Assembly: GCF_000745895.1 (NCBI RefSeq)
Contig: NZ_KN050771.1
Span: 1-64,000 of the forward strand
Direction of reading: 5' to 3'
From: Stenoxybacter acetivorans DSM 19021
GTDB taxonomy: Bacteria; Pseudomonadota; Gammaproteobacteria; Burkholderiales; Neisseriaceae
Length of the DNA stretch: 64,000 nucleotides
This document shows positions 1 through 64,000 of this stretch, piece by piece. Each line of letters opens with the position of its first letter. Positions within the stretch are counted from its first letter, which is position 1. The position numbers and the translations under genes were made by a program. Under the pieces are notes generated by a model. It did no database searches and had not been told where the DNA came from. It saw only the letters and a list, made by a program, of their open reading frames with translations.

Positions 1-182
1 GTTCGTAACGTTTCTTCCCGTTCCCGCCCAAACATCTCCATATCAACAAAATCTTCACCCATGCAAATAACTGATAATAATCCAATAATAACAATATCTT
101 CCAATTTGTGCCGAAGATTTCCGTAAGGACGGCGAGGATCGGATAAGCCTGAAACAGCTTCTTTTAATTTTGTTGTACTCAT
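1..182 (-). CDS. ISAs1-family transposase, N-terminal part, cut by window edge
   Basis: The minus strand opens with an ATG at 182 and stays open to the left edge (60 codons). The visible peptide contains LSDPRRPYGNLRHKLEDI near residue 13 and a GEDFVDMEMFGRERE stretch near residue 42. These match the conserved N-terminal domain of ISAs1-family (DDE_Tnp_1-associated) transposases. The catalytic DDE domain lies outside the window, so it cannot be said whether the copy is intact. A fragment of cca follows within about 110 bases upstream, which suggests the element landed in or next to that gene copy. Confidence 0.85.
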   Translation of the reverse strand, partial: MSTTKLKEAVSGLSDPRRPYGNLRHKLEDIVIIGLLSVICMGEDFVDMEMFGREREETLR

Positions 183-288
183 GGGCGATGGGTTATGGCT
201 TTTATGGAAAAAAGTAAATGCTGTTGGTCTGTATACATCCCTTTGTTTATTGTTAAGTATACTCCAGCTAATTTAAAATCATGTTAAC

Positions 289-370
289 TGCATTTGAACC
301 CACGATCACCCAATCGCGGTCGGATACGGGCAAACTCAATAACTTATCACGCACCGCCAACCAAATAAGT
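289..370 (-). pseudogene. cca: Remnant of tRNA nucleotidyltransferase (cca) N-terminus
   Basis: Read on the minus strand, one frame gives VRDKLLSLPVSDRDWVIVGS, which is the start of CCA-adding enzyme (usual form YLVGGAVRDxLLGLPVxDRDWVVVG). The preceding residues TYLVGG appear in another frame. A five-base unit seems to have been lost inside a GGTGCGGTGC-type repeat, which breaks the frame, and no proper start codon precedes it. The homology stops near 289, short of the IS transposase. Only about 27 codons remain, so this copy cannot be functional. An intact cca is expected elsewhere in the genome because the enzyme is normally needed. Confidence 0.6.
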
Positions 371-406
371 TTATATAAACAATTTCGTTGAAGTCTTAAA
401 AAAGCA

Positions 407-994
407 TTAATGTGCCAACTGTGTTTTTAACCAAGCAATATTATCAGGCGTAAACAAATCGTCAATATTACCCCAAATCGAATGAAAGCCGTAGCCGCCA
501 TGTTTCATTTCGGCAACCGCTGCGTCAATCGTCCAGTTTTCAAACACAATTCGATACATCGCCGCCATCGTGCCGGTGCGGTCTGAGCCGTGGTAGCAAT
601 GAATCAATACTTTCTGCCCTTGTTGGTGTGCGGCTTGTAAATGGCGCATCACGGCTAATACATCGTTGCGGCTGATCTTCCATGTGTGAATCGGCACGTG
701 GGTTAAATGAAAACCTTGCCCGCCGAATTCTTGGGCATCTTTATCGCGGCTGCGTAAATTGATGATCCGGCTCACGCCCAATTGCCGCAATTCGTCCGCA
801 TCGGCACGGCTTAATTGCTCGCTGCGATACAGCCAGTTGCTGACACGATACAAATTATGCTCGGCACTGACAACAGCTGCCCAGTTTTCGGGGCGTTGTC
901 CCACCGCCAACGGCTCGGCTTTCAGGCAGCCTGAATTTAATATCAGTGCGATTAAGGCGGGCATCAGCAGAGCTGTTTTAGTATGCTGTGTCAT
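407..994 (-). CDS. Tyrosine/dual-specificity phosphatase-like lipoprotein
   Basis: This 195-residue protein carries the cysteine-phosphatase P-loop HCYHGSDRTG at residues 132-141, with Cys133 as nucleophile and Arg139 binding phosphate. That is the C-x5-R signature of protein tyrosine and dual-specificity phosphatases. The N-terminus has a hydrophobic segment ending in LNSGC, so Cys23 is a likely lipidation site and the enzyme would sit in the periplasm or outer membrane. The substrate is unknown. The lipobox codons coincide with a DNA uptake sequence at 921-935. It stands alone, with the SNF2 helicase gene starting a new unit upstream on the same strand. Confidence 0.8.
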   Translation of the reverse strand: MTQHTKTALLMPALIALILNSGCLKAEPLAVGQRPENWAAVVSAEHNLYRVSNWLYRSEQLSRADADELRQLGVSRIINLRSRDKDAQEFGGQGFHLTHVPIHTWKISRNDVLAVMRHLQAAHQQGQKVLIHCYHGSDRTGTMAAMYRIVFENWTIDAAVAEMKHGGYGFHSIWGNIDDLFTPDNIAWLKTQLAH

Positions 995-1095
995 TTTGTT
1001 TGGATCTTAAATTAAGAGTCATAGCAACCAAATTAAGTTTTTATGCGTTGAATGGATAAGTTTACGTTTTCTCAAAATGCAATACCGGTAATTTT

Positions 1096-4000
1096 TCAGG
1101 CTGCCTGAAACAAATCGCGCAATTCTTGGTTACTCAGTTGCCCGACCCAGTGTTCGCCGGAACCAACGGTTAATTCAGCCAATTCTTGTTTGTACCGAAT
1201 CATGGCATCAATTTTTTCTTCAAAGGTGTCTTTACAGATCAATCGATGCACCATGACATTGTTTTTTTGACCAATGCGGTAGGCGCGATCAGTGGCTTGG
1301 TTTTCCACCGCCGGATTCCACCACAAATCGTAGTGAATCACGTGGCTGGCGGCGGTGAGATTTAAGCCGGTGCCGGCGGCTTTCAATGACAAGATAAAAA
1401 TTTTGTCGGCACGGCTGTTTTGAAAGCAGTCCACCATCTCTTGGCGTTTTTTGACGCTGCATCCGCCGTGTAAAAACATTGGAATTTCGCCGAATTGATT
1501 GCCAATCATCTGCACCAATAAATTACCCATTTCTTTGAATTGGGTAAAAACCAGCACCTTTTCATCGCTTTGGACAATGCTGTCCAACAGGGTCAATAAC
1601 AGCTCGGTTTTGCCTGATGAAGCAACATCAGCTTTGCCTGCTTTTAAAAACTGCACCGGATGATTGCAGATTTGTTTGAGTGCCAACATCATTTGCAAGA
1701 CCAAACCTTGGCGTTTGAACAGGGTTTGGTGGTCGGCTCCATTGGTGTCAATGGCGGTAATGGCTTTCATGCCTTCTTCAACGGTTTTTTGGTAGAGGGC
1801 GGTTTGTTTTTTGACCAATTGCACCAATTCGTTTTTTTCGATTTTATCGGGCAGATCGCTGATGATGCTTTTGTCGGTTTTCATGCGCCGTAACAAAAAC
1901 GGAGCAGTCACTTTTTTAAAACGCTCTGCCGCTTGGCGGTTGTTTTCCTGAATAATCGGGGTGGCATAATCTCGGCTAAAAGCGGTGAGATTGCTCAAAT
2001 AGCCGTGGTTGGCAAAGTCCATAATCGACCAAAATTCCGACAAGTGATTTTCCACCGGTGTGCCGCTCATGGCGATGCGCAATGGTGCACTGATGTTTTT
2101 AATGGCTTTGCTTTGGCTGGTTCCGTGGTTTTTGATGTTTTGCGCTTCATCAATGATGATGATTTGCCACTCACGCTCTTGCAGTTTTTCCACATCGCTG
2201 CGCACAGTACCGTAGGTGGTTAAGACCACATCGGCATTGATGTTGTTCAAGTCGCGTTTGCTGCTGTGATAGACCGCCACATTTAAAGAAGGAGCAAATT
2301 TTGCCAATTCCGTTTGCCAGTTGCTGAGCAAACCGGTTGGAACTGCCACCAAGGCCGGCTTGGTGTTGTCAAGCAAACCTTCTTCTTGCTGTTTCAACAA
2401 AAAGGCAATCACTTGCACGGTTTTACCCAAGCCCATGTCGTCGGCAATAATGCTGCCAAAGCCGATTTTGGCGTTGCGGTAAAGCCAAGCGTAGCCGCGC
2501 TCTTGATACGGGCGCAAAGTGGTTTGCAGGTTTTCAGGCAGCCTGATGCTGTCGGTTTCGGTTAATTCGCGAATGATTGCGCTGACTTCTTCGCTTAAGG
2601 AAATGGCTGCCCCGTGATAGCTGCCGCTTAAGGCAGTTTGCAATAATTCGGCGGCGGAGGGCTTTTCTTTAAAGGTTTGGGTGAATTTTTCCAAATCCGC
2701 TGCATCAACATAGATATACTGCCCTTTGAATTTCACCAGTTTACCGGCTTGTTTTGCCAAGGCTTTGAATTCTTGCGGCGACACCAATTCATCACCCAGT
2801 GCGACTTGCCAATCGAAACTCAAAATATCGTTAAGGCTTAAAAAACTGATGCTTTTCTTCGACGATTTGATTTTCATGCTGACTTGCGGGCGAACCAGGT
2901 GCTGCAAAGATTTGGGCAAAATCACCGGAATATTCAAAAGCCGGATCGCGGGCAAAATTTCAACAAAGAATTGAGTAAATTCTTGGTTATTTAGCACAAT
3001 TGGTTTGGCAGCACGCTGATTGATGTAGTTGCTTAGGTGCGGGACAAAGTGTTCCAACAAGGATAAGGTTGCCAGAATACTGAAGCGTTGGCTTTCGTAT
3101 TTTTTTAAGGCAAAAACTTGCTGCAATGAAATCGGTTCGGCTTGCGGATTTTTCGGATCGGTGATGCCCAAATGAATGCCAAATTTTTCATCGGTTTCTT
3201 CGCTGATCAGTAATACCGGTTTACTGCTTAAATCTGCCAAATAATAAGGGGACAGCCAACGCTGCATGGCACGGAAGTGGTGGTGATCTTTGCGTTCATT
3301 GGGCGGAAAAGGTTGCAGGCCAAATAACAGCGCATTGTCGTACTGCTCAATACCGCGCTCTTCATAGCAAAAAAACATCAACATGTTGGCAAATATGCTG
3401 ACCAAAGCGGTGCCTCGATTTTTGACATGCACGTTGATTTGTTTTTTAGCCACGCCTTTAGAAGTCGGCGCACACCACATCAATACATCGGCGGGAACGC
3501 GCTGGCTGAGGTCGTCCAACAAGATTCTGACCTGTTCATCTTGCAGCGCGGGTTTCCACAAGACAGAAATCAGAGGAGAGTCTAAGCCGATGTTCACAAG
3601 CTGCGGAATCACCATGCCGTTTTTTAATAAATGCAAAGCACATAAACAGGCTTGGTGCAAAGCAGCCGTATGGTGGGTGTGATTGCGCAAGTCGGCGGGA
3701 TTGAGCAGCAGTAATTGCTCCAACAGACGCGGCATAATCATACCTTGTGCGTCTTTACCGTCCACTGAAAATCGCCACACGCCGTTTTGATCAAAGTTCA
3801 TCACAATATGCCAATGGCTGTGGTGATTTATTGTCGTTTGGGCATCGCGAATTCGTTTTTTTTGCAACATTTTGGAAAATCGTTCCGGTTTTTCCAAAAT
3901 GCTTTTGGCTTGCTTCATGGCATTGCGCAAGTGCATGGTATAAACCTGCCGATAAAATCCGAAAGGATAAAACGGCGGATCAGGTTCTAATAGGGTCAGC

Positions 4001-4722
4001 AAGGCTTGGGAATGGTTTTGTAAGCGCGAAAAATCCAAACCACGGTAAATGTGTTCCGGAAAAACTGCCTGTTCCGGCGTTTCACTTACATCTAAAACAT
4101 TAAGAATAAAAGGAATCAGCAAATGCTCATCATTGTCAAATTCGGTACCGCGGTTTTTCAATTCTTGCGGTAAATTCAGATAGTGCAGATGGAACAGCTG
4201 CATTGGATCTTGATCCAATTCTTCACCAAGGCAATACAAAACGGCGGCTTGGTGCTTACACGGCAAGGCAGCATCGGGACAAGAACAGGACATTTGCCAG
4301 CTTTGATTGACCCCGTCTTGTTCAAGGCGGGAACGTTTATTTTTGTTTGCAGATTTAAGTTCAGTAAAGGCGGTTTTGGGAAACAGCGGAATATTTAATT
4401 CTTCGGCAATTTGGAGAACCGCCGGGTCAAGTTCATTATTCAGTAACTTTGCCAAAACACTGGGGGTATTACTGATGGCTTGGCACAAAGCATCAATTTG
4501 TTGTGTGCTGAACGTGGGGATTTTGAGGCGCACTTGATAAGGAGTGGGACGGCTGCCCGCTACGTTGGCTTCGACTTCTCCATGTGTTTTGAGACGAATG
4601 GATAAAACATGACCTTGGCGAGCATAAGTGGCTCCGCGCGGCAATCGATTTTCATCAGTAACGTTTTTTAAAGCATTCAGCCATTGCCGGCTCCACCAGG
4701 TGTTTCCAAATTTTTTTGCCAT
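1096..4722 (-). CDS. SWIM zinc-finger SNF2-family helicase/ATPase
   Basis: A protein of about 1208 residues. A SWIM zinc finger (CSCPDAALPCKH) lies near residues 145-160 and a SNF2/SWI2 ATPase fills the C-terminal third. Visible motifs are DDMGLGKT (Walker A, near 760), the DEAQ box IIIDEAQNIKN (near 855), AMSGTPVENHLSEFW, and TDRAYRIGQ of the helicase C-terminal domain. Such proteins translocate on duplex DNA; the cellular role of the bacterial SWIM form is not well defined. The frame is open up to 4821, but I prefer the ATG at 4722 because it is preceded by AAGGAAAAA and begins the conserved FGNTWWSRQW block. The TGA stop lies inside a DNA uptake sequence. Confidence 0.85.
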   Translation of the reverse strand: MAKKFGNTWWSRQWLNALKNVTDENRLPRGATYARQGHVLSIRLKTHGEVEANVAGSRPTPYQVRLKIPTFSTQQIDALCQAISNTPSVLAKLLNNELDPAVLQIAEELNIPLFPKTAFTELKSANKNKRSRLEQDGVNQSWQMSCSCPDAALPCKHQAAVLYCLGEELDQDPMQLFHLHYLNLPQELKNRGTEFDNDEHLLIPFILNVLDVSETPEQAVFPEHIYRGLDFSRLQNHSQALLTLLEPDPPFYPFGFYRQVYTMHLRNAMKQAKSILEKPERFSKMLQKKRIRDAQTTINHHSHWHIVMNFDQNGVWRFSVDGKDAQGMIMPRLLEQLLLLNPADLRNHTHHTAALHQACLCALHLLKNGMVIPQLVNIGLDSPLISVLWKPALQDEQVRILLDDLSQRVPADVLMWCAPTSKGVAKKQINVHVKNRGTALVSIFANMLMFFCYEERGIEQYDNALLFGLQPFPPNERKDHHHFRAMQRWLSPYYLADLSSKPVLLISEETDEKFGIHLGITDPKNPQAEPISLQQVFALKKYESQRFSILATLSLLEHFVPHLSNYINQRAAKPIVLNNQEFTQFFVEILPAIRLLNIPVILPKSLQHLVRPQVSMKIKSSKKSISFLSLNDILSFDWQVALGDELVSPQEFKALAKQAGKLVKFKGQYIYVDAADLEKFTQTFKEKPSAAELLQTALSGSYHGAAISLSEEVSAIIRELTETDSIRLPENLQTTLRPYQERGYAWLYRNAKIGFGSIIADDMGLGKTVQVIAFLLKQQEEGLLDNTKPALVAVPTGLLSNWQTELAKFAPSLNVAVYHSSKRDLNNINADVVLTTYGTVRSDVEKLQEREWQIIIIDEAQNIKNHGTSQSKAIKNISAPLRIAMSGTPVENHLSEFWSIMDFANHGYLSNLTAFSRDYATPIIQENNRQAAERFKKVTAPFLLRRMKTDKSIISDLPDKIEKNELVQLVKKQTALYQKTVEEGMKAITAIDTNGADHQTLFKRQGLVLQMMLALKQICNHPVQFLKAGKADVASSGKTELLLTLLDSIVQSDEKVLVFTQFKEMGNLLVQMIGNQFGEIPMFLHGGCSVKKRQEMVDCFQNSRADKIFILSLKAAGTGLNLTAASHVIHYDLWWNPAVENQATDRAYRIGQKNNVMVHRLICKDTFEEKIDAMIRYKQELAELTVGSGEHWVGQLSNQELRDLFQAA

Positions 4723-4866
4723 AACTTTGATATTTTTCCTTGTCAAATCAACAGAATTTCTTGCGGGTACTGTTGAAAAACTTGCGCCGTCTTTTGTACC
4801 TTGCCGCCGACGCTGTCTCATAATACAAATGGTTGAGGAATATGCGGTGATTGGTATTTCAGCGAT

Positions 4867-5712
4867 TTATTCGGCGGCACTGCCGTATGCGCGTGCGATT
4901 GCCAAGCCTTCTTCTTTGCTCAAGTAGCGCGGCATCACCGGTGTATTGCGGCACACAATATCGCCGTCGGCAAACATCACGAGTTCATTCACCGCCAATT
5001 GCTGCCAAACTTCATTGGCAGTTAAGGGCAAAGTAGCAATCACCGCCACTTTGTCTTTCGGTGTGGTTACGGCGGCAAAGTCCACGCTGAGGTCGTCGTC
5101 CAGCAGATGCGCTTCGCCAAACGGTGCTTTGCGGATAATGTAGAACAATAAAGAACCGGCATGGGTCAATAAACATTCACCATTAGAGAGCATAAAATTG
5201 AATAATCCACGTTCCCGCAATTCGGTAGCCAATTCGCTGATGGCATCAAATAATTGATTTTTATTTGGTTTTTTTGAAAAACGCCGGCGTAATTGATTGA
5301 GCATATAACAAAATGCGCGTTCGGAATCGGTGCTGCCCACTGCGTGATAAACATCATCAGCGGCTGCCTGAATATCACTCAAATGGCCGTTGTGTGCAAA
5401 CAGCCAATACTCGCCCCACAATTCGCGCACAAATGGGTGGGTATTTGCCAAAGAAATTTGCCCTTGTGTGGCTTTGCGAATATGAGCAATCACATTGGTG
5501 GATTTGATTTGGTATTGTCTGACCAAATCGGCAATCGGTGAATGGGCGCAGGGTTGGTCGTCATGCAATAAGCGAATGCCTTTGCCTTCAAAAAAACCGA
5601 TACCGAAACCGTCGGCATGCACATCGGTTATTCCACCCCTGCGGCGAAAGGCTTCAAATGAAAAAACAATATCCGTGGGGGTGTTGCAGTTCATGCCCAA
5701 AAGCTGGCACAT
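4867..5712 (-). CDS. Class II glutamine amidotransferase, YafJ-like
   Basis: This 281-residue protein starts MCQLLGMNC; Cys2, exposed after Met removal, is the N-terminal nucleophile of class II glutamine amidotransferases. HADGFGIGFF, HIRKATQG and FAHNGHL are the other glutaminase-pocket motifs, all in the first 115 residues. No synthetase domain is attached, so it belongs with the stand-alone YafJ group, whose acceptor substrate is not established. It is about 145 bases downstream of the helicase start on the same strand and may be transcribed with it. Confidence 0.85.
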   Translation of the reverse strand: MCQLLGMNCNTPTDIVFSFEAFRRRGGITDVHADGFGIGFFEGKGIRLLHDDQPCAHSPIADLVRQYQIKSTNVIAHIRKATQGQISLANTHPFVRELWGEYWLFAHNGHLSDIQAAADDVYHAVGSTDSERAFCYMLNQLRRRFSKKPNKNQLFDAISELATELRERGLFNFMLSNGECLLTHAGSLLFYIIRKAPFGEAHLLDDDLSVDFAAVTTPKDKVAVIATLPLTANEVWQQLAVNELVMFADGDIVCRNTPVMPRYLSKEEGLAIARAYGSAAE

Positions 5713-5824
5713 GAGTTTATCCTTTTGCAGCGGCTGTAAATGGGTGAATTGTACAACATGGTTTTACGGTTCGGTTTATTTGCCTATCGTTATGCCAACG
5801 GTTTGCAGCCAAATTTACCGCTGC

Positions 5825-5980
5825 ACGCTGTCTTTTCCGCACGATTGACTCTGCACCGTCATAATCGGTGAACCGTGTAAGTTATTCTGCGCCATCATAC
5901 GGCTTTGCAAGCGTATCTTGCCGTCATTTTGCCGCAGCCATGAGTTTACCTGACCAAAACTTTCAGGCAGCCTGTATAAA
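5825..5980 (-). other. Possible gene remnant in the intergenic region
   Basis: The 313 bases between the YafJ-like gene and the DUF799 operon hold no complete gene. On the minus strand one frame runs through a DNA uptake sequence and reads FGQVNSWLRQNDGKIRLQSR and on for about 25 more residues to a TAA near 5825. The composition looks protein-like, but there is no start codon and I do not recognise the family. It may be the 3' end of a decayed gene, or chance. Confidence 0.25.
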
Positions 5981-5992
5981 GGCTGCCTGAAA
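5961..5992 (-). terminator. Inverted uptake-sequence hairpin ending the lipoprotein operon
   Basis: Two uptake sequences in opposite orientation (TTTCAGGCAGCCT and AGGCTGCCTGAAA) separated by six bases form a strong stem-loop, 34 bases past the stop of the DUF799 gene. Paired DUS used as terminators are typical of Neisseriaceae. Confidence 0.75.
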
Positions 5993-6025
5993 TGGTTTAT
6001 ACAATTTGCATGTTAATAAACAAAG

Positions 6026-6697
6026 TTATTGTGCCGGCAACTGATTCTGCCAATACATCTTTGAGCGCGGACCGTACAACAATCCTTTATTTCCGCCTGC
6101 CTGCAATAATCGGTTGGCAGTAAAACCGGCAACATCATAGCTTTTATCAGATAAGTTGTTGACAACCTGATTGATAACCGCATTAACCAACGCACCGATA
6201 AGCGAGTTTTGCTGTTGGTTTTGTCCCGCATCAGACGCAGTTGCCTCTCCTTGCCACAGCATTTGCCCCGTTTTACCGTCCACCAAAGTTGCCTCTGCCG
6301 TTACTTGCGTTTTGCTTTGAATAACTTGGTAACTGCTGCCGTATTCTTTTACTTTAATGTACAAAACAGCATCTGCACCGAATATTTTATTTAACCGTTC
6401 AGACGATATTTGATGAATATCGCCGGGATCGCTCAAGCCATTTTGCTGAAAAGTTTCTTTTACCACGGCTATCGGGAAAACGTAATACCCTGATTCAGCC
6501 AGCGGCACAACGCTTTTTGCCAGCATTCCGTTAGATGCGTTTACATCAGGTGAATCATTCATGGGCGGCAATACCAAAATGGAGCGCGGGTTGCTTTGTT
6601 TGAATGCGGTGTAGTCATAAGGTTCTTGCTGCACGGCGCAAGCCGACAACAATAAAGCGGCAAGCATGGCTGCCAAACCGATACCATTCCGTTTCAT
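6026..6697 (-). CDS. DUF799 lipoprotein, GNA1162-like
   Basis: A 223-residue lipoprotein with lipobox LLLSAC (Cys20) and the opening PRSILVLPPMNDSPDV characteristic of DUF799/GNA1162 (NMB1162) outer-membrane lipoproteins of Neisseria. The fold of that family resembles TolB N-terminal and LpoB-like domains, and a role in assembling or transporting an envelope component has been proposed but not proven. Its ATG overlaps the TGA of the DUF4810 gene (ATGA), so translation is probably coupled. It is the last gene of a three-gene operon with CsgG-like and DUF4810 lipoproteins and is followed by a DUS hairpin terminator. Confidence 0.85.
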   Translation of the reverse strand: MKRNGIGLAAMLAALLLSACAVQQEPYDYTAFKQSNPRSILVLPPMNDSPDVNASNGMLAKSVVPLAESGYYVFPIAVVKETFQQNGLSDPGDIHQISSERLNKIFGADAVLYIKVKEYGSSYQVIQSKTQVTAEATLVDGKTGQMLWQGEATASDAGQNQQQNSLIGALVNAVINQVVNNLSDKSYDVAGFTANRLLQAGGNKGLLYGPRSKMYWQNQLPAQ

Positions 6698-7059
6698 TGC
6701 ATGCCTCCTTTGTTTTTATTGCCCATTAAGAAGTCCATCAATTGCGCGGACTCGGGAAATCTTGTTTTTTCTTCGGCAAAGGCTTTATACGCCTGCTCAC
6801 TGTTGCCCATTTGCACATACAGCATACCCATTTGAGCGTACACCCCCGGAGCCACTGCTTGGTTTGCAGACTTGGCTTTTTCCAAATATTCCTGTAAAAC
6901 AGCCAACTGCGCGCCCGGTGTTTGTTTATTTTGTAAACCCTTATAGACGGTATCCGGGTAATTTCCCCAGTAATATAAAGATTTATTGGAATTTGCACCA
7001 CAGGCTGAAAGCATTACCGCCGTGCAGACAGCACCAATACCGCATAAAAAATGTTTCAT
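6694..7059 (-). CDS. DUF4810 lipoprotein with TPR-like helices
   Basis: A 121-residue lipoprotein with lipobox MLSAC (Cys20 from the chosen start). The YYWGNYPDTVYKGL block near residue 30 marks DUF4810. The remainder reads as helical tetratricopeptide-like repeats (GVYAQMGMLYVQMGNSEQAY), suggesting a scaffold. A GTG at 7065 is also in frame. I choose the ATG at 7059 because the purine-rich GAAAGAG lies at good spacing and the signal peptide then starts MKHF. It sits between the CsgG-like and DUF799 genes; the three lipoproteins presumably act together. Confidence 0.8.
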   Translation of the reverse strand: MKHFLCGIGAVCTAVMLSACGANSNKSLYYWGNYPDTVYKGLQNKQTPGAQLAVLQEYLEKAKSANQAVAPGVYAQMGMLYVQMGNSEQAYKAFAEEKTRFPESAQLMDFLMGNKNKGGMQ

Positions 7060-7077
7060 AGACACACTCTTTCACAA

Positions 7078-7749
7078 TTAACGATTGGGCTGCCATGCGC
7101 CGTTGTCTATGCTGCCGACCAAATTATTCACCGCCTCGCGAATCGCCAAATCCAACACTTTGGCACTTAAGGTTGAGTCATAGCCGGCTGTGCCGCCAAA
7201 GCCGATGATTTCGCGGTTAGAGAGACTGAATTCACCTGCGCCCTGCGCGGAATAAACCACTTCCGAAGTAAGCACATTGACCACATTCAGGCTCACTTTG
7301 GCATAAGCAACTTGTGATTTACCGCGCCCTAAAATACCGAATAATTGATGATCGCCCACTTCTTTTCTGCCAAATTCGGTAACATCGCCGGTGATGACGT
7401 AGTTCGCGCCTTTCAGTGCTTGGCTTGCACCGCGGATACCCGCTTCTTCTTTGATTTCCGCCATATTGGTGCGATCCAATACATTAAATCGCCCGCTTTG
7501 CTGCAAATGAGTAATCAAAATGGTTTTGGCTTGATTGCCCAAACGGTCCACACCATCGGAAAAAACGCCTTGTAAAAAGCCGGATCGATTATCAAATTTA
7601 CCCACCGCAATCGGTGTACGCACACCCTGATAAGGCTTTTGCGCACCAATTGTCTGCGTATTTTCCACCACCCGTGAAGACTCAGTGGCACAAGCCGCCA
7701 GTGCCATGCTTGCCGCCGCAAGAATCAGCCCTGTTTTCATGATATTCAT
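7078..7749 (-). CDS. CsgG-family outer-membrane lipoprotein
   Basis: A 223-residue lipoprotein (lipobox ALAAC, Cys20). It has CsgG-family features: IAVGKFDNRSGF near residue 50, a helix ending VLDRTNMAEIKEEAGI, GANYVITGDVTEFGR, and paired beta segments around VAYAKVSLNVVNVLTSEVVY. CsgG itself forms a nonameric secretion pore for curli subunits, but no curli genes are present here, so the exported or organised substrate is unknown. It is the first gene of the CsgG-DUF4810-DUF799 operon, with AGGAAA upstream of the ATG at 7749 and an 18-base gap to the next gene. Confidence 0.85.
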   Translation of the reverse strand: MNIMKTGLILAAASMALAACATESSRVVENTQTIGAQKPYQGVRTPIAVGKFDNRSGFLQGVFSDGVDRLGNQAKTILITHLQQSGRFNVLDRTNMAEIKEEAGIRGASQALKGANYVITGDVTEFGRKEVGDHQLFGILGRGKSQVAYAKVSLNVVNVLTSEVVYSAQGAGEFSLSNREIIGFGGTAGYDSTLSAKVLDLAIREAVNNLVGSIDNGAWQPNR

Positions 7750-8110
7750 TTGTCGTTTTTCCTATTGAACTTAGCAATAATAAGTCAAAAAAATTCCGAA
7801 TCCAAAATCAAATCTCGGAAATTCAGCTACTGAATTACAAAATGTAACAAGAGTAAACAAAAAAATCAATTTGAAATTTGGTAAATGACAAATAAATTGA
7901 TAAGCAATGATGAATAACCCGTGTTTCATGGGACAAGCCGAATACCGAAACCGTTTGCCGCAGGCAAGACGCATCTTTGGGCGTTGCTAATCTGTTCAGA
8001 TGTTTCAGAACAGAAACCCTCTGTAAATCAATGAAAACAGGCTGCCTGAAACATTGTTCATCAGGCAGCCTTTGCTTATACTGACAAGTCTTTTTTGATT
8101 TGGTATTGTT
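7750..8110. other. Divergent intergenic region of csgG-like gene and lolA
   Basis: These 361 AT-rich bases must hold both promoters. I see no convincing gene. The only structured feature is a DUS hairpin near the lolA end (listed separately). Confidence 0.5.
8039..8071 (+). promoter_or_regulatory. Uptake-sequence stem-loop in front of lolA
   Basis: AGGCTGCCTGAA and its complement, separated by about ten bases, form an inverted pair 40 bases before the lolA start. No gene ends here, so it is not an ordinary terminator. It would form a leader hairpin if lolA transcription starts upstream of it. Confidence 0.5.
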
Positions 8111-8731
8111 ATGTTCTCAAGCAAAAAAATAATGGCGTTGCTGTTACTTGCTGTCTCTTTTTCTGCAAATACAGTTATTGCCGGCGGCATTGATGATTTA
8201 CAAAAATTCAATGCCGACGTCAGCAGCATCAGCGGGCAATTTACTCAAACCGTAAGCGGTAAAAAGCGCACCCAAACCACGAGCGGCGAATTTCAGATTG
8301 TGCGTCCAGGCTTATTTCGCTGGGAATACAACAAACCTTATCAGCAATTGATTGTGGGCGACGGCAAAACCGTGTGGCTGTATGACCAAGATTTGGCACA
8401 AGTGAGCAAACGAGCACAAAACGAGTCTTTGGGCGACAGCCCCGCCGCCATTTTGTCTGATAAAAATGCGTTAAACAGCAGGTATACGCTGACTGAAGAC
8501 GGCAGCAACAATGATGTGAGCTATGTTCGCGCCGCGCCCAAAAGCAGCAACAGTAATTATCAATATATTCGCATTGGTTTTCAGGCAGGCAAATTAACTC
8601 AATTGCAGCTGAAAGACCAATTCGGTAATCAAACGGTGATTCACTTTAAAAACATTCAGGAAAACACCGCCATTGCTCGGGAGCGTTTTCGCTTTACCCC
8701 GCCCAAAGGTGTGGATATTATCAGCCAATGA
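8111..8731 (+). CDS. lolA: Outer-membrane lipoprotein carrier LolA
   Basis: A 206-residue periplasmic chaperone. An N-terminal signal peptide (about 25 residues, ending TVIAGG) precedes the LolA fold: VSSISGQFTQTV, GEFQIVRPGLFRWEYNKPY, GDGKTVWLYDQDLAQVSKR and a C-terminal RFRFTPPKGVDII. LolA takes lipoproteins released by LolCDE and passes them to LolB or the outer membrane, which fits a genome rich in lipoproteins. The length is usual. It is monocistronic here, facing away from the csgG-like operon and convergent with uvrD. Confidence 0.93.
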   Translation: MFSSKKIMALLLLAVSFSANTVIAGGIDDLQKFNADVSSISGQFTQTVSGKKRTQTTSGEFQIVRPGLFRWEYNKPYQQLIVGDGKTVWLYDQDLAQVSKRAQNESLGDSPAAILSDKNALNSRYTLTEDGSNNDVSYVRAAPKSSNSNYQYIRIGFQAGKLTQLQLKDQFGNQTVIHFKNIQENTAIARERFRFTPPKGVDIISQ

Positions 8732-8923
8732 AACGGCGGCCTAAATAACGCCCTTTCAATACCGCTGCAATAAACCGAAAAGCAGTGCGCAAAACGCTGT
8801 TGCAAGGGTTATAAAAAAGACAATATGAACTGCCGTGCGGGAAATGCCGTGCAGCGTCCGTAATGACAAATCTCAAGATTCAGGTTGCCTGAAAACAATG
8901 ATTGCGGATTGCGTTGCCCGCAA

Positions 8924-11170
8924 TCAAACGGCTTCCAGCTTGGCAAATGCACTGTCCAAATTTTTGATGCCCTGTTTGCCGAAATTAATGGTTAATTTGG
9001 CACTTTCGCCTTTGCTTAACGCATCAATAATCACGCCTGTACCGAATTTATCATGGCGAACAATCTGACCGATATAAAAACCGCCGAATAAAGGATTACC
9101 GGTAGCCGGTGTATTTGACAACTGCTTAATCTGACGCAGTGCTACCGGCTGTGAATTGCTGTGATACGCGGTGTTTTTACGCGGTGATAGCGGGTGCAGC
9201 ACTTCGGCGGGAATCTCATCAACAAAACGAGAGGGAACGCCGAAATGAGTTTGCCCGTGCAGCATTCGCTGCTGTGCCATGCTGATGTACAGCCGCTTGC
9301 GTGCACGGGTAATGGCAACATACATCAGGCGGCGTTCTTCTTCCAAACCTTTGCGCTCTGCCAAGCTGTATTCACTGGGAAACAAACCTTCTTCCATGCC
9401 GGTGAGAAAAACGGTTGTAAATTCCAAACCTTTGGCGGCGTGTATGGTCATCAGCTGCACGGCATCTTTACCGTTTTCGGCTTGATGTTCGCCCGACTCC
9501 AGCGCGGCATTGCTTAAAAAGGCCTGTGCCGCAAATGTGGGGCTTGCTATTTCATTTTCACTCAGCAAAGCTTCTCCCGCTTCGCTGGTTTGCAGTATCT
9601 CAAAAAAGCTGGATTCATGCGGATTGAACACCAGCGCGCTATTGACCAATTCTTCCAAGTTATCAATGCGTTCCTGATGTTCGCCTTTTTGATTGCGATA
9701 GTGTGCCATTAAGCCGCTGTCGTGAATCACAGCGGTCATCAGCTGCGGCAAGTTTTCCGTTTGGGCTTGTTCCTGCAATTGTTTGATGATGTGGATAAAT
9801 GCCGACACTTTGGCTTGTTTTTTGGCAAAAGCACAGGCGGACTGCCACAAAGAAATGTTTTCATCAGTAGCGGCTGCCTGAATATTTTCCACAGTGCGTG
9901 TACCAATGCCGCGTGCGGGAACGTTAATCACGCGCAATAAGGCGTTATCGTCATGCGGGTTAATTGCCAAACGCAGATATGCCAAGGCGTGTTTGATTTC
10001 TTGGCGTTCATAAAAACGCAAGCCGCCGTAAATTTTGTAAGGCACGCCGGCGCGGAACAGTGTTTGTTCCAAAATACGTGATTGCGCATTGCTGCGATAC
10101 AAAACAGCCATTTGTGCATAATCAATGCCTTCGCGGTGCAAGGTTTTGGCTTCGTCCACCACAAATTGCGCTTCTTCGCCGTCGTTATTTGCCGCCAAAA
10201 AGCGAATTTTTTCGCCCACGTTCGCATCGGTGCGTAAATCTTTGCCCAGCCGTTCGGCGTTGTGCGCAATCACGGCATTGGCGGCAATCAGAATATAACC
10301 GTCGGAACGGTAATTTTGTTCCAATTTAATCGGTGCGGCTGCCTGAAATTCACGCAAAAATGTTGTCATATTGCCGACGTTCGCGCCGCGGAAACGGTAA
10401 ATGCTTTGGTCATCATCGCCCACCGCAAACACGGCGGCGTGTTCACCTGCCAATAATTTCAGCCACGCATATTGCAATTTGTTGGTGTCTTGAAATTCGT
10501 CCACCAAAATATGATTGAAGCGATTTTGATAATGGGTGCGCAAAGCAGCGTTGTTGCTGAGTAATTCAAAGCTGCGCAGCATCAATTCAGCAAAATCCAC
10601 CACGCCCTCGCGCTGACAGATTTCATCATAAGCGGCATAGCATTCAATCATTTTGCGTGAATGCGGGTCGCTGCTGTCTGCCTGCAATTGTCCCGCGCGC
10701 AAACCGGCTTCTTTTTGGGCATTGATAAAGCCTTGCAGACTGCGCGGTGCAAGCACTGTTTCGGCAATGTTTAAATTTTTGAGCAGCCGTTTAATCAAAC
10801 TGAGCTGGTCGCCGCTGTCAAGAATTTGAAAGTCTTTGGGCAGCAGGGCTTCGCGGTAATGCAGCCGCAAAAAACGGTGGCACAATCCGTGAAATGTACC
10901 CAGCCACATGGCACGAACGGAAATCGGCAACATTGCCGACAACCGCGTTTGCATTTCTTTGGCGGCTTTGTTGGTAAACGTTACCGCCAATATGCTGTGA
11001 ACACTGGCTTGGTGTGTTTGCAGCAGCCAAGCAATGCGCGTAGTCAATACCCGCGTCTTGCCGCTGCCCGCACCCGCCAGCACCAAAGCGGCCTGCGGCG
11101 GATAGGTAACAGCGGCGAGCTGCTCGGGATTTAAGCCTTGCAGCAAAGTGGTATCGGTTAGGGTTTCCAT
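8924..11170 (-). CDS. uvrD: DNA helicase II UvrD (superfamily 1)
   Basis: A 748-residue UvrD/Rep-type 3'-5' helicase. Walker A AGAGSGKT is at about residues 32-39, with TFTNKAAKEM, VDEFQDTN (motif II), DDDQSIYRFRGA (motif III), LEQNYRS (motif IV), TIHAAKGLEF (motif V) and YVAITRARKRLY (motif VI). The C-terminus has a Tudor-like module (IGQIVRHDKFGTGVI) typical of UvrD and PcrA, which favours UvrD over Rep. It acts in nucleotide excision and mismatch repair; mutL lies 16 kb away. The gene starts 18 bases after the glnS stop and is probably co-transcribed with it. Confidence 0.93.
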   Translation of the reverse strand: METLTDTTLLQGLNPEQLAAVTYPPQAALVLAGAGSGKTRVLTTRIAWLLQTHQASVHSILAVTFTNKAAKEMQTRLSAMLPISVRAMWLGTFHGLCHRFLRLHYREALLPKDFQILDSGDQLSLIKRLLKNLNIAETVLAPRSLQGFINAQKEAGLRAGQLQADSSDPHSRKMIECYAAYDEICQREGVVDFAELMLRSFELLSNNAALRTHYQNRFNHILVDEFQDTNKLQYAWLKLLAGEHAAVFAVGDDDQSIYRFRGANVGNMTTFLREFQAAAPIKLEQNYRSDGYILIAANAVIAHNAERLGKDLRTDANVGEKIRFLAANNDGEEAQFVVDEAKTLHREGIDYAQMAVLYRSNAQSRILEQTLFRAGVPYKIYGGLRFYERQEIKHALAYLRLAINPHDDNALLRVINVPARGIGTRTVENIQAAATDENISLWQSACAFAKKQAKVSAFIHIIKQLQEQAQTENLPQLMTAVIHDSGLMAHYRNQKGEHQERIDNLEELVNSALVFNPHESSFFEILQTSEAGEALLSENEIASPTFAAQAFLSNAALESGEHQAENGKDAVQLMTIHAAKGLEFTTVFLTGMEEGLFPSEYSLAERKGLEEERRLMYVAITRARKRLYISMAQQRMLHGQTHFGVPSRFVDEIPAEVLHPLSPRKNTAYHSNSQPVALRQIKQLSNTPATGNPLFGGFYIGQIVRHDKFGTGVIIDALSKGESAKLTINFGKQGIKNLDSAFAKLEAV

Positions 11171-11188
11171 GATTTGGGCAGTCTGAAT

Positions 11189-12871
11189 TTATTTTTCAGG
11201 CAGCCATGTGTCCCGTAAAGTAACCGTGCGGTTAAATATGGGTTTCTCTGCACTGTGATCATAACGATCGGTAACAAAATAGCCTAAACGCTCAAATTGA
11301 TAACGTGATTCAGGCGGCAAGGTGTTGGCAACGGGTTCAACCCAAGCATTGATTTCGGTCATGGAGTTGGGATTGAGAAATTCGGTGAACGGGCGGTATT
11401 GACCGTCTGCACCGCGCACAGCATCGGGACGGGATTCGGTGAATAATCGATCATAAAGCCGCACAGTGGTACGCACGGCGTGTTTGGCAGACAACCAATG
11501 AATCACGCCTTTCACTTTGCGCCCTTCGGGTTTTTTGCCCAAAGTGTCGTGGTCAATGCTGCATTTAAGCAACACCACCCGCCCGCTGCTGTCTTGCACG
11601 GCTTCCTCACATTTAATCACATAACTGTAGCGCAAGCGTACTTCACCGCCTAAAGTGAGGCGTTGCCAGCCCGCAGGCGGATCAAGGGAAAAATCATCGG
11701 CTTCTATATAGAGATTTTTGCTGACAGGTACTTCACGTTCACCGAATTCGGGGTGATTCGGGTGATAAGGTGCGCTACGGCTTTGGGTAAGCGCTTCATC
11801 GTAATTGATGAGTTCCACTTTAATCGGGTTTAACACCGCCATCATACGCGGGGCTGTATTTTCCAAGTCTTCACGAATTGCGCCTTCCAGTACACTCATG
11901 TCCACCACATTTTCGCTTTTGGAAATGCCGACACGTTTGCTGAACAGGCGCAAACCTTCGGGCGTGTAACCGCGCCGGCGCATACCGGAAATGGTGGGCA
12001 TGCGCGGATCGTCCCAGCCGCTGACGTGGTTTTCACTCACCAATTGATTGAGTTTTCGTTTGGAGGTAATCGAATACAGCAATTCCAAGCGCGAAAATTC
12101 GTATTGATGCGGGTGATTGTCGATGCTGATGTTTTCCACCACCCAATCATACAGCGGACGGTGCGCTTCAAATTCCAGCGTACACAATGAATGCGTAACC
12201 CGCTCCAGTGCATCGGAAATGGCGTGGGTATAGTCATACATCGGATAAATCACCCAATCATCAGCGGTGCGGTGGTGATGCACGCGGCGAATGCGGTAAA
12301 TCACCGGATCGCGTAAATTGATGTTGCCTGAAGCCATGTCAATTTTCAGACGCAGGGTTTTGCTGCCGTCGGGAAATTCGCCGCTGCGCATTCTTTGAAA
12401 CAGGTCTAAATTTTCTTCGATGCTGCGCTCACGGTAAGGGCTGTTTTTGCCCGCTTCGGTAAGTGTGCCTCGGTATCGGCGGATTTCTTCCGCATCTAAG
12501 TCGTCCACATAGGCTTTGCCTGCTTGGATTAGCTCAATGGCGTATTGATACAAGGTTTCAAAGTAATCGGAGGCAAAATGCTCTTCGTGCCATTGAAATC
12601 CAAGCCACTGCACGTCTTCTTTAATGGCGCGCACATATTCGTCAGACTCTTTTTCGGGATTGGTGTCGTCAAAACGCAGATTGCAAAAACCATCGTAAAT
12701 ATAAGCCAAGCCGAAATTCAGGCAAATAGATTTGGCGTGACCAATGTGCAGATAGCCATTCGGCTCAGGCGGGAAACGGGTGATAATGCGTACGGCTCTC
12801 TGAGCAGCTAAATCTTCATCAATGATGTTGCGAATAAAATGATTATCGGCAAATTGGTCTTTATTTATCAT
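11189..12871 (-). CDS. glnS: Glutaminyl-tRNA synthetase
   Basis: A 560-residue class I aminoacyl-tRNA synthetase. The HIGH signature is in [15 protein letters not shown] (near residue 40) and the KMSKS counterpart appears as ITSKRKLNQ near 270. PIYR-type and [12 protein letters not shown] blocks of the GlnRS subfamily are present, as is the C-terminal beta-barrel anticodon-binding region (HWLSAKHAV, then [13 protein letters not shown]). It charges tRNA-Gln directly. The length is normal. It precedes uvrD in the same direction. The last coding bases contain a partial uptake sequence (CTGCCTGAA). Confidence 0.95.
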
Positions 12872-13134
12872 GGCGGGGGTATTTGTGGGGGATATTTATT
12901 GTGGTTTTGAGGTACAAGGCAAGCGGATTCACGTATTCTAAACCCGTATATCTTTATGTGTTCCAAAATATTCAAATTAAGTATGAAAGGGTGTATCGAA
13001 AATACCGCCGTTCTCGGCGGCAGTTTTCTGTTTAACCGATTGATGTATTTTAAAGCAACAGAAAAATTTGCGGAAATTCGGCTTGAATTTGGCTATACTT
13101 CACAAGACCTACCGATGCCAAATATCAGACAGCT

Positions 13135-13219
13135 TGGTGCGGATGGAGAGACTCGAACTCTCACGCCTTGCGGCGCCGGAACCTAAATCCGGTGCGTCTG
13201 CCAATTTCGCCACATCCGC
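13135..13219 (-). tRNA. tRNA-Leu (anticodon TAG)
   Basis: The minus strand folds into an 85-base tRNA beginning GCGGATGTGGCGAAATTGGC and ending in an encoded CCA. The anticodon stem CCGGA/TCCGG encloses the loop TTTAGGT, giving anticodon TAG. There is a class II variable arm (CGCCGCAAGGCG) and a T-loop GTTCGAGTC. The acceptor stem GCGGATG/CATCCGC pairs fully. Confidence 0.96.
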
Positions 13220-13233
13220 TGGAGTAATCCGCG

Positions 13234-13266
13234 TAATTATAATAGATTCCCGCAATTATAATAGAT
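13234..13266. promoter_or_regulatory. Duplicated symmetric -10 box region
   Basis: AATTATAATAGAT occurs twice with a 19-base period. Each copy contains ATTATAAT (13236-13243 and 13255-13262), which is its own reverse complement and so offers a TATAAT -10 box on both strands. The pair lies just upstream of tRNA-Leu (minus) and about 80 bases before lptE (plus). It is a plausible divergent promoter; no clear -35 was found. Confidence 0.4.
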
Positions 13267-13346
13267 AATATGTGTTTCGCCAAACGCGCCGCCGTTTCCC
13301 ATTCAAATTCAGCGCAATGACAAATTATTCCGAACAGGTTATTTCC

Positions 13347-13829
13347 ATGAGATTATCAATTGCATTACTACTCAGCTGCTTACTCATTTCATGTGGTTTT
13401 CATTTAAAAGGCACGGGCAGCAATCAAGTCAGGCTGCCTTACCGCGTATGGGCGGTGGACGGCGGCGGAACAATGCAAAACATATTGGAAGATGTTTTGC
13501 GCCGCCAACCGCAAGCGGAAGTGGATTCAGCGCACGCTCAAGCAGTGGTTAAAATATTGAATGTCCGGCAAGACAAAACCGCTTCAGCCGTTAATTTAGG
13601 CGGCAACACCATTGAATATCTGCTGACTTTACGCGTGGATTCACAAGCCTATCACGGCGGTATTGCTTTGGGTGAGCCCATGAATGTGATGGTATCGCGT
13701 TACATGGATTACGCCGACAGCGAAGTGTTGGGCAAGCAAGAAGAAGAAGTGCAAATCTGGCAAAGCATGCGTCTTGATGCGGCGGAACAACTGATACGCC
13801 GCTTGGCATATTTGCCGGCGGAGCAGTAA
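13347..13829 (+). CDS. lptE: LPS-assembly lipoprotein LptE
   Basis: A 160-residue lipoprotein with lipobox LLISC (Cys16) followed by GFHLKGTG, the standard LptE opening. LptE plugs the LptD barrel and delivers lipopolysaccharide to the outer leaflet. The frame is open to 13272, but the ATG at 13347 gives a proper signal peptide and follows an AACAGG ribosome site. The stop is two bases before the holA ATG; lptE-holA is a conserved pair in proteobacteria. Part of the mature protein (VDSAHAQAVVKIL, then GNTIEYLLTLRV) matches the family's two-layer fold. Confidence 0.92.
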   Translation: MRLSIALLLSCLLISCGFHLKGTGSNQVRLPYRVWAVDGGGTMQNILEDVLRRQPQAEVDSAHAQAVVKILNVRQDKTASAVNLGGNTIEYLLTLRVDSQAYHGGIALGEPMNVMVSRYMDYADSEVLGKQEEEVQIWQSMRLDAAEQLIRRLAYLPAEQ

Positions 13830-13831
13830 AT

Positions 13832-14839
13832 ATGCCATCGCTCAGCTTGCCGCAATGGCTGGAAAGTTTGGGTGCGGATCATCTTCAGGCAGCCTGTTTG
13901 ATTCACGGTGAAGAAGATTTATTGCGCATAGAAGCCGTAGATGCCGTCCGCGCAGCCGCCCGCCGCTTGGGCTATCAGCGCGTGTCGTTTACCGTTGATA
14001 ACCATTTCGACTGGACAGCTCTGCTGGCAGAAGCGCAATCAGTGGGTTTATTTGCCGAACTGAAATTATTGGAAATTCACATACCCGGCGGCAAAGTCGG
14101 CAAAGACGGCGGCGAAGCCTTGCTCAGGCTGGCTGAAAACCTGCCGCCCGATACATGCGTACTGCTGGTGCTGCCCAAGCTGGAACGGACACAAACCCAA
14201 AGCAAATGGTTTACCGCATTTGCCAAACACGCCGCCGTGGTGGAAGTAAAAGCCGTTACTGATTCGGCACTGCCGCAATGGATACGCACACGGCTGTCGC
14301 GGCACGGTTTGGATATTGAGCCCGAAGCCTTGCAGCTGTTTGTTGATCGCGTGGAAGGCAATTTGCTGGCAGCCAAGCAAGAAATTGATAAGCTGGCACT
14401 GCTCTTACACAAAGGACATTTGGTAACGCTGGCAGATACCGAACAAGCCGTGGCGAATGTGGCGCGTTTCGATGTATTTCAATTGTCATCAGCGTGGATG
14501 AGCGGCGACGGCGAACGGGTATCGCGGTTAAGCGACGGCTTGGCAGCAGACGGCAGCGAACCGGTGTTGTTGCTGTGGGCGGTGAGCGAAGACATTCGCA
14601 CATTGATTCGGCTTTTGGCAGCATTAAAGCAAGGTCAAAACATCGCTGAAGTACGCGGTAGTTTGCGGTTGTGGGGTGAAAAACAAACCCTTGCACCGCA
14701 AGCGGCAAAGCGCATTGGTATCCGGCGTCTGCTTGCCGCATTGCAAGAATGCGCCCGCATTGATCGCTGCATTAAAGGCGCGGAAAACGGCAACGCTTGG
14801 TCGGGTATTCGTCATTTGCTGATGACTTTGGCAAGCTGA
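13832..14839 (+). CDS. holA: DNA polymerase III subunit delta
   Basis: A 335-residue clamp-loader delta subunit, which opens the beta sliding clamp. Family blocks are LIHGEEDLLRIEAVDAVRAA near residue 23, FAELKLLEIHIPGGKVGK near 74, a middle LVDRVEGNLLAAKQEIDKL-like segment (here FVDRVEGNLLAAKQEIDKL), and the C-terminal helical domain SSAWMSGDGERVSRL and onward. The length is typical. It follows lptE with a two-base gap and is likely translated from the same message. A DUS lies inside the coding sequence near 13886. Confidence 0.92.
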   Translation: MPSLSLPQWLESLGADHLQAACLIHGEEDLLRIEAVDAVRAAARRLGYQRVSFTVDNHFDWTALLAEAQSVGLFAELKLLEIHIPGGKVGKDGGEALLRLAENLPPDTCVLLVLPKLERTQTQSKWFTAFAKHAAVVEVKAVTDSALPQWIRTRLSRHGLDIEPEALQLFVDRVEGNLLAAKQEIDKLALLLHKGHLVTLADTEQAVANVARFDVFQLSSAWMSGDGERVSRLSDGLAADGSEPVLLLWAVSEDIRTLIRLLAALKQGQNIAEVRGSLRLWGEKQTLAPQAAKRIGIRRLLAALQECARIDRCIKGAENGNAWSGIRHLLMTLAS

Positions 14840-15047
14840 TTTTCGGCTTATCGAATGGTTCTGCATAGCGAAAACTGACGCAAAGACGGCAGTCTGCATT
14901 TAATACAATATTATTTCTAAAATTACAATTCCCTGTTTTACTTATAATCCGTAATCAAGTAAAATATCACTCAATCAAAATATACGCAAAATATATGCGT
15001 CAATTGATTTTTGCGTGCAGAACGAGTACTTGATTAGGACGAACACC

Positions 15048-15407
15048 ATGAAGTATGATGCCATCAAAACAATTTTAGAAAACCTGAATGCCACCGAAGA
15101 CATTACTTCTTCGGCAGTGGTGTCCGTGGATGGTTTGCCTATTGTGAGTGCGCTTCGTGCGGGTATTGACGAAGATCGTATTGGTGCAATGTCTGCCGCA
15201 ATTTTGTCTTTAGGCAGCAGGGCTTCCAAAGAAGTATTGGAAGGCCGATTGGACCATGCCATTATTCATGCCAATAACGGCTATATGTTGTTATTTGAAG
15301 TAAATGATTTCATTTTACTCGCCATCTCCACCACAGAAGACGCGAAATTGGGTTTGGTTTTATACGAAGCCAAACGTGCCATCAAAGAAATTGCCACTGA
15401 ATTTTAA
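15048..15407 (+). CDS. Roadblock/LC7-domain protein
   Basis: A 119-residue protein that is essentially one roadblock/LC7 domain: DAIKTILENLNATEDI, then SSAVVSVDGLPIVSAL, a central LSLGSRASKEVL helix and YMLLFEVNDFILLAIS. Prokaryotic roadblock proteins are usually MglB-like regulators of small Ras-like GTPases, but no GTPase partner gene is adjacent. The function here is unknown. The ATG at 15048 follows TTAGGAC; an in-frame GTG at 15015 is less likely. It has its own terminator downstream. Confidence 0.85.
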   Translation: MKYDAIKTILENLNATEDITSSAVVSVDGLPIVSALRAGIDEDRIGAMSAAILSLGSRASKEVLEGRLDHAIIHANNGYMLLFEVNDFILLAISTTEDAKLGLVLYEAKRAIKEIATEF

Positions 15408-15458
15408 AACAATATCTTCAGGTAGCCTGAAAGTGATTCTGCAAGCTGCCTGAAAAAC

Positions 15459-15499
15459 AAAAAGCCAAAATTGATGTATTTCAATCTTGGCTTTTTTTG
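15459..15499 (+). terminator. Rho-independent terminator after the roadblock gene
   Basis: AAAAGCCAAAATTGA and TCAATCTTGGCTTTTTTT pair around a short loop and end in a T run, about 55 bases after the stop. Confidence 0.85.
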
Positions 15500-15664
15500 T
15501 GATATTTTAGAAACAGACCCATTACTAAATAATACAATTTCACTTGGGTAATGGGTTTAATATTTGAAAAAAACAAAATTTTTTTGTTTATTTTTTTTTT
15601 TTATCGTAATATATGCAAATATTCAGTATTTTCCCCAGACCTTAAACTTAAGGAGCAAAACCAA

Positions 15665-15982
15665 ATGGACATTAATCTTACTCATGACTTAGCCGAATTA
15701 GAAAAAGAAAAAGCACGGTTAGAAGTGTATATTGAGCGAATCAAAAGGAAAGAAAGAAGCAGAGTAAAAGCAGACATTGCCAGAGCAATGAAAAGCTTTG
15801 AAATCAGCTTTGAAGAGCTTCGCGAAACGTATGATAATGTTGATGCTGAACCACAAAGCCGAGCCAAATACCAAAACCCCTTAACCGGCCAAACATGGAG
15901 CGGTGCAGGTAAAAGACCGAAATGGGTTGTGGATCATTTAGAAGCAGGAAAATCTTTGGACGAACTTTTAATTGAGAAATAA
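15665..15982 (+). CDS. H-NS family nucleoid-associated protein
   Basis: A 105-residue protein with an N-terminal coiled-coil oligomerisation region (LAELEKEKARLEVYIERIKR) and a C-terminal DNA-binding motif NPLTGQTWSGAGKRPKWV. This is the H-NS consensus (NPxTGxTWSGxGRxPxW), including the minor-groove hook QTWSGAGK. It is expected to bind and silence AT-rich DNA, and the island at 19-27 kb and the low-GC genes at 39-40 kb would be candidate targets (inference). The ATG at 15665 follows AAGGAG; the upstream AT-rich extension of the frame is not coding. Confidence 0.9.
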   Translation: MDINLTHDLAELEKEKARLEVYIERIKRKERSRVKADIARAMKSFEISFEELRETYDNVDAEPQSRAKYQNPLTGQTWSGAGKRPKWVVDHLEAGKSLDELLIEK

Positions 15983-15983
15983 A

Positions 15984-16019
15984 AATACAAATGCCCCATC
16001 TCTGTGGGGCATTTGTATT
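15984..16019 (+). terminator. Terminator of the H-NS gene
   Basis: A perfect 15-base stem (AATACAAATGCCCCA with its complement) and a 6-base loop lie directly after the TAA. Confidence 0.9.
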
Positions 16020-16088
16020 AAGGTTTGCTGTTCATTCGGTTTGTTCCTGTCCGGCATCATTAAGATGGCTTTCTCAGTTGCCGCAAAA

Positions 16089-16122
16089 TATTCAGCGGTA
16101 TTTAAAAAAATGCCGCTGAATA
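16089..16122 (-). terminator. Hairpin downstream of prlC
   Basis: TATTCAGCGGTATTT pairs with AATGCCGCTGAATA around an A-rich loop. A second hairpin (CCGCTTTCCC/GGGAAAAGCGG, 16191-16214) lies closer to the prlC stop. Either could end prlC transcription; neither has a long T run. Confidence 0.5.
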
Positions 16123-16251
16123 CCGAACAAACAGCTTGTGCCGAGTAACTTAAGCGCAGACAAGCCTATTCTGTATCAAACAGCATCAGACCGCTTTCCC
16201 TTTGGGAAAAGCGGCTTGATGTTGCGTTTCGGAATGTTCAGAAAAGCATTT

Positions 16252-18294
16252 TCAGGCAGCCTCATTCTCAATAAAACCGCTGTGTCGCAGCAAAGCATCA
16301 ATTTTTGGTTTTCGTCCGCGAAAGGCTTGAAACGAAGTCATGGCGTCTCGAGAGCCGCCTGCCGCTAAAACTTCACGCCAAAAACGTTTGCCGGTGCTTG
16401 GGGCATCATTCTCTTCTTCAAATGCAGCATAGACATCAGCCGACAATACCTCCGCCCAGCTATAGCTGTAATAGCCTGCGGCATAGCCGCCGGCAAAGAT
16501 ATGACCAAAGGCATGGGCAAAGCGGTTGAACGGCGGCACTTTAATCACGGCAACCGCTTGGCGTACTTCTTGCAGCACCTGCTGCCAATCGGCGGCGGGT
16601 TCGCTGTAGATGCGCATATCAAACAGCGCAAATTCCATTTGCCGCACCATAAACAAGCCGCGCTGGAAGTTTTTTGCCGCCAGCATTTTGTCAAACAAAG
16701 TGCGCGGCAAGGTTTCGCCGCTGTCTTGACGGCTGCTCATTTGTGCCAAAACATCGTATTCCCACACAAAATTTTCCATAAACTGGCTTGGCAATTCCAC
16801 TGCGTCCCATTCCACGCCGTTGATGCCCGACACACCCAATTCATCAACTTGGGTGAGTAAATGGTGCAAACCGTGTCCCATTTCGTGAAACAAGGTAATG
16901 ATTTCATCGTGGCTTAATTGAGCGGGCTTACTGTTTACGGGCGGCGTGAAATTGCACACCAAATAAGCAATCGGTGTTTGCAATTGTCCGGCACGCGCAC
17001 CGCCGACAAAACGGCGGCGGCCGCGATAATCATTCATCCATGCACCGCCTCGCTTGCCTTCCCGTGCATATAAATCCATATACACACCGCCAATAACCGC
17101 ACCGCCCTGCATCAATTCATAATAACGCACATCTTTATGCCAAGTCGGCACTGATTTTTCAATCAACTGCACACCATACAAGCGTTCAATTTGTGCGAAC
17201 AAGCCATGCAGCACACGGTCGGCGGGAAAATATTTTTTCACTTCGGTTTCGCTGAAAGCATATTTGGCTTGGCGCAGTTTTTCGCTGGCATAAGCAATGT
17301 CCCACGCTTGCAAGTCATGCAAACCCAAATGCTTGGCGGCAAAGGCAGAGAGTTCAGCCAAATCGCGTTCGGCATACGGTTTGGAACGCGCCGCCAAATC
17401 ACGCAAAAATGCCAGCACTTCGGCAGGGGTGTCTGCCATTTTGGTGGCAAGCGACAATTCGGCATAATTGGCAAACCCGAGTAATTCGGCTTCACGTTGT
17501 GCCAATTCGAGGCGGCGGCTGATGTTGGCAGTGTTATCCCATTCGGGTTTGCCCAATTCGCTGGCGCGGGTGTTATAGCCTGTGTAAATCTGTTCACGCA
17601 AAGCGCGGTCATCGGCATATTGCATCACCGCCACATAATGCGGCATTTGTAAACCGATTTTATAACCCTGCCGCTGTTCGGCGGCAGCAGCGGCGGCAAA
17701 CATGGCCAGCGCGTCTTCAGGCAGCCCGCTCAAATCATCGGCGCGGTCAAAATACAAGGCAAACGCATCGGTGGCGTCCAACACATTTTGGCTGAATTGC
17801 GCACCCAATTGCGCCGCTTCGTTGTTAATCTGAGCCAATTGCGCCTGCTGTTCGGGTGGCAGCTGCGCACCGCTTAACACAAAATCGCGCAAATCATGCG
17901 CCAATTTGGTTTGCTGTGCCGCGCTTAATTCGGAAAAAGCCGTCTCATTATTTTTAATTGCTTGAAATCGCTCAAACAATGCCAAATCCTGCCCAACGGC
18001 AGTGAAAAATTCGGTTACTGCCGGCATGAGTTCGTTATACACCGCGCGCAATGCCGGTGTATCCGCTACGCTGTTTAAATGCGACACCACGCCCCACACG
18101 CGCCCGACGCGCTCGGTAGCGTCAGTGAGCGGTTCAACTGTGTTTTGCCAAGTGATTTCGGCTTCAGTCTTAACAGCGGCAATCGCGGCTTGCGCTTCTG
18201 TAATGACTTGGGTAACGGCGGGTTTGATGTCGTCTGTGCTTATTGCGTCAAAACGCGGTTCATCTTGCAAATTCAACAGGCTGTTTTCAGGCAT
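16252..18294 (-). CDS. prlC: Oligopeptidase A (M3 metallopeptidase)
   Basis: A 680-residue thimet-type zinc peptidase. The zinc site HEMGHGLHH lies near residue 468, with the third ligand in the following helix. Flanking M3 blocks are FHEMGHGLHHLLTQ, SGINGVEWDAVELPSQFMEN and FAGGYAAGYYSYSWAEV. It degrades short cytoplasmic peptides, including cleaved signal peptides. The length matches E. coli PrlC (about 680). The last codons GAG GCT GCC TGA are formed by a DNA uptake sequence, so the stop codon lies within it. It is divergent from the gamma carbonic anhydrase gene. Confidence 0.94.
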   Translation of the reverse strand: MPENSLLNLQDEPRFDAISTDDIKPAVTQVITEAQAAIAAVKTEAEITWQNTVEPLTDATERVGRVWGVVSHLNSVADTPALRAVYNELMPAVTEFFTAVGQDLALFERFQAIKNNETAFSELSAAQQTKLAHDLRDFVLSGAQLPPEQQAQLAQINNEAAQLGAQFSQNVLDATDAFALYFDRADDLSGLPEDALAMFAAAAAAEQRQGYKIGLQMPHYVAVMQYADDRALREQIYTGYNTRASELGKPEWDNTANISRRLELAQREAELLGFANYAELSLATKMADTPAEVLAFLRDLAARSKPYAERDLAELSAFAAKHLGLHDLQAWDIAYASEKLRQAKYAFSETEVKKYFPADRVLHGLFAQIERLYGVQLIEKSVPTWHKDVRYYELMQGGAVIGGVYMDLYAREGKRGGAWMNDYRGRRRFVGGARAGQLQTPIAYLVCNFTPPVNSKPAQLSHDEIITLFHEMGHGLHHLLTQVDELGVSGINGVEWDAVELPSQFMENFVWEYDVLAQMSSRQDSGETLPRTLFDKMLAAKNFQRGLFMVRQMEFALFDMRIYSEPAADWQQVLQEVRQAVAVIKVPPFNRFAHAFGHIFAGGYAAGYYSYSWAEVLSADVYAAFEEENDAPSTGKRFWREVLAAGGSRDAMTSFQAFRGRKPKIDALLRHSGFIENEAA

Positions 18295-18407
18295 ATTCTT
18301 CTCATAATAAGGTTACGGCTGCCAAAATCAGTTTTCAGGCAGCCTGTTTGTGGGTTAATATGGTTAACATTCAGGCATGGGTGCAACACCCAAATAAGGA
18401 CAAACCC

Positions 18408-18959
18408 ATGAAAAACAATATCCGGCCTTTTTTAAACACCGTACCAATCATCAACGAAAGTTGTTATATTGATGACACGGCGGTGGTTATCGGTGATGTG
18501 GTGCTGGACGAAAATGTATCGGTGTGGCCTTGTGCGGTAATACGTGCCGATGTGAACCATATCCGCATCGGTAAGAACAGCAATGTGCAAGACCATTGCA
18601 TGCTGCACGTAAGCCACAAAAGCGACAGCAAACCGCAAGGTTCGCCTTTGCACATCGGCAGCGACGTTACCGTGGGGCATCACGTAACTTTACACGGCTG
18701 CACCATCGGTAATCGGGTGTTGGTGGGAATTAACAGCGTGGTGCTGGACGACGCGGTGATCGAAGACGATGTCATGATCGGCGCATACAGTTTGGTGCCG
18801 CCGCGCAAGGTTTTGGAAAGCGGCTTTTTGTACATGGGACAGCCGGTTAAGAAAATACGCCCTTTAACTGAAGAAGAACGGGCATTTTTGCCGTATTCGG
18901 CACAACATTATGTGTGTTTGATGCAAAACCACAAAAAACACCAAAAGGAAACAAAATGA
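18408..18959 (+). CDS. Gamma carbonic anhydrase-like hexapeptide-repeat protein
   Basis: A 183-residue left-handed beta-helix protein of the YrdA/CaiE/gamma-CA group. Hexapeptide repeats run from GDVVLDENVSVWPCAVI through IGKNSNVQDHCMLHV, IGSDVTVGHHVTLHGCTIG and IEDDVMIGAYSLVPP. The histidines in MLHVSH and GHHVTLH are placed like the trimer's metal ligands. Carbonic anhydrase activity is possible but unproven for this subgroup. The ATG at 18408 follows AAGGA; the frame continues upstream into prlC promoter DNA. Its TGA overlaps the ATG of the next small gene. Confidence 0.88.
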   Translation: MKNNIRPFLNTVPIINESCYIDDTAVVIGDVVLDENVSVWPCAVIRADVNHIRIGKNSNVQDHCMLHVSHKSDSKPQGSPLHIGSDVTVGHHVTLHGCTIGNRVLVGINSVVLDDAVIEDDVMIGAYSLVPPRKVLESGFLYMGQPVKKIRPLTEEERAFLPYSAQHYVCLMQNHKKHQKETK

Positions 18960-19096
18960 AAATCACTGCATGCTTTGCTTTGGCATTGTCTCTGTTACTT
19001 GCCGCCTGCGCTTCCGGTACAGGTACGGCACAAAATGAATTGTACGGCGAAATTTCTGCGGGCTACGAAACGTCCCACACCAAAATCAGCCGTTAA
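18956..19096 (+). CDS. Tiny predicted lipoprotein coupled to gamma-CA gene
   Basis: A 46-residue ORF starting in an ATGA overlap with the gamma-CA stop and preceded by AAAAGGAAAC inside that gene. It has a short basic start, a hydrophobic stretch and the lipobox LLLAAC (Cys18), leaving a mature lipopeptide of 29 residues (ASGTGTAQNELYGEISAGYE and on). No domain is recognisable. The overlap and lipobox argue that it is real. Similar very small lipoproteins are known in Neisseria, but the function is unknown. Confidence 0.75.
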   Translation: MKITACFALALSLLLAACASGTGTAQNELYGEISAGYETSHTKISR

Positions 19097-19245
19097 GCAA
19101 TGGGTTAATCCATTTTTGCAGCCGGAAAATAAAAACTTTCAGGCAGCCTATTGTTTCTTTCAGGTGATGCCGCGCACGATAAACCTTCTTTTATTTTATT
19201 TCACCCTGTGCAACGGCATTTCATTTTCACATCGGTACACCACCC

Positions 19246-19286
19246 AAACCACCCGTTCAGTTTAATTCAGCTGAATGGGTAGTTTT
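19246..19286 (+). terminator. Terminator after the small lipoprotein
   Basis: AAACCACCCGTTCAG pairs with CTGAATGGGTAGTTTT (two mismatches or wobble pairs) and ends in a short T run. Confidence 0.65.
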
Positions 19287-19299
19287 CAATTTACCCACT

Positions 19300-19492
19300 T
19301 CAATCAAGTGACTTAAAAACCATATTATCTTCATATTTCGCATCGCGGAAGTAATACTTGTTGGTATACATGCCCTGCAAAGTGCTGATATAGGGCGGAT
19401 CAAGCGCAAACAAAGTATTTGGTGTTTCATGGTATCGCGCCAGTAAATCCCTGAAATCGGCGCGGACTATTTCCACGTCATTCAAAAAGCAT
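19300..19492 (-). pseudogene. DNA adenine methylase (Dam-type) internal fragment
   Basis: The minus strand encodes about 63 residues resembling a D12-class adenine methyltransferase: NDVEIVRADFRDLLARY, then FALDPPYISTLQGMY. DPPY is the catalytic motif IV of this class. Both the S-adenosylmethionine-binding N-terminus and the C-terminus are missing, and a stop follows shortly after the motif. The left end is fused to an IS5 transposase fragment in another frame. It is a relic of a phage-type or plasmid-type methylase. Confidence 0.7.
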
Positions 19493-19700
19493 ACTTGAGA
19501 TAATATAAACCAATCAATAAGCGTGTCGGTAACGGCGGTTGTCCACCTTTTTCTGTGGTGTAACATGCTTCGATTTTTTCTGCCAATCTACCCCAATTAA
19601 TTCGATGAGATAATTTCACCAAAGGGTGATTTATATTAATAATTTGAGATAATTGTAACTGGAATAAATCAGGGTGATTGTTGGGTTGTTTCGGCTTCAT
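19482..19700 (-). pseudogene. IS5-family transposase N-terminal fragment
   Basis: A 72-residue ORF beginning MKPKQPNNHPDLFQLQLSQI and containing HPLVKLSHRINW and LPTRLLIGLYYLKYAF. This is the standard N-terminal domain of IS5-type transposases. It ends abruptly at the point where the family continues into the catalytic DDE domain; there the sequence switches to the Dam fragment. It marks the left border of the acquired island. Confidence 0.8.
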
Positions 19701-19862
19701 AACTGCAAGGTTTTCTTGGTGCTTGAACAGATTTATTGCAGTGAGCTATAACATAAAATTAGTATTTATTATATAATTTTCAATTACTTGCAGATAATTC
19801 AGGAGCGGCTGCATAGCCAGCGTCTGTCTCACGAAAAGCCATTCTGTCTGACATATTTCCCC

Positions 19863-22220
19863 TCAGGAAATCTTTCTGAGTTCAATCAGGCAGATTGCAT
19901 TGATATCCATATCAATTTCTGAATACCAGTGATTTTTCAGCCTTTTATCACTTACAGTCAAAGTTGGTTCAGAACGGCGATTGATATATTCCATTGTCTC
20001 ATCATCACGATCATATCGTGTGGGTTGTAAACCATACTGGTGATACAACGCCCCGTTTTTCTGGTCAAATATCCATTGTTTTATCCGCCAGAGACCGCTG
20101 GCATTTTCAGGTAAGTCCAGTGTGATATAAAAACGTCTTGTGTAATCATTCAGCAGATGCTGTTGTAACGAAAATGCAGGGTCAATTGTCACCGGATTGA
20201 TCAAAAGGAGCCTGATGGTGTCATTGTGGCTGGTAACAATGTAGTTGCACCCGGAATCAATGATATTTCCGGTGAGTCTTTCTTTTATTGACAGGACATG
20301 AAAGACAGGGCGGCGGGTTTTGCCATTGAAAAACAATGACAGACTGTCAGTTCTGATAATGTGATTGCCTGATACTTCGTTTTGTAAACGGGAGTTCAGC
20401 CAGAATCCCAGCATTGTAATCTCTTTTGGTAAGTTTAGCAGGGTATCCATCAGTAGTGCTCCCCGGAAAAAAAGACCGCTTGTTCTCAATGTATTCCCTG
20501 TCAGACTCCCCCATTGTTCAAGCCATATCGGTCGATGCAGGCCGTAATGTCTGAGTGTCTGTATCGTTGCATTAATCTGATGCAGGCCTTCCTGAACAGA
20601 TCGTTCTTTTTGTGCCGAGCTGAATATATTGCCGTGGCTCTTCTGGATAATCGAAATCCCCAGAAAATGAATAAATGCCATAAGTTCATTTGAGCTAAGT
20701 ATATGGTGATACTTTTCTTTCAGTAAACTGTTGTCCAGCGATAATCCAACCCTGCAATGAGGCAGTAATTGATGCAGCATACTGAATAGTTCCAGGCAGC
20801 GCTCAACAAGTTCTTTATGACTCAGTTCTGTAGGCAGGGAGCGCAAATCCAGAATAAACTGCCATTCGTTAATCTGTTCCGTCCCATAAATGACGATATT
20901 GTGTCTGATGAAACGTCTCAGCCAGATCAGGTATTCGCTAAACTGAAGGTGCGTATCTTTGGTGAAAACGGTCAGCCGAAAAAGCGGTGTAATTTTTCTT
21001 TTTTGCAAAAATCTGAAAGCAAGATCAAGTTCATCCCATACAGACCATGTTGGCATCGTTTCTCCGGTATGGATGTACTGGAGAGGTAACAAATGTTGAT
21101 CCAACGGTTCGCCGCATTCCAGCAGCGAGACGGTGAATTGTTCCTGTAAACGAATAATTTGTGCCTGGATATGCTCTTTCAGCAGATCCTCCGGAGAGCG
21201 CACAGAAATCACATAATGCTGTTGTTTCAGGGGATGTCCTGTGTCTTCTCCGCAAAGGCGAACATTTATATATTCCGATTTGTTTTCATTTGATGTCGCG
21301 GGAGGGGATTGTGTCAGGAGTTCGGGTACTGTCAATAAAGAAAACAGCTCGGTTGTACTGATATCTTCAGTCAGCTCTGTTGTCATGGAGCTGGTATCAC
21401 TCCTGTCGTTATAGTCCAGTGTTCCTGATTTAATTTTACGTCTGTATTCACCGGGGGTCATGTTCCAGGTTTCTCTGAACAACGCAGTAAGCCGTTTTAC
21501 AGACAAAAATCCATTTTCGCTGGCTATCTGGCTGATAGGGTGCGTCGTCTGGGCGATATCCTTTACGGCGTGCCTGAAACGACAATTTGTCAGATAGTGT
21601 TGAATACTGATGCCCGTTTCCCGGCTGAATTGTCTGGAGAGATGTGGTGTGGTTATATACAGTTTTTGTGCGATATCCTGTACTTTAATATTTGTATTCC
21701 AGTGATCCTCCAGTATGTTGATTACCTTGCTGACTCTTTCACTGTACTGTGATTTTATACTGTGTGCGGATGTGGCTTTAAAATGGCGTAAAAGAATACA
21801 GCATATATCGAGAAGGTTTCTTTTTACCTCCACAGGCCAGGTTTCATGCTGTTTTTTTAACCACAGCAGTGTGGTATTGATAAGGAGGTTTCGCAGGGGC
21901 AAAATCGATTTACCACCGAGATCATTTTCAATTGAGAAACTTGACGAGGAGAAATCCTCAGATTGTTGGAGCAGCAATAATGAAGACAGGTGGAAGAATA
22001 AAACAACATTATCCTGCAATGCCTCCATATGCCATGTGACATTTCTGTTGATAATGTAAAGCGTGTCTTTTTCACAAGTAACCGAATGGGTTTCATTGTC
22101 ATCTGTGCTTAGCAGAACACTTCCTTTCATGACAAATACTATTGTGATGCCGTTATTTCTAATCTTTCCGTATTTCCGAATGTTCATGAAATGAATGTCA
22201 AAATCCAGGGGTTCTTTCAT
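19863..22220 (-). CDS. AraC-family regulator with cupin and GH39-like domains
   Basis: A 785-residue regulator with three parts. An N-terminal cupin-like sensor (about 1-80) has IVFVMKGSVLL and TLYIINRNVTWH. A double helix-turn-helix AraC domain (about 165-265) includes VQDIAQKLYITTPHLSRQF and MTPGEYRRK. A C-terminal domain of about 430 residues is laid out like the GH39 xylosidase barrel. The GH39 acid/base motif WxFExWNEP appears as WQFILDLRS (453-461), so catalysis is probably lost; LEQW (567-570) sits where the nucleophile strand would be. It is divergent from the amidohydrolase-transporter operon and presumably controls it. There is no uptake sequence inside, which suggests transfer. Confidence 0.8.
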   Translation of the reverse strand: MKEPLDFDIHFMNIRKYGKIRNNGITIVFVMKGSVLLSTDDNETHSVTCEKDTLYIINRNVTWHMEALQDNVVLFFHLSSLLLLQQSEDFSSSSFSIENDLGGKSILPLRNLLINTTLLWLKKQHETWPVEVKRNLLDICCILLRHFKATSAHSIKSQYSERVSKVINILEDHWNTNIKVQDIAQKLYITTPHLSRQFSRETGISIQHYLTNCRFRHAVKDIAQTTHPISQIASENGFLSVKRLTALFRETWNMTPGEYRRKIKSGTLDYNDRSDTSSMTTELTEDISTTELFSLLTVPELLTQSPPATSNENKSEYINVRLCGEDTGHPLKQQHYVISVRSPEDLLKEHIQAQIIRLQEQFTVSLLECGEPLDQHLLPLQYIHTGETMPTWSVWDELDLAFRFLQKRKITPLFRLTVFTKDTHLQFSEYLIWLRRFIRHNIVIYGTEQINEWQFILDLRSLPTELSHKELVERCLELFSMLHQLLPHCRVGLSLDNSLLKEKYHHILSSNELMAFIHFLGISIIQKSHGNIFSSAQKERSVQEGLHQINATIQTLRHYGLHRPIWLEQWGSLTGNTLRTSGLFFRGALLMDTLLNLPKEITMLGFWLNSRLQNEVSGNHIIRTDSLSLFFNGKTRRPVFHVLSIKERLTGNIIDSGCNYIVTSHNDTIRLLLINPVTIDPAFSLQQHLLNDYTRRFYITLDLPENASGLWRIKQWIFDQKNGALYHQYGLQPTRYDRDDETMEYINRRSEPTLTVSDKRLKNHWYSEIDMDINAICLIELRKIS

Positions 22221-22435
22221 GGGATTATTCTCGTCTTTTAGACAGGGGGAAGTTGTCGGGCATGTTGATACGATGAAAGCCCATCCTGACCTGTCACATC
22301 AAAAAAAACACTCTTTTTTATGACACAACCTGCTGACAACAAAAAAACAACACAATAACCACCCTTAATGTCATCAAAGATTTACCTGTTTTATGTGCTT
22401 CAGAGAGCATAGTATGAAAGAAAGCATATCATAAA

Positions 22436-22468
22436 TCATGATAGTTTCATGATAATTTCATGATAGTT
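22436..22468 (+). promoter_or_regulatory. Three phased 11-bp direct repeats upstream of the amidohydrolase
   Basis: TCATGATAGTT, TCATGATAATT and TCATGATAGTT follow each other without gap, one helical turn each, and end 12 bases before the AGGAG of the amidohydrolase. Tandem repeats phased like this are candidate binding sites, most simply for the divergent AraC-type regulator. Binding is inferred, not shown. Confidence 0.5.
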
Positions 22469-22491
22469 TATCTTTTAACAGGAGAATTTGT

Positions 22492-23649
22492 ATGAATTTA
22501 CAGGAATTTCTTGATGGTAATGAGGCGAAGTACATTGCGGTTCGCCAGGACATTCATCAGCATCCGGAGATCGGGCTTGAGGAATTAAGAACCTCTGATC
22601 TTGTGGCAAAGATGCTGACAGAATGGGGTTATGAGGTTCACAGAGGGCTTGGTGGAACCGGTGTAGTGGGGACGCTTCGTCAGGGAGATGGGAAACGCGT
22701 CCTGGGGCTGCGGGCTGATATGGATGCCCTGCCAATGATGGAGAACTCCGGGAAAGCCTGGAAGAGTGTCGCTGAAGGTAAGTTTCATGGATGCGGGCAC
22801 GATGGGCATACTGCAACGTTACTGTTTGCAGCAGAATGGTTTGCTCGCAGCCGTAACTTCAACGGAACGCTTCATCTTATTTTTCAGCCGGGCGAAGAAT
22901 TGTTGATCGGCGGCAAATTGATGATGGATGACGGGCTTTTCGAGAAATTTCCGTGCGATGCTATTTTTGCACTTCATAATATGCCCGGACTTGCAGAGGG
23001 AAGTTTCCATTTCCGTAAAGGTGCGATGCTTTCTTCTTCTGACACAATGCAGATCAATGTACACGGCACCGGCGGTCATGGTGCAATCCCCGAAAGAGCC
23101 ATTGATTCAACTGTTGTTGCCTGCCATATCGTGACGGCACTTCAAACCATCGTTTCCCGTAATGTTACCCCATTCCAGCCGGCTGTTGTTACTGTCGGCA
23201 GCATCACGTCGGGAACGGTCGCCAACATCATCAGCGATACCGCCACACTAAAACTCAGTATTCGTACTCTTGATCCGGATACACGCAAACTTGTTCTCAA
23301 ACGAATTGAAGAAATAGCCGTTCATCAGGCAGAAAGTTTTGGTGCCCGTGCAGATGTTCAGCATCTCAGTGGCAGCCCCGTATTGATGAATAACCCGGAA
23401 ATGACGGATTTTGCCATTAATGTTGCGCGGAGTATTTTTGAACCTTCGCTGATAAATGATAACGCTTCGCCAATGATGGCCAGTGAGGATTTTGCTTTCA
23501 TGCTTGAGAAGAATCCTCAAGGCAGTTACTTCTTTGTCGGAGCCGGAGATGGCTGTTCTGTTCATAACCCGGGATATGATTTTAATGACAAGGTTATGAA
23601 ACCTGCCGTTAAGTTCTGGGCATCGCTAACCGAACAATTTCTTAAATAA
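22492..23649 (+). CDS. M20 family amidohydrolase/aminoacylase
   Basis: A 385-residue dinuclear metallo-amidohydrolase of the hippurate hydrolase/N-acyl-amino-acid hydrolase group (M20D). Motifs: RQDIHQHPEIGLEE near 18, GLRADMDALPM at 72-82, GCGHDGHTA at 100-108 (metal ligands Cys101 and His103), FQPGEE at 131-136, and ALHNMPG near 160. A dimerisation domain contains GTGGHGAIPE. It would free an amino acid from an N-acyl conjugate; the substrate is unknown. AGGAG precedes the ATG. It leads the operon with two MFS genes, which may import the conjugate or export a product. Confidence 0.88.
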   Translation: MNLQEFLDGNEAKYIAVRQDIHQHPEIGLEELRTSDLVAKMLTEWGYEVHRGLGGTGVVGTLRQGDGKRVLGLRADMDALPMMENSGKAWKSVAEGKFHGCGHDGHTATLLFAAEWFARSRNFNGTLHLIFQPGEELLIGGKLMMDDGLFEKFPCDAIFALHNMPGLAEGSFHFRKGAMLSSSDTMQINVHGTGGHGAIPERAIDSTVVACHIVTALQTIVSRNVTPFQPAVVTVGSITSGTVANIISDTATLKLSIRTLDPDTRKLVLKRIEEIAVHQAESFGARADVQHLSGSPVLMNNPEMTDFAINVARSIFEPSLINDNASPMMASEDFAFMLEKNPQGSYFFVGAGDGCSVHNPGYDFNDKVMKPAVKFWASLTEQFLK

Positions 23650-23729
23650 AAAATAAATTCTTCCTGCACACCGGCATCTGATTATCAGTTTGTCTGGTGC
23701 AGGAAACATACTTAAATTGAGATTTTCTA

Positions 23730-25139
23730 ATGAACTCTGATTCTAAAAATTACCAGGGAAATGGCCGGCTTATCCTGGGTATCGTTCTGCTGGTTCTTAC
23801 ATTCTGGATGTTTGCACAATCGATGCAAGCAGCCTTAATTCCATCAATTGCAAAAACGTTTGGTATCAGTAATGATCCTGCTCAGATGGATTTACTTAAC
23901 TTTGCTGCTTCTCTGACCCCGCTTTTTTCTGCTGCCTGTATTGTTGCAGCCGGTGGTCTTGCTGATCGGTTTGGTCGGATGAAGTTTGCTTTCATCGGTA
24001 CTGTATTGAGTGTTGCGGGTTCTGCACTGGTTGCCGTCTCTTGGAATGTTTACATACTGATCATCGGTCGTGCATTACAGGGCATTTCCGCCGCCTGTAT
24101 TATGCCGGCAACAATAGCTCTGATGAAAACCTATTTTGAAGGAAAGAAACAAGCGACTGCATTAACATGGTGGTCAGTTGGTTCCTGGGGCGGGTCCGGC
24201 TTTTGTGCCATTCTCGTGGGGTTGATTGAACCCCGCCTGGGCTGGCAAGCTATTTTCTGGATCAGTATTGCTGTGGCTGTTATTGGCTTTATCCTGATGC
24301 TGGGAACGCCGGAAGTGAAGGCTGCCCCTACCAACAAGAAATTCGACACGGTCGGAGCCATGATTTTTATTGCCTCTTTGATTTGCCTTGTGCTTTCCGT
24401 ATCCAAAGGCCGCAGTTGGGGATATACCGATATTCGCTTTATCGGAACACTCGCCGCAGCTATCCTGGGACTAATTACTTTTTACTACGTGGAGAAGAAA
24501 GCCGATTCACGGGGCATTGCCCAGCTTGTTGATTTCAGCCTGTTCACTTCTCGCGGTTACTTCGGGGCGACACTGTCCAATTTCCTGCTGAACGCAATTG
24601 CCGGTGCAATGGTTATTGTAAATACCTATATGCTCAAAGGCAGGGGAATGAGTACAAGTGAAGTTGCTTTAATGACGATAACTTATGCTATTGCTGTGCT
24701 GGTACTGTTACCCGTTGGTCAAAAAATCCTGTTTAAATTCGGTGGCAGATTACCAATGATTATTGGCACTGTGATTACGTTTTCCGGTGTGATTTTAATG
24801 TCCTTTACTGGTATTGAAAATCTTAGTTTATATAAAATGCTTGTTATCGTAGGGTATGCTTTATTCGGTTTGGGGCTGGGGATTTATGCTACCCCGTCAA
24901 CTTATACAGCTGTATCTGCTGCACCTCAAGAAAAAGCTGCTGTTGCAGCCGGAATCTACAAACTGGCTTCTTCATTGGGCGGCGCAATCGGTGTTGCACT
25001 TTCCCTCGCAGTATTCTCTGTTTTTGATGATATAAATAAAGCCGGAGCCGCAGGACTGTGGCTGAATGTCGGGTTTGGTGTACTGGCGTTGCTGGCTATT
25101 TTATTTATTGTTCCCGGGCAAAAGAAAGTACAAAGTTAG
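23730..25139 (+). CDS. MFS transporter, DHA2-like, copy 1
   Basis: A 469-residue inner-membrane transporter with many hydrophobic segments. MFS signatures are GGLADRFGRMKFAF (loop 2-3, near 75) and IGRALQGISAACIMP (near 112), plus WWSVGSWGGSGFCAIL near 147; the last two resemble DHA2 drug:proton antiporter motifs. A substrate cannot be read from the sequence. It lies 80 bases after the amidohydrolase stop and is probably in the same operon. The next gene is a near-duplicate (my hand count is about 40 differences in 469 positions). Confidence 0.85.
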   Translation: MNSDSKNYQGNGRLILGIVLLVLTFWMFAQSMQAALIPSIAKTFGISNDPAQMDLLNFAASLTPLFSAACIVAAGGLADRFGRMKFAFIGTVLSVAGSALVAVSWNVYILIIGRALQGISAACIMPATIALMKTYFEGKKQATALTWWSVGSWGGSGFCAILVGLIEPRLGWQAIFWISIAVAVIGFILMLGTPEVKAAPTNKKFDTVGAMIFIASLICLVLSVSKGRSWGYTDIRFIGTLAAAILGLITFYYVEKKADSRGIAQLVDFSLFTSRGYFGATLSNFLLNAIAGAMVIVNTYMLKGRGMSTSEVALMTITYAIAVLVLLPVGQKILFKFGGRLPMIIGTVITFSGVILMSFTGIENLSLYKMLVIVGYALFGLGLGIYATPSTYTAVSAAPQEKAAVAAGIYKLASSLGGAIGVALSLAVFSVFDDINKAGAAGLWLNVGFGVLALLAILFIVPGQKKVQS

Positions 25140-25195
25140 GAGGTCTTCAAAGCTAAAGCCGAAGAAGTTATGAAGTAATGTTCTGATTTTACAGG

Positions 25196-25221
25196 ATGAC
25201 TACTGTACTGGCAGTAGTCAT
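25196..25221. repeat. Perfect palindrome after MFS copy 1
   Basis: ATGACTACTG and CAGTAGTCAT form 10-base arms around TACTGG. There is no T run, so terminator function is uncertain. The same element follows copy 2 at 26755-26780. Confidence 0.6.
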
Positions 25222-25291
25222 ACCTGTCTCAGACCGGCATCTGATTGTCAGTTTGTCCGGTGCAGGAAAATATAATTAATGGACAATTTCA

Positions 25292-26698
25292 ATGAACTCT
25301 ACTAAAAATTACCAGGGAAATGGTCGGCTTATCCTGGGTATCGTTCTGCTGGTTCTTACATTCTGGATGTTTGCACAATCGATGCAAGCAGCCCTGATCC
25401 CTTCAATTGCACGGTCATTTGGTATCACTAATGATCCTGCTCAGATGGATTTACTTAACTTTGCTGCTTCTCTTGCCCCGCTTTTTTCTGCTGCCTGTGT
25501 TGTCGCAGCCGGTGGTCTTGCTGATCGGTATGGTCGGATAAAGTTTGCTTTCATTGGTACTGTATTGAGTGTTGCGGGTTCTGCACTGGTTGCCATCTCC
25601 TGGAATGTTGACATACTGATTGTCGGGCGTGCATTACAGGGCATTTCCGCAGCCTGTATTATGCCGGCAACGATAGCACTGGTGAAAACCTATTTTGAAG
25701 AAAAGAAACAAGCGACTGCATTAACATGGTGGTCGGTTGGTTCCTGGGGCGGGTCCGGCTTTTGTGCCATTCTCGCGGGGTTGGTTGAACCTAATCTTGG
25801 CTGGCAGGCTATTTTCTGGATAAGTACTGTTGTGGCTATTATTGGCTTTACCCTGATACTGGGAACGCCGGAAGTGAAAGCTGCCCCTACCGACAAGAAA
25901 TTCGACATGGTCGGAGCCATGATTTTTATTGTCTCTCTGATCTGCCTTGTACTTTCCGTATCCAAAGGCCGCAGCTGGGGATATACCGATATTCGCTTTA
26001 TCGGAACGCTCGCCGCAGCTATCCTGGGGCTGATTACTTTTTACTACGTGGAGAAGAAAGCCGATTCACGGGGCATTGCTCAGCTTGTTGATTTCAGCCT
26101 GTTCACTTCTCGCGGTTACTTCGGAGCAACACTATCCAATTTCTTGGTGAACTCAATTGTCGGTGCAATGGTTGTTGTCAATACTTATATGCTTAGAGGC
26201 AGGGGAATGAGTACAGGTGAGGTTGCTTTAATGACGATAACTTATGCCATTGCTGTACTGGCACTGTTACCCGTTGGCCAAAAAATCCTGTTTAAATTCG
26301 GTGGCAGATTACCAATGATTATTGGCACTGTGATTACATTTTCCGGTGTGATTTTGATGTCCTTCACTGGTATTGAAGATATTGGTTTATATAAAATACT
26401 TGTTATCGTAGGATATGCTTTATTTGGTTTAGGGCTTGGGACTTATGCTACTCCGTCAATTTATACAGCTGTTTCCGCTGCCCCTCAAGAAAAAGCCGCT
26501 GTTGCAGCCGGAATTTATAAGTTGGCTTCTTCATTGGGCGGCGCAATCGGTGTTGCACTTTCCCTCGCAGTATTCTCTGTTTTTGATGATATAAATAAAG
26601 CCGGAGCCGCAGGGCTGTGGCTGAATGTCGGGTTTGGTGTACTGGCGTTGTTGGCTGTTATATTTATTGTTCCCGGGCAAAAGAAAGTACAAAGTTAG
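25292..26698 (+). CDS. MFS transporter, DHA2-like, copy 2
   Basis: A 468-residue paralogue of the preceding transporter. Its start lacks two residues and differs slightly (MNSTKNYQGN), then it carries the same motifs, with GGLADRYGRIKFAF and VGRALQGISAACIMP. Differences cluster in transmembrane segments (for example WISTVVAIIGFTLILG against WISIAVAVIGFILMLG). This is compatible with either drift or altered specificity. Both copies are intact, so neither has decayed. The spacing of about 150 bases after copy 1 includes the palindrome and a repeated leader. Confidence 0.85.
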   Translation: MNSTKNYQGNGRLILGIVLLVLTFWMFAQSMQAALIPSIARSFGITNDPAQMDLLNFAASLAPLFSAACVVAAGGLADRYGRIKFAFIGTVLSVAGSALVAISWNVDILIVGRALQGISAACIMPATIALVKTYFEEKKQATALTWWSVGSWGGSGFCAILAGLVEPNLGWQAIFWISTVVAIIGFTLILGTPEVKAAPTDKKFDMVGAMIFIVSLICLVLSVSKGRSWGYTDIRFIGTLAAAILGLITFYYVEKKADSRGIAQLVDFSLFTSRGYFGATLSNFLVNSIVGAMVVVNTYMLRGRGMSTGEVALMTITYAIAVLALLPVGQKILFKFGGRLPMIIGTVITFSGVILMSFTGIEDIGLYKILVIVGYALFGLGLGTYATPSIYTAVSAAPQEKAAVAAGIYKLASSLGGAIGVALSLAVFSVFDDINKAGAAGLWLNVGFGVLALLAVIFIVPGQKKVQS

Positions 26699-26754
26699 GG
26701 AGGTCTTCAAAGCTAAAACCGAAAAAGTTATGGAGTAACATTATGGTTTACAGG

Positions 26755-26780
26755 ATGACTACTGTACTGGCAGTAGTCAT
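26755..26780. repeat. Perfect palindrome after MFS copy 2
   Basis: Identical to the element at 25196-25221: 10-base arms ATGACTACTG/CAGTAGTCAT with a TACTGG loop. Confidence 0.6.
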
Positions 26781-26790
26781 ACCTGTCTCA

Positions 26791-27044
26791 AAGCCTTTTT
26801 TGTTTCACTGGGTGAAATTCAATTTCATTTTGCCTATCCCATTCTGTCTTTCTTTATCCTTCCCAGTCTCATTTATAGCTGTACTATTATTTTTTCAAAA
26901 AAGAAAACATAGCCTATTCAGTAGATTTCAGATAATTAGCCGTAATTTTTCTGGCTAGTCATTTTGAAAAATTTAATAGTTCAGCTATATCTTGCATGAC
27001 AGGGAGGATCTATCTTAAAGGATTTCATTCAGGCTGCCTGTTAT
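26791..27044. other. Right border region of the acquired island
   Basis: This AT-rich stretch lies between the duplicated transporter unit and mutL and has no credible gene. The first uptake sequence after the island appears at about 27027. No inverted repeat, integrase or att-like site was recognised, so the right end of the transfer is not sharply defined. Confidence 0.4.
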
Positions 27045-28994
27045 TTATTGCCCACGCAAAAACAGCGCGTCTAAGTCTTGTAAGCTCAGTTTTACCCATG
27101 TTGGACGGCCATGATTGCATTGATTGGCGCGCTCGGTGTGTTCCATGTCGCGCAGCAAAGCGTTCATTTCAGGCAGGGTGAGTTTACGACCGGCGCGTAC
27201 CGAACCGTGGCACGCCATATTGGCAAGTATGCGGTTTTCTTCGGCGGCGATGTGTTGGCTGCTGCCGATGGTTGCCAGTTCTGCCAATACAGTACGGGCA
27301 AGTGTAACCAAATCGCTCTTGGCAAGCAGTGCCGGTGCGGTGTGAATGGCGAGTCGGTTTTCATCTAAAGCGGTGAGTTCCAAACCAAAACCGCGCAAAT
27401 TGTCAGCATATTCAACAGCAGTTGCCATCTCTTCATGGTCGGCTGAAAAAACAATCGGCATCAGCAAGGCTTGGCTGACAAGGCTGCCTTGCTCACTGCG
27501 TTGGTGTTTCATTTTTTCATAATTCACGCGCTCTGCTGCGGCGTGCATGTCTATCAGCAATAAAGCGTCTTGACCCTGCGCCAAAATATAAATATCAGAC
27601 AGTTGCGCAATGGCATAGCCCAAAGGCAGTGCGGCGACGGTTTCGTCATATCGATGATTGGTGTTATTTGTATCTTCGGGCGGGAAAATGCCGCGTTCGC
27701 GCTCCCATTGCGCCAATTCACTGTCATTTTCAATTGGATTATCCTCAATGGGATTATCAAATTTTTGCGCATCTTCTCGATAAAGTTCGGCATAGGTGTT
27801 TAAGGCCGCCTGCGATTCTTTTAAGCTCAAACCGCGCTGTATCGGCGCGCGGGCAGCTTGATACGGCACGGGGGTGCTGCGATGGCTGCCTGAAAAAGAT
27901 TCGGCGGAATTGTTGTATGTGGGTAACGCCGTTTCATTTTGGGCTTCATTTGCCGTGATTTGCCGCAATACTGCGCCCGCTTGCGATAAAGACGCGGTGT
28001 TTGCGGCGTTGGTGTCTGCCAAGGCTTTGTTGAGGGTATGAAATACCAATTGGTGAATCTGCTGGCTTTGGCGAAAGCGCACTTCGGTTTTAGCGGGGTG
28101 TACGTTTACGTCCACATCAGCGGGCGGCATTTCCAAAAACAAGGCAAATGCGGGCGTTATCGCGTGATGCAGCACATCACGGTAGGCTTGTTTGACGGCG
28201 TGAAGCAGTACTTTGTCGCGCACAAAACGGCGGTTCACAAACAAATATTGCTGATTGCTTTTGCCCTGCGCAAACGTGGGCTTGCTGATAAACCCACTGA
28301 GCCGAATTGCTGCTTCTTTGCTGTCTATGCTTAATGAGGCTGCCTGAAAATCACTGCCCAGTAAGGCGGCAACCCGTTCAGCAATGGTTTGTACCGGTAA
28401 AGACAGCGTGGTTTTGTCGTTGTGTTTGAGGGTAAACGCGATGTGCGGATGCGACAATGCCAACCGTTCCGTCATGTTGAGGCAATGGGCGTATTCGGTG
28501 GCTTCCGATTTAAGAAATTTGCGCCGCGCCGGTGTGTTGAAAAAAAGCTCTGCCGCTTCAATGGTTGTACCGACGGCGCGGACGGCGGCACGGGTTTCAC
28601 CCAATACACCGTCTTCAGCGTAAACACTGGCGGCAATATCGGCATCGGCGGTGCGGCTGGTTAAGGTGAGGCGGCTCACCGAGGCAATGCTCGCCAACCC
28701 TTCGCCGCGAAAACCCATGCTTGACACGGTTTCCAACTCGCTCAAATTATGGATTTTACTGGTGGCATGGCGGTGCAAAGCCAGCGCGATTTCATCAGCA
28801 GGAATGCCGCTGCCGTTGTCCGCAATAATCAATCGTTTGATGCCGCCGCCTGTGAGTGCGATGTCAATTTGGGTCGCACCTGCATCAATGCTGTTTTCCA
28901 GCAATTCTTTTAAGGCGTTGGCAGGGCGTTCCACTACCTCACCGGCGGCGATTTGATTGACCAAATGATCGGGCAACAGGTTAATATGATTCAT
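27045..28994 (-). CDS. mutL: DNA mismatch repair protein MutL
   Basis: A 649-residue MutL. The GHKL ATPase N-terminus shows IAAGEVVERPANALKELLEN, DNGSGI and SSMGFRGEGLASI. The C-terminus carries DMHAAAERVNYE (near 480), matching the metal-binding DQHAxxExxxxE motif of endonuclease-type MutL with Met for Gln, together with ACHGSVRAG and CNHGRPTW. This fits the latent nickase known from gonococcal MutL, in an organism where strand discrimination does not use MutH. The linker (about 340-440) is low in conservation. Convergent with the island, it restores the usual DUS-bearing sequence. Confidence 0.94.
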   Translation of the reverse strand: MNHINLLPDHLVNQIAAGEVVERPANALKELLENSIDAGATQIDIALTGGGIKRLIIADNGSGIPADEIALALHRHATSKIHNLSELETVSSMGFRGEGLASIASVSRLTLTSRTADADIAASVYAEDGVLGETRAAVRAVGTTIEAAELFFNTPARRKFLKSEATEYAHCLNMTERLALSHPHIAFTLKHNDKTTLSLPVQTIAERVAALLGSDFQAASLSIDSKEAAIRLSGFISKPTFAQGKSNQQYLFVNRRFVRDKVLLHAVKQAYRDVLHHAITPAFALFLEMPPADVDVNVHPAKTEVRFRQSQQIHQLVFHTLNKALADTNAANTASLSQAGAVLRQITANEAQNETALPTYNNSAESFSGSHRSTPVPYQAARAPIQRGLSLKESQAALNTYAELYREDAQKFDNPIEDNPIENDSELAQWERERGIFPPEDTNNTNHRYDETVAALPLGYAIAQLSDIYILAQGQDALLLIDMHAAAERVNYEKMKHQRSEQGSLVSQALLMPIVFSADHEEMATAVEYADNLRGFGLELTALDENRLAIHTAPALLAKSDLVTLARTVLAELATIGSSQHIAAEENRILANMACHGSVRAGRKLTLPEMNALLRDMEHTERANQCNHGRPTWVKLSLQDLDALFLRGQ

Positions 28995-29032
28995 GTGTGC
29001 TTCAATATCTTTTTAAATATTTGATGATGGCA

Positions 29033-29695
29033 TTATTGCACCGCTGTCTTTTCCCGCTTGGCAAGATAACGATGCCGAATAATTTCAATCACAACAGGGA
29101 CAACAGATAAAATAATAATCGCCAATAAAATTAAAGATAAATTATCTTTAACGATAGGCAATTGTCCGAAGAAATAACCGGCAAACGAAAATAGCAGTAC
29201 CCACATCAACGCACCAATAATGTTATAGCGCAAAAACCGTCCGTAATGCATGTGTCCCATGCCCGCCACAAACGGTGCAAATGTACGGATAATCGGAATA
29301 AACCGCGCCAAAATAATGGTTTTCCCGCCATGCTTGGCATAAAAGGCTTCCGTTTGCAGTAAATACTTGCGCTTAAATATTTTGGAATCGGGATTGGCAA
29401 ATAATTTCTTCCCAAAATATTTACCGATACTGAAATTGGCGGCATCACCCAACACGGCAGCGGCAAACAATAATGCCACCATAAGATAAATATTCATACC
29501 GCCCACCGCCGCAATGCTGCCGGCGGCAAATAATAAAGAATCACCGGGTAAAAACGGTGTTGCCACCAAACCGGTTTCGCAAAAAATAATCACAATTAAA
29601 ATGGCATAAATCCATACGCCGTATTGATGACTTAATTGTTGTAAATGTTGGTCGATGTGCAGAATAAAATCAATCAAAGCACCGATGAATTCCAT
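29033..29695 (-). CDS. DedA-family membrane protein
   Basis: A 220-residue polytopic inner-membrane protein. DedA signatures are [20 protein letters not shown] near residue 40, the motif [20 protein letters not shown] near 130, and [20 protein letters not shown]. DedA/VTT-domain proteins move undecaprenyl phosphate or phospholipids across the membrane and influence envelope stress tolerance; which of these applies here is unknown. It lies 37 bases before the mutL start, on the same strand, and downstream of a strong terminator that separates it from gapA. Confidence 0.88.
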
Positions 29696-29757
29696 AACGA
29701 AGCAGTATATGATGAGAATAAGCGCATTCTAGCCGAATTTGATTGGCGGGTAACAGT

Positions 29758-29798
29758 AAAAAACAGGCTGCCTGAAAACTTTCAGGCAGCCTGTTTTT
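29758..29798 (-). terminator. Inverted DUS terminator between gapA and dedA
   Basis: AAAAACAGGCTGCCTGAAA and its complement form an almost perfect stem with a three-base loop and flanking A/T runs, 20 bases after the gapA stop. Confidence 0.9.
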
Positions 29799-29817
29799 AA
29801 TCAGCAGAAACAATCTG

Positions 29818-30846
29818 TTAAACCAATGCAGCAACGTCCATACCAAACATGGCGCGCGCGGTATTGAGCATTTGACAGCTGAAGCCCCACTCGTTGTCGT
29901 ACCACGACAACACTTTTACCATATTGCCGTTGGACACTTTGGTTAACGTGCTGTCAAAAGTGGAGGCTTGTGTGGTGTGGTTAAAGTCCATTGATACCAA
30001 AGGCAGCGTGTTGTAAGCAAGTATGTGCTTCATCGTGCCTTCACTCGCGGCTTTCACCAGCGCATTCACTTCTTCCACCGTGGTATCACGCGCGGCTTCA
30101 AAAGTTAAATCCACCAAAGACACGTTAATGGTTGGCACACGCACGGCAAAACCGTCGAGTTTGCCTTTCAATGCAGGCAATACCAAACCCACGGCCTTTG
30201 CCGCACCGGTTTTGGTGGGAATCATGTTTTCCACCGCACTGCGGGCGCGGCGCAGGTCGCTGTGGGCGTTATCGGTTAAGAGCTGGTCGCTGGTGAAAGC
30301 ATGAATGGTGGTCATCAGCCCTTTGGTGATGCCCAAGCCGTCATGCAAGGCTTTTGCCACAGGCGCCAAGCAGTTGGTGGTGCAAGAAGCGTTGGATACC
30401 ACTGTCATGTCTGCGGTAAGCACATCATGGTTCACACCGTAAACAATGGTGGCATCAACATCGTTGCCGCCGGGCGCGGAAATCAGCACTTTTTTTGCAC
30501 CTGCGTTTAAATGGGCTTGGCATTTTTCTTTGCTGGTAAACGCCCCTGTGCATTCAAACACCAAATCCACGCCCAAATCGCGCCAAGGCAATTGGGCGGG
30601 GTCGCGGGTAGAGAAAACCGGAATTTTGTCGCCATTTATCAATAAATGATTTTCATCATGAGCAACGGCTGCCGGAAAGCGGCCATGTACCGTATCAAAT
30701 TGGGTGATGTGTGCATTGGTTGCCAAATCACCGGTAACATTTACCGCCACAATTTCAAATTGGTGGCGCAGATTGTATTCATAAATGGCCCGCAAAATCT
30801 GGCGACCAATGCGACCATAACCATTAATGGCAACTTTCAAACTCAT
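29818..30846 (-). CDS. gapA: Glyceraldehyde-3-phosphate dehydrogenase (type I, NAD)
   Basis: A 342-residue glycolytic dehydrogenase with Rossmann motif [10 protein letters not shown] at 8-17, catalytic SNASCTTNC with Cys155, and [12 protein letters not shown] and [10 protein letters not shown] in the C-terminal half. The frame is open for 12 more codons upstream. The ATG at 30846 follows AAGGAACAATCCC and gives the usual MSLKVAING start. In Neisseria, GapA-1 also appears at the cell surface as an adhesin; nothing here tests that. A copy of the miniature inverted-repeat element lies about 100 bases upstream. Confidence 0.95.
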
Positions 30847-30948
30847 GGGATTGTTCCTTGGGGTGTGTCGTTGTTGTGTCAATCAAATTCCTAAATTGTA
30901 CGCTTTTTGCCTTTGGCTGTGTATGGTGAAATAGTCATTCGTGTTTTT

Positions 30949-31107
30949 ATTGCGTCCTAATTATAAATATTGCATCAGATTGTGAGGGGATTTTTGCGTC
31001 AGCCCGAGTGGAAAAAGGGAAAACAGGCGTCTGTTTGATCAATGCGCAACAACCGTGTACCTCAAAAAGCGCCCGCAAGATACGCAATATTTAATTGAAG
31101 GCACAAT
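30949..31107. mobile_element. Miniature inverted-repeat element, copy A
   Basis: This non-coding element of about 159 bases starts TTGCGTCCTAATTATAAATATT and ends in the imperfect complement AATATTTAATTGAAGGCACAA, each end flanked by TA. Its interior shares TCAGATTGTGAGG, GATTTTTGCGTCAG and GGCGTCT blocks with copy B (56154-56298). A central hairpin AAACAG-GCGT-CTGTTT sits at 31021-31036. It lies between the divergent gapA and glnK starts and could affect either promoter. No transposase is encoded and I do not recognise the family; it is not the Correia/NEMIS sequence. Confidence 0.6.
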
Positions 31108-31789
<682 letters not shown>

Positions 31790-31817
31790 TACCAAAACTT
31801 TTTGGGGGTTAAAAATC

Positions 31818-33137
31818 ATGAAAAATATGATGAAATTGCTTTCGGCAACTGGGGGGTTACTGCCTGCCGCCGCTTTCGCCGAAGGAGTCGCCGATTGGTG
31901 GCAGCCATTGTCTGCCATTGACTCGGGGGACACCGCTTGGGTAATGACTTCCGCCGTTTTGGTATTGTTTATGACCATTCCCGGCATTGCCTTGTTTTAC
32001 GGCGGTATGGATCGTAAGAAAAATGTGCTCGGCACCATGATGCACAGTTTTTCAATTGCCGCTTTGGTCAGTGTATTGTGGATGATCGTCGGCTACTCAC
32101 TGGCATTTACGCCGGGCAACGCTTTTATCGGCGGCTTAGACCGTTTCTTTTTGAGCGGCATGGGTTTGGATTTGGCAAAAGAAGTCGGCACAATCGCGCC
32201 GAATGCGGGTTCTGTTCCCGAAAGCGTGTTTATGTTCTTCCAAATGACTTTTGCCGTGATTTCCACTGCCATTGTTACCGGTGCATTTGCCGGTCGCATG
32301 AAATTTTCTGCCATGCTGTTGTTTTCCGGTGCATATTCCCTGTTGGTGTATGTACCTGTGGCACACTGGGTATGGGGCGGCGGCTTTATGGCTGCAGGCG
32401 GCGTGATGGATTATGCCGGCGGTACGGTTGTGCACATCAATGCCGGTGTTGCCGGTTTGGTGGCGGCTTTGGTGATTGGTCCGCGCTTAGGCTACGGCAA
32501 AGAATCGATGGCACCGCACAATATGGCTTTCACCTTAACCGGTGCTGCCATGCTGTGGCTGGGTTGGTTCGGTTTTAACGCAGGTTCTGCCGTTGCCGCC
32601 AATGCGTCAGCCGGCATGGCAATGGCAGTTACCCAAATTGCCGCCGCCGTTGCCGCATTAACTTGGATGCTGTGTGAAAAGCTGGCAGGGCACAAACCCT
32701 CTGCTTTGGGCTTGGCTTCCGGTGCGGTAGCCGGTTTGGTGGGCATTACGCCTGCTGCCGGTTTTGTCGGTCCGCAAGCGGCTTTGGTTATTGGTATTGT
32801 TACCGCAGTCGGCGCGTATCTCGCTTCTGTCGTGCTGAAACGCAGATTGGGTTATGATGATTCTTTCGACGCATTCGGCATTCACGGCTTCGGCGGCATC
32901 ATCGGTTCAATTTTAACCGGCGCATTGTTCTCCAATATGATTTTTGGCGGCGATGCCGCCATTGGCAGCCAATTGTGGATTCAAATCAAAGACGTCATCA
33001 TCAGCGTGGTGTACAGCGGCGCGGTCAGCTGGATTATTCTGAAAGCAGTTGGTTTAATTTGCGGCGGCTTGCGTGTGGAACGCGATGAAGAGCGCGAAGG
33101 CTTGGATTTGGCTATACACGGCGAACGTGTGGAATAA
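31818..33137 (+). CDS. amtB: Ammonium transporter AmtB
   Basis: A 439-residue Amt-family channel with a cleavable-looking N-terminus (LLPAAAFAEG) and then about 11 transmembrane segments. Signatures: FYGGMDRKKNVLGTMMHSF, HWVWGGGFM, YAGGTVVHINAGVAGLVAAL and FGIHGFGGIIGSILTGALF, including the pore histidine pair (in VVHINAG and FGIHGFGG). It conducts NH4+/NH3 into the cytoplasm and is gated by GlnK, encoded just upstream. The ATG at 31818 lacks a strong Shine-Dalgarno (GGGGGTTAAAAATC); translational coupling with glnK is likely. Confidence 0.94.
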   Translation: MKNMMKLLSATGGLLPAAAFAEGVADWWQPLSAIDSGDTAWVMTSAVLVLFMTIPGIALFYGGMDRKKNVLGTMMHSFSIAALVSVLWMIVGYSLAFTPGNAFIGGLDRFFLSGMGLDLAKEVGTIAPNAGSVPESVFMFFQMTFAVISTAIVTGAFAGRMKFSAMLLFSGAYSLLVYVPVAHWVWGGGFMAAGGVMDYAGGTVVHINAGVAGLVAALVIGPRLGYGKESMAPHNMAFTLTGAAMLWLGWFGFNAGSAVAANASAGMAMAVTQIAAAVAALTWMLCEKLAGHKPSALGLASGAVAGLVGITPAAGFVGPQAALVIGIVTAVGAYLASVVLKRRLGYDDSFDAFGIHGFGGIIGSILTGALFSNMIFGGDAAIGSQLWIQIKDVIISVVYSGAVSWIILKAVGLICGGLRVERDEEREGLDLAIHGERVE

Positions 33138-33169
33138 ACATCGCTTGGTAAGATAAAACCCCTTTGCAT

Positions 33170-33226
33170 TGAACTGCACCCCGAAAGTTGGACACCCAAC
33201 CCAACTTTGAGGTGCAGTTTTTTTTT
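33170..33226 (+). repeat. Palindromic repeat copy 1 (IS3-end-like), also terminator
   Basis: TGAACTGCACCCCGAAAGTT faces AACTTTGAGGTGCAGTT across a short loop and is followed by nine T. The halves resemble the outer ends of IS3-family (IS150-group) elements placed back to back. It lies just after amtB and can end its transcript. A near-identical copy lies at 33945-33996, beyond the toxin-antitoxin genes. Confidence 0.7.
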
Positions 33227-33404
33227 ATTACTCACTCACTTTTTTCAGGAAGCCTTACCCATGAAACTCGAATACATGATTCCCGAACTTCTGGAAGCTA
33301 ATAATGTTTTGGCTGTCTGAAGCATATCCTGTAGTGATTGTGGAACTTTAAAATCAGCCCCGAAAAAGAGTATAATTAAGCATCAAATTTAGGATGAAAT
33401 AAAA

Positions 33405-33647
33405 ATGAATATCGTACTTGCCGATTATGCAGTCAGTGTTACTGACCTAAAACGAAACTTCAGCCACATTGTCAGTGAAGCTGACGGCGCAGTTGCTGTT
33501 TTAAACCATAATAAACCCGAAGCCTACTTGCTTTCAGCGCAACGTTACGAAGCCCTTATGGATTATCTGGAAGATTTAGAAGACCTAAAATTGGCTCATG
33601 AACGCATGGGCTTACCTGCCAGAAAGGTTAATCTTGAAGACTTATGA
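33405..33647 (+). CDS. Type II antitoxin, Phd/YefM family
   Basis: An 80-residue antitoxin. The N-terminal DNA-binding part has VSVTDLKRNFSHIVSEADGAVAVL-type sequence and NKPEAYLLSAQRYEALMDYL. The acidic C-terminal tail, ending ARKVNLEDL, would wrap the toxin. It should neutralise the RelE-like toxin encoded next and repress its own promoter (a TATAAT lies at about 33370). The gene overlaps the toxin gene by 14 bases. The pair sits between two copies of a palindromic repeat, suggesting a mobile cassette. Confidence 0.88.
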   Translation: MNIVLADYAVSVTDLKRNFSHIVSEADGAVAVLNHNKPEAYLLSAQRYEALMDYLEDLEDLKLAHERMGLPARKVNLEDL

Positions 33648-33927
33648 ACTGGCTTTCATTGAACCTGCGTTGGCTGAATGGAAAAAATTAGACGGCAGTA
33701 TCCGTACTCAATTTAAAAAGAAGCTGGCTGAACGTCTGACAAATCCACACATACCGTCTGCGGCATTACACGGAATGTCGGATTGCTACAAAATCAAATT
33801 AAGAAAAGTAGGTTATCGCTTAATCTATCAAGTTGATGATAATGTTGTCGTGGTTACAGTCATTGCCGTTGGCAAACGTGATAAAAACAAGGCTTACACG
33901 CAAGCGGATAAACGCTTAATTGAGTAG
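33634..33927 (+). CDS. Type II toxin, RelE/ParE family
   Basis: A 97-residue toxin read from a TTG at 33634, the codon best spaced from the AGAAAGG ribosome site inside the antitoxin gene. An upstream in-frame ATG (33598) would add a non-conserved extension. The sequence LAFIEPALAEWKKLDGSIR, then LRKVGYRLIYQVDDNVVVV and AVGKRDKNKAY, is typical of RelE. The basic residues in GYRLIY and GKRDKNKAY correspond to the ribosome-bound mRNA cleavage site. It forms a module with the overlapping YefM-like antitoxin. Confidence 0.87.
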   Translation: MKTYELAFIEPALAEWKKLDGSIRTQFKKKLAERLTNPHIPSAALHGMSDCYKIKLRKVGYRLIYQVDDNVVVVTVIAVGKRDKNKAYTQADKRLIE

Positions 33928-33944
33928 AGAAAAAACACGCCAAA

Positions 33945-33996
33945 TGAACTGCACCCCGAAAGTTGGACACCGCAACCCAACTTTGAGGTGCGGTTT
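33945..33996. repeat. Palindromic repeat copy 2 (IS3-end-like)
   Basis: The sequence equals copy 1 (33170) except for one inserted G in the loop and a CAG-to-CGG change in the second arm. It lacks the T run. It lies 17 bases after the toxin stop. The region from here to 34212 has one further inverted repeat (GATAGGCAA/TTGCCTATC, 34031-34061) and no gene. Confidence 0.7.
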
Positions 33997-34212
33997 GCAT
34001 GTGCAAAGGATTTTTCTTTTCCGTTCGGGCGGATAGGCAAAATTGTCCAAGATTGCCTATCACAGGCTACCTGAAAGAATATCAATCATTCATCAGATTT
34101 GGCGTTGAAGCCATATACACTGTTAAACAGCTTGCCACACCGCACACTTTCAGCGGATAGGCTACATCAATGTATGGGATTATTCAGCAGAATTATCAGC
34201 ATCACGGGCTTG

Positions 34213-34698
34213 TTAATCACGCATTTCTGCGTAAATTTTCTTCATTTCCTCAATTTTGGTGCGGCTGGGTTTGCGGCGGATTGAGCTGTACCCTTCCAAC
34301 TTTCCTTGCCGTACATTGGGCAGAACGGTGGCATATACCCAATAATAAGCACCATTTTTAGTGAGATTTTTCACATAACCCGTCCAGCGTTTGCCGCTTT
34401 GAACCGTTGCCCATAAATCGGCAAATGCTGCTTTTGGCATGTCGGGATGACGCAAAATACAATGCGGCGTACCAATTAATTCATCACGAGTCCAGCCGCT
34501 GATGGTAACGAATGCTTCATTGGCATGGGTAATAATGCCGTTTACATCAGTGCGCGATACAATCAGATGACCGTCGGGCCAAGCCAATTCTTCATCAATG
34601 GTGTAAACAGTGCGCGTTTCACCGCTCCAGTAATGCAGTTCATGCGCAACAGCATCTGCGGCGGGTTTGGGTTGAGTGGGCAGAATAATATTTGACAT
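34213..34698 (-). CDS. Solo PAS-domain protein, Aer-like
   Basis: A 161-residue cytoplasmic protein consisting of one PAS domain (about 45-145): GIITHANEAFVTISGW, PHCILRHPDMPKAAFADLW, GYVKNLTKNGAYYWVYATV. This closely follows the FAD-binding PAS domain of the aerotaxis sensor Aer, including RHPDMPKAAFADxW. There is no membrane anchor, HAMP or chemoreceptor domain, so it is a stand-alone redox or energy sensor whose output is unknown. It lies 101 bases downstream of the histidine kinase gene on the same strand, so it may belong to that transcription unit. Confidence 0.85.
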   Translation of the reverse strand: MSNIILPTQPKPAADAVAHELHYWSGETRTVYTIDEELAWPDGHLIVSRTDVNGIITHANEAFVTISGWTRDELIGTPHCILRHPDMPKAAFADLWATVQSGKRWTGYVKNLTKNGAYYWVYATVLPNVRQGKLEGYSSIRRKPSRTKIEEMKKIYAEMRD

Positions 34699-34799
34699 AT
34701 ATCATTTAATTGATAATAAACCGATTATTCTATCAAATCTGCAATGTATTGCCTATCTTTCTGCAACCGTCTTTTCATTTCAACACCGAATTCAACCAT

Positions 34800-36212
34800 T
34801 CAGACAGCTTGTTTGACAACATCGGTCTTTACTTTTTTGGTGTGTATCTTAGGCAATAAAAAATGCATTACCAAACCGTGCGGCTGACGGTTTTCGGCAA
34901 AAATTTTACCGTTGTGTTTTTCAATAATGTGTTTTGTCAGTGCCAGCCCCAAGCCGGTGCCGGGTTTATTGGCACTGCTGTCTGCACGGTAAAATGTGGC
35001 AAAAATATGCGGCAATTGCCCGGGTGGCACACCGGGACCATCATCGGCAACATCAACCGTCCATTGTTGTTTGTTATTGTTTTTCAAGACAACGCTGATG
35101 GTGCTGTGCGACGGGCTGTAAGCAATCGCGTTGCGAATCACATTGTCAAAAGCGCGGTAAAGGTAATTTTCATTGCCGTCAATATAGGCTTCCTGCGTGA
35201 TTTCACTGTGAAACGCCAATTGCTGATTATTTTTTTGTGCCAATGCCTGATTGTCGTCCACAACTTGCTGCAAAAACGGAATGAGTGCCAAATGCTCTTT
35301 ATCGGCAAACACATCAATGGTTTCCAAGCGCGACAGGGTGAGCAATTCATCAACCAAGCCGTTCATACGCATAAGCTCGGTTTCCAAACGATTCAAATGC
35401 TGCTCCTGTTTTTCCGGCTGCACTTGCACCAAACCCAAAATTGCTTGCATACGTGCCAAGGGCGATCGCATTTCATGCGATACGTGATGCAATAAATGCC
35501 GTTCTTTTTCAACCAAATTTTGCAGTTTCCCCGCCATAAGGTCGAATTGTGTGGCAAGTTCTTCCAATTCATCGCGGCGATCAACCAGCCGATGCGCCAC
35601 CCGCGTTTTTAAATCACCGCTGGCAAGCTGTTTCATGCCTTGAGATAAAATGTGTATCGGGCGGGTGATGTAACTTGCCAAAATATACGCAATCACCAAA
35701 CCGGCAATCACAACACTCACCAAAAGAATGAGTTCATGCCAAATGGGTGCAAAGGACAGTCCGGGAATCACAAAAAAAGTGGGTACTGACAATGCTTGTT
35801 TTTGCTGCCAATTGCGCAGAAAAAAAAGATATTCCTCACCCAAGCGGCTATACCCAATTTGAACCAGTGGCGAATCGGGGTTTACGAGTGCATATTCTCG
35901 GGCTTCCTGAATATTTTGTTTGCTAACGGGTCTATTCAAAAGATCAACACCGTTATCACCCACAACCACATACAGGCTATCGCCGCCTGCCGTATCGCTC
36001 CATTCATTCAAGCGATCCACAACACCGGTATCACCACGCAGATAAAATGCGGAAACGGCACTGCGCAGCAACTCCGTTTCAAATTCACGTTGTTGTTTGA
36101 ATTGACTTTCCGCCAGTATGTTTTGCACCAGCCAAAAAGAAAAGCAAACCACAAAAATGGCGCAAATAATCACGGCGCAAAAAGTGGTGAAGATGCGTTG
36201 GAAAAGTTTCAT
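34800..36212 (-). CDS. misS: Sensor histidine kinase, MisS/CpxA-like
   Basis: A 470-residue membrane kinase: TM1 (about 8-30), a periplasmic sensor region (31-155), TM2 (about 160-182), HAMP (to about 235), and a dimerisation domain with H-box SHEMRSPLARMQ (phosphoacceptor His246). The ATPase domain has N-box NVIRNAIAYSP, G1 DVADDGPGVP and G2 GTGLGLALTKHI. The overall match is to CpxA and Neisseria MisS, which respond to envelope stress. It is encoded after the response regulator, but with a 254-base spacer holding two hairpins. The symbol is by similarity and context. Confidence 0.8.
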   Translation of the reverse strand: MKLFQRIFTTFCAVIICAIFVVCFSFWLVQNILAESQFKQQREFETELLRSAVSAFYLRGDTGVVDRLNEWSDTAGGDSLYVVVGDNGVDLLNRPVSKQNIQEAREYALVNPDSPLVQIGYSRLGEEYLFFLRNWQQKQALSVPTFFVIPGLSFAPIWHELILLVSVVIAGLVIAYILASYITRPIHILSQGMKQLASGDLKTRVAHRLVDRRDELEELATQFDLMAGKLQNLVEKERHLLHHVSHEMRSPLARMQAILGLVQVQPEKQEQHLNRLETELMRMNGLVDELLTLSRLETIDVFADKEHLALIPFLQQVVDDNQALAQKNNQQLAFHSEITQEAYIDGNENYLYRAFDNVIRNAIAYSPSHSTISVVLKNNNKQQWTVDVADDGPGVPPGQLPHIFATFYRADSSANKPGTGLGLALTKHIIEKHNGKIFAENRQPHGLVMHFLLPKIHTKKVKTDVVKQAV

Positions 36213-36298
36213 GATACGGAAATAGGGCTAAACAGCAATTACAAGGAAACGACACACCAATGCAACAAGCTCATTAAGACACTGAGCGATAAACAATT

Positions 36299-36340
36299 GG
36301 GTGCCGTGTGTTCGCACCCTGCCACGCAATAATGGCGTGG
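36299..36340 (-). promoter_or_regulatory. Two adjacent hairpins in the misR-misS spacer
   Basis: GGGTGC/GCACCC (36299-36319) and CCACGC/GCGTGG (36322-36340) form two small GC-rich stem-loops between the response-regulator stop and the kinase start. They may lower read-through or stabilise the misR message; this is inference. Confidence 0.4.
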
Positions 36341-36466
36341 ACGACCACTGATATTTTGGCTGCATCAGCATAAATTTACGGACATCATCAACAATCGTTA
36401 ATGCGATTGGAACGAGCAATTTCTGAGCGGCATCAATTCGAGAAATCAGTCAAGACGAAATCGGAT

Positions 36467-37144
36467 TTATTCTTTAACAAACAAATATCCCAGCCCGCGC
36501 ACGGTTTGAATCAACCGAGGATCGCCCAATTTATGGCGGATACTGGAAATATGCACATCAATACTGCGATCAAATTTCGCCAGCTTGCGATCCAGCGCAT
36601 CTTCCGACAGACTTTCTTTGCTCACCACTTGTCCTGCGTGGCGAATCAGCACTTCCAGTAAATTGAATTCGGTGCTGGTTAATTCCAAAATTTCATTGTT
36701 TAAAGTGGCTTGACGCTTGGCGGGAAACAAAGTAACACCGCTGGCTGAAATACTGCCCACCGCACTGCCTGAATTGATGGGCTGCTGCACGCGGCGCAAA
36801 ATGGCGTTAATGCGCGCCTGCAATTCACGCGGCTGGCAAGGTTTGGGAACATAATCGTCCGCACCCATTTCCAAGCCGATGATGCGATCGATGTCATCAC
36901 CTTTGGCAGTGAGCATAATCACAGGAATTCTGCTGGTCATGCGCACTTCTTTCAGGACATCTAAGCCATTTTTCCTGGGCATCATGGAATCCAAAACCAC
37001 CACGTCATAATGACCCGATAAAATTTCATGGACCCCTGATTCTCCGTCCCCGACACTGCTGACATCTAAGCCGCTTGAGCGCAGATATTCCGTTAATAAT
37101 TCAGTAAGCTCTTGATCATCATCAACCAATAAAACACGATTCAT
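36467..37144 (-). CDS. misR: Response regulator, OmpR/CpxR family (MisR-like)
   Basis: A 225-residue regulator. The receiver domain has the acidic pair DDD (8-10), phosphoacceptor Asp52 in VVVLDSMMP, Thr79 in MLTAKGDD and Lys101 in YVPKPC. The C-terminal winged helix (about 130-225) has LTSTEFNLLEVLIRHAGQVV, VDVHISSIRHKLGD-type sequence and RTVRGLGYLF. It pairs with the kinase gene downstream. Neisseria MisR controls envelope homeostasis and virulence genes. The symbol is assigned by similarity. Confidence 0.85.
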   Translation of the reverse strand: MNRVLLVDDDQELTELLTEYLRSSGLDVSSVGDGESGVHEILSGHYDVVVLDSMMPRKNGLDVLKEVRMTSRIPVIMLTAKGDDIDRIIGLEMGADDYVPKPCQPRELQARINAILRRVQQPINSGSAVGSISASGVTLFPAKRQATLNNEILELTSTEFNLLEVLIRHAGQVVSKESLSEDALDRKLAKFDRSIDVHISSIRHKLGDPRLIQTVRGLGYLFVKE

Positions 37145-37549
37145 GGCTATTCCTCAAAAGGAGTAATTGAAGATGGTTAATAATTCCCCCAGTCCTAACA
37201 CAATCCGAATACATTATTTTCATGTACCTGAGTTTATGATCGGTTTTACATTGTGGCACAAATTAACCTAAAAACAACTTGATTTTATGCAAAATAAAGT
37301 CAAGTTGTCTGAAAATACATTGATACAGAAAACCGCTCATTTTGCGGGTATAACATTAACAATCTATTCTAAAATACACCAGCCGTCAAAAAAAATCTGC
37401 TGATACAATGCTTCAGGCAGCCTGAAATTCACAATATTTACCCAAAACGAGCAGCGGCAAACCGTACGGTAATCTGAATTTTACAACCGCATATCATTTC
37501 AAAGACAGCTTGCCGCAAATTCACGCCAAACAATTTAAGCAAGTGCGCC
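37145..37549. other. Intergenic region between misR and pgm
   Basis: These 405 AT-rich bases contain the misR promoter region and one uptake sequence near 37412 (TTCAGGCAGCCTGAA). No RNA gene or reliable ORF was found. A plus-strand run ending in the pgm tail was considered and rejected. Confidence 0.5.
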
Positions 37550-38935
37550 TCACCAACGCAATGCCGGATTCCGTGTAATCACTTCTTTAAACTGCGCTTG
37601 AATTCGTGCCAGAGCCGCTTCACTATCGGCTTCAAAGCGCAACACCAATACCGGCGTGGTGTTGGAAGCGCGCATTAAACCGAAACCATCGGCAAACTCC
37701 ACGCGCAAGCCATCAATGGTGATTCGGCTTTGTTCACCTACAAAGCGGGCTTGCTTCGCCAATTCTTCAATCACGACATGCCCCGATAAACCCTCGGGCA
37801 CATCAATATTGATTTCGGGCGTGGAAACGCTGTTGGGCAGCGCATTTAATACATCTGACGGCACATCGGCGGCAGACAAAATTTCCAAGAGCCGCGCGCC
37901 CGCATACAAACCGTCGTCAAAGCCAAACCAGCGTTCTTTAAAAAACACATGCCCGCTCATTTCACCCGCCAGCAATGCACCATGCTGTTTGATCGCGGCT
38001 TTGATAAAACTGTGTCCGGTTTTACTCATCAAAGGTTTGCCGCCATGCTGTTCAATCCACGGTGTCAGCAGACGCGTGGATTTTACATCAAAAATCACCG
38101 TCGTCCCCGCATTGCGGCTGAGTACATCGGCGGCGAACAACATCAATTGGCGGTCGGGATAAATAATTTGTCCGTCTTTGGTAACCACGCCCAAGCGGTC
38201 GCCGTCGCCGTCAAATGCCAAACCGATTTCCGCATCACTTTTGCGCAAGGCTTGAATCAAATCCTGTAAATTAGCGGCTTTGGCGGGGTCAGGGTGGTGA
38301 TTTGGAAAGTGTCCGTCCACATCACAGAATAATTCGGTTACTTCACAGCCCAAAGCACGGTATAAATCACCGGCAAACGCACCCGCCACGCCATTACCCG
38401 CATCAACGGCAATTTTCATCGGGCGTTTGAGTTTAATATGATCGGCAATGTGTTTGATGTATTCGTCAGCAATATTTAATTTGGAAACGGCAGCAGGCAC
38501 AGCGGCTTTGAGCAGCAAATCACCAGCTTCAATGCGTTTGTACAAGGCTTGAATATCATCACCTGCCAAGGTGTCGTGCGCCAGCATCATTTTAAAGCCG
38601 TTGTATTCCGGCGGATTGTGGCTGCCGGTAATCATCACGCCGCTGCCGCCGCAATGCTGTATGGCAGCAAAATACAGCATCGGCGTGGCAACCATGCCCG
38701 CATCGGCTGCCTGAATGCCGCTGTCGGTGATGCCGCTGATTAAGGCTTCTGCCAGCTGCGGACCGGATAACCGCCCGTCACGCCCGACAGCAATCACCGA
38801 TGCACCGCGCTGTGCCGCTTCAGCAGCCAAGGCTCGCCCGATTTGGTAGGCGGTATCAACGGTGAGGGTTTTACCGACAACGCCGCGAATGTCGTAGGCT
38901 TTGAAAATACTTGAGTCTATGGTTGATGCCTTCAT
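37550..38935 (-). CDS. pgm: Phosphoglucomutase/phosphomannomutase
   Basis: A 461-residue alpha-D-phosphohexomutase. The active-site phosphoserine loop MITGSHNPPEYNG has Ser105, metal-binding AFDGDGDRLG lies near 245, the sugar-binding GEMSGH loop near 325, and a phosphate-binding RASNTTPVLVLRFE segment near 420. It interconverts hexose 1- and 6-phosphates for lipooligosaccharide and glycan precursors. The frame extends upstream to 39070, but the ATG at 38935 begins the conserved DSSIFKAYDIRG block and has GAGAAAAA before it. Monocistronic. Confidence 0.9.
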   Translation of the reverse strand: MKASTIDSSIFKAYDIRGVVGKTLTVDTAYQIGRALAAEAAQRGASVIAVGRDGRLSGPQLAEALISGITDSGIQAADAGMVATPMLYFAAIQHCGGSGVMITGSHNPPEYNGFKMMLAHDTLAGDDIQALYKRIEAGDLLLKAAVPAAVSKLNIADEYIKHIADHIKLKRPMKIAVDAGNGVAGAFAGDLYRALGCEVTELFCDVDGHFPNHHPDPAKAANLQDLIQALRKSDAEIGLAFDGDGDRLGVVTKDGQIIYPDRQLMLFAADVLSRNAGTTVIFDVKSTRLLTPWIEQHGGKPLMSKTGHSFIKAAIKQHGALLAGEMSGHVFFKERWFGFDDGLYAGARLLEILSAADVPSDVLNALPNSVSTPEINIDVPEGLSGHVVIEELAKQARFVGEQSRITIDGLRVEFADGFGLMRASNTTPVLVLRFEADSEAALARIQAQFKEVITRNPALRW

Positions 38936-39047
38936 TTTTTTCTCTGTTTTGTGGTGCTGGATATGGCGATTTCGCACAGTCAATAGCAATTTCAGAGGTA
39001 AGGTGGTTGTTTGGTTCGACACTTTTCTCATCAAAGGAAAATGAATA

Positions 39048-39410
39048 ATGAACGACAAACACCTGCCCAAGACAGAACGATACCAGATTTACAGCCTTTT
39101 GAAAGCAGGATTATCACAAAACCAAATCACTTGCCAATCAAATCACCGTGTTTCTGCCATTTGCCGTGAGTTGACGCATTATCAAAGGTAACGAAACTGC
39201 TGCTCAAAACAGGTTCATCAGGTGCATCAACAGCATCAGCAACAGCTGTTCCAAAAAGCACGAAAAAGACACCCTAAGTAATTGATTGGGTTGAATGCTT
39301 GATTACCCAACAACCGAGCTTTCCTCAGGTGGTCTGCTATTTGGCTTTACACAAACAAACCAAGCCACATCATAAGACTGCTTACCAATGGCTCTATACG
39401 GATAAATTTT
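39048..39410 (+). pseudogene. IS30-family transposase remnant
   Basis: An ORF from 39048 to 39191 reads MNDKHLPKTERYQIYSLLKA and then SAICRELTHYQR before a stop. This is the helix-turn-helix start of IS30-family transposases (KHLSxxERyxIexLlkxG, then STIsREIkRN). After a gap, a second frame (from about 39299) gives HKTKPHHKTAYQWLYTDK-like residues related to the later IS30 segment. Frameshifts and missing catalytic DDE residues show a dead copy. It sits beside a low-GC transporter gene, so it may mark a transfer. Confidence 0.65.
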
Positions 39411-39424
39411 ATCTATTTGTATTT

Positions 39425-40336
39425 TCAATTATCTTTATCATGCTCTTCTTTTGGTTTTGTATTAATCTTTGTCATGATAAAGCCAAATAATATAACGATA
39501 AAATACAGAATAAATTCAAAATTAATATTTGAAGCTGATTCAAACATTGATGAAAAAATAATAGCGAAAACCGGAAAAATTAAAAATACAAAAGAAATAA
39601 CAATCGGGCTTATCTTCTTCAGCAATTCAAAATAAGCAATAAAACCAATCACTGAGGCAAAAATACCCAAATAGACAGTAGCGAGAATTGATTTAGTGCT
39701 TATCTGATTAATATTTATCGATTCAAAAAATAAACTGGTTACCAACAACCCAATCCCAGCCAGCCCCAAAGGAATGGTATTCATTGCGATGGAGCTGACG
39801 CTTGCACCTGATTTTTTAACATAAACATAATAACCTGCGTGCATAATGGCTGCTGCAAATAAGGCAATGATGCCGATAATATTTTGAAACCCCAATTCTT
39901 TGTGTTGAATCTTAATAATAAAATAAAACCCAATCAATCCTATTAAAATTCCCATAACCTGAAAAATATTAATCTTTTCTTTTAAAAGAAAATGAGAAAA
40001 TATTAAAATCAATATTGGCATGGTACTGAAAATAAGTGCGGCAAGCCCTGAGGTTAAATACAGTTCACCATAATTAATCAGCGCATAAGGGAGAGAATAA
40101 TAAAAAACAGTTGCGATGCAATAAAATCGTATTTCTTCAGGCTTGGGGAAAATTTTGGTATGGGTTATTTTGGCTAAAAACAGAAAGGCGGGAAATGCCA
40201 CAATAAATCGTAAGGCAGAAGATAAAATGGGCGGAATACTTTCTACGCTGAATTTGATTGTTATCCATGTTGTTCCCCATGCCAGACAAACAATCAAAAA
40301 AAGGAAAGCTATTTTGAATTTATCAATGTTTATCAT
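39425..40336 (-). CDS. EamA/DMT-family transporter
   Basis: A 303-residue protein with about ten transmembrane helices in two EamA repeats: AWGTTWITIKFSVESIPP in the first, and LGIFASVIGFIAYFELLKKI then SFVFLIFPVFAIIFSS in the second. Members export amino acids or other metabolites; the substrate is unknown. Base composition is clearly lower in GC than the neighbours (many AAT, ATT and TTT codons) and no uptake sequence lies inside. With the IS30 remnant next to its 3' end, acquisition from an AT-rich donor is likely. Confidence 0.85.
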   Translation of the reverse strand: MINIDKFKIAFLFLIVCLAWGTTWITIKFSVESIPPILSSALRFIVAFPAFLFLAKITHTKIFPKPEEIRFYCIATVFYYSLPYALINYGELYLTSGLAALIFSTMPILILIFSHFLLKEKINIFQVMGILIGLIGFYFIIKIQHKELGFQNIIGIIALFAAAIMHAGYYVYVKKSGASVSSIAMNTIPLGLAGIGLLVTSLFFESININQISTKSILATVYLGIFASVIGFIAYFELLKKISPIVISFVFLIFPVFAIIFSSMFESASNINFEFILYFIVILFGFIMTKINTKPKEEHDKDN

Positions 40337-40390
40337 CAGTCTTCTCTATTACCATGATAATTATTCCGGAAATTATGCCGATAGCAAACA

Positions 40391-40427
40391 ATTCAGGCAG
40401 CCTGTGTTTAAATCAGGCTGCCTGAAT
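40391..40427 (-). terminator. Inverted DUS terminator after the esterase gene
   Basis: ATTCAGGCAGCCTG and CAGGCTGCCTGAAT flank a short loop five bases past the esterase stop. Confidence 0.85.
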
Positions 40428-40431
40428 ACAT

Positions 40432-41337
40432 TTACTTTTGACGGTTTCGGCGGATATTCTGCACAAATTCACCGCAACTTTTCACCGCTTCGGTAGCCAC
40501 CGGATTGATGCTTGCCGACATTTGACCGCTGTGCCACAAATAATCATAAATTTCAAAGGTGAGTGGGACATTGGCTTCTTGTAATTTGTTTGCCAGCCGC
40601 TCAATTTGCGGCAATAAAATTTCTTCACGCCCCACTTGTAGCAATATCGGCGGCAAACCCGCTAAATCGGCATAAATCGGCGCAAATTCAGGATTGCGGT
40701 CTTCCGCTTCACCGCGATATGCCTGCGCACTCATGATGCCCCATAAAGGATTGATTACAGGATCAAACCGCCACGTCAAGCGGGTATCCATCGGTTCTAC
40801 CCACGGCGACAGCAGAATTAAAGCAGCAGGCTGTTTTTGCTGTATTTGCAAACGTTTGGCAGCCGCCAGTGCCAAATTGCCGCCTGCGGAATCGCCTGCC
40901 AAAATCAGTTTACCCGCATCAATATTTAATGTTTGTAGTAATGACAACACCACCGCTTCCACATCATCTAACGCGGCGGGAAACGGGTGTTCGGGGGCAA
41001 GCCGATAATCAACACTGTAAATCGGCATTTGGCTTACCTTTGCCAAATGGCGGCACATCGGACGGTGGCTGGTAATCGAACCCGTTGTAAATCCGCCGCC
41101 GTGAAAAAAAGCAATCACCCCATCGTTTTGGCTGTTATCCGCATTAAAACAGCACACATCGCGGCCGGCAAAAGAATATTCGGTTTCCGATACACCATCG
41201 GGCAATAAAAACGGTATGTGGCCAACGCTGTCTGCAACCGTGCGCTGCCACAGCAATGGTATCGCAGGATGATAAATGTGGTGATTGGTCAAGCCAACAC
41301 TGTATTTGCAACACTGCTGCCATAATTTTTGCAACAT
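40432..41337 (-). CDS. Alpha/beta hydrolase, HSL-type esterase
   Basis: A 301-residue esterase of the hormone-sensitive-lipase group. The oxyanion motif HGGGFTTG is at 79-86, the nucleophile elbow LAGDSAGGNLAL has Ser150, SVDYRLAPEHPFPAALDD is a family hallmark, and the catalytic Asp/His lie in the C-terminal third (YDYLWHSGQM). It probably hydrolyses short-chain esters; the natural substrate is unknown. Three in-frame ATGs lie close together. I choose 41337 because AAGGA is then eight bases away, whereas the ATG at 41343 directly abuts it. Confidence 0.85.
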   Translation of the reverse strand: MLQKLWQQCCKYSVGLTNHHIYHPAIPLLWQRTVADSVGHIPFLLPDGVSETEYSFAGRDVCCFNADNSQNDGVIAFFHGGGFTTGSITSHRPMCRHLAKVSQMPIYSVDYRLAPEHPFPAALDDVEAVVLSLLQTLNIDAGKLILAGDSAGGNLALAAAKRLQIQQKQPAALILLSPWVEPMDTRLTWRFDPVINPLWGIMSAQAYRGEAEDRNPEFAPIYADLAGLPPILLQVGREEILLPQIERLANKLQEANVPLTFEIYDYLWHSGQMSASINPVATEAVKSCGEFVQNIRRNRQK

Positions 41338-41471
41338 TTGCATTTTCCTTATAATGAGTAAAAATCCAAACAACGGCTGCCTGAATTTTTACAGTGTTCG
41401 AGCGTGGTTAAATAGAATGGCTGAGGAATAATTGTATAATCACTTCGTTAAAAACCACTTAAAAAACCACC

Positions 41472-42071
41472 ATGCAGCCACTCTTATTTCCTTTGGATTT
41501 CCACTTTAAAATCTTTACTCCGTCTAATGACTTCAATGTTTTCGATGCACAGAGACAACAAATTGCTTATACACGCCAGCAATTTTTCCGCATCAAAGAG
41601 GCAGTGGACGTATTCACCGACAACAGCCGCCGCGAAAAACGCTACACCATTCGTGCCGACCGCATCATTGATTTTAACGCCCGTTACACTATTTTTGACA
41701 ATAAAAACACGGAGCTGGGGCAAATTCGCCGCCAAGGCATGAAATCGCTATGGCGAACACACTATAGCGTTTATGATACCCAATCACAATTGGTATTGGA
41801 CATTCAGGAAGCCAATCCTTGGATTGCCGTGTTAAATGGCTTGGTATCGGAAGTGCCCGTTTTGGGCTGGTTAAGCGGTTATTTTCTCAACCCAAAATAT
41901 GCCTTATTGGATTCACAAGGGCACGAACAATACCGCTTGAAAAAACAGGCTTCTTTCTGGGAACGCCGTTACCGTTTGGAAAAACACAGCAATAAAACCG
42001 ACATCACCTTGGATAATTTGGCAGCGGTCGCCTGCATGATGCTGGTACTGCAAGAGCGGCGTGACGGATAA
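41472..42071 (+). CDS. LURP-one-related/tubby-C-like protein
   Basis: A 199-residue protein with no signal peptide. Alternating strands (FNVFDAQRQQIAYTRQQFF, then IIDFNARYTIFDNKNTELGQ and HYSVYDTQSQLVLDIQEANP), each built around a 'V/I-x-D-x-x' turn, resemble the LURP-one/scramblase-like tubby fold. A hydrophobic hairpin (WIAVLNGLVSEVPVLGWLSG) may touch the membrane. The function is not known. The assignment rests on pattern only. It precedes a mosaic region of transposase and foreign gene fragments. Confidence 0.5.
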   Translation: MQPLLFPLDFHFKIFTPSNDFNVFDAQRQQIAYTRQQFFRIKEAVDVFTDNSRREKRYTIRADRIIDFNARYTIFDNKNTELGQIRRQGMKSLWRTHYSVYDTQSQLVLDIQEANPWIAVLNGLVSEVPVLGWLSGYFLNPKYALLDSQGHEQYRLKKQASFWERRYRLEKHSNKTDITLDNLAAVACMMLVLQERRDG

Positions 42072-42236
42072 TCCGATTGATTGACGTTTTACCATAATCG
42101 TCATAAATCCATTTCGGGCTGCCTGAAAAACCCAGCCAAAACAATAGCCATTACTTATTTTTAAAACATTTTTTGATTCTTGCTTAATTTGGATACCGCC
42201 GAATCAATTCAATATATTTTTTTACTGAGGAAATGC

Positions 42237-42260
42237 TGTGTTTTGCAGCCGCCATATTTT
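42237..42260 (+). repeat. 24-bp direct repeat, left copy (ALDH 5' end)
   Basis: The 24 bases from TGTGTTTTGCAGCC to CATATTTT are identical to 44035-44058, where they form the start of the aldehyde dehydrogenase gene. Here they lead to a stop after MFCSRHILDGT. Confidence 0.8.
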
Positions 42261-42310
42261 GGATGGGACATGACAACCAAACAAGGCATTAAAATGTCTG
42301 AAAAGGAGTC

Positions 42311-42645
42311 ATGGCAATGGTTTGCAAGTACCAAAAAAGTTCGTCACTTTCTGATGCAAAAATGCGGCAAATTATCAAGTGTTTTTCGCTTGATTTAACT
42401 GCCTCTCAAACCGCAAAATTAACCGGAATCAGTCGTCAGTCAATCAATCGAATATACACAAAGATTAGGTTGCGAATTTTCACGTATTGTTTGCAAAATA
42501 CGCCTTTCAACGGGGAATTAGAAGCTGATGAAAGTTACTTCGGTGCCAAGCGGGTGCGGTGCCGGTGGTAAAACCATTGTGTTCGGCTTACTTAAACGTG
42601 ATGGCTGCGTTTACACAGAAATTATCCCTGATGTATTGGTGCAGC
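42311..42645 (+). pseudogene. IS1595-family (IS1016-like) transposase fragment
   Basis: The first frame reads FSLDLTASQTAKLTGISRQS and then GELEADESYFGAKRVR. After a frameshift of roughly 42545-42560 the sequence continues GAGGKTIVFGLLKRDGCVYT. This is the IS1016/IS1595 pattern (DESYFGxxR...RGAAGKxxVFGLLKR); about four residues are missing at the shift. The C-terminal half of the transposase is replaced by unrelated sequence at about 42645. The copy is dead. Confidence 0.8.
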
Positions 42646-43688
42646 ATGGGCTTTTTGAACGCGCCTCCGGCGTACAGGAAATCGGAGATGAATGGCTGCG
42701 CGGCGTTTATTATCGGATCAGTGAGAAAGGTTGGGCTGAAACAAATTACAACACCAGAAAATCGGAAGATCCCTGTCTGAACTATGGAGAAAATGAATTC
42801 ATCAAAATCAATAACATCAAGAAAATCGACAGCAGTGGTTACGCCGTTACCATACAAACTGGAATATCAGATCCGGACAAAATTGCGGCATGGGCAATGA
42901 ATGCCGATGTGCAGACCGCTTTCCCTGAAATCAAACGTGCGCTTCAGGGCAAGGAAGAAGTGCTGTATATACAACCCGGCCTGCGTTTGTTTGATTCCAT
43001 CGTAAAATTTTTTCAGCGTAATTCCTTTACGCTATCAAAACTAGATAGAAATAAAATTGAAGAAAAATTGGCGACAGGAACTTTTTCCTCATTTCACGAA
43101 CATATCGCCTACTTCAGTCTACCCTGGCCACCATATATTGACAATTATCTGGATAGATCAGAATACAGTGGCGTGATTTTTACCGACCCACCCCCAGAAA
43201 TAAAACCTTATCAGGCTGCCATCAACAAACCAATCCGGCATTACATGGAACGCCTGGTTGACATTGGTGTTTTGCAAAAAACATTTGAGCAGAATTTACC
43301 ACTATACCCCAATCATAATAATCCAGCGCGCGCGGATGGCGAAGTCTACCGATTGACGCCTTCCTATCGCGCCCGTATTGACGCTAGTAACAAAGGAGGA
43401 GGACGCCTGTATCTGGGTAAGCCTACAACGCAGTTACTTGTTCTTGAAATCAAACCCGAATACTCGCAGATGAACGTCACGGTGTATTATCGCCAACGTC
43501 TGCGCTTTGAAAGTCCACCCTCATGGATGAAAGAGCCTTCCTTGCTGCGTGACTGGCCGGAGTTGGCACATAAGCTGGAAGGGATGGTTTGCGACGGCAT
43601 TGTACATTACAACCGCGATACCGGAACCTTGAGTACAGCTGGTACCTATAGTACTTGCGCGACATTGTATGAAGAGAATGAGGGATAA
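42646..43688 (+). pseudogene. Unrecognised gene, 5'-truncated by transposase junction
   Basis: This open frame of about 346 codons continues from the transposase fragment without its own start. The protein is hydrophilic, beginning near EIGDEWLRGVYYRISEKG and including YIDNYLDRSEYSGVIF, IRHYMERLVDIGVLQKTF and QLLVLEIKPEYSQMNVTVYY. I do not recognise a domain. The intact 3' end with a normal stop, and missing signal or start codons, suggest the C-terminal three-quarters of a foreign gene. Internal ATGs (for example at about 42899) could still yield a shorter product. Confidence 0.55.
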
Positions 43689-43689
43689 C

Positions 43690-43900
43690 AATTATCAGTT
43701 TTTCGTCAGCAGCCGCCAATGCAGGGACGAAGCTTCGATCCACCCCGCCATACATGGGCATTTGATCTACCGGCATATTAAGTGCCTTCCGCCATCACCG
43801 CTCCTTTGATGTCGGATATCAATGCACAGCCACTGAGCGTAATGATTAATAACGCCATTCCGGTAATGCGAACATTGAATGCTTTAGATAGAATTTTCAT
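43690..43900 (-). pseudogene. 5' fragment of a lipoprotein gene, frameshifted
   Basis: On the minus strand an ATG at 43900 opens a signal peptide with lipobox TLSGC (Cys25) and 15 more residues to a TAA. One base out of frame, the reading continues MPVDQMPMYGGVDRS and PALAAADEKLI before it ends against the tail of the opposite gene. I believe MPVDQMPMYGGMDRS-type sequence opens the mature part of a repeat-containing lipoprotein, but I cannot name the family. It is truncated and shifted, so non-functional. Confidence 0.55.
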
Positions 43901-44034
43901 AAAAATAATTCCTTGCGGATAAATAGTATTTTATTTGAAGCAGCGCATGTATTTTCAGGCTGCCTGAAAAATAGCATGTGTTTCAGACAGTATTTTTGTA
44001 TGATGATATTGTATTGATGAATACAAGGATAAAT

Positions 44035-44058
44035 TGTGTTTTGCAGCCGCCATATTTT
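44035..44058 (+). repeat. 24-bp direct repeat, right copy
   Basis: This is the partner of 42237-42260. It covers the GTG start and first eight codons of the aldehyde dehydrogenase gene. Confidence 0.8.
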
Positions 44059-45379
44059 AGACCAACATATTTTATTTGAACGCGAAGCAAGCCAAATTGA
44101 TGCGTTTACTGAGCAAAATAACACACTGAAAACGCAACAACAAATCTTTGCCGAATACTCAGTAACGCAGCGCACGGCAAAATTATTGGCTTTTGCCGAA
44201 CGCTTAAACGCAGCCAAACACGATTTGGCGATGCAGATTTGTTTGGAGGTGGGGCGGTGTTTGCGCGAATGCGAAGCCGAATTGGAAAAATCACTGGATT
44301 TGATTCGTTATTATGCACGTTTATCACCTGAGTTACTGCAACCGAAAATAATCGCCACTCAAGCGCAGCTCAGCCAAGTACGCTTTGAGCCTTTGGGCGT
44401 GGTGCTGGCGGTGATGCCGTGGAACTATCCCGTTTGGCAATTATTGCGTTTTGCCGTACCTGCCTTATGTGCGGGCAATGCCTGTTTGGTCAAACCCGCG
44501 CCCACCGTTGCCGGCGTAACACAGGCTCTGTTTGACGCCGTTGGTGATGATTTGCCGTTTCAGGCAGCATGGTTAGCCGATGACGACGTGGAAGCCGCCA
44601 TTGCGCAAACACACGCGCTGGCATTTACCGGCTCCGACGCAACCGGCCGCCATTTGGCGGCATTGGCGGGCAAGCACCTGAAAAAATGTGTGTTGGAACT
44701 GGGCGGCAGCAATGCGTTTATCGTTCTGGACGATGCCGACATTGAAGAAGCGGCAAAAGATGCTTGCTATTCACGGTTTCGCGATGCGGGGCAATCATGC
44801 AATGCCGCCAAACGTTTGATTGTTACCGATGCGGTTGCCGATGCCTTTATTGCGTGCTTTTTAACCCATTGCCGCCGCTTGAAAACCGGCGCGCCGTGGC
44901 TGCCTGAAACCACGCTTGCGCCCTTGCACCGTGCCGATTTGCGTGATCGTGTGCATGAACAAGTATGCGATGCGCTTGCTCACGGCGCGGTGTGTTTGCT
45001 CGGCGGTGAAATGCCTGAAGGTGCAGGCTATTTTTACCCCGCCACCGTGCTGGACCACATCAATCCGCAATGCCGCATGTATGACGAAGAAGTATTCGGT
45101 CCTGCCGTCGGCATCTTGCGTGCCCGCAACGCCGAACACGCAATTGCACTGGCAAACGACAATCCTTTCGGCTTGGGTGCATCAATTTACAGCCGCAGCA
45201 CAGACATGGCATGGCATTGGGCAAAACAGCTGCAAACAGGCAGCGTATTCATCAACCGCCACACCAGCAGTGATTTGAGGCTGCCGTTTGGCGGTGTCAA
45301 AGATTCCGGATTTGGGCGGGAATTATCGGAATTTGGTTTATATGAATTTGTAAACGTGAAAAGCTATTGGCAAAAATAA
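44036..45379 (+). CDS. NAD(P)-dependent aldehyde dehydrogenase
   Basis: A 447-residue ALDH of the succinate-semialdehyde dehydrogenase-like group. Motifs are VMPWNYPVWQLLRF (126-139), LAFTGSDATGRH (195-206), ELGGSNAF with Glu221, and GQSCNAAKR with catalytic Cys255, plus PFGGVKDSGFGRELSEFGL near the C-terminus. It oxidises an aldehyde to the acid; the substrate is not determined. It starts at GTG, 10 bases after AAGGAT. The first codons are duplicated 1.8 kb upstream, so this start may be a product of rearrangement, though the N-terminus looks complete (SSADH-type length about 450-480). Confidence 0.87.
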   Translation: MFCSRHILDQHILFEREASQIDAFTEQNNTLKTQQQIFAEYSVTQRTAKLLAFAERLNAAKHDLAMQICLEVGRCLRECEAELEKSLDLIRYYARLSPELLQPKIIATQAQLSQVRFEPLGVVLAVMPWNYPVWQLLRFAVPALCAGNACLVKPAPTVAGVTQALFDAVGDDLPFQAAWLADDDVEAAIAQTHALAFTGSDATGRHLAALAGKHLKKCVLELGGSNAFIVLDDADIEEAAKDACYSRFRDAGQSCNAAKRLIVTDAVADAFIACFLTHCRRLKTGAPWLPETTLAPLHRADLRDRVHEQVCDALAHGAVCLLGGEMPEGAGYFYPATVLDHINPQCRMYDEEVFGPAVGILRARNAEHAIALANDNPFGLGASIYSRSTDMAWHWAKQLQTGSVFINRHTSSDLRLPFGGVKDSGFGRELSEFGLYEFVNVKSYWQK

Positions 45380-45407
45380 GGCTGCCTGAAACTTTTCAGG
45401 CAGCCTT
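45378..45407 (+). terminator. Inverted DUS terminator after the ALDH gene
   Basis: AAGGCTGCCTGAA and TTCAGGCAGCCTT pair around ACTT, at the stop codon. A second hairpin (AAACCGCTTTGTTA/TAACAAAGCGGTTT, 45417-45449) lies between it and the tRNA. Confidence 0.85.
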
Positions 45408-45458
45408 ACAAAAACAAAACCGCTTTGTTAATCAATAACAAAGCGGTTTGTGTTGTGT

Positions 45459-45535
45459 TGGTCGGAGTGAAAGGATTCGAACCTTCGACCCCCTCGTCCC
45501 GAACGAGGTGCGCTACCGGGCTGCGCTACACTCCG
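45459..45535 (-). tRNA. tRNA-Pro (anticodon CGG)
   Basis: A 77-base tRNA on the minus strand starting CGGAGTGTAGCGCAGCCCGG and ending with encoded CCA. Anticodon stem CCTCG/CGAGG encloses TTCGGGA, giving CGG, with G37 as usual for this tRNA. The T-loop is GTTCGAATC and the acceptor stem pairs fully. Confidence 0.97.
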
Positions 45536-46327
45536 AAAGACGGGCATTATAATGACTTGATTTTGGTTTGGCAATGCCAACCAAATAAAACACATTGAAA
45601 ACAGCGGTTAAAATCGGGTACAGCATTCTCAGTCCAATTGAAGCAACACGCGGCAAGGTGAAAACAGGCTGCTAAAGCAATACCAAAAATGCCTTGCAAA
45701 AAGCCTTTTTAAAGCAAAAAAATAAATACAGCCAAACAATTCGGTTTTTCAAAATAATTAATCAAATAAACCATTCAGTTGAAATAATTCCCATGCACAA
45801 TTTGCACAGCGCATCAATATCATTAAGCCTTAATAACCTGTAATGGCTTTTACCTATGCCCATTCAAGCGTATCTTGATGCTTTTATGCTTATGAAAGGT
45901 ACATTATTCATGCCCAAAACCATTTTTTTGGCAATTCTGGCAGCAAAACCTGTCGGCGTACGCATAAAAAAACACCACAGCATCATATTTCTTTTGCCAA
46001 GCATCCGAATATTACCCATCTTGCTGAAATCCGATCTCATCTAAACAAAGAGCAGGTCATGATTCTCTCTGCAAAAACAATAGTGTATTTATAAATAAAT
46101 ATAAAATATCATAATTATAGATATTTTTTATCACAAGAACCATGCAAGTTCACTTAGTCGCTATTATAGTAACTATCGTGATAATGTTAGTTAAAGTTAT
46201 TTAATTTATTATCACAGCCATGCTTACAGATCATTACTGTGCCCTGCGCTCAATCTCTTGCGCAAAGGGCAAAATAATTGACGATTGTTTTGAGATTAAT
46301 TTTTAGACAGCCTGAGGTATATATTTC
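45536..46327. other. Long intergenic region without a recognised gene
   Basis: About 790 bases, AT-rich. A 62-codon frame at 45856-46044 is hydrophobic but has no good ribosome site or recognisable sequence. It may be decayed coding DNA. The last 200 bases (TTATCACAAG, then TAACTATCGTGATAATGTTA) contain imperfect inverted TTATCAC/GTGATAA motifs, possible operator sites for the permease gene. No RNA structure stood out. Confidence 0.35.
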
Positions 46328-47746
46328 ATGAGCAACAACCTTTTTCGGAAAAAAAATGTAGCGGAAATTGCCCGTTATGAAACGCCGCTGAAGCGAGGAC
46401 TGACAACCAAAGACTTGGTTTTCTTGGGTATTGGCGCAATTATCGGCACAGGTATTTTTGTATTAACCGGCAAAGGTGCGCTGACAGCAGGACCTGCATT
46501 GTCCTTGTCATTTTTACTGGCGGCGATTTGCTGCGGTTTTGCCGGTTTATGCTATGCCGAATTTGCGTCTATGGTGCCTATTTCCGGCTCTGCTTATTCG
46601 TATGCCTATGTTTCTTTTGGTGAGCTGATTGCCTTTATGATGGGCTGGGATTTGATTTTGGAATATGGGCTGGCGGTGTCAACCGTTGCGGTGGGCTGGT
46701 CGGGATATTTCCAAAGTATTCTTGCCAGCGTGGGTATTCATTTACCCGATGCGCTGCGGGCAGCCGCAGGAACGATACCGGGTACACACACCGTTTTTGA
46801 TTTGTTTGCTGCTTTAATTGTATTGGTATTAACATTCTTTTTGTCCATTGGTATTAACCAAACCAAACGGGTGAATGATGTGATGGTTATCATCAAATTG
46901 GCGGTGGTGATTACCTTTATTGTGGCGACAGTATGGTTTATTAACCCATCTAATTGGTAGCCGTTCACCCCGTTTGGCTGGTATTCCTTCAATAATGGGT
47001 TGGCGGCAGGGGTGATTCCGGCGGCTTCCATTGTGTTCTTCGCCTTTATCGGTTTTGATGCCGTCTCTGCCAGCGCGGAAGAAGCGGTTAATCCCAGTAA
47101 ATCATTACCGCGCGGGATTATGGGTTCTTTGTTGCTGGCAACCATTTTGTACATTGCCATGACATTAATCATGACCGGTGTTGTGCCTTATACCGTGTAT
47201 GAACGTTATCTCACCGCACCGGTAATGGCTGTTATTGAAGCAACCGAACAAACTTGGCTGGGTATATTGGTGAGCTTGGGCGCTATTTTGGGCATTACCA
47301 CTGTGATTTTGGTGATGCTGTATGGCCAAACCCGCGTCAGCTACGCCATGAGCCGCGATGGCTTATTCCCGAGCTTTTTGGGTAAAGTTCATTCAACTTA
47401 CCGCACACCGTTTTTGGGTACATGGTTTTTTGGTGTCTTGGCATCTTTAGCCGCCGGTTTTGTTAATATCAATATCTTGGCGGAAATGGTGAATATCGGC
47501 ACATTGGCGGCATTTGTATTGGTATCCGCAGGGGTCATTTGGATGCGTTACAAACAACCCAATGTACCGCGCGGTTTTAAAACGCCTTGGGTGCCGATTA
47601 CACCGATTATTTCCATTCTGTTTTGCCTGACATTGATTGCGGGTTTGAATTGGGATACTTGGCTGCGGTTTTTGGTGTGGCTGGTGATTGGTTTGGTCGT
47701 GTTCTTTACCTACAGCCGCAAACATTCTCACTTACATCAAAAATAA
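46328..47746 (+). pseudogene. APC-family amino-acid permease interrupted by amber codon
   Basis: A cationic amino-acid transporter of the APC superfamily, with IGAIIGTGIFVLTGKGAL near residue 35, CYAEFASMVPISGSAYSYAY near 78, FFAFIGFDAVSASAEE after the stop, and about 12 membrane segments overall. Codon 211 is TAG (46958-46960). The frame continues without any shift for 261 more codons to the true stop, and the sequence across it (NPSNW-stop-PFTPFGWYSF) fits a CAG-to-TAG change, since NWQPFxPFGW is usual. Either a recent point-mutation pseudogene, suppressed readthrough, or a sequencing error. Confidence 0.85.
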
Positions 47747-47867
47747 AAAATCTTAAACCCCGTCCCAAAGGGCAGGGTTTCGGGCGGCGCGTGGCTTGGG
47801 TACGGTGAAAGCTGCGCCCAAACGCCGAATTACGCCGATCTGAAGATTCCTTCCTTAAAAAGCAAAT

Positions 47868-47907
47868 AAAAAGCCAAACCGAACAAATCATTCGGTTTGG
47901 CTTTTTT
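47868..47907. terminator. Bidirectional terminator between permease and mtrE
   Basis: AAAAAGCCAAACCGAA and TTCGGTTTGGCTTTTTT form a long stem with A and T runs on either side, serving the convergent genes. Confidence 0.88.
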
Positions 47908-47919
47908 CAGGCAACCTGA

Positions 47920-49380
47920 TTACTGTGCCGCCGTCTCATTCGCTGCGGTTTGCGTTTCTTCATTCAAACCACCGCCCAAGGCTTTGTATAAATCCGCACG
48001 GTTTTGCAGCAGCATCTGTTGGGTTTGCAGCAAAGCCTGTTGTGCGGAATAGCTGTCGCGCTCGGCGTCTAATAATTCCAATGAGCTGGAAATACCGTGG
48101 TCATACCGCATTTTCACCAAACGATAGCGATTCAATTGCGCTTGGGTGCTTTTTTGCTGAGCTTGGTATTGCTGCCGCAGTGCCGAACGGGCAACCAAAG
48201 CATCGGCAACATCACGGAAAGCCGCCTGAACCGTTTTTTCGTATTGGGCAACGGCGATGTTTTTGCGCACCTCTGCCAAATCCAGATTGGCTTTGTTTTG
48301 TCCCCACGTGAAAATCGGCAGGGTGATTTGCGGCATGAAACTCCATGTGCGGTTTACGCCGTCGAACAAACCGTTTAATTCAGTGCTACCGCTGCCGATG
48401 CTGCCAATCAGGTTAATGCGCGGGAAAAATGCCGCGCGCGCCGCGCCGATGTCGGCGTTGGCAGATTTAAGTGCAAACTCGGCTTCGCGCACATCGGGGC
48501 GGCGGTATAACACGTCTGAAGGCAAGCCCACAGGCAGTTCAACGTGGGCAAATTGTTGGTTCAGCGGCAATGCCGGCGGTAAACCCGCAGGTATCGGTTG
48601 ACCAATCAGCAATGCCATCGCATTTTGCGCCTGATCACGCGCTTGCTGTGCCGAGGCATAACCGGCGCGGGCGGTTTCGATTTGGGTTTCAGCAATGTTC
48701 ACGTCAATGGCAGAAATCACGCCTGCTTTGTATGACAAATCCGTTAAACGTTTGCTTTCTTCACGCGATTGTAAAACGCGCTGTGCCAAATCCATGCTTT
48801 CCTGCGCCACCCGCTCGGCAAAATAGGCGTCTGCCACAGAGGCAATCAAGCTTATTTGTGCGGCATCGCGGTTTTGAATTTGCCCGAAATACCGATTTAA
48901 CGCGCTTTTCGATAAGCTGTTTACGCGCCCGAACAAATCCAGCTCAAACGCAGTAACGCCGAAGCCAACATTATAAGCCTCGCTGACAAAACTCACTTGC
49001 TGACCTTGCGCATCCACGCGGGAGCTTAAGTCTTGTGCCGTGCGCCCTTTCTGCGCACTGCCGGTTACGCCCAATGCCGGCAATTGATTGGCACGGGCAA
49101 TCGCATATTGCGCGCGGACAGCTTCAACATTTAAGGCAGCCACGCGTAAATCGCGGTTGTTTTGCAGTGCCAAAGCCATCAGGCTTCTCAAGCGTTCATC
49201 GGCAAAATAGTCTTGCCAGCCCAAGTGATCCGCCAAGATATTTCCTTGATTTCGGCTACCTGAAACAGCAGGGAAATGGTTGGCCAGTTCAACGGTGGGC
49301 TGCTGATAATTCGGCGCCATGGAACAAGCAGACAACACCGCCGCTGCCACAACAGACAACAGCATTTTATTTTTAATCAT
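47920..49380 (-). CDS. mtrE: Outer-membrane efflux channel MtrE (OprM/NodT family)
   Basis: A 486-residue outer-membrane lipoprotein (lipobox VLSAC, Cys19) with two TolC-type repeats. Typical blocks are ALQNNRDLRVAALNVEAVRA near 70, LDLFGRVNSLSKSALN near 140, SAIDVNIAETQIETARAGYA near 220 and LELLDAERDSYSAQQALL near 435. As a trimer it gives the exit duct for the MtrCD pump. Its ATG shares a base with the mtrD stop (TAATG), so the genes are translationally coupled. Last gene of mtrCDE. Confidence 0.92.
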   Translation of the reverse strand: MIKNKMLLSVVAAAVLSACSMAPNYQQPTVELANHFPAVSGSRNQGNILADHLGWQDYFADERLRSLMALALQNNRDLRVAALNVEAVRAQYAIARANQLPALGVTGSAQKGRTAQDLSSRVDAQGQQVSFVSEAYNVGFGVTAFELDLFGRVNSLSKSALNRYFGQIQNRDAAQISLIASVADAYFAERVAQESMDLAQRVLQSREESKRLTDLSYKAGVISAIDVNIAETQIETARAGYASAQQARDQAQNAMALLIGQPIPAGLPPALPLNQQFAHVELPVGLPSDVLYRRPDVREAEFALKSANADIGAARAAFFPRINLIGSIGSGSTELNGLFDGVNRTWSFMPQITLPIFTWGQNKANLDLAEVRKNIAVAQYEKTVQAAFRDVADALVARSALRQQYQAQQKSTQAQLNRYRLVKMRYDHGISSSLELLDAERDSYSAQQALLQTQQMLLQNRADLYKALGGGLNEETQTAANETAAQ

Positions 49381-52300
49381 TATTCGTCCTTTTTCTTGGC
49401 GTAGCGTTGACTCGCCTCATGCAAGGCACGGCGTTCTTCATCAGTCAATGAGGATTCCGCCTCTTGCAAATACTGTTTACCCAATTCGCGCGTCATGCCC
49501 GCTTCAGCGGCATGTTTGGCAAAACGTTCATTTTGCCGTTTGGTGTGGTGGAAGAAGCTGCGCACGGCGGTATAGAACATCGGCACGAAAAATACCGATA
49601 AAAATGTACCGATCAACATGCCCCAAAACACGCTCGTACCAATGGCGCGCTGGCTGGCAGAAGATGCGCCTGATGCAAAATACAGCGGCACCACGCCAAT
49701 AATAAATGCCAGGGAAGTCATTAAAATCGGACGAAACCGCAAATGCGCCGCCGCCAAAGCCGCTTCAAAGGCATTGTATCCTTCCGCTTGCAGGTCTTTG
49801 GCAAATTCCACAATCAAAATGGAATTTTTTGCGCTCAAACCAATCACCGTGATCAAGCCCACTTGGAAATACACGTCATTTAACAAGCCGCGTCCCCAGA
49901 CGCCCAATACCGCACCCAAAAAGCCCAAAGGAACAACCAACAATACGGCAACCGGAATTGTCCAGCTTTCATACAACGCCGCCAAGCACAGGAAAACCGC
50001 CAAAATGGAAAACGCATACAAGATAATGGTTTGCGAACCGGATTCTTGTTCTTCACGCGATTGTCCCGTCCATTCAAAGCCAAAGCCATCAGGTAATTTT
50101 TCTGCTAATTTTGCCATTTCCGCCATCGCATCACCCGAGCTGTAACCCGGTGCGGCATTGCCGGTAATCGCCATTGCCGAGTAGCCATTGTAGCGCGTGG
50201 TTTGCATCGGTCCGGTTACCCAGCTGGTTTTCACCATGCTGGATAATGGAACGGCTTGCCCCAATTGATTGTTCACCGTTAATCGCAATATGTCTTCAGG
50301 CTGCATACGCGTGCTGACATCGCCCTGCACCACCACACGCTGTAAACGGCCTTTATTCGGGAAATCGTTTACATAGTTTGAACCCAAGGCAGTGGACAAC
50401 ACCGAACCAATCGCGGTGAAACTAACGCCTTGTGCGGCGGCGGCTTCGCGGTCAATGTCAATACGCAATTGCGGCGCATCTTCCATGCCGTCGGGGCGAA
50501 CATCTGTGAGCACCTTGCTTTGCCTTGCCATGCCCAGCAATTGATTGCGCGCCGCCAGTAAAGCATCGTGTCCTTTATCGCCGCGGTCTTGCAAGCGGAA
50601 ATTAAAGCCGGAGCTGCTGCCCAATTCAGGAATGGCGGGCAGCGTTAATGCAAAAATAGTACCGTCTCGGTTCATGCCCATCATCGCGCCGGTAATCCGA
50701 TGAGCAAGAGAATCTGCATCAGAACCGGCGGCGGTGCGTTCAGACCAATCTTTCAAAGGAACGAAGCTCATGCCCATGTTTTGACCTTGACCGCTGAAAC
50801 TGAATCCCACCACCGTTATCACATCTTGTACTTCAGGCTGCTTCAACACAAAATTTTCATAGGTTTTAACGGTTTCCAGGGTACGCGCCTGCGTTGCGCC
50901 CGGCGGCAATTGAATAACCGCCAGCACCACACCTTGGTCTTCAGCGGGTAAAAACGAAGTGGGCAAACGCAGCAGCACAAACAAACCCACACTCATCAAT
51001 ATCAAATAAATCACCAGCATTCTGCCGCCGCGCCGCAATAATTTGGCAACACCGGTTTCATAACGTTTACTGCCTTTGTGAAACACGCGGTTAAACCAGC
51101 CGAAAAAACCTGTTTTTTCATGATGATTTTTATCAACCGGTTTCAAAAGTGTGGCACACAAAGCGGGTGTGAGCGACAACGCCATAAATGCCGAGAAGAA
51201 AATTGACACCGCCATCACCACCGAAAATTGGCGGTAAATATTGCCGGTAGATCCCGAAAAAAACGCCATCGGGATAAATACCGAAATCAATACCACGGTA
51301 ATCCCAACAACCGCACTTGAAATTTGGCTCATGGCTTTGCGCGTGGCTTCCAGCGGCGGCAGGCGTTCTTCTGCCATGATGCGCTCAACGTTTTCCACCA
51401 CCACAATCGCATCGTCCACAACGATACCAATCACCAGCACCATCGCAAACATGGTTAATACATTAATGGACATGCCCACGGCGTAAACCACTGCCAATGC
51501 GCCCAATAAAGCAATCGGCACAACAATGGTCGGAATAATGGTGTAACGGAAATTTTGCAAAAACAGCAGCATCACCAAAAACACCAGCGCAATGGCTTCC
51601 AGTAAGGTATGCACCACTTTTTCAATCGACAAGCCCACGAATTTGGAACTGTCATACGGAATAGCCCAACGCACGCCCGCCGGAAAGAATTTTTGCAATT
51701 CGGTTAGTTTGGCATTCACCAATTTTGATGCGGCAATCGCGTTGCCGTCGGTGGACAAAGACACACCCATACCCACTACCGGTTTGCCGTTCAGCCGTGC
51801 CGATGCGGCATACGACTGCGCACCCAATTCCACCCGCGCCACATCTTTCAAATACACCATCGAACCGTCGGTTGAGGCACGCAAAACAATGTTTTCAAAC
51901 TCTTCCGTTGTTTGGAGCTGGCCGGGTGCAATCACTTTTGCCGAAATGGTTTGACCTTGGCTGTTGGGCAAATCACCGATACTGCCGGCGGAAATCTGCA
52001 TGTTCTGCGCCATAATGGCATTATTGACATCTGCCGCCGTTAAATTCAAACCGCGCAATTTTTCCGTATCCAGCCACACGCGCATGGCGCGTTCCGAACC
52101 AAACAAATTCACGCCGCCGATGCCGTCCAAACGCTGCAATTCCGGCACTACATTCCGCGCCACATAGTCGCTGATTTCACGGGTATTCGCATTGGGATCA
52201 TCAGAAGTAAACATCGCCACCAGCAAAAAGTTGGAACGCGATTTTTCGACTTCCACGCCCAATTGCCTCACCATAGCGGGCAAACGCGACTCTGCTCTTG

Positions 52301-52634
52301 CCAATTGATTTTGCACGTCCATTTGGGCAATATCGGAATCCGTGCCGGTTTTGAACGTTAAAGTCAATGAACCCGTGCCGTTGGATAAGGCTTTGGATTC
52401 CATGTACTCCAAGTTTTCCACCCCGTTCATTTCACGCTCAATCAAAGACAACACGCTGTCTTCAATGGTTTGTGCATCTGCACCCGGGTAAGTTACTTGC
52501 AAAGTAATGGTGGGCGGCGCAACCGTTGGGTATTGCGACACAGGCAGCTGCGTGATGGAAACCACCCCCGCAATCATAATAAACATCGCCACCACCCAAG
52601 CGAAAATCGGGCGGTCAATAAAAAACTTAGCCAT
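49380..52634 (-). CDS. mtrD: RND multidrug efflux transporter MtrD
   Basis: A 1084-residue HAE-1 family proton antiporter. It has 12 transmembrane helices with two large periplasmic loops. The proton-relay pair is in VLVIGIVVDDAIVVVENVER (TM4, near 400), and the usual start MAKFFIDRPIFAWVVAMFIM and C-terminal AIGTSVFWGMLIGTFLSVFF are present. It exports hydrophobic drugs, detergents, bile salts and antimicrobial peptides in gonococcus. It is nine bases after mtrC and overlaps mtrE by one base. The charged tail (EERRALHEASQRYAKKK) is slightly longer than I expect for MtrD (about 1067). Confidence 0.94.
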   Translation of the reverse strand: MAKFFIDRPIFAWVVAMFIMIAGVVSITQLPVSQYPTVAPPTITLQVTYPGADAQTIEDSVLSLIEREMNGVENLEYMESKALSNGTGSLTLTFKTGTDSDIAQMDVQNQLARAESRLPAMVRQLGVEVEKSRSNFLLVAMFTSDDPNANTREISDYVARNVVPELQRLDGIGGVNLFGSERAMRVWLDTEKLRGLNLTAADVNNAIMAQNMQISAGSIGDLPNSQGQTISAKVIAPGQLQTTEEFENIVLRASTDGSMVYLKDVARVELGAQSYAASARLNGKPVVGMGVSLSTDGNAIAASKLVNAKLTELQKFFPAGVRWAIPYDSSKFVGLSIEKVVHTLLEAIALVFLVMLLFLQNFRYTIIPTIVVPIALLGALAVVYAVGMSINVLTMFAMVLVIGIVVDDAIVVVENVERIMAEERLPPLEATRKAMSQISSAVVGITVVLISVFIPMAFFSGSTGNIYRQFSVVMAVSIFFSAFMALSLTPALCATLLKPVDKNHHEKTGFFGWFNRVFHKGSKRYETGVAKLLRRGGRMLVIYLILMSVGLFVLLRLPTSFLPAEDQGVVLAVIQLPPGATQARTLETVKTYENFVLKQPEVQDVITVVGFSFSGQGQNMGMSFVPLKDWSERTAAGSDADSLAHRITGAMMGMNRDGTIFALTLPAIPELGSSSGFNFRLQDRGDKGHDALLAARNQLLGMARQSKVLTDVRPDGMEDAPQLRIDIDREAAAAQGVSFTAIGSVLSTALGSNYVNDFPNKGRLQRVVVQGDVSTRMQPEDILRLTVNNQLGQAVPLSSMVKTSWVTGPMQTTRYNGYSAMAITGNAAPGYSSGDAMAEMAKLAEKLPDGFGFEWTGQSREEQESGSQTIILYAFSILAVFLCLAALYESWTIPVAVLLVVPLGFLGAVLGVWGRGLLNDVYFQVGLITVIGLSAKNSILIVEFAKDLQAEGYNAFEAALAAAHLRFRPILMTSLAFIIGVVPLYFASGASSASQRAIGTSVFWGMLIGTFLSVFFVPMFYTAVRSFFHHTKRQNERFAKHAAEAGMTRELGKQYLQEAESSLTDEERRALHEASQRYAKKKDE

Positions 52635-52643
52635 GTGATCCCC

Positions 52644-53831
52644 TTATTCGGCTGAGGCTGCCGAAGCAGGCTGTTCTTGGGCTGCCTGAATCGGCGCGGC
52701 GGCTTTATCAGCGGGATTTTTCCACGGCTCGGGTTTTACTTTTTTTGCACCGGTCATCTGCACCGCTGCCAAACCGTCCATAATCACCTGATCACCCGCG
52801 CGCAATCCGCCGGTAACCACCCAATTATTGCCCTGTCCTTGTGCAATCGTAATCGGGCGCGGTGCGAAGCTGCCGTCGGCATTGGCAACCATCAGGGTAT
52901 CGCCTTGTGAACCGCGCGTAACCGCTTGCTGCGGAATCAGCATGGCATTATCCATTTGTGCCTGCGGAATCAACACGCGCACAAACATGCCCGGCAATAA
53001 GATATTGCCGCCATTGGGTACTTCAGCACGTAAGCTCACCTGCCCCGTATTCTCGTTCACCGTCATGTCGGTAAACAGCAAACGCCCTTTTTGCGGGTAT
53101 TCACTGCCGTCGTCCAACAAAATGGTTACTTCCGCGCCGCCGTCTATTACTTTCAGCTTACCTTCGGCGGCTGCCTGACGAATTTTCATCGCCTGCAAAG
53201 CCGTTTGATTCAAATCCACATATAAAGTATCGGTTTGCTGAATCAATGCCAGCTGTGTTGCATCACCTTGCCCCACCAATGCACCTTCAGTGACCAAAGC
53301 CTTGCCGATGCGCCCGCTGATGGGCGCATATACATTGGTGTAACCCACATTGATTTGCGCGGTTTTCATGGCGGCGCGGGTTAAACGTTCTTGTGCCACC
53401 GCCTGATCAAATTCTTGTTTACTGATGGCGTTTGCCGCCGCCAACGGACGGTAACGCGCCAAATCCGCACTGGCTTTGGCATAATTGGCTTTGGCACTGT
53501 CTAAATTGGCAGCATAAAGCGCATCGTCAATTTTGAATAAGGGCTGGCCGGCTTTGACATAGCCGCCCTCGGTAAACAACCGCTTTTGCACCACACCGGC
53601 AACTCGGGCGCGGATTTGTGCCTCACGTATCGGCTGCAAACGGCCGCTTAATTCGGACGTGAGCGTTACCGTTTGCGGCTGAGCGATAATCACGCTCACC
53701 ACAGGTGCTTGCTGCCCTGCTTTGCCTGCCGCATCGTCTTGTTTACCGCCGCAGGCAGCCAAAGCCGCCGCCGTTGCCAATACGGCAATACGCAGCCGCC
53801 ACGGTTTTGCTTGTGTGTTAAAAGAATACAT
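52644..53831 (-). CDS. mtrC: RND periplasmic adaptor MtrC
   Basis: A 395-residue membrane-fusion lipoprotein (lipobox LAAC, Cys27). It has a hydrophobic N-terminus, then lipoyl halves (IREAQIRARVAGVVQKRLF and GRIGKALVTEGALVGQGDAT) flanking a coiled-coil hairpin, and a beta-barrel region (LLPGMFVRVLIPQAQMDNAM). It links MtrD to MtrE. A GTG two codons upstream (53837) is in frame. I choose the ATG at 53831 because GAGGTGTTT precedes it. The C-terminus is rich in Ala, Pro and Gln. First gene of mtrCDE, divergent from mtrR. Confidence 0.92.
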   Translation of the reverse strand: MYSFNTQAKPWRLRIAVLATAAALAACGGKQDDAAGKAGQQAPVVSVIIAQPQTVTLTSELSGRLQPIREAQIRARVAGVVQKRLFTEGGYVKAGQPLFKIDDALYAANLDSAKANYAKASADLARYRPLAAANAISKQEFDQAVAQERLTRAAMKTAQINVGYTNVYAPISGRIGKALVTEGALVGQGDATQLALIQQTDTLYVDLNQTALQAMKIRQAAAEGKLKVIDGGAEVTILLDDGSEYPQKGRLLFTDMTVNENTGQVSLRAEVPNGGNILLPGMFVRVLIPQAQMDNAMLIPQQAVTRGSQGDTLMVANADGSFAPRPITIAQGQGNNWVVTGGLRAGDQVIMDGLAAVQMTGAKKVKPEPWKNPADKAAAPIQAAQEQPASAASAE

Positions 53832-54177
53832 AAACACCTCGATGTGTTGTTATGGTTTTAAAATGATTGAACTATTTCTGCATGTAAACACAAATTTTAA
53901 CCAAATACACAAAAGGTACTTTATGCATGGTTTCAGATGTATTTATTTTATAACTGTTTTTAATTTTTTATTCAGAAAAATAACCGTGCCGCCAAAACAA
54001 ACTGTGTGCAATGCCCAGCGAAACTAAAAAACCCGACAAAATGCCTTTTGGGGTTTACGTGTGTCATGATACATGCAAGAATGTATGCAATCAATTGTTT
54101 TGACCATTCCACTCATTTTTTAACACCTCGCCTGAAAACAATCAGGCTGCCTGAAAACCTTTTTGTGCCGCAATATT
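53832..54177. promoter_or_regulatory. mtrR-mtrC divergent control region
   Basis: This 346-base AT-rich region separates mtrC and mtrR. It holds a perfect ATACAT-N6-ATGTAT palindrome (listed separately), an AACCCgacaaaatgccttttGGGGTT imperfect hairpin near 54030, and a DUS near 54143. No ORF. Confidence 0.6.
54069..54086. promoter_or_regulatory. Candidate MtrR/TetR-type operator
   Basis: ATACATGCAAGAATGTAT is a perfect inverted repeat with a six-base spacer. It resembles the AcrR operator half-sites (TACAT...ATGTA) and lies about 90 bases before mtrR and 240 bases before mtrC. It is the most likely MtrR site. Confidence 0.55.
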
Positions 54178-54852
54178 ATGAGAAAAACCAAAGCCGAAGC
54201 CCTGCAAACCCGAGAATCCTTGCTTGATGCCGCCTTAGAAGTGTTTTATCAACGCGGCGTGGCACGGGCGAGTCTGCAAGAAATCGCCAAAACCGCCGGC
54301 ATGACCCGCGGCGCGGTGTATTGGCATTTTAAAAACAAAGAAGACATTTTTGACGCACTGTTTCAGCGGCAATTCAGCGGAACTCGTGAAAAACAACTCA
54401 ATGAAGACATCATCACAGGAACAACTGATGCTTTGACAACTTTACAACAAACCACCGCCCAAAAATTTAAGCAAATGGCTCATGACCGCGCTTATTATCA
54501 ATTTTTTCACGTCATACAACTAAACTGCGAATACACCGACGACAACCAAACCATTTCCCGGCTATTGCAAAAATACCGCCGCGAATGGCACGATCACCTG
54601 CAAACCGTTTTTCAATTGTGCTTGCAGCAAAAAAGCCTGCCACAGAACACCGACATTACTTTAGCAGCATTGTATTTTCAATCGTTAATGCTGGGCTTAA
54701 CCGATGTCTGGCTGAGTAATCCACAGCAATTTGATTTAGATGATGCGGCAGAACGTCTGATTGCCGTTGCCATTGACACATTGCGCAGCAGTCCTCATTT
54801 TGCCAAAAAACCACCGGCAGAACAGCAAAATGATTCGCCGTTAACAGCATAA
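54178..54852 (+). CDS. mtrR: TetR-family repressor MtrR
   Basis: A 224-residue regulator. The start MRKTKAEALQTRESLLDAAL matches gonococcal MtrR closely. The TetR helix-turn-helix spans about 26-50 (SLQEIAKTAGMTRGAVYWHF, then KNKEDIFDALFQRQF). The ligand-binding C-terminal helices are more divergent. It is expected to repress mtrCDE from the divergent intergenic region and release on binding hydrophobic agents. The ATG at 54178 fits the homologue start; the in-frame codon five positions upstream is disregarded. Confidence 0.92.
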   Translation: MRKTKAEALQTRESLLDAALEVFYQRGVARASLQEIAKTAGMTRGAVYWHFKNKEDIFDALFQRQFSGTREKQLNEDIITGTTDALTTLQQTTAQKFKQMAHDRAYYQFFHVIQLNCEYTDDNQTISRLLQKYRREWHDHLQTVFQLCLQQKSLPQNTDITLAALYFQSLMLGLTDVWLSNPQQFDLDDAAERLIAVAIDTLRSSPHFAKKPPAEQQNDSPLTA

Positions 54853-54945
54853 AATCGGTGCGCGGATACAGCCATTCTCAATCAAAATACCCGCCTGTAA
54901 TGATGCCGTGCCATAAAACAAACCAATTTGACCCGGCGGCAATAT
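54841..54945 (-). pseudogene. Possible remnant resembling MnmA C-terminus
   Basis: A minus-strand frame overlapping the mtrR tail reads LPPGQIGLFYGTASLQAGIL and then about 13 residues to a TAA. The PGQxxxFYxGxxxxxGxxI pattern resembles the C-terminal barrel of tRNA 2-thiouridylase MnmA. There is no start and it is only about 33 residues long. It could be a relic or a coincidence. Confidence 0.25.
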
Positions 54946-54967
54946 TTCAGGCAACCTGAAATATTGC
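54939..54967. terminator. DUS-variant hairpin between mtrR and the binding-protein gene
   Basis: GCAATATTTCAGG and CCTGAAATATTGC pair around CAA. The DUS here is a variant (AGGTTGCCTGAA). A second stem (AAAGCCGCATTATG/CATAACGCGGCTTT, 54985-55022) with a T run follows. Together they can end both convergent genes. Confidence 0.8.
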
Positions 54968-55065
54968 TGCTTGCTAAAGTAAATAAAAGCCGCATTATGC
55001 GATACACATAACGCGGCTTTTTATGCGGCTGCCTGAAAAGCCAAAGCAACCGCAAGCAATCAAAA

Positions 55066-56094
55066 TCATTCCATTACTTTAGCAGCTTCTTTCAGCAATT
55101 CATCAGACAATACAGCACCCTCTTGCTCTGCGTGTTTTTTATTGACATACAAATCCAATTTATTCACACGCGTTGGTGCAATATCACCCGCTTTTTCGCC
55201 GTTCAGAATACGCGCCACCACCTTGCCGGTTTCCATGCCCAAATCATGATAATTGATGCCCAAAGCCGCCACCGCACCGCGGGCAACAGAATCCGTATCC
55301 GCCGCAATCAAAGGAATTTTGTTTTCCACCGCAACTTTGTACATGGATTCATACGCCGAAACCACGTTGTTGTCCAAAGAGGTATAAATCAAATCCACTT
55401 TGCCTTTTAAACTGCGGGTAGCTGTGGGAACATCGGTTGTGCGCTGCGCGGGAACAGAAAACAAATCAATGCCTTGTGCTTTCAACAATTCCTTCAATTG
55501 ATCCATCACAATGGTGGAATTGATTTCACCCGGGCTGTAAACATAGCCCACGTTTTTTAAGGTTGGCACTACTTTTTTCATCAAATCAATCTGCGGCTGC
55601 AAGGGCAATTCATCGGAAATGCCGGTTACATTGGTGCCGGACGGCTCCCAGCTACTCACCAATTTTGCCGCCACCGGGTCGGTAATCGCCGAAAATACCA
55701 CCGGAATATTTTTGGTTGCCGCCACCACGGATTGTGCGGAAGGCGTGGCAATCGCCACAATCACATCGGGATTGTCGCCGACAAATTTTTTGGCAATTTG
55801 CCCCGCAGTTGCCGTGTTGCCTTGTGCGCTTTGAAAGTCGATTTGCAGGTTTTCGCCTTCTTTAAAGCCTTCTGCCGCCAATTCATCAATCACGCCTTGG
55901 CGCACAGCATCTAATGCCGGATGCTCCACAATGGCGGTAATCGCTACTTTTTTCATGACAGCAGGCGCAGCAACAGGCGCACTGCTTGCACCGGAGGCGG
56001 CGGGTGTGCTGCTTTCTTGTCCTGCCGGGGAACACGCCGCCAAAATGGCAGACATTGCGCCGAGGGTAAATACTGACTTAAGACTTGAGTTCAT
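55066..56094 (-). CDS. ABC transporter substrate-binding lipoprotein (TrpX-like)
   Basis: A 342-residue lipoprotein (lipobox ILAAC, Cys21) with an Ala/Ser-rich linker and then an ABC_sub_bind (PF04392) fold: VAITAIVEHPALDAVRQGVI, IATPSAQSVVAATKNIPVVF, VTGISDELPLQPQIDLMKKV, and ALGINYHDLGMETGKVVARI. This class includes tryptophan/tyrosine-binding TrpX. No permease or ATPase gene is adjacent, so its membrane partners must be encoded elsewhere. The miniature repeat element (copy B) sits 60 bases upstream, in the promoter region. Confidence 0.87.
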   Translation of the reverse strand: MNSSLKSVFTLGAMSAILAACSPAGQESSTPAASGASSAPVAAPAVMKKVAITAIVEHPALDAVRQGVIDELAAEGFKEGENLQIDFQSAQGNTATAGQIAKKFVGDNPDVIVAIATPSAQSVVAATKNIPVVFSAITDPVAAKLVSSWEPSGTNVTGISDELPLQPQIDLMKKVVPTLKNVGYVYSPGEINSTIVMDQLKELLKAQGIDLFSVPAQRTTDVPTATRSLKGKVDLIYTSLDNNVVSAYESMYKVAVENKIPLIAADTDSVARGAVAALGINYHDLGMETGKVVARILNGEKAGDIAPTRVNKLDLYVNKKHAEQEGAVLSDELLKEAAKVME

Positions 56095-56153
56095 GCTGTG
56101 TGTCCTCTTTAAGAGTGAAATACGGTTGGCAAAATCAGTTTGACTACAATTTT

Positions 56154-56298
56154 ATTGCACCCCCCCAATTAAATATTATGTCAGATTGTGAGGCGATTTT
56201 TGCGTCAGGTCAGGTGCGAAGAAGGAAAATAGGCGTCTATTTGACCGATTTGCAACGACGCATGACGCAAAAACGCAATATTTAATTTGGGGTGCAAT
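56154..56298. mobile_element. Miniature inverted-repeat element, copy B
   Basis: An element of about 145 bases. The ends TTGCACCCCCCCAATTAAATATT and AATATTTAATTTGGGGTGCAA are complementary apart from a short C/A tract, and each is flanked by TA. An inner pair GCGATTTTTGCGTCA (56185-56199) and TGACGCAAAAACGC extends the stem, and AAATAG-GCGT-CTATTT (56227-56242) forms the apex. It is related to copy A at 30949. It contains no ORF and lies in the upstream region of the substrate-binding lipoprotein gene. Confidence 0.65.
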
Positions 56299-56359
56299 AT
56301 GTTTATAGTACAAAAAACTTTTCAGGCAGCCTGAGACAAGTAAACCACAGCACAGTAAA

Positions 56360-56608
56360 CTACTGTGCCGTCTTGCCTGATCCGGTTAAATCATCAATTT
56401 GCTGATGCTGCGATGCCATTTTTTGCTGCGCTTCATTCAGCTGTTTTTCCATTTGTTGTTTTTGCCGCACAGCTCTTTGAGCGGAATCTGCTTCCATTTT
56501 AGCCACGCCCGCCGAAGTCGCGGCGGTTTCCACGCCGCAAGCAGATAAAAACAGCAAAGCCGCAAATACACCCACCGTTTTGGTTGCCTGAACCAGAATA
56601 TTCATCAT
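56360..56608 (-). CDS. Small coiled-coil lipoprotein, unknown function
   Basis: An 82-residue predicted lipoprotein: lipobox FLSAC (Cys24), then a helical, Gln- and Lys-rich segment (VAKMEADSAQRAVRQKQQME, LNEAQQKMASQHQQ) likely to form a coiled coil, and a short Gly/Ser end. The length and layout recall Lpp-like or adaptor lipoproteins, but no family is recognised. AAGAGA precedes the first of two adjacent ATGs. It is separated by about 60 bases from apaG upstream on the same strand. Confidence 0.7.
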   Translation of the reverse strand: MMNILVQATKTVGVFAALLFLSACGVETAATSAGVAKMEADSAQRAVRQKQQMEKQLNEAQQKMASQHQQIDDLTGSGKTAQ

Positions 56609-56671
56609 GATGCAATCTCTTTAAAAAGTAATAAAACCAAGCGCATTGTCTGCGCCGTCATTATTCAGCGG

Positions 56672-57037
56672 TTACTGCAAAACCCTTGGTGTACGCAATT
56701 CAAAAGGCGGAATTTCTGCCCAAAAGCGTTCGCCTTTAAAGGTTTCAAACTCATATTTGCCGCTCATTTTTCCCCAAGGCGCGTTTAGGCGAACACCGCT
56801 GGTATAGCGAAATGTTCCGCTCGGCTGCAAGGTGGGCTGTTCACCCACCACGCCCACACCGCCCGCGCTTTCGTGTTTGCCCAAAGCATCGGTGATTTCC
56901 CAATAGCGATTGCGCAATGTTACCGGTTCACCGTCATTATTGGTGATGCGAATGTGATACGCAAATGCGTAGTAATCGCGGATTAAGTCGCTGTGCTGGG
57001 GTAAAAATTCGGTTTCTACTTGAATATCAATGTCCAT
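56672..57037 (-). CDS. apaG: ApaG protein
   Basis: A 121-residue ApaG/DUF525 protein with an immunoglobulin-like beta fold: QVETEFLPQHSDLIRDYYAF, HIRITNNDGEPVTLRNRYWE, GEQPTLQPSGTFRYTSGVRL and MSGKYEFET. It is annotated in some genomes as Co2+/Mg2+ efflux-related from the Salmonella corD phenotype; the biochemical role is not clear. The length equals the family norm (about 125). It follows pgpA on the same strand with about 70 bases between. Confidence 0.92.
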   Translation of the reverse strand: MDIDIQVETEFLPQHSDLIRDYYAFAYHIRITNNDGEPVTLRNRYWEITDALGKHESAGGVGVVGEQPTLQPSGTFRYTSGVRLNAPWGKMSGKYEFETFKGERFWAEIPPFELRTPRVLQ

Positions 57038-57106
57038 AATTTAAACCAATATTTTTCTTAAAGTTGTGCTAAAGGCTGCCTGAAAAGCAGACGATTTTGT
57101 ATATTA

Positions 57107-57637
57107 TCAAGCGAATGCGCCCGAGAACAAGTATAAAACCAATAAACTGAATGCTGCGGCAATCCAATCATCTAACATAATGCCAAAACCGCCGTGAACA
57201 CGCGCATCAAACCAACGAATCGGCCAAGGTTTCACTGCATCAAAAAAACGAAACAGCAAAAATGCCGCCAACCACCACAGCCAATCAAAAGGAATAAACA
57301 TTAAGATTAAAAACATGGCAGCGATTTCGTCCCAAACAATGCCGCCATAATCTTGTCTGCCCAGCATTTTCTCGGTATAGCCGCAAATGGGAATACCCAC
57401 CGCACACAGTAGCAGCGCGATCAACACATTCAGCATAAACGGAAAATGACATTGCCACACCAGCCATGCCAAGGGCAGCGCGGGCAGTGTGCCGAAGGTA
57501 CCGGGGGCTTTGGGTGCCAGCCCTGTGCCAAAACCAAAGCCCAAAAAACAAATCGGATTTCGGCACAGCCAACGCCAAGTCGGGGTAATCGGTGGTGTAT
57601 TAAACAAAATGGTCAAATCCTTGTGGCTGAAACGCAA
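57107..57637 (-). CDS. pgpA: Phosphatidylglycerophosphatase A
   Basis: A 176-residue inner-membrane phosphatase that forms phosphatidylglycerol. PgpA signatures: FGFGTGLAPKAPGTFGTLPA near 34, GGIVWDEIAAMFLILMFIP near 98 and RFFDAVKPWPIRWFD near 132, with several hydrophobic helices. The ATG at 57637 lies 38 bases inside the thiL 3' end, the overlap known for thiL-pgpA operons; a shorter start is not obvious. Confidence 0.9.
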   Translation of the reverse strand: MRFSHKDLTILFNTPPITPTWRWLCRNPICFLGFGFGTGLAPKAPGTFGTLPALPLAWLVWQCHFPFMLNVLIALLLCAVGIPICGYTEKMLGRQDYGGIVWDEIAAMFLILMFIPFDWLWWLAAFLLFRFFDAVKPWPIRWFDARVHGGFGIMLDDWIAAAFSLLVLYLFSGAFA

Positions 57638-58583
57638 TTATTTGTTTTTGCTCATTTTCAAGCATCAATGACGGCTCGGAAACCTTGGAAACCAGTGTAC
57701 CGATGCGGCAGACAGCCGTTTCACTCAACGCCGCCGCTGCCGACACCGCCGCCCGTTTGGTCGGCGAAGCGGTAAACACCAGCTCATAATCGTCGCCGCC
57801 GTTCAAACAAAACCGTTCAAACAATGCCGTGCTGTTTTTTTGCTGCACCATCCATTGCTTCAAAGCAGGCAAAAGCGGTACTTGGGCTGCCTGAATCACC
57901 GCACCAAGCTGCGATGCACGCAATAAATGCTGTAAGTCTTGCGCCAAGCCATCGGAAATATCCTGTGCCGCCGAAGCGATATGGAGTAATCGCTGCCCCA
58001 AAGCCACGCGCGGTGTCGGGCGCAGCAGGCGATGTTCACATTCGGCAAACAGGTTTTCAGGCAGCCGAACATCGCCCAGCAAATGTGCCAGCGCGGCGGC
58101 GGCTGAACCGATTTCTCCCGATACCCACACATCATCGCCCGCTTGTGCACCGCTGCGGCGCAATGCTTGTCCGCTCGGTGTTTCACCCATAATGGTGATG
58201 TTAAATACCCAATCGCCGCGCACGGTGTCGCCGCCAATCAAACTCACGCCGTATGCCGCCGCCATTGCAAACAAATCAGCGAAGAAAGCATTTAACCACG
58301 CCTCGTCCAAAACAGGCAACGCCATGCTTAAAGTAAACCAGCGCGGCACTGCGCCCATTGCCGCCATATCCGACAAATTCACTGCCAGTACTTTGTGCGC
58401 CAAATCCTGCGGCAACACATCGGCAAAAAAATGCCTGCCCGCAAGCAGCATATCACTGCTTACGTGTAAGTCATGCCCTGCTGTCGGCTGAATAATCGCC
58501 GCATCATCGCCCACGCCCAATAATACCTGATTGGGATACGATTGCGCCGATAAGTAGCGGCGGATAAATTCAAATTCTTTCAC
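57600..58583 (-). CDS. thiL: Thiamine-monophosphate kinase
   Basis: A 327-residue ATP-dependent kinase forming thiamine diphosphate. PurM-like fold motifs are GVGDDAAII at 24-31, HVSSDMLLAGRHF near 36, VNLSDMAAMGAVPRWFTL near 68, GGDTVRGDWVFNI near 116, ISDGLAQDL near 209 and GGDDYELVFTA near 258. The length is typical. First gene of thiL-pgpA, facing the same way as typA but separated from it by a terminator-bearing gap. Confidence 0.93.
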   Translation of the reverse strand: MKEFEFIRRYLSAQSYPNQVLLGVGDDAAIIQPTAGHDLHVSSDMLLAGRHFFADVLPQDLAHKVLAVNLSDMAAMGAVPRWFTLSMALPVLDEAWLNAFFADLFAMAAAYGVSLIGGDTVRGDWVFNITIMGETPSGQALRRSGAQAGDDVWVSGEIGSAAAALAHLLGDVRLPENLFAECEHRLLRPTPRVALGQRLLHIASAAQDISDGLAQDLQHLLRASQLGAVIQAAQVPLLPALKQWMVQQKNSTALFERFCLNGGDDYELVFTASPTKRAAVSAAAALSETAVCRIGTLVSKVSEPSLMLENEQKQIIAFQPQGFDHFV

Positions 58584-58755
58584 AAAATACCCTGAAATGA
58601 CACTTCAAATAAAATAATTTGGTCAGTCTCTTAACTGATGTGCCTGTTAACAATATTGACAGCCAATATCGATGTTTTCAGGCAGCCTGAACAATGGCGC
58701 ACTGCCAACGAAAGAGTGTAACGGAAAAATCGGTATTCAGCAGCTTGCGGCAGTT

Positions 58756-58786
58756 AAAAAAAGACCCTGCGCAAATGGCAGAGTCT
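58756..58786 (-). terminator. Terminator of typA
   Basis: On the minus strand AGACTCTGC and GCGCAGGGTCT pair (one wobble or mismatch) and are followed by seven T, 22 bases after the typA stop. Confidence 0.8.
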
Positions 58787-58807
58787 GATGTTATTTGAAT
58801 AAGGTGT

Positions 58808-60622
58808 TTACTCAATTTTTTTAAAGTGCTTGCGCCGTTCTTGTTCACTCAAATAACGTTTGCGCAAACGAATGGATTGCGGCGTAATTTCCACCAATTC
58901 ATCGTCGTCGATAAATTCCACGGCACTTTCCAAAGTGAGCTTAATCGGCGTGGTGAGGCGCACAGCTTCATCTGTGCCGGAAGCGCGGACGTTGGTGAGT
59001 TTTTTGCCCTTGAGTGGGTTTACCACCAAATCATTGTCGCGGCTGTGAATACCGATAATCATGCCTTCGTAAATTTTATCACCGGGCGACACAAACATGC
59101 GGCCGCGGTCTTCCAAATTCCACAAAGCATAAGCCACCGCTTCGCCGTTTTCCTGAGACACCAAAACGCCGTTGTGGCGGCCGGGCATATCGGGTTTAAC
59201 CGGCGCGTAATCGTCAAAAACGTGGCTCATCAAACCCACGCCTCGGGTTAAGGTCATGAATTCACCTTGAAAACCAATCAAGCCGCGGGCGGGAATGTGG
59301 TATTCCAAACGGGTGCGGCCGTTGCCGTCGCTTTCCATGTTGGTGAGCTCTCCTCGGCGGCGTCCCAATTCTTCCATGACAGCGCCTTGGGTATTGTCTT
59401 CCACATCAACCGTGAGGTTTTCATACGGTTCACATTTTTGCCCATTAATGTCGCGATAGACCACGCGCGGCTTACCCACCGCCAACTCATAGCCCTCGCG
59501 GCGCATGTTTTCCAGCAAAATGGTTAAATGCAGTTCGCCGCGCCCGGACACACGAAAAACATCTGCATCAGCAGTATCTTCCACGCGCAGCGCAACATTG
59601 GTCAGCAATTCTTTTTGTAAACGCTCACGCACTTGGCGGCTGGTAACAAATTTGCCTTCAGTGCCTGCCAAAGGGCTGGTATTCACCATAAAATCCATAG
59701 TAAGCGTGGGTTCATCTACGCTGACCATAGGCAAACCTTGCGGGTTGTCTCTGTCGCAAATGGTGATGCCGATGCCGATGTCGTCAATGCCCGAAATAAT
59801 CACAATGTCGCCGGCGAGTGCTTCTTCCAGCGGGATACGATCCAAGCCTTGAAAACCGAGCAATTGATTGATGCGTCCTTGTGCCACTTGTTTTTCGTGG
59901 TTCATTACTGCCACCACTTGACCCGGTTTGATGCGGCCGTTGAGAATACGGCCAACCCCCAAGCGGCCTGTGTAGCTGTCGTAATCCAATTGTGAAATTT
60001 GCAGCTGCAAAGAGGCATCGGCACTGCCTGACGGCTCAGGAGTGTATTTTAAAATGGTTTCAAACAGCACGCGCATATCGGTGTTGTCGTCATCTTGTGC
60101 GAGTTTGGCATAGCCCGAGAGCGCGGAGGCATACACAATCGGAAAATCCAACTGCGCATCGCTTGCACCCAGTTTATCAAACAATTCAAACGTTTGATCG
60201 ATTACCCAATCGGCGCGTGCGCTGGGCTTATCAATTTTATTGATGACCACAATCGGTTTTAAACCCAGCCCCAACGCTTTTTTGGTAACAAAACGGGTTT
60301 GCGGCATCGGACCTTCCTGCGCGTCCACCAGCAATAATACGCAATCGACCATACCCAATACGCGCTCCACTTCACCGCCGAAATCGGCGTGTCCCGGCGT
60401 ATCCACGATATTGATGTGGTAACCTTCGTACTCAATAGCGGTGTTTTTGGCAAGAATGGTGATGCCGCGTTCTTTTTCTAAGTCGTTGCTGTCCATGACG
60501 CGCTCATCAACGTGCTGATTGGCGCGGAACGTGCCGGATTGGCGCAGCAACTGGTCTACCAGCGTGGTTTTGCCGTGATCGACGTGGGCGATGATGGCGA
60601 TATTGCGTATGGGTTTGCTCAT
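58808..60622 (-). CDS. typA: Ribosome-associated GTPase TypA/BipA
   Basis: A 604-residue translational GTPase: G1 AHVDHGKT at 12-19, switch region [11 protein letters not shown]3 [14 protein letters not shown] near 72, and G4 NKID near 126. EF-G-like domains follow, with the BipA-specific C-terminus ([20 protein letters not shown], then [19 protein letters not shown]). It binds the ribosome and supports growth under cold or stress. The stop is TGA-less (TAA region) and the length is usual. Divergent from trxB. Confidence 0.95.
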
Positions 60623-60873
60623 GAGAATGTGTGGGTATTTAATGATAATAACCGTTCATTATAGCACTTCAGGCAGCCTTATCTGTTAACCTTGAAAATA
60701 ATTACCTTTGAAAATAACCGCTCTTAATATTATTTTTTAATAATGGTGTTTGCTAATTTTTATTGTTAAATTTTCAGCATTTGTCTGTTTTCAATTTAAA
60801 ATGACAAACTTTACTGAAATATCGCGCTGAAAAAACACATACAACACGACGCAATCAGCCATTGCGCAATTAA

Positions 60874-61911
<1,038 letters not shown>

Positions 61912-62063
61912 AAAATAATTCATGTAAATCAATCTCGCGGTAAACAGCGTGGCGGTTTATTTTTTGAACACGTTTACGGATAAATGTACGAATAAGTGGT
62001 GGATTGCCGTGCCGCAATGGCGCAAAATATCTCTTTTTTGATTCTATTGGTTCTATCAGCAAC

Positions 62064-62086
62064 AAGGCAGATAATTAATCTGCCTT
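62064..62086 (+). terminator. Hairpin after trxB
   Basis: AAGGCAGAT and ATCTGCCTT pair around AATTA, about 150 bases after the trxB stop and before the peptidase gene. There is only a weak T run. Confidence 0.5.
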
Positions 62087-62110
62087 ATTGCTTTTCAGGC
62101 AGCCTGAAAT

Positions 62111-64000
62111 ATGTTCACCCACAACGACGACCCGTATCGGGATTTGGAAAATCTCAACAGCGCAGCGGCACAAGCCGTTATCAGCCATGCACAAACCGAA
62201 ACCCAAAAATACTTGGCAGACAAATCATGCTTGCGGCTCGCCGACGACATCACCGCCTTATTGCAAGACGAAAAGCAAATTCCATTCTGCCAAGAACACC
62301 GCGCCCGCATGTATCATTTTTATCAAAGCGATGATTACCCAAAAGGCGTGTACCGTGTTTGCGCTGCCGCGGGCTATCGCAGCGGGCTGCCTGAATGGGA
62401 AATTTTGTTTTCCGTGGTGGATTTTGATGAAATATTGGGCGATGATGTGCATTTGCAGGGCGTGTCGCACTACGAAGAAGCACCGCACCGTGTCCTGTTG
62501 AATTTAAGCAGCGGCGGCACTGATGCGGCATACACCGTGGAATTTGATTTGCGTGAGAAACACATTGTTGCCGGCGGCTTTCATTTCCCTTTGGGTAAAA
62601 ATCACATTGCTTGGCGCGATGAAAACAGCGTGTGGGTTTGCCCTGCATGGGACGAGCGGCAATTGAGCCAAGCGGGCTGCCCGCGCCAAGTGTGGCTGTT
62701 AACACGCGGACAGAATTTTGATGAAGCCTTGCCTGTTTACGAAATGGACGCCTCAGGCATGATGGTGAATGCTTGGCGGTATTTGGACGGACAAGGCACA
62801 CCCGCCGATTTTATCGAAGCGGCATCGGGATTTTTCAGCAAGCAGTATTTTCAGGCAGCCGCAGACGGCAGCCTATCCCCGCTGGCACTGCCGAATGATT
62901 GCGATATTGTCGGCTTTTTGGCGGGGCAGCTGCTGGTGCAATTAAGAAGCGATTGGCAGCGCAGCCACCGCCGTTTGCTTTCAGGCAGCCTGTTGGCAAT
63001 CAAACTGAATAAAGGTAAGCTGGGCGAAGCCGCCGTTTTATTTGAACCGCTTGACGGGCAAGCCATAGAATGCGTGGAAACCAGCCGCCAATTCATCATC
63101 ATTGTTTTTTTAGATCACGTAAACAGCTGCCTGAAATTGTGGCGTTTTGAACACGGCATTTGGCAAGAAACCGCCGCACCGCCGCTGCCACGCGGCGTAT
63201 TGGAAATCACCGATCAGCCGTGGGGCGGCGATGTGGTGTATTTGGCAGTGAGTGATTTTCTAACACCGTTAACACTCTACACACTGGATTTGCGCCAAAT
63301 GGAATTATCGGTGATGCGCCGCCAAAGTGCTCAATTCAATACCGGCGGCATTAGCGTTCACCAATTTCAGGCAGCCTCTGCCGACGGCACTTTGATTCCC
63401 TATTACCACGTCGGCAAAAACACAGGCAGCAGCACACCCACTTTGGTTTACGTGTACGGCGGTTTTGCCGAAGCACAATTGCCGCATTATTTGGGCGCGC
63501 TCGGTAAACATTGGTTGGAAAAAGGCTTCGCTTTTGTGCTGGCGAATGTACGCGGCGGCGGCGAATTGGGTGCGGCGTGGCACACGGCGGCACAGGGCGT
63601 AAACAAATACAAAAGCACAGACGATTTGCTCGCAGTGCTGCACGACTTGGCACAGCGCGGGCTAGCTGATGCGGCACACACCGCCGTTCAAGGCGGCAGC
63701 AACGGCGGCTTGGTGGCGGCATCGGCTTTTTGCCGTGAACCGAAAAGCATGGCGGCACTGGTGTGCGAAGTACCGCTCACCGACATGCTGCGCTATCCGT
63801 ATTTATCGGCAGGCGCGTTGTGGCTCGAAGAATACGGCAATCCCGAAAACGATGCCGACCACATCGCTTTGCGTGCTTTATCACCGTATCATCAGCTGAA
63901 TGAACAACAAAATTACCCGCCCGCATTCATCAGCACACACCTGAATGATGACCGCGTTCACCCCGCGCACGCCCTCAAATTTTATGCCCGCCTTGCCGCT
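62111..64000 (+). CDS. Prolyl oligopeptidase-family serine peptidase (S9), cut at right edge
   Basis: Open from an ATG at 62111 to the window end (630 codons, no stop). The N-terminal part forms the family's beta-propeller. The C-terminal hydrolase domain shows TLVYVYGGFA (near 448), NVRGGGELGAAWH (near 480), nucleophile GGSNGGL with Ser about 529, and HLNDDRVHP with the catalytic Asp near 614. The catalytic His lies beyond the edge. It resembles S9A peptidases that cleave after proline in short peptides. No classical ribosome site precedes the ATG; an uptake sequence (62095-62109) ends one base before it. Confidence 0.87.
   Translation, partial: MFTHNDDPYRDLENLNSAAAQAVISHAQTETQKYLADKSCLRLADDITALLQDEKQIPFCQEHRARMYHFYQSDDYPKGVYRVCAAAGYRSGLPEWEILFSVVDFDEILGDDVHLQGVSHYEEAPHRVLLNLSSGGTDAAYTVEFDLREKHIVAGGFHFPLGKNHIAWRDENSVWVCPAWDERQLSQAGCPRQVWLLTRGQNFDEALPVYEMDASGMMVNAWRYLDGQGTPADFIEAASGFFSKQYFQAAADGSLSPLALPNDCDIVGFLAGQLLVQLRSDWQRSHRRLLSGSLLAIKLNKGKLGEAAVLFEPLDGQAIECVETSRQFIIIVFLDHVNSCLKLWRFEHGIWQETAAPPLPRGVLEITDQPWGGDVVYLAVSDFLTPLTLYTLDLRQMELSVMRRQSAQFNTGGISVHQFQAASADGTLIPYYHVGKNTGSSTPTLVYVYGGFAEAQLPHYLGALGKHWLEKGFAFVLANVRGGGELGAAWHTAAQGVNKYKSTDDLLAVLHDLAQRGLADAAHTAVQGGSNGGLVAASAFCREPKSMAALVCEVPLTDMLRYPYLSAGALWLEEYGNPENDADHIALRALSPYHQLNEQQNYPPAFISTHLNDDRVHPAHALKFYARLAA

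Follow-up and report, generated by a model that had tools for sequence, protein, structure and literature searches.

We suggest that two related sequences in the 64,000-nucleotide stretch of Stenoxybacter acetivorans DSM 19021 analysed here (the window) are, quite probably, old copies of a small non-autonomous element of the kind known as miniature inverted-repeat elements (MITEs). The element would have been moved in the past by a transposase acting in trans, its mobiliser being by now lost or unsampled. The two copies, A and B, belong to a family with three full members. It is a further small repeat family, from a genus that is Neisseriaceae-like by its uptake motifs and gene content and is represented here by a single genome. 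No long-standing question depends on it.

The proposed course of events is as follows. A transposase acting in trans on TA-bordered ends of about 26 bp would have brought the element, by copying or by moving it, to a small number of intergenic sites. Divergence would have followed, by point changes, internal insertions and deletions, and truncation. The mobiliser would have belonged to a TA-using family, and it may since have been lost or may lie in genomes so far unsampled, its source not being recognisable in the draft genome.

Members of the family within the genome

Copy A (161 bp) occupies positions 30948-31108 of the window and copy B (147 bp) positions 56153-56299, both given on the plus strand and with the TA at both ends included. 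An earlier note on this DNA had put both copies in the right place, with each end one base short. The internal blocks which it named, TCAGATTGTGAGG, GATTTTTGCGTCAG and GGCGTCT, are found exactly in both copies, and in A the stretch with the three blocks common to B is 30975-31032 (plus strand). The relatedness of A and B is far above chance. By blastn against the whole genome they are 79% identical over 90 bp (E 1.4e-15 with B as the query and 1.5e-15 with A), and their local alignment score is 90 against a maximum of 26 among 1000 dinucleotide shuffles.

The search was extended to the whole draft assembly of 2.61 Mb in 143 contigs. Blastn with B returns A plus parts of three other places, and the search with A agrees. 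Besides A and B the genome holds a third full element, copy C (contig C4, 4939-5077), a right half only, D (contig C13, from 46568), and an isolated end, E (contig C59, 12178-12203), which is probably an end of the same family. Copy C aligns with A and with B at local scores of 58 and 45, against shuffle maxima of 29 and 30 (1000 shuffles each). It is devoid of part of the middle common to A and B, and B in turn is devoid of about 14 bases present in A and C. Across the three full copies, the half copy and the probable end, the likeness ceases at the TATTG/CAATA borders, beyond which each copy has flanks of its own. So low a copy number counts against a MITE-like relic.

A sequence model of the half-element (63 positions, built from seven ends) scores the same seven ends at 47.4-57.5 bits, followed by E at 16.0, another place at 15.0 and the rest lower; this search scored 150 of the 891 first-look candidates, and its seven top ends are those from which the model was built. 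The full copies are short (139-161 bp) and carry no coding frame: six-frame translations of A and B, and C judged by eye, give no frame kept across the three, one frame being open over much of A and B and shifted in C. Hence the MITE-like repeat family proposed in the earlier note is borne out by inverted ends, TA borders, the absence of a kept frame, intergenic sites and the further copies found here.

By ORF lists and Pfam matches, each of the five sites falls between genes. Copy A, located some 100 bases upstream of gapA, has as neighbours this gene (minus strand, start at about 30846) and, on the other side, a P-II (glnK-like) gene that starts at 31451 on the plus strand. Copy B sits some 60 bases upstream of an ABC substrate-binding protein gene that starts at 56094 on the minus strand; the other neighbour of B is an 82-aa ORF (56360-56608, minus strand). 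From these positions A and B could affect the expression of gapA and of the ABC transporter gene. Copy C adjoins a methyltransferase gene (PF02390). The 3' end of an aconitase-family gene precedes D, and a glmU-like gene directly precedes E, whose other neighbour is an ORF of about 200 aa with no Pfam match. We also note that D ends within a few tens of bases of a copy of the IS630-derived MITE described below (contig C13, 46568-46786; locus L004, 1504-1722), and that its missing half looks as if it had been destroyed by a deletion or an insertion there.

Terminal inverted repeats and TA borders

A and B end in imperfect inverted repeats about 26 bp long, approximately of the form TATTGCRYCCC..AATTAAATATTGCG. 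With the TA included, they lie at 30948-30973 (plus strand) and 31083-31108 (minus strand) in A and at 56153-56178 (plus strand) and 56274-56299 (minus strand) in B. The earlier note had described the ends as TTGC...AATATT. Its TA borders are confirmed, and the ends themselves are better read as inverted repeats, both of the form TATTG(C/T)...CC......TAAATATTGCG-like. The arms score 24 against each other in A, 34 in B and 32 in C, the maxima in 1000 shuffles of each being 23, 24 and 26. Terminal inverted repeats are thus present in all three full copies, those of B and C being clear. In A the margin over the shuffles is a single score unit, and the repeat, taken alone, is worn almost to background. 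Copy B has in addition an inner inverted pair, TTTTTGCGTCA / TGACGCAAAAA, spanning 56197-56273 with arms at 56197-56207 and 56263-56273 (no strand assigned), so that B as a whole forms one long imperfect hairpin. Each end bears three spaced TTGCG-like motifs (TATTGCG, AATATTGCGT and TTTTTGCGTCA), which, on the unlikely reading of a so far undescribed TA-using transposon given below, could be several transposase-binding sites per end rather than one.

TA stands at all eight ends found (two each in A, B and C, one each in D and E), as the earlier note had held for A and B. However, TATTG...CAATA is itself inverted, and TA at the ends alone is therefore no demonstration of a TA duplication. It could represent either target duplication or the outermost bases of the inverted repeat, and the second of these weakens the case for a MITE-like relic. 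No duplication longer than TA is visible at the borders of the family copies.

Distribution outside the genome and insertion sites

The family set comprises 83 genomes, this one included, which is the sole member of its genus; the restriction described here is a restriction among the genomes searched. The expectation of further copies holds within the genome itself, at three more places, and fails in the related genomes searched, which yield none that convinces: neither blastn nor the half-element model gives a convincing copy of A or B in the 82 other family genomes. By blastn three of these have four short matches of 27-28 bases (E 0.003-0.005), which on inspection are unlike the element. 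With the model, 35 of the 83 genomes, this one included, have matches at E up to 0.1, the best elsewhere reaching 20.8 bits. Seven of the weak-match loci were inspected (L080-L085 and L088), and the most end-like of them, L081, is intergenic in genome G031. No second inverted end lies nearby at the 19 weak-match loci given (L080-L098): their other-strand scores are 14-20, random 750-mers have a mean of 17.5 and a maximum of 27, and the values for A and B are 34-68 on each strand.

In 399 genomes drawn from across the order, some of them also in the family set, the half-element model likewise finds no convincing copy. Within the limit of E 5e-4, G155 is the one other genome with a match (22.3 bits, covering model positions 19-51), and no second end was found beside it (score 18). 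First-look candidates scored per genome numbered 64 in the family search and 13 in the order-wide search, few enough that diverged copies may have escaped; the order-wide search did recover all seven known ends of this genome. Plasmids searched by distant blastn gave no match. A scan for the end pattern gave four matches in genome_contigs, all in unrelated groups (Bacteroidales, Clostridia, Marsarchaeota and Oscillospiraceae), and seven in viral_contigs. Our genome is not among the former, a set from which it or very close genomes may be missing. At these 11 loci no inverted partner of the end is found within the stretches examined, the best agreeing at 15-18 of 26 bases. That no relative was found outside this genome among the sequences searched is a further point against the MITE-like relic, and the literature searched holds no description of the family that we could find.

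The insertion site of A was compared with relatives. The closest by gapA and P-II identity (81% and 83%) is G055, in which some 42 kb separate the two genes, so that they are not neighbours. One 120-kb stretch of G055 was compared with the window and with the C, D and E loci, and the matches are confined to gapA, the P-II/transporter genes and a tRNA place. The intergenic sequence around A has no match at 29 relative loci (11 gapA starts and 18 P-II starts matched). The comparison of gapA/P-II flanks with the family genomes thus yields no empty site for A, which also weighs against the relic.

Relation to known small repeats

The family resembles the Correia/NEMIS elements in size range, inverted repeats, TA ends, intergenic siting and internal-block differences in size. 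According to the excerpt consulted of a review, these are about 105-155 bp long, have inverted repeats of 24 bp and TA at their ends, and come in two size forms that differ by an internal block, the long form being almost only intergenic (PMC2229807). More than 120 Correia elements are found in N. gonorrhoeae, as given in part of another paper (PMC10969869), in contrast to the three full copies here. The present family also differs in that A and B have no site like the IHF consensus, and in that none of the 82 other family genomes, among which Neisseria is presumably represented, yielded a copy of it. The end sequence of Correia elements we take to be different from that of A and B.

A second point of comparison is RUP of Streptococcus pneumoniae, which the same excerpt describes, together with IS630-Spn1, as small, TA-ended and proposed to move in trans (PMC2229807). 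The present family is likewise small and TA-ended. However, the ends of RUP also occur on an IS630 in the RUP-bearing genome, whereas the resident IS630-type element here has ends unlike those of A and B.

Identity of the mobiliser

Whole-genome end searches, among the places listed, reveal no autonomous element with the ends of A and B in the draft genome. TATTGCRYCCC has nine exact matches in the genome. Four of them fall on ends already described (two from B, one from C, and E), and at the other five the rest of the repeat does not continue. A scan for the 10-base end TATTGCGCCC at two IS630-type and 11 DDE_Tnp_1-type transposase loci found no inverted pair at the best three places per locus; the whole-genome end searches are the stronger part of this negative result. 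Nor do the 11 pattern-scan loci show an autonomous element with such ends, and the resident IS630-type element does not match them either. The absence of an autonomous partner from the draft genome speaks against a MITE-like relic, but it is not decisive, since the same holds for most bacterial repeats: apart from RUP, their autonomous partner was either not looked for or not found, as far as the consulted part of the review states (PMC2229807).

One form of the MITE explanation is that the family was moved by a past IS630/Tc1-type, i.e. TA-duplicating, element which has since been lost. The TA borders are consistent with it, and the size, inverted repeats and TA ends fit the pattern for small bacterial mobile repeats in the consulted part of the review (PMC2229807). 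Against it stand the absence of any autonomous relative among our finds and the possibility that the TA is the tip of the repeat and no duplication. We regard this form as a fair guess that falls somewhat short of an even chance. TA does not single out IS630, since other families can use it as well, e.g. IS427-type IS5 elements. Alternatively, the ends may be those of a TA-using transposon so far undescribed in Neisseriaceae, of which A, B and C would be the only trace in the lineage, which we find unlikely.

Regulatory RNA as an alternative

Alternatively, selection might have kept the sequences in front of gapA, the ABC transporter gene and the like because they act as a functional RNA or a hairpin regulator, with no transposon relic involved. 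The folding of B points this way, being far better than that of shuffles (z -6.19; 0 of 200 as good), but that of A scarcely exceeds chance (z -1.06, with 26 of 200 shuffles doing as well). The inverted repeats are nested, and A and B lie about 100 and 60 bases upstream of their respective genes; however, D follows the 3' end of its aconitase-family neighbour and E comes right behind the glmU-like gene, promoter-like sites are not in excess, and terminator-like sites fall outside B. In a joint fold of the three sequences, 4 of the 43 predicted pairs are changed on both sides, yet the covariation term is unfavourable (+3.23, from three sequences only) and many pairs are broken. No Rfam family is found for A or B: A has one match far below threshold (7SK, 6.9 bits against 44, E 4.9) and B has none. 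By the same consensus, an IHF-like site is absent from C as well as from A and B. Since the fold of A is weak, the covariation poor, and Rfam family, promoter excess and IHF-like site are all absent, a decaying relic fits better than a kept regulator, and we hold the latter to be very unlikely.

The resident IS630-type element and its own MITE

The draft genome has two IS630-type genes (PF13358), one a strong match on contig C53 and the other weaker and decayed on contig C36. The resident element, as read on C53, ends in TATAGCT.TACTATTA and not in TATTGCRYCCC. A 121-base form of it has 39 matches in the genome. Among them 29 span the query and are 83-100% alike, and two of the non-spanning ones are the ends of the C53 element itself. 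The abundant repeat matches both ends of the C53 element and is therefore a deletion form of it. Its copies, matches of 111-122 bp with TA at the ends, include 26875-26993 of the window (plus strand), 46666-46786 of contig C13 and 6488-6602 of contig C4, among others. In size and in its TA ends this MITE is similar to A and B. It differs in being abundant and derived from the C53 element, and its 39 matches include no member of the A/B family. Hence the true IS630-derived MITE of this genome is the TATAGCT-ended repeat, a thriving one, whose sequence is different from that of A and B, and the attribution is corrected in this respect.

The earlier note had proposed that an IS630-type transposase encoded elsewhere mobilised A and B, and had looked to an IS630-family element with the same termini. 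The resident element, with other ends and a MITE of its own, does not fill this role as far as its ends tell, and the searches described above brought up no transposase gene flanked by the A/B ends. That an IS630/Tc1-mariner-type transposase encoded in this genome moved A and B in trans is hardly credible: TA at all eight ends suits TA-targeting families and the genome does have IS630-type transposase genes, but both the resident element and its abundant MITE carry the TATAGCT ends, the A/B ends lie at no transposase gene found, and A and B, being only 79% alike, are not recent.

The C53 element (locus L110, about 1082-2007; contig C53 of genome G000, about 8578-9503) comprises a 102-aa helix-turn-helix frame (PF01710) and a 175-aa DDE frame. 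The two are separate ORFs around a run of A, which may reflect a programmed frameshift or decay.

Apart from these repeats, the window contains, on both strands together, 27 exact copies of AGGCTGCCTGAA and 7 of AGGCAGCCTGAA, which we take to be uptake-sequence dialects of the Simonsiella/Kingella kind.
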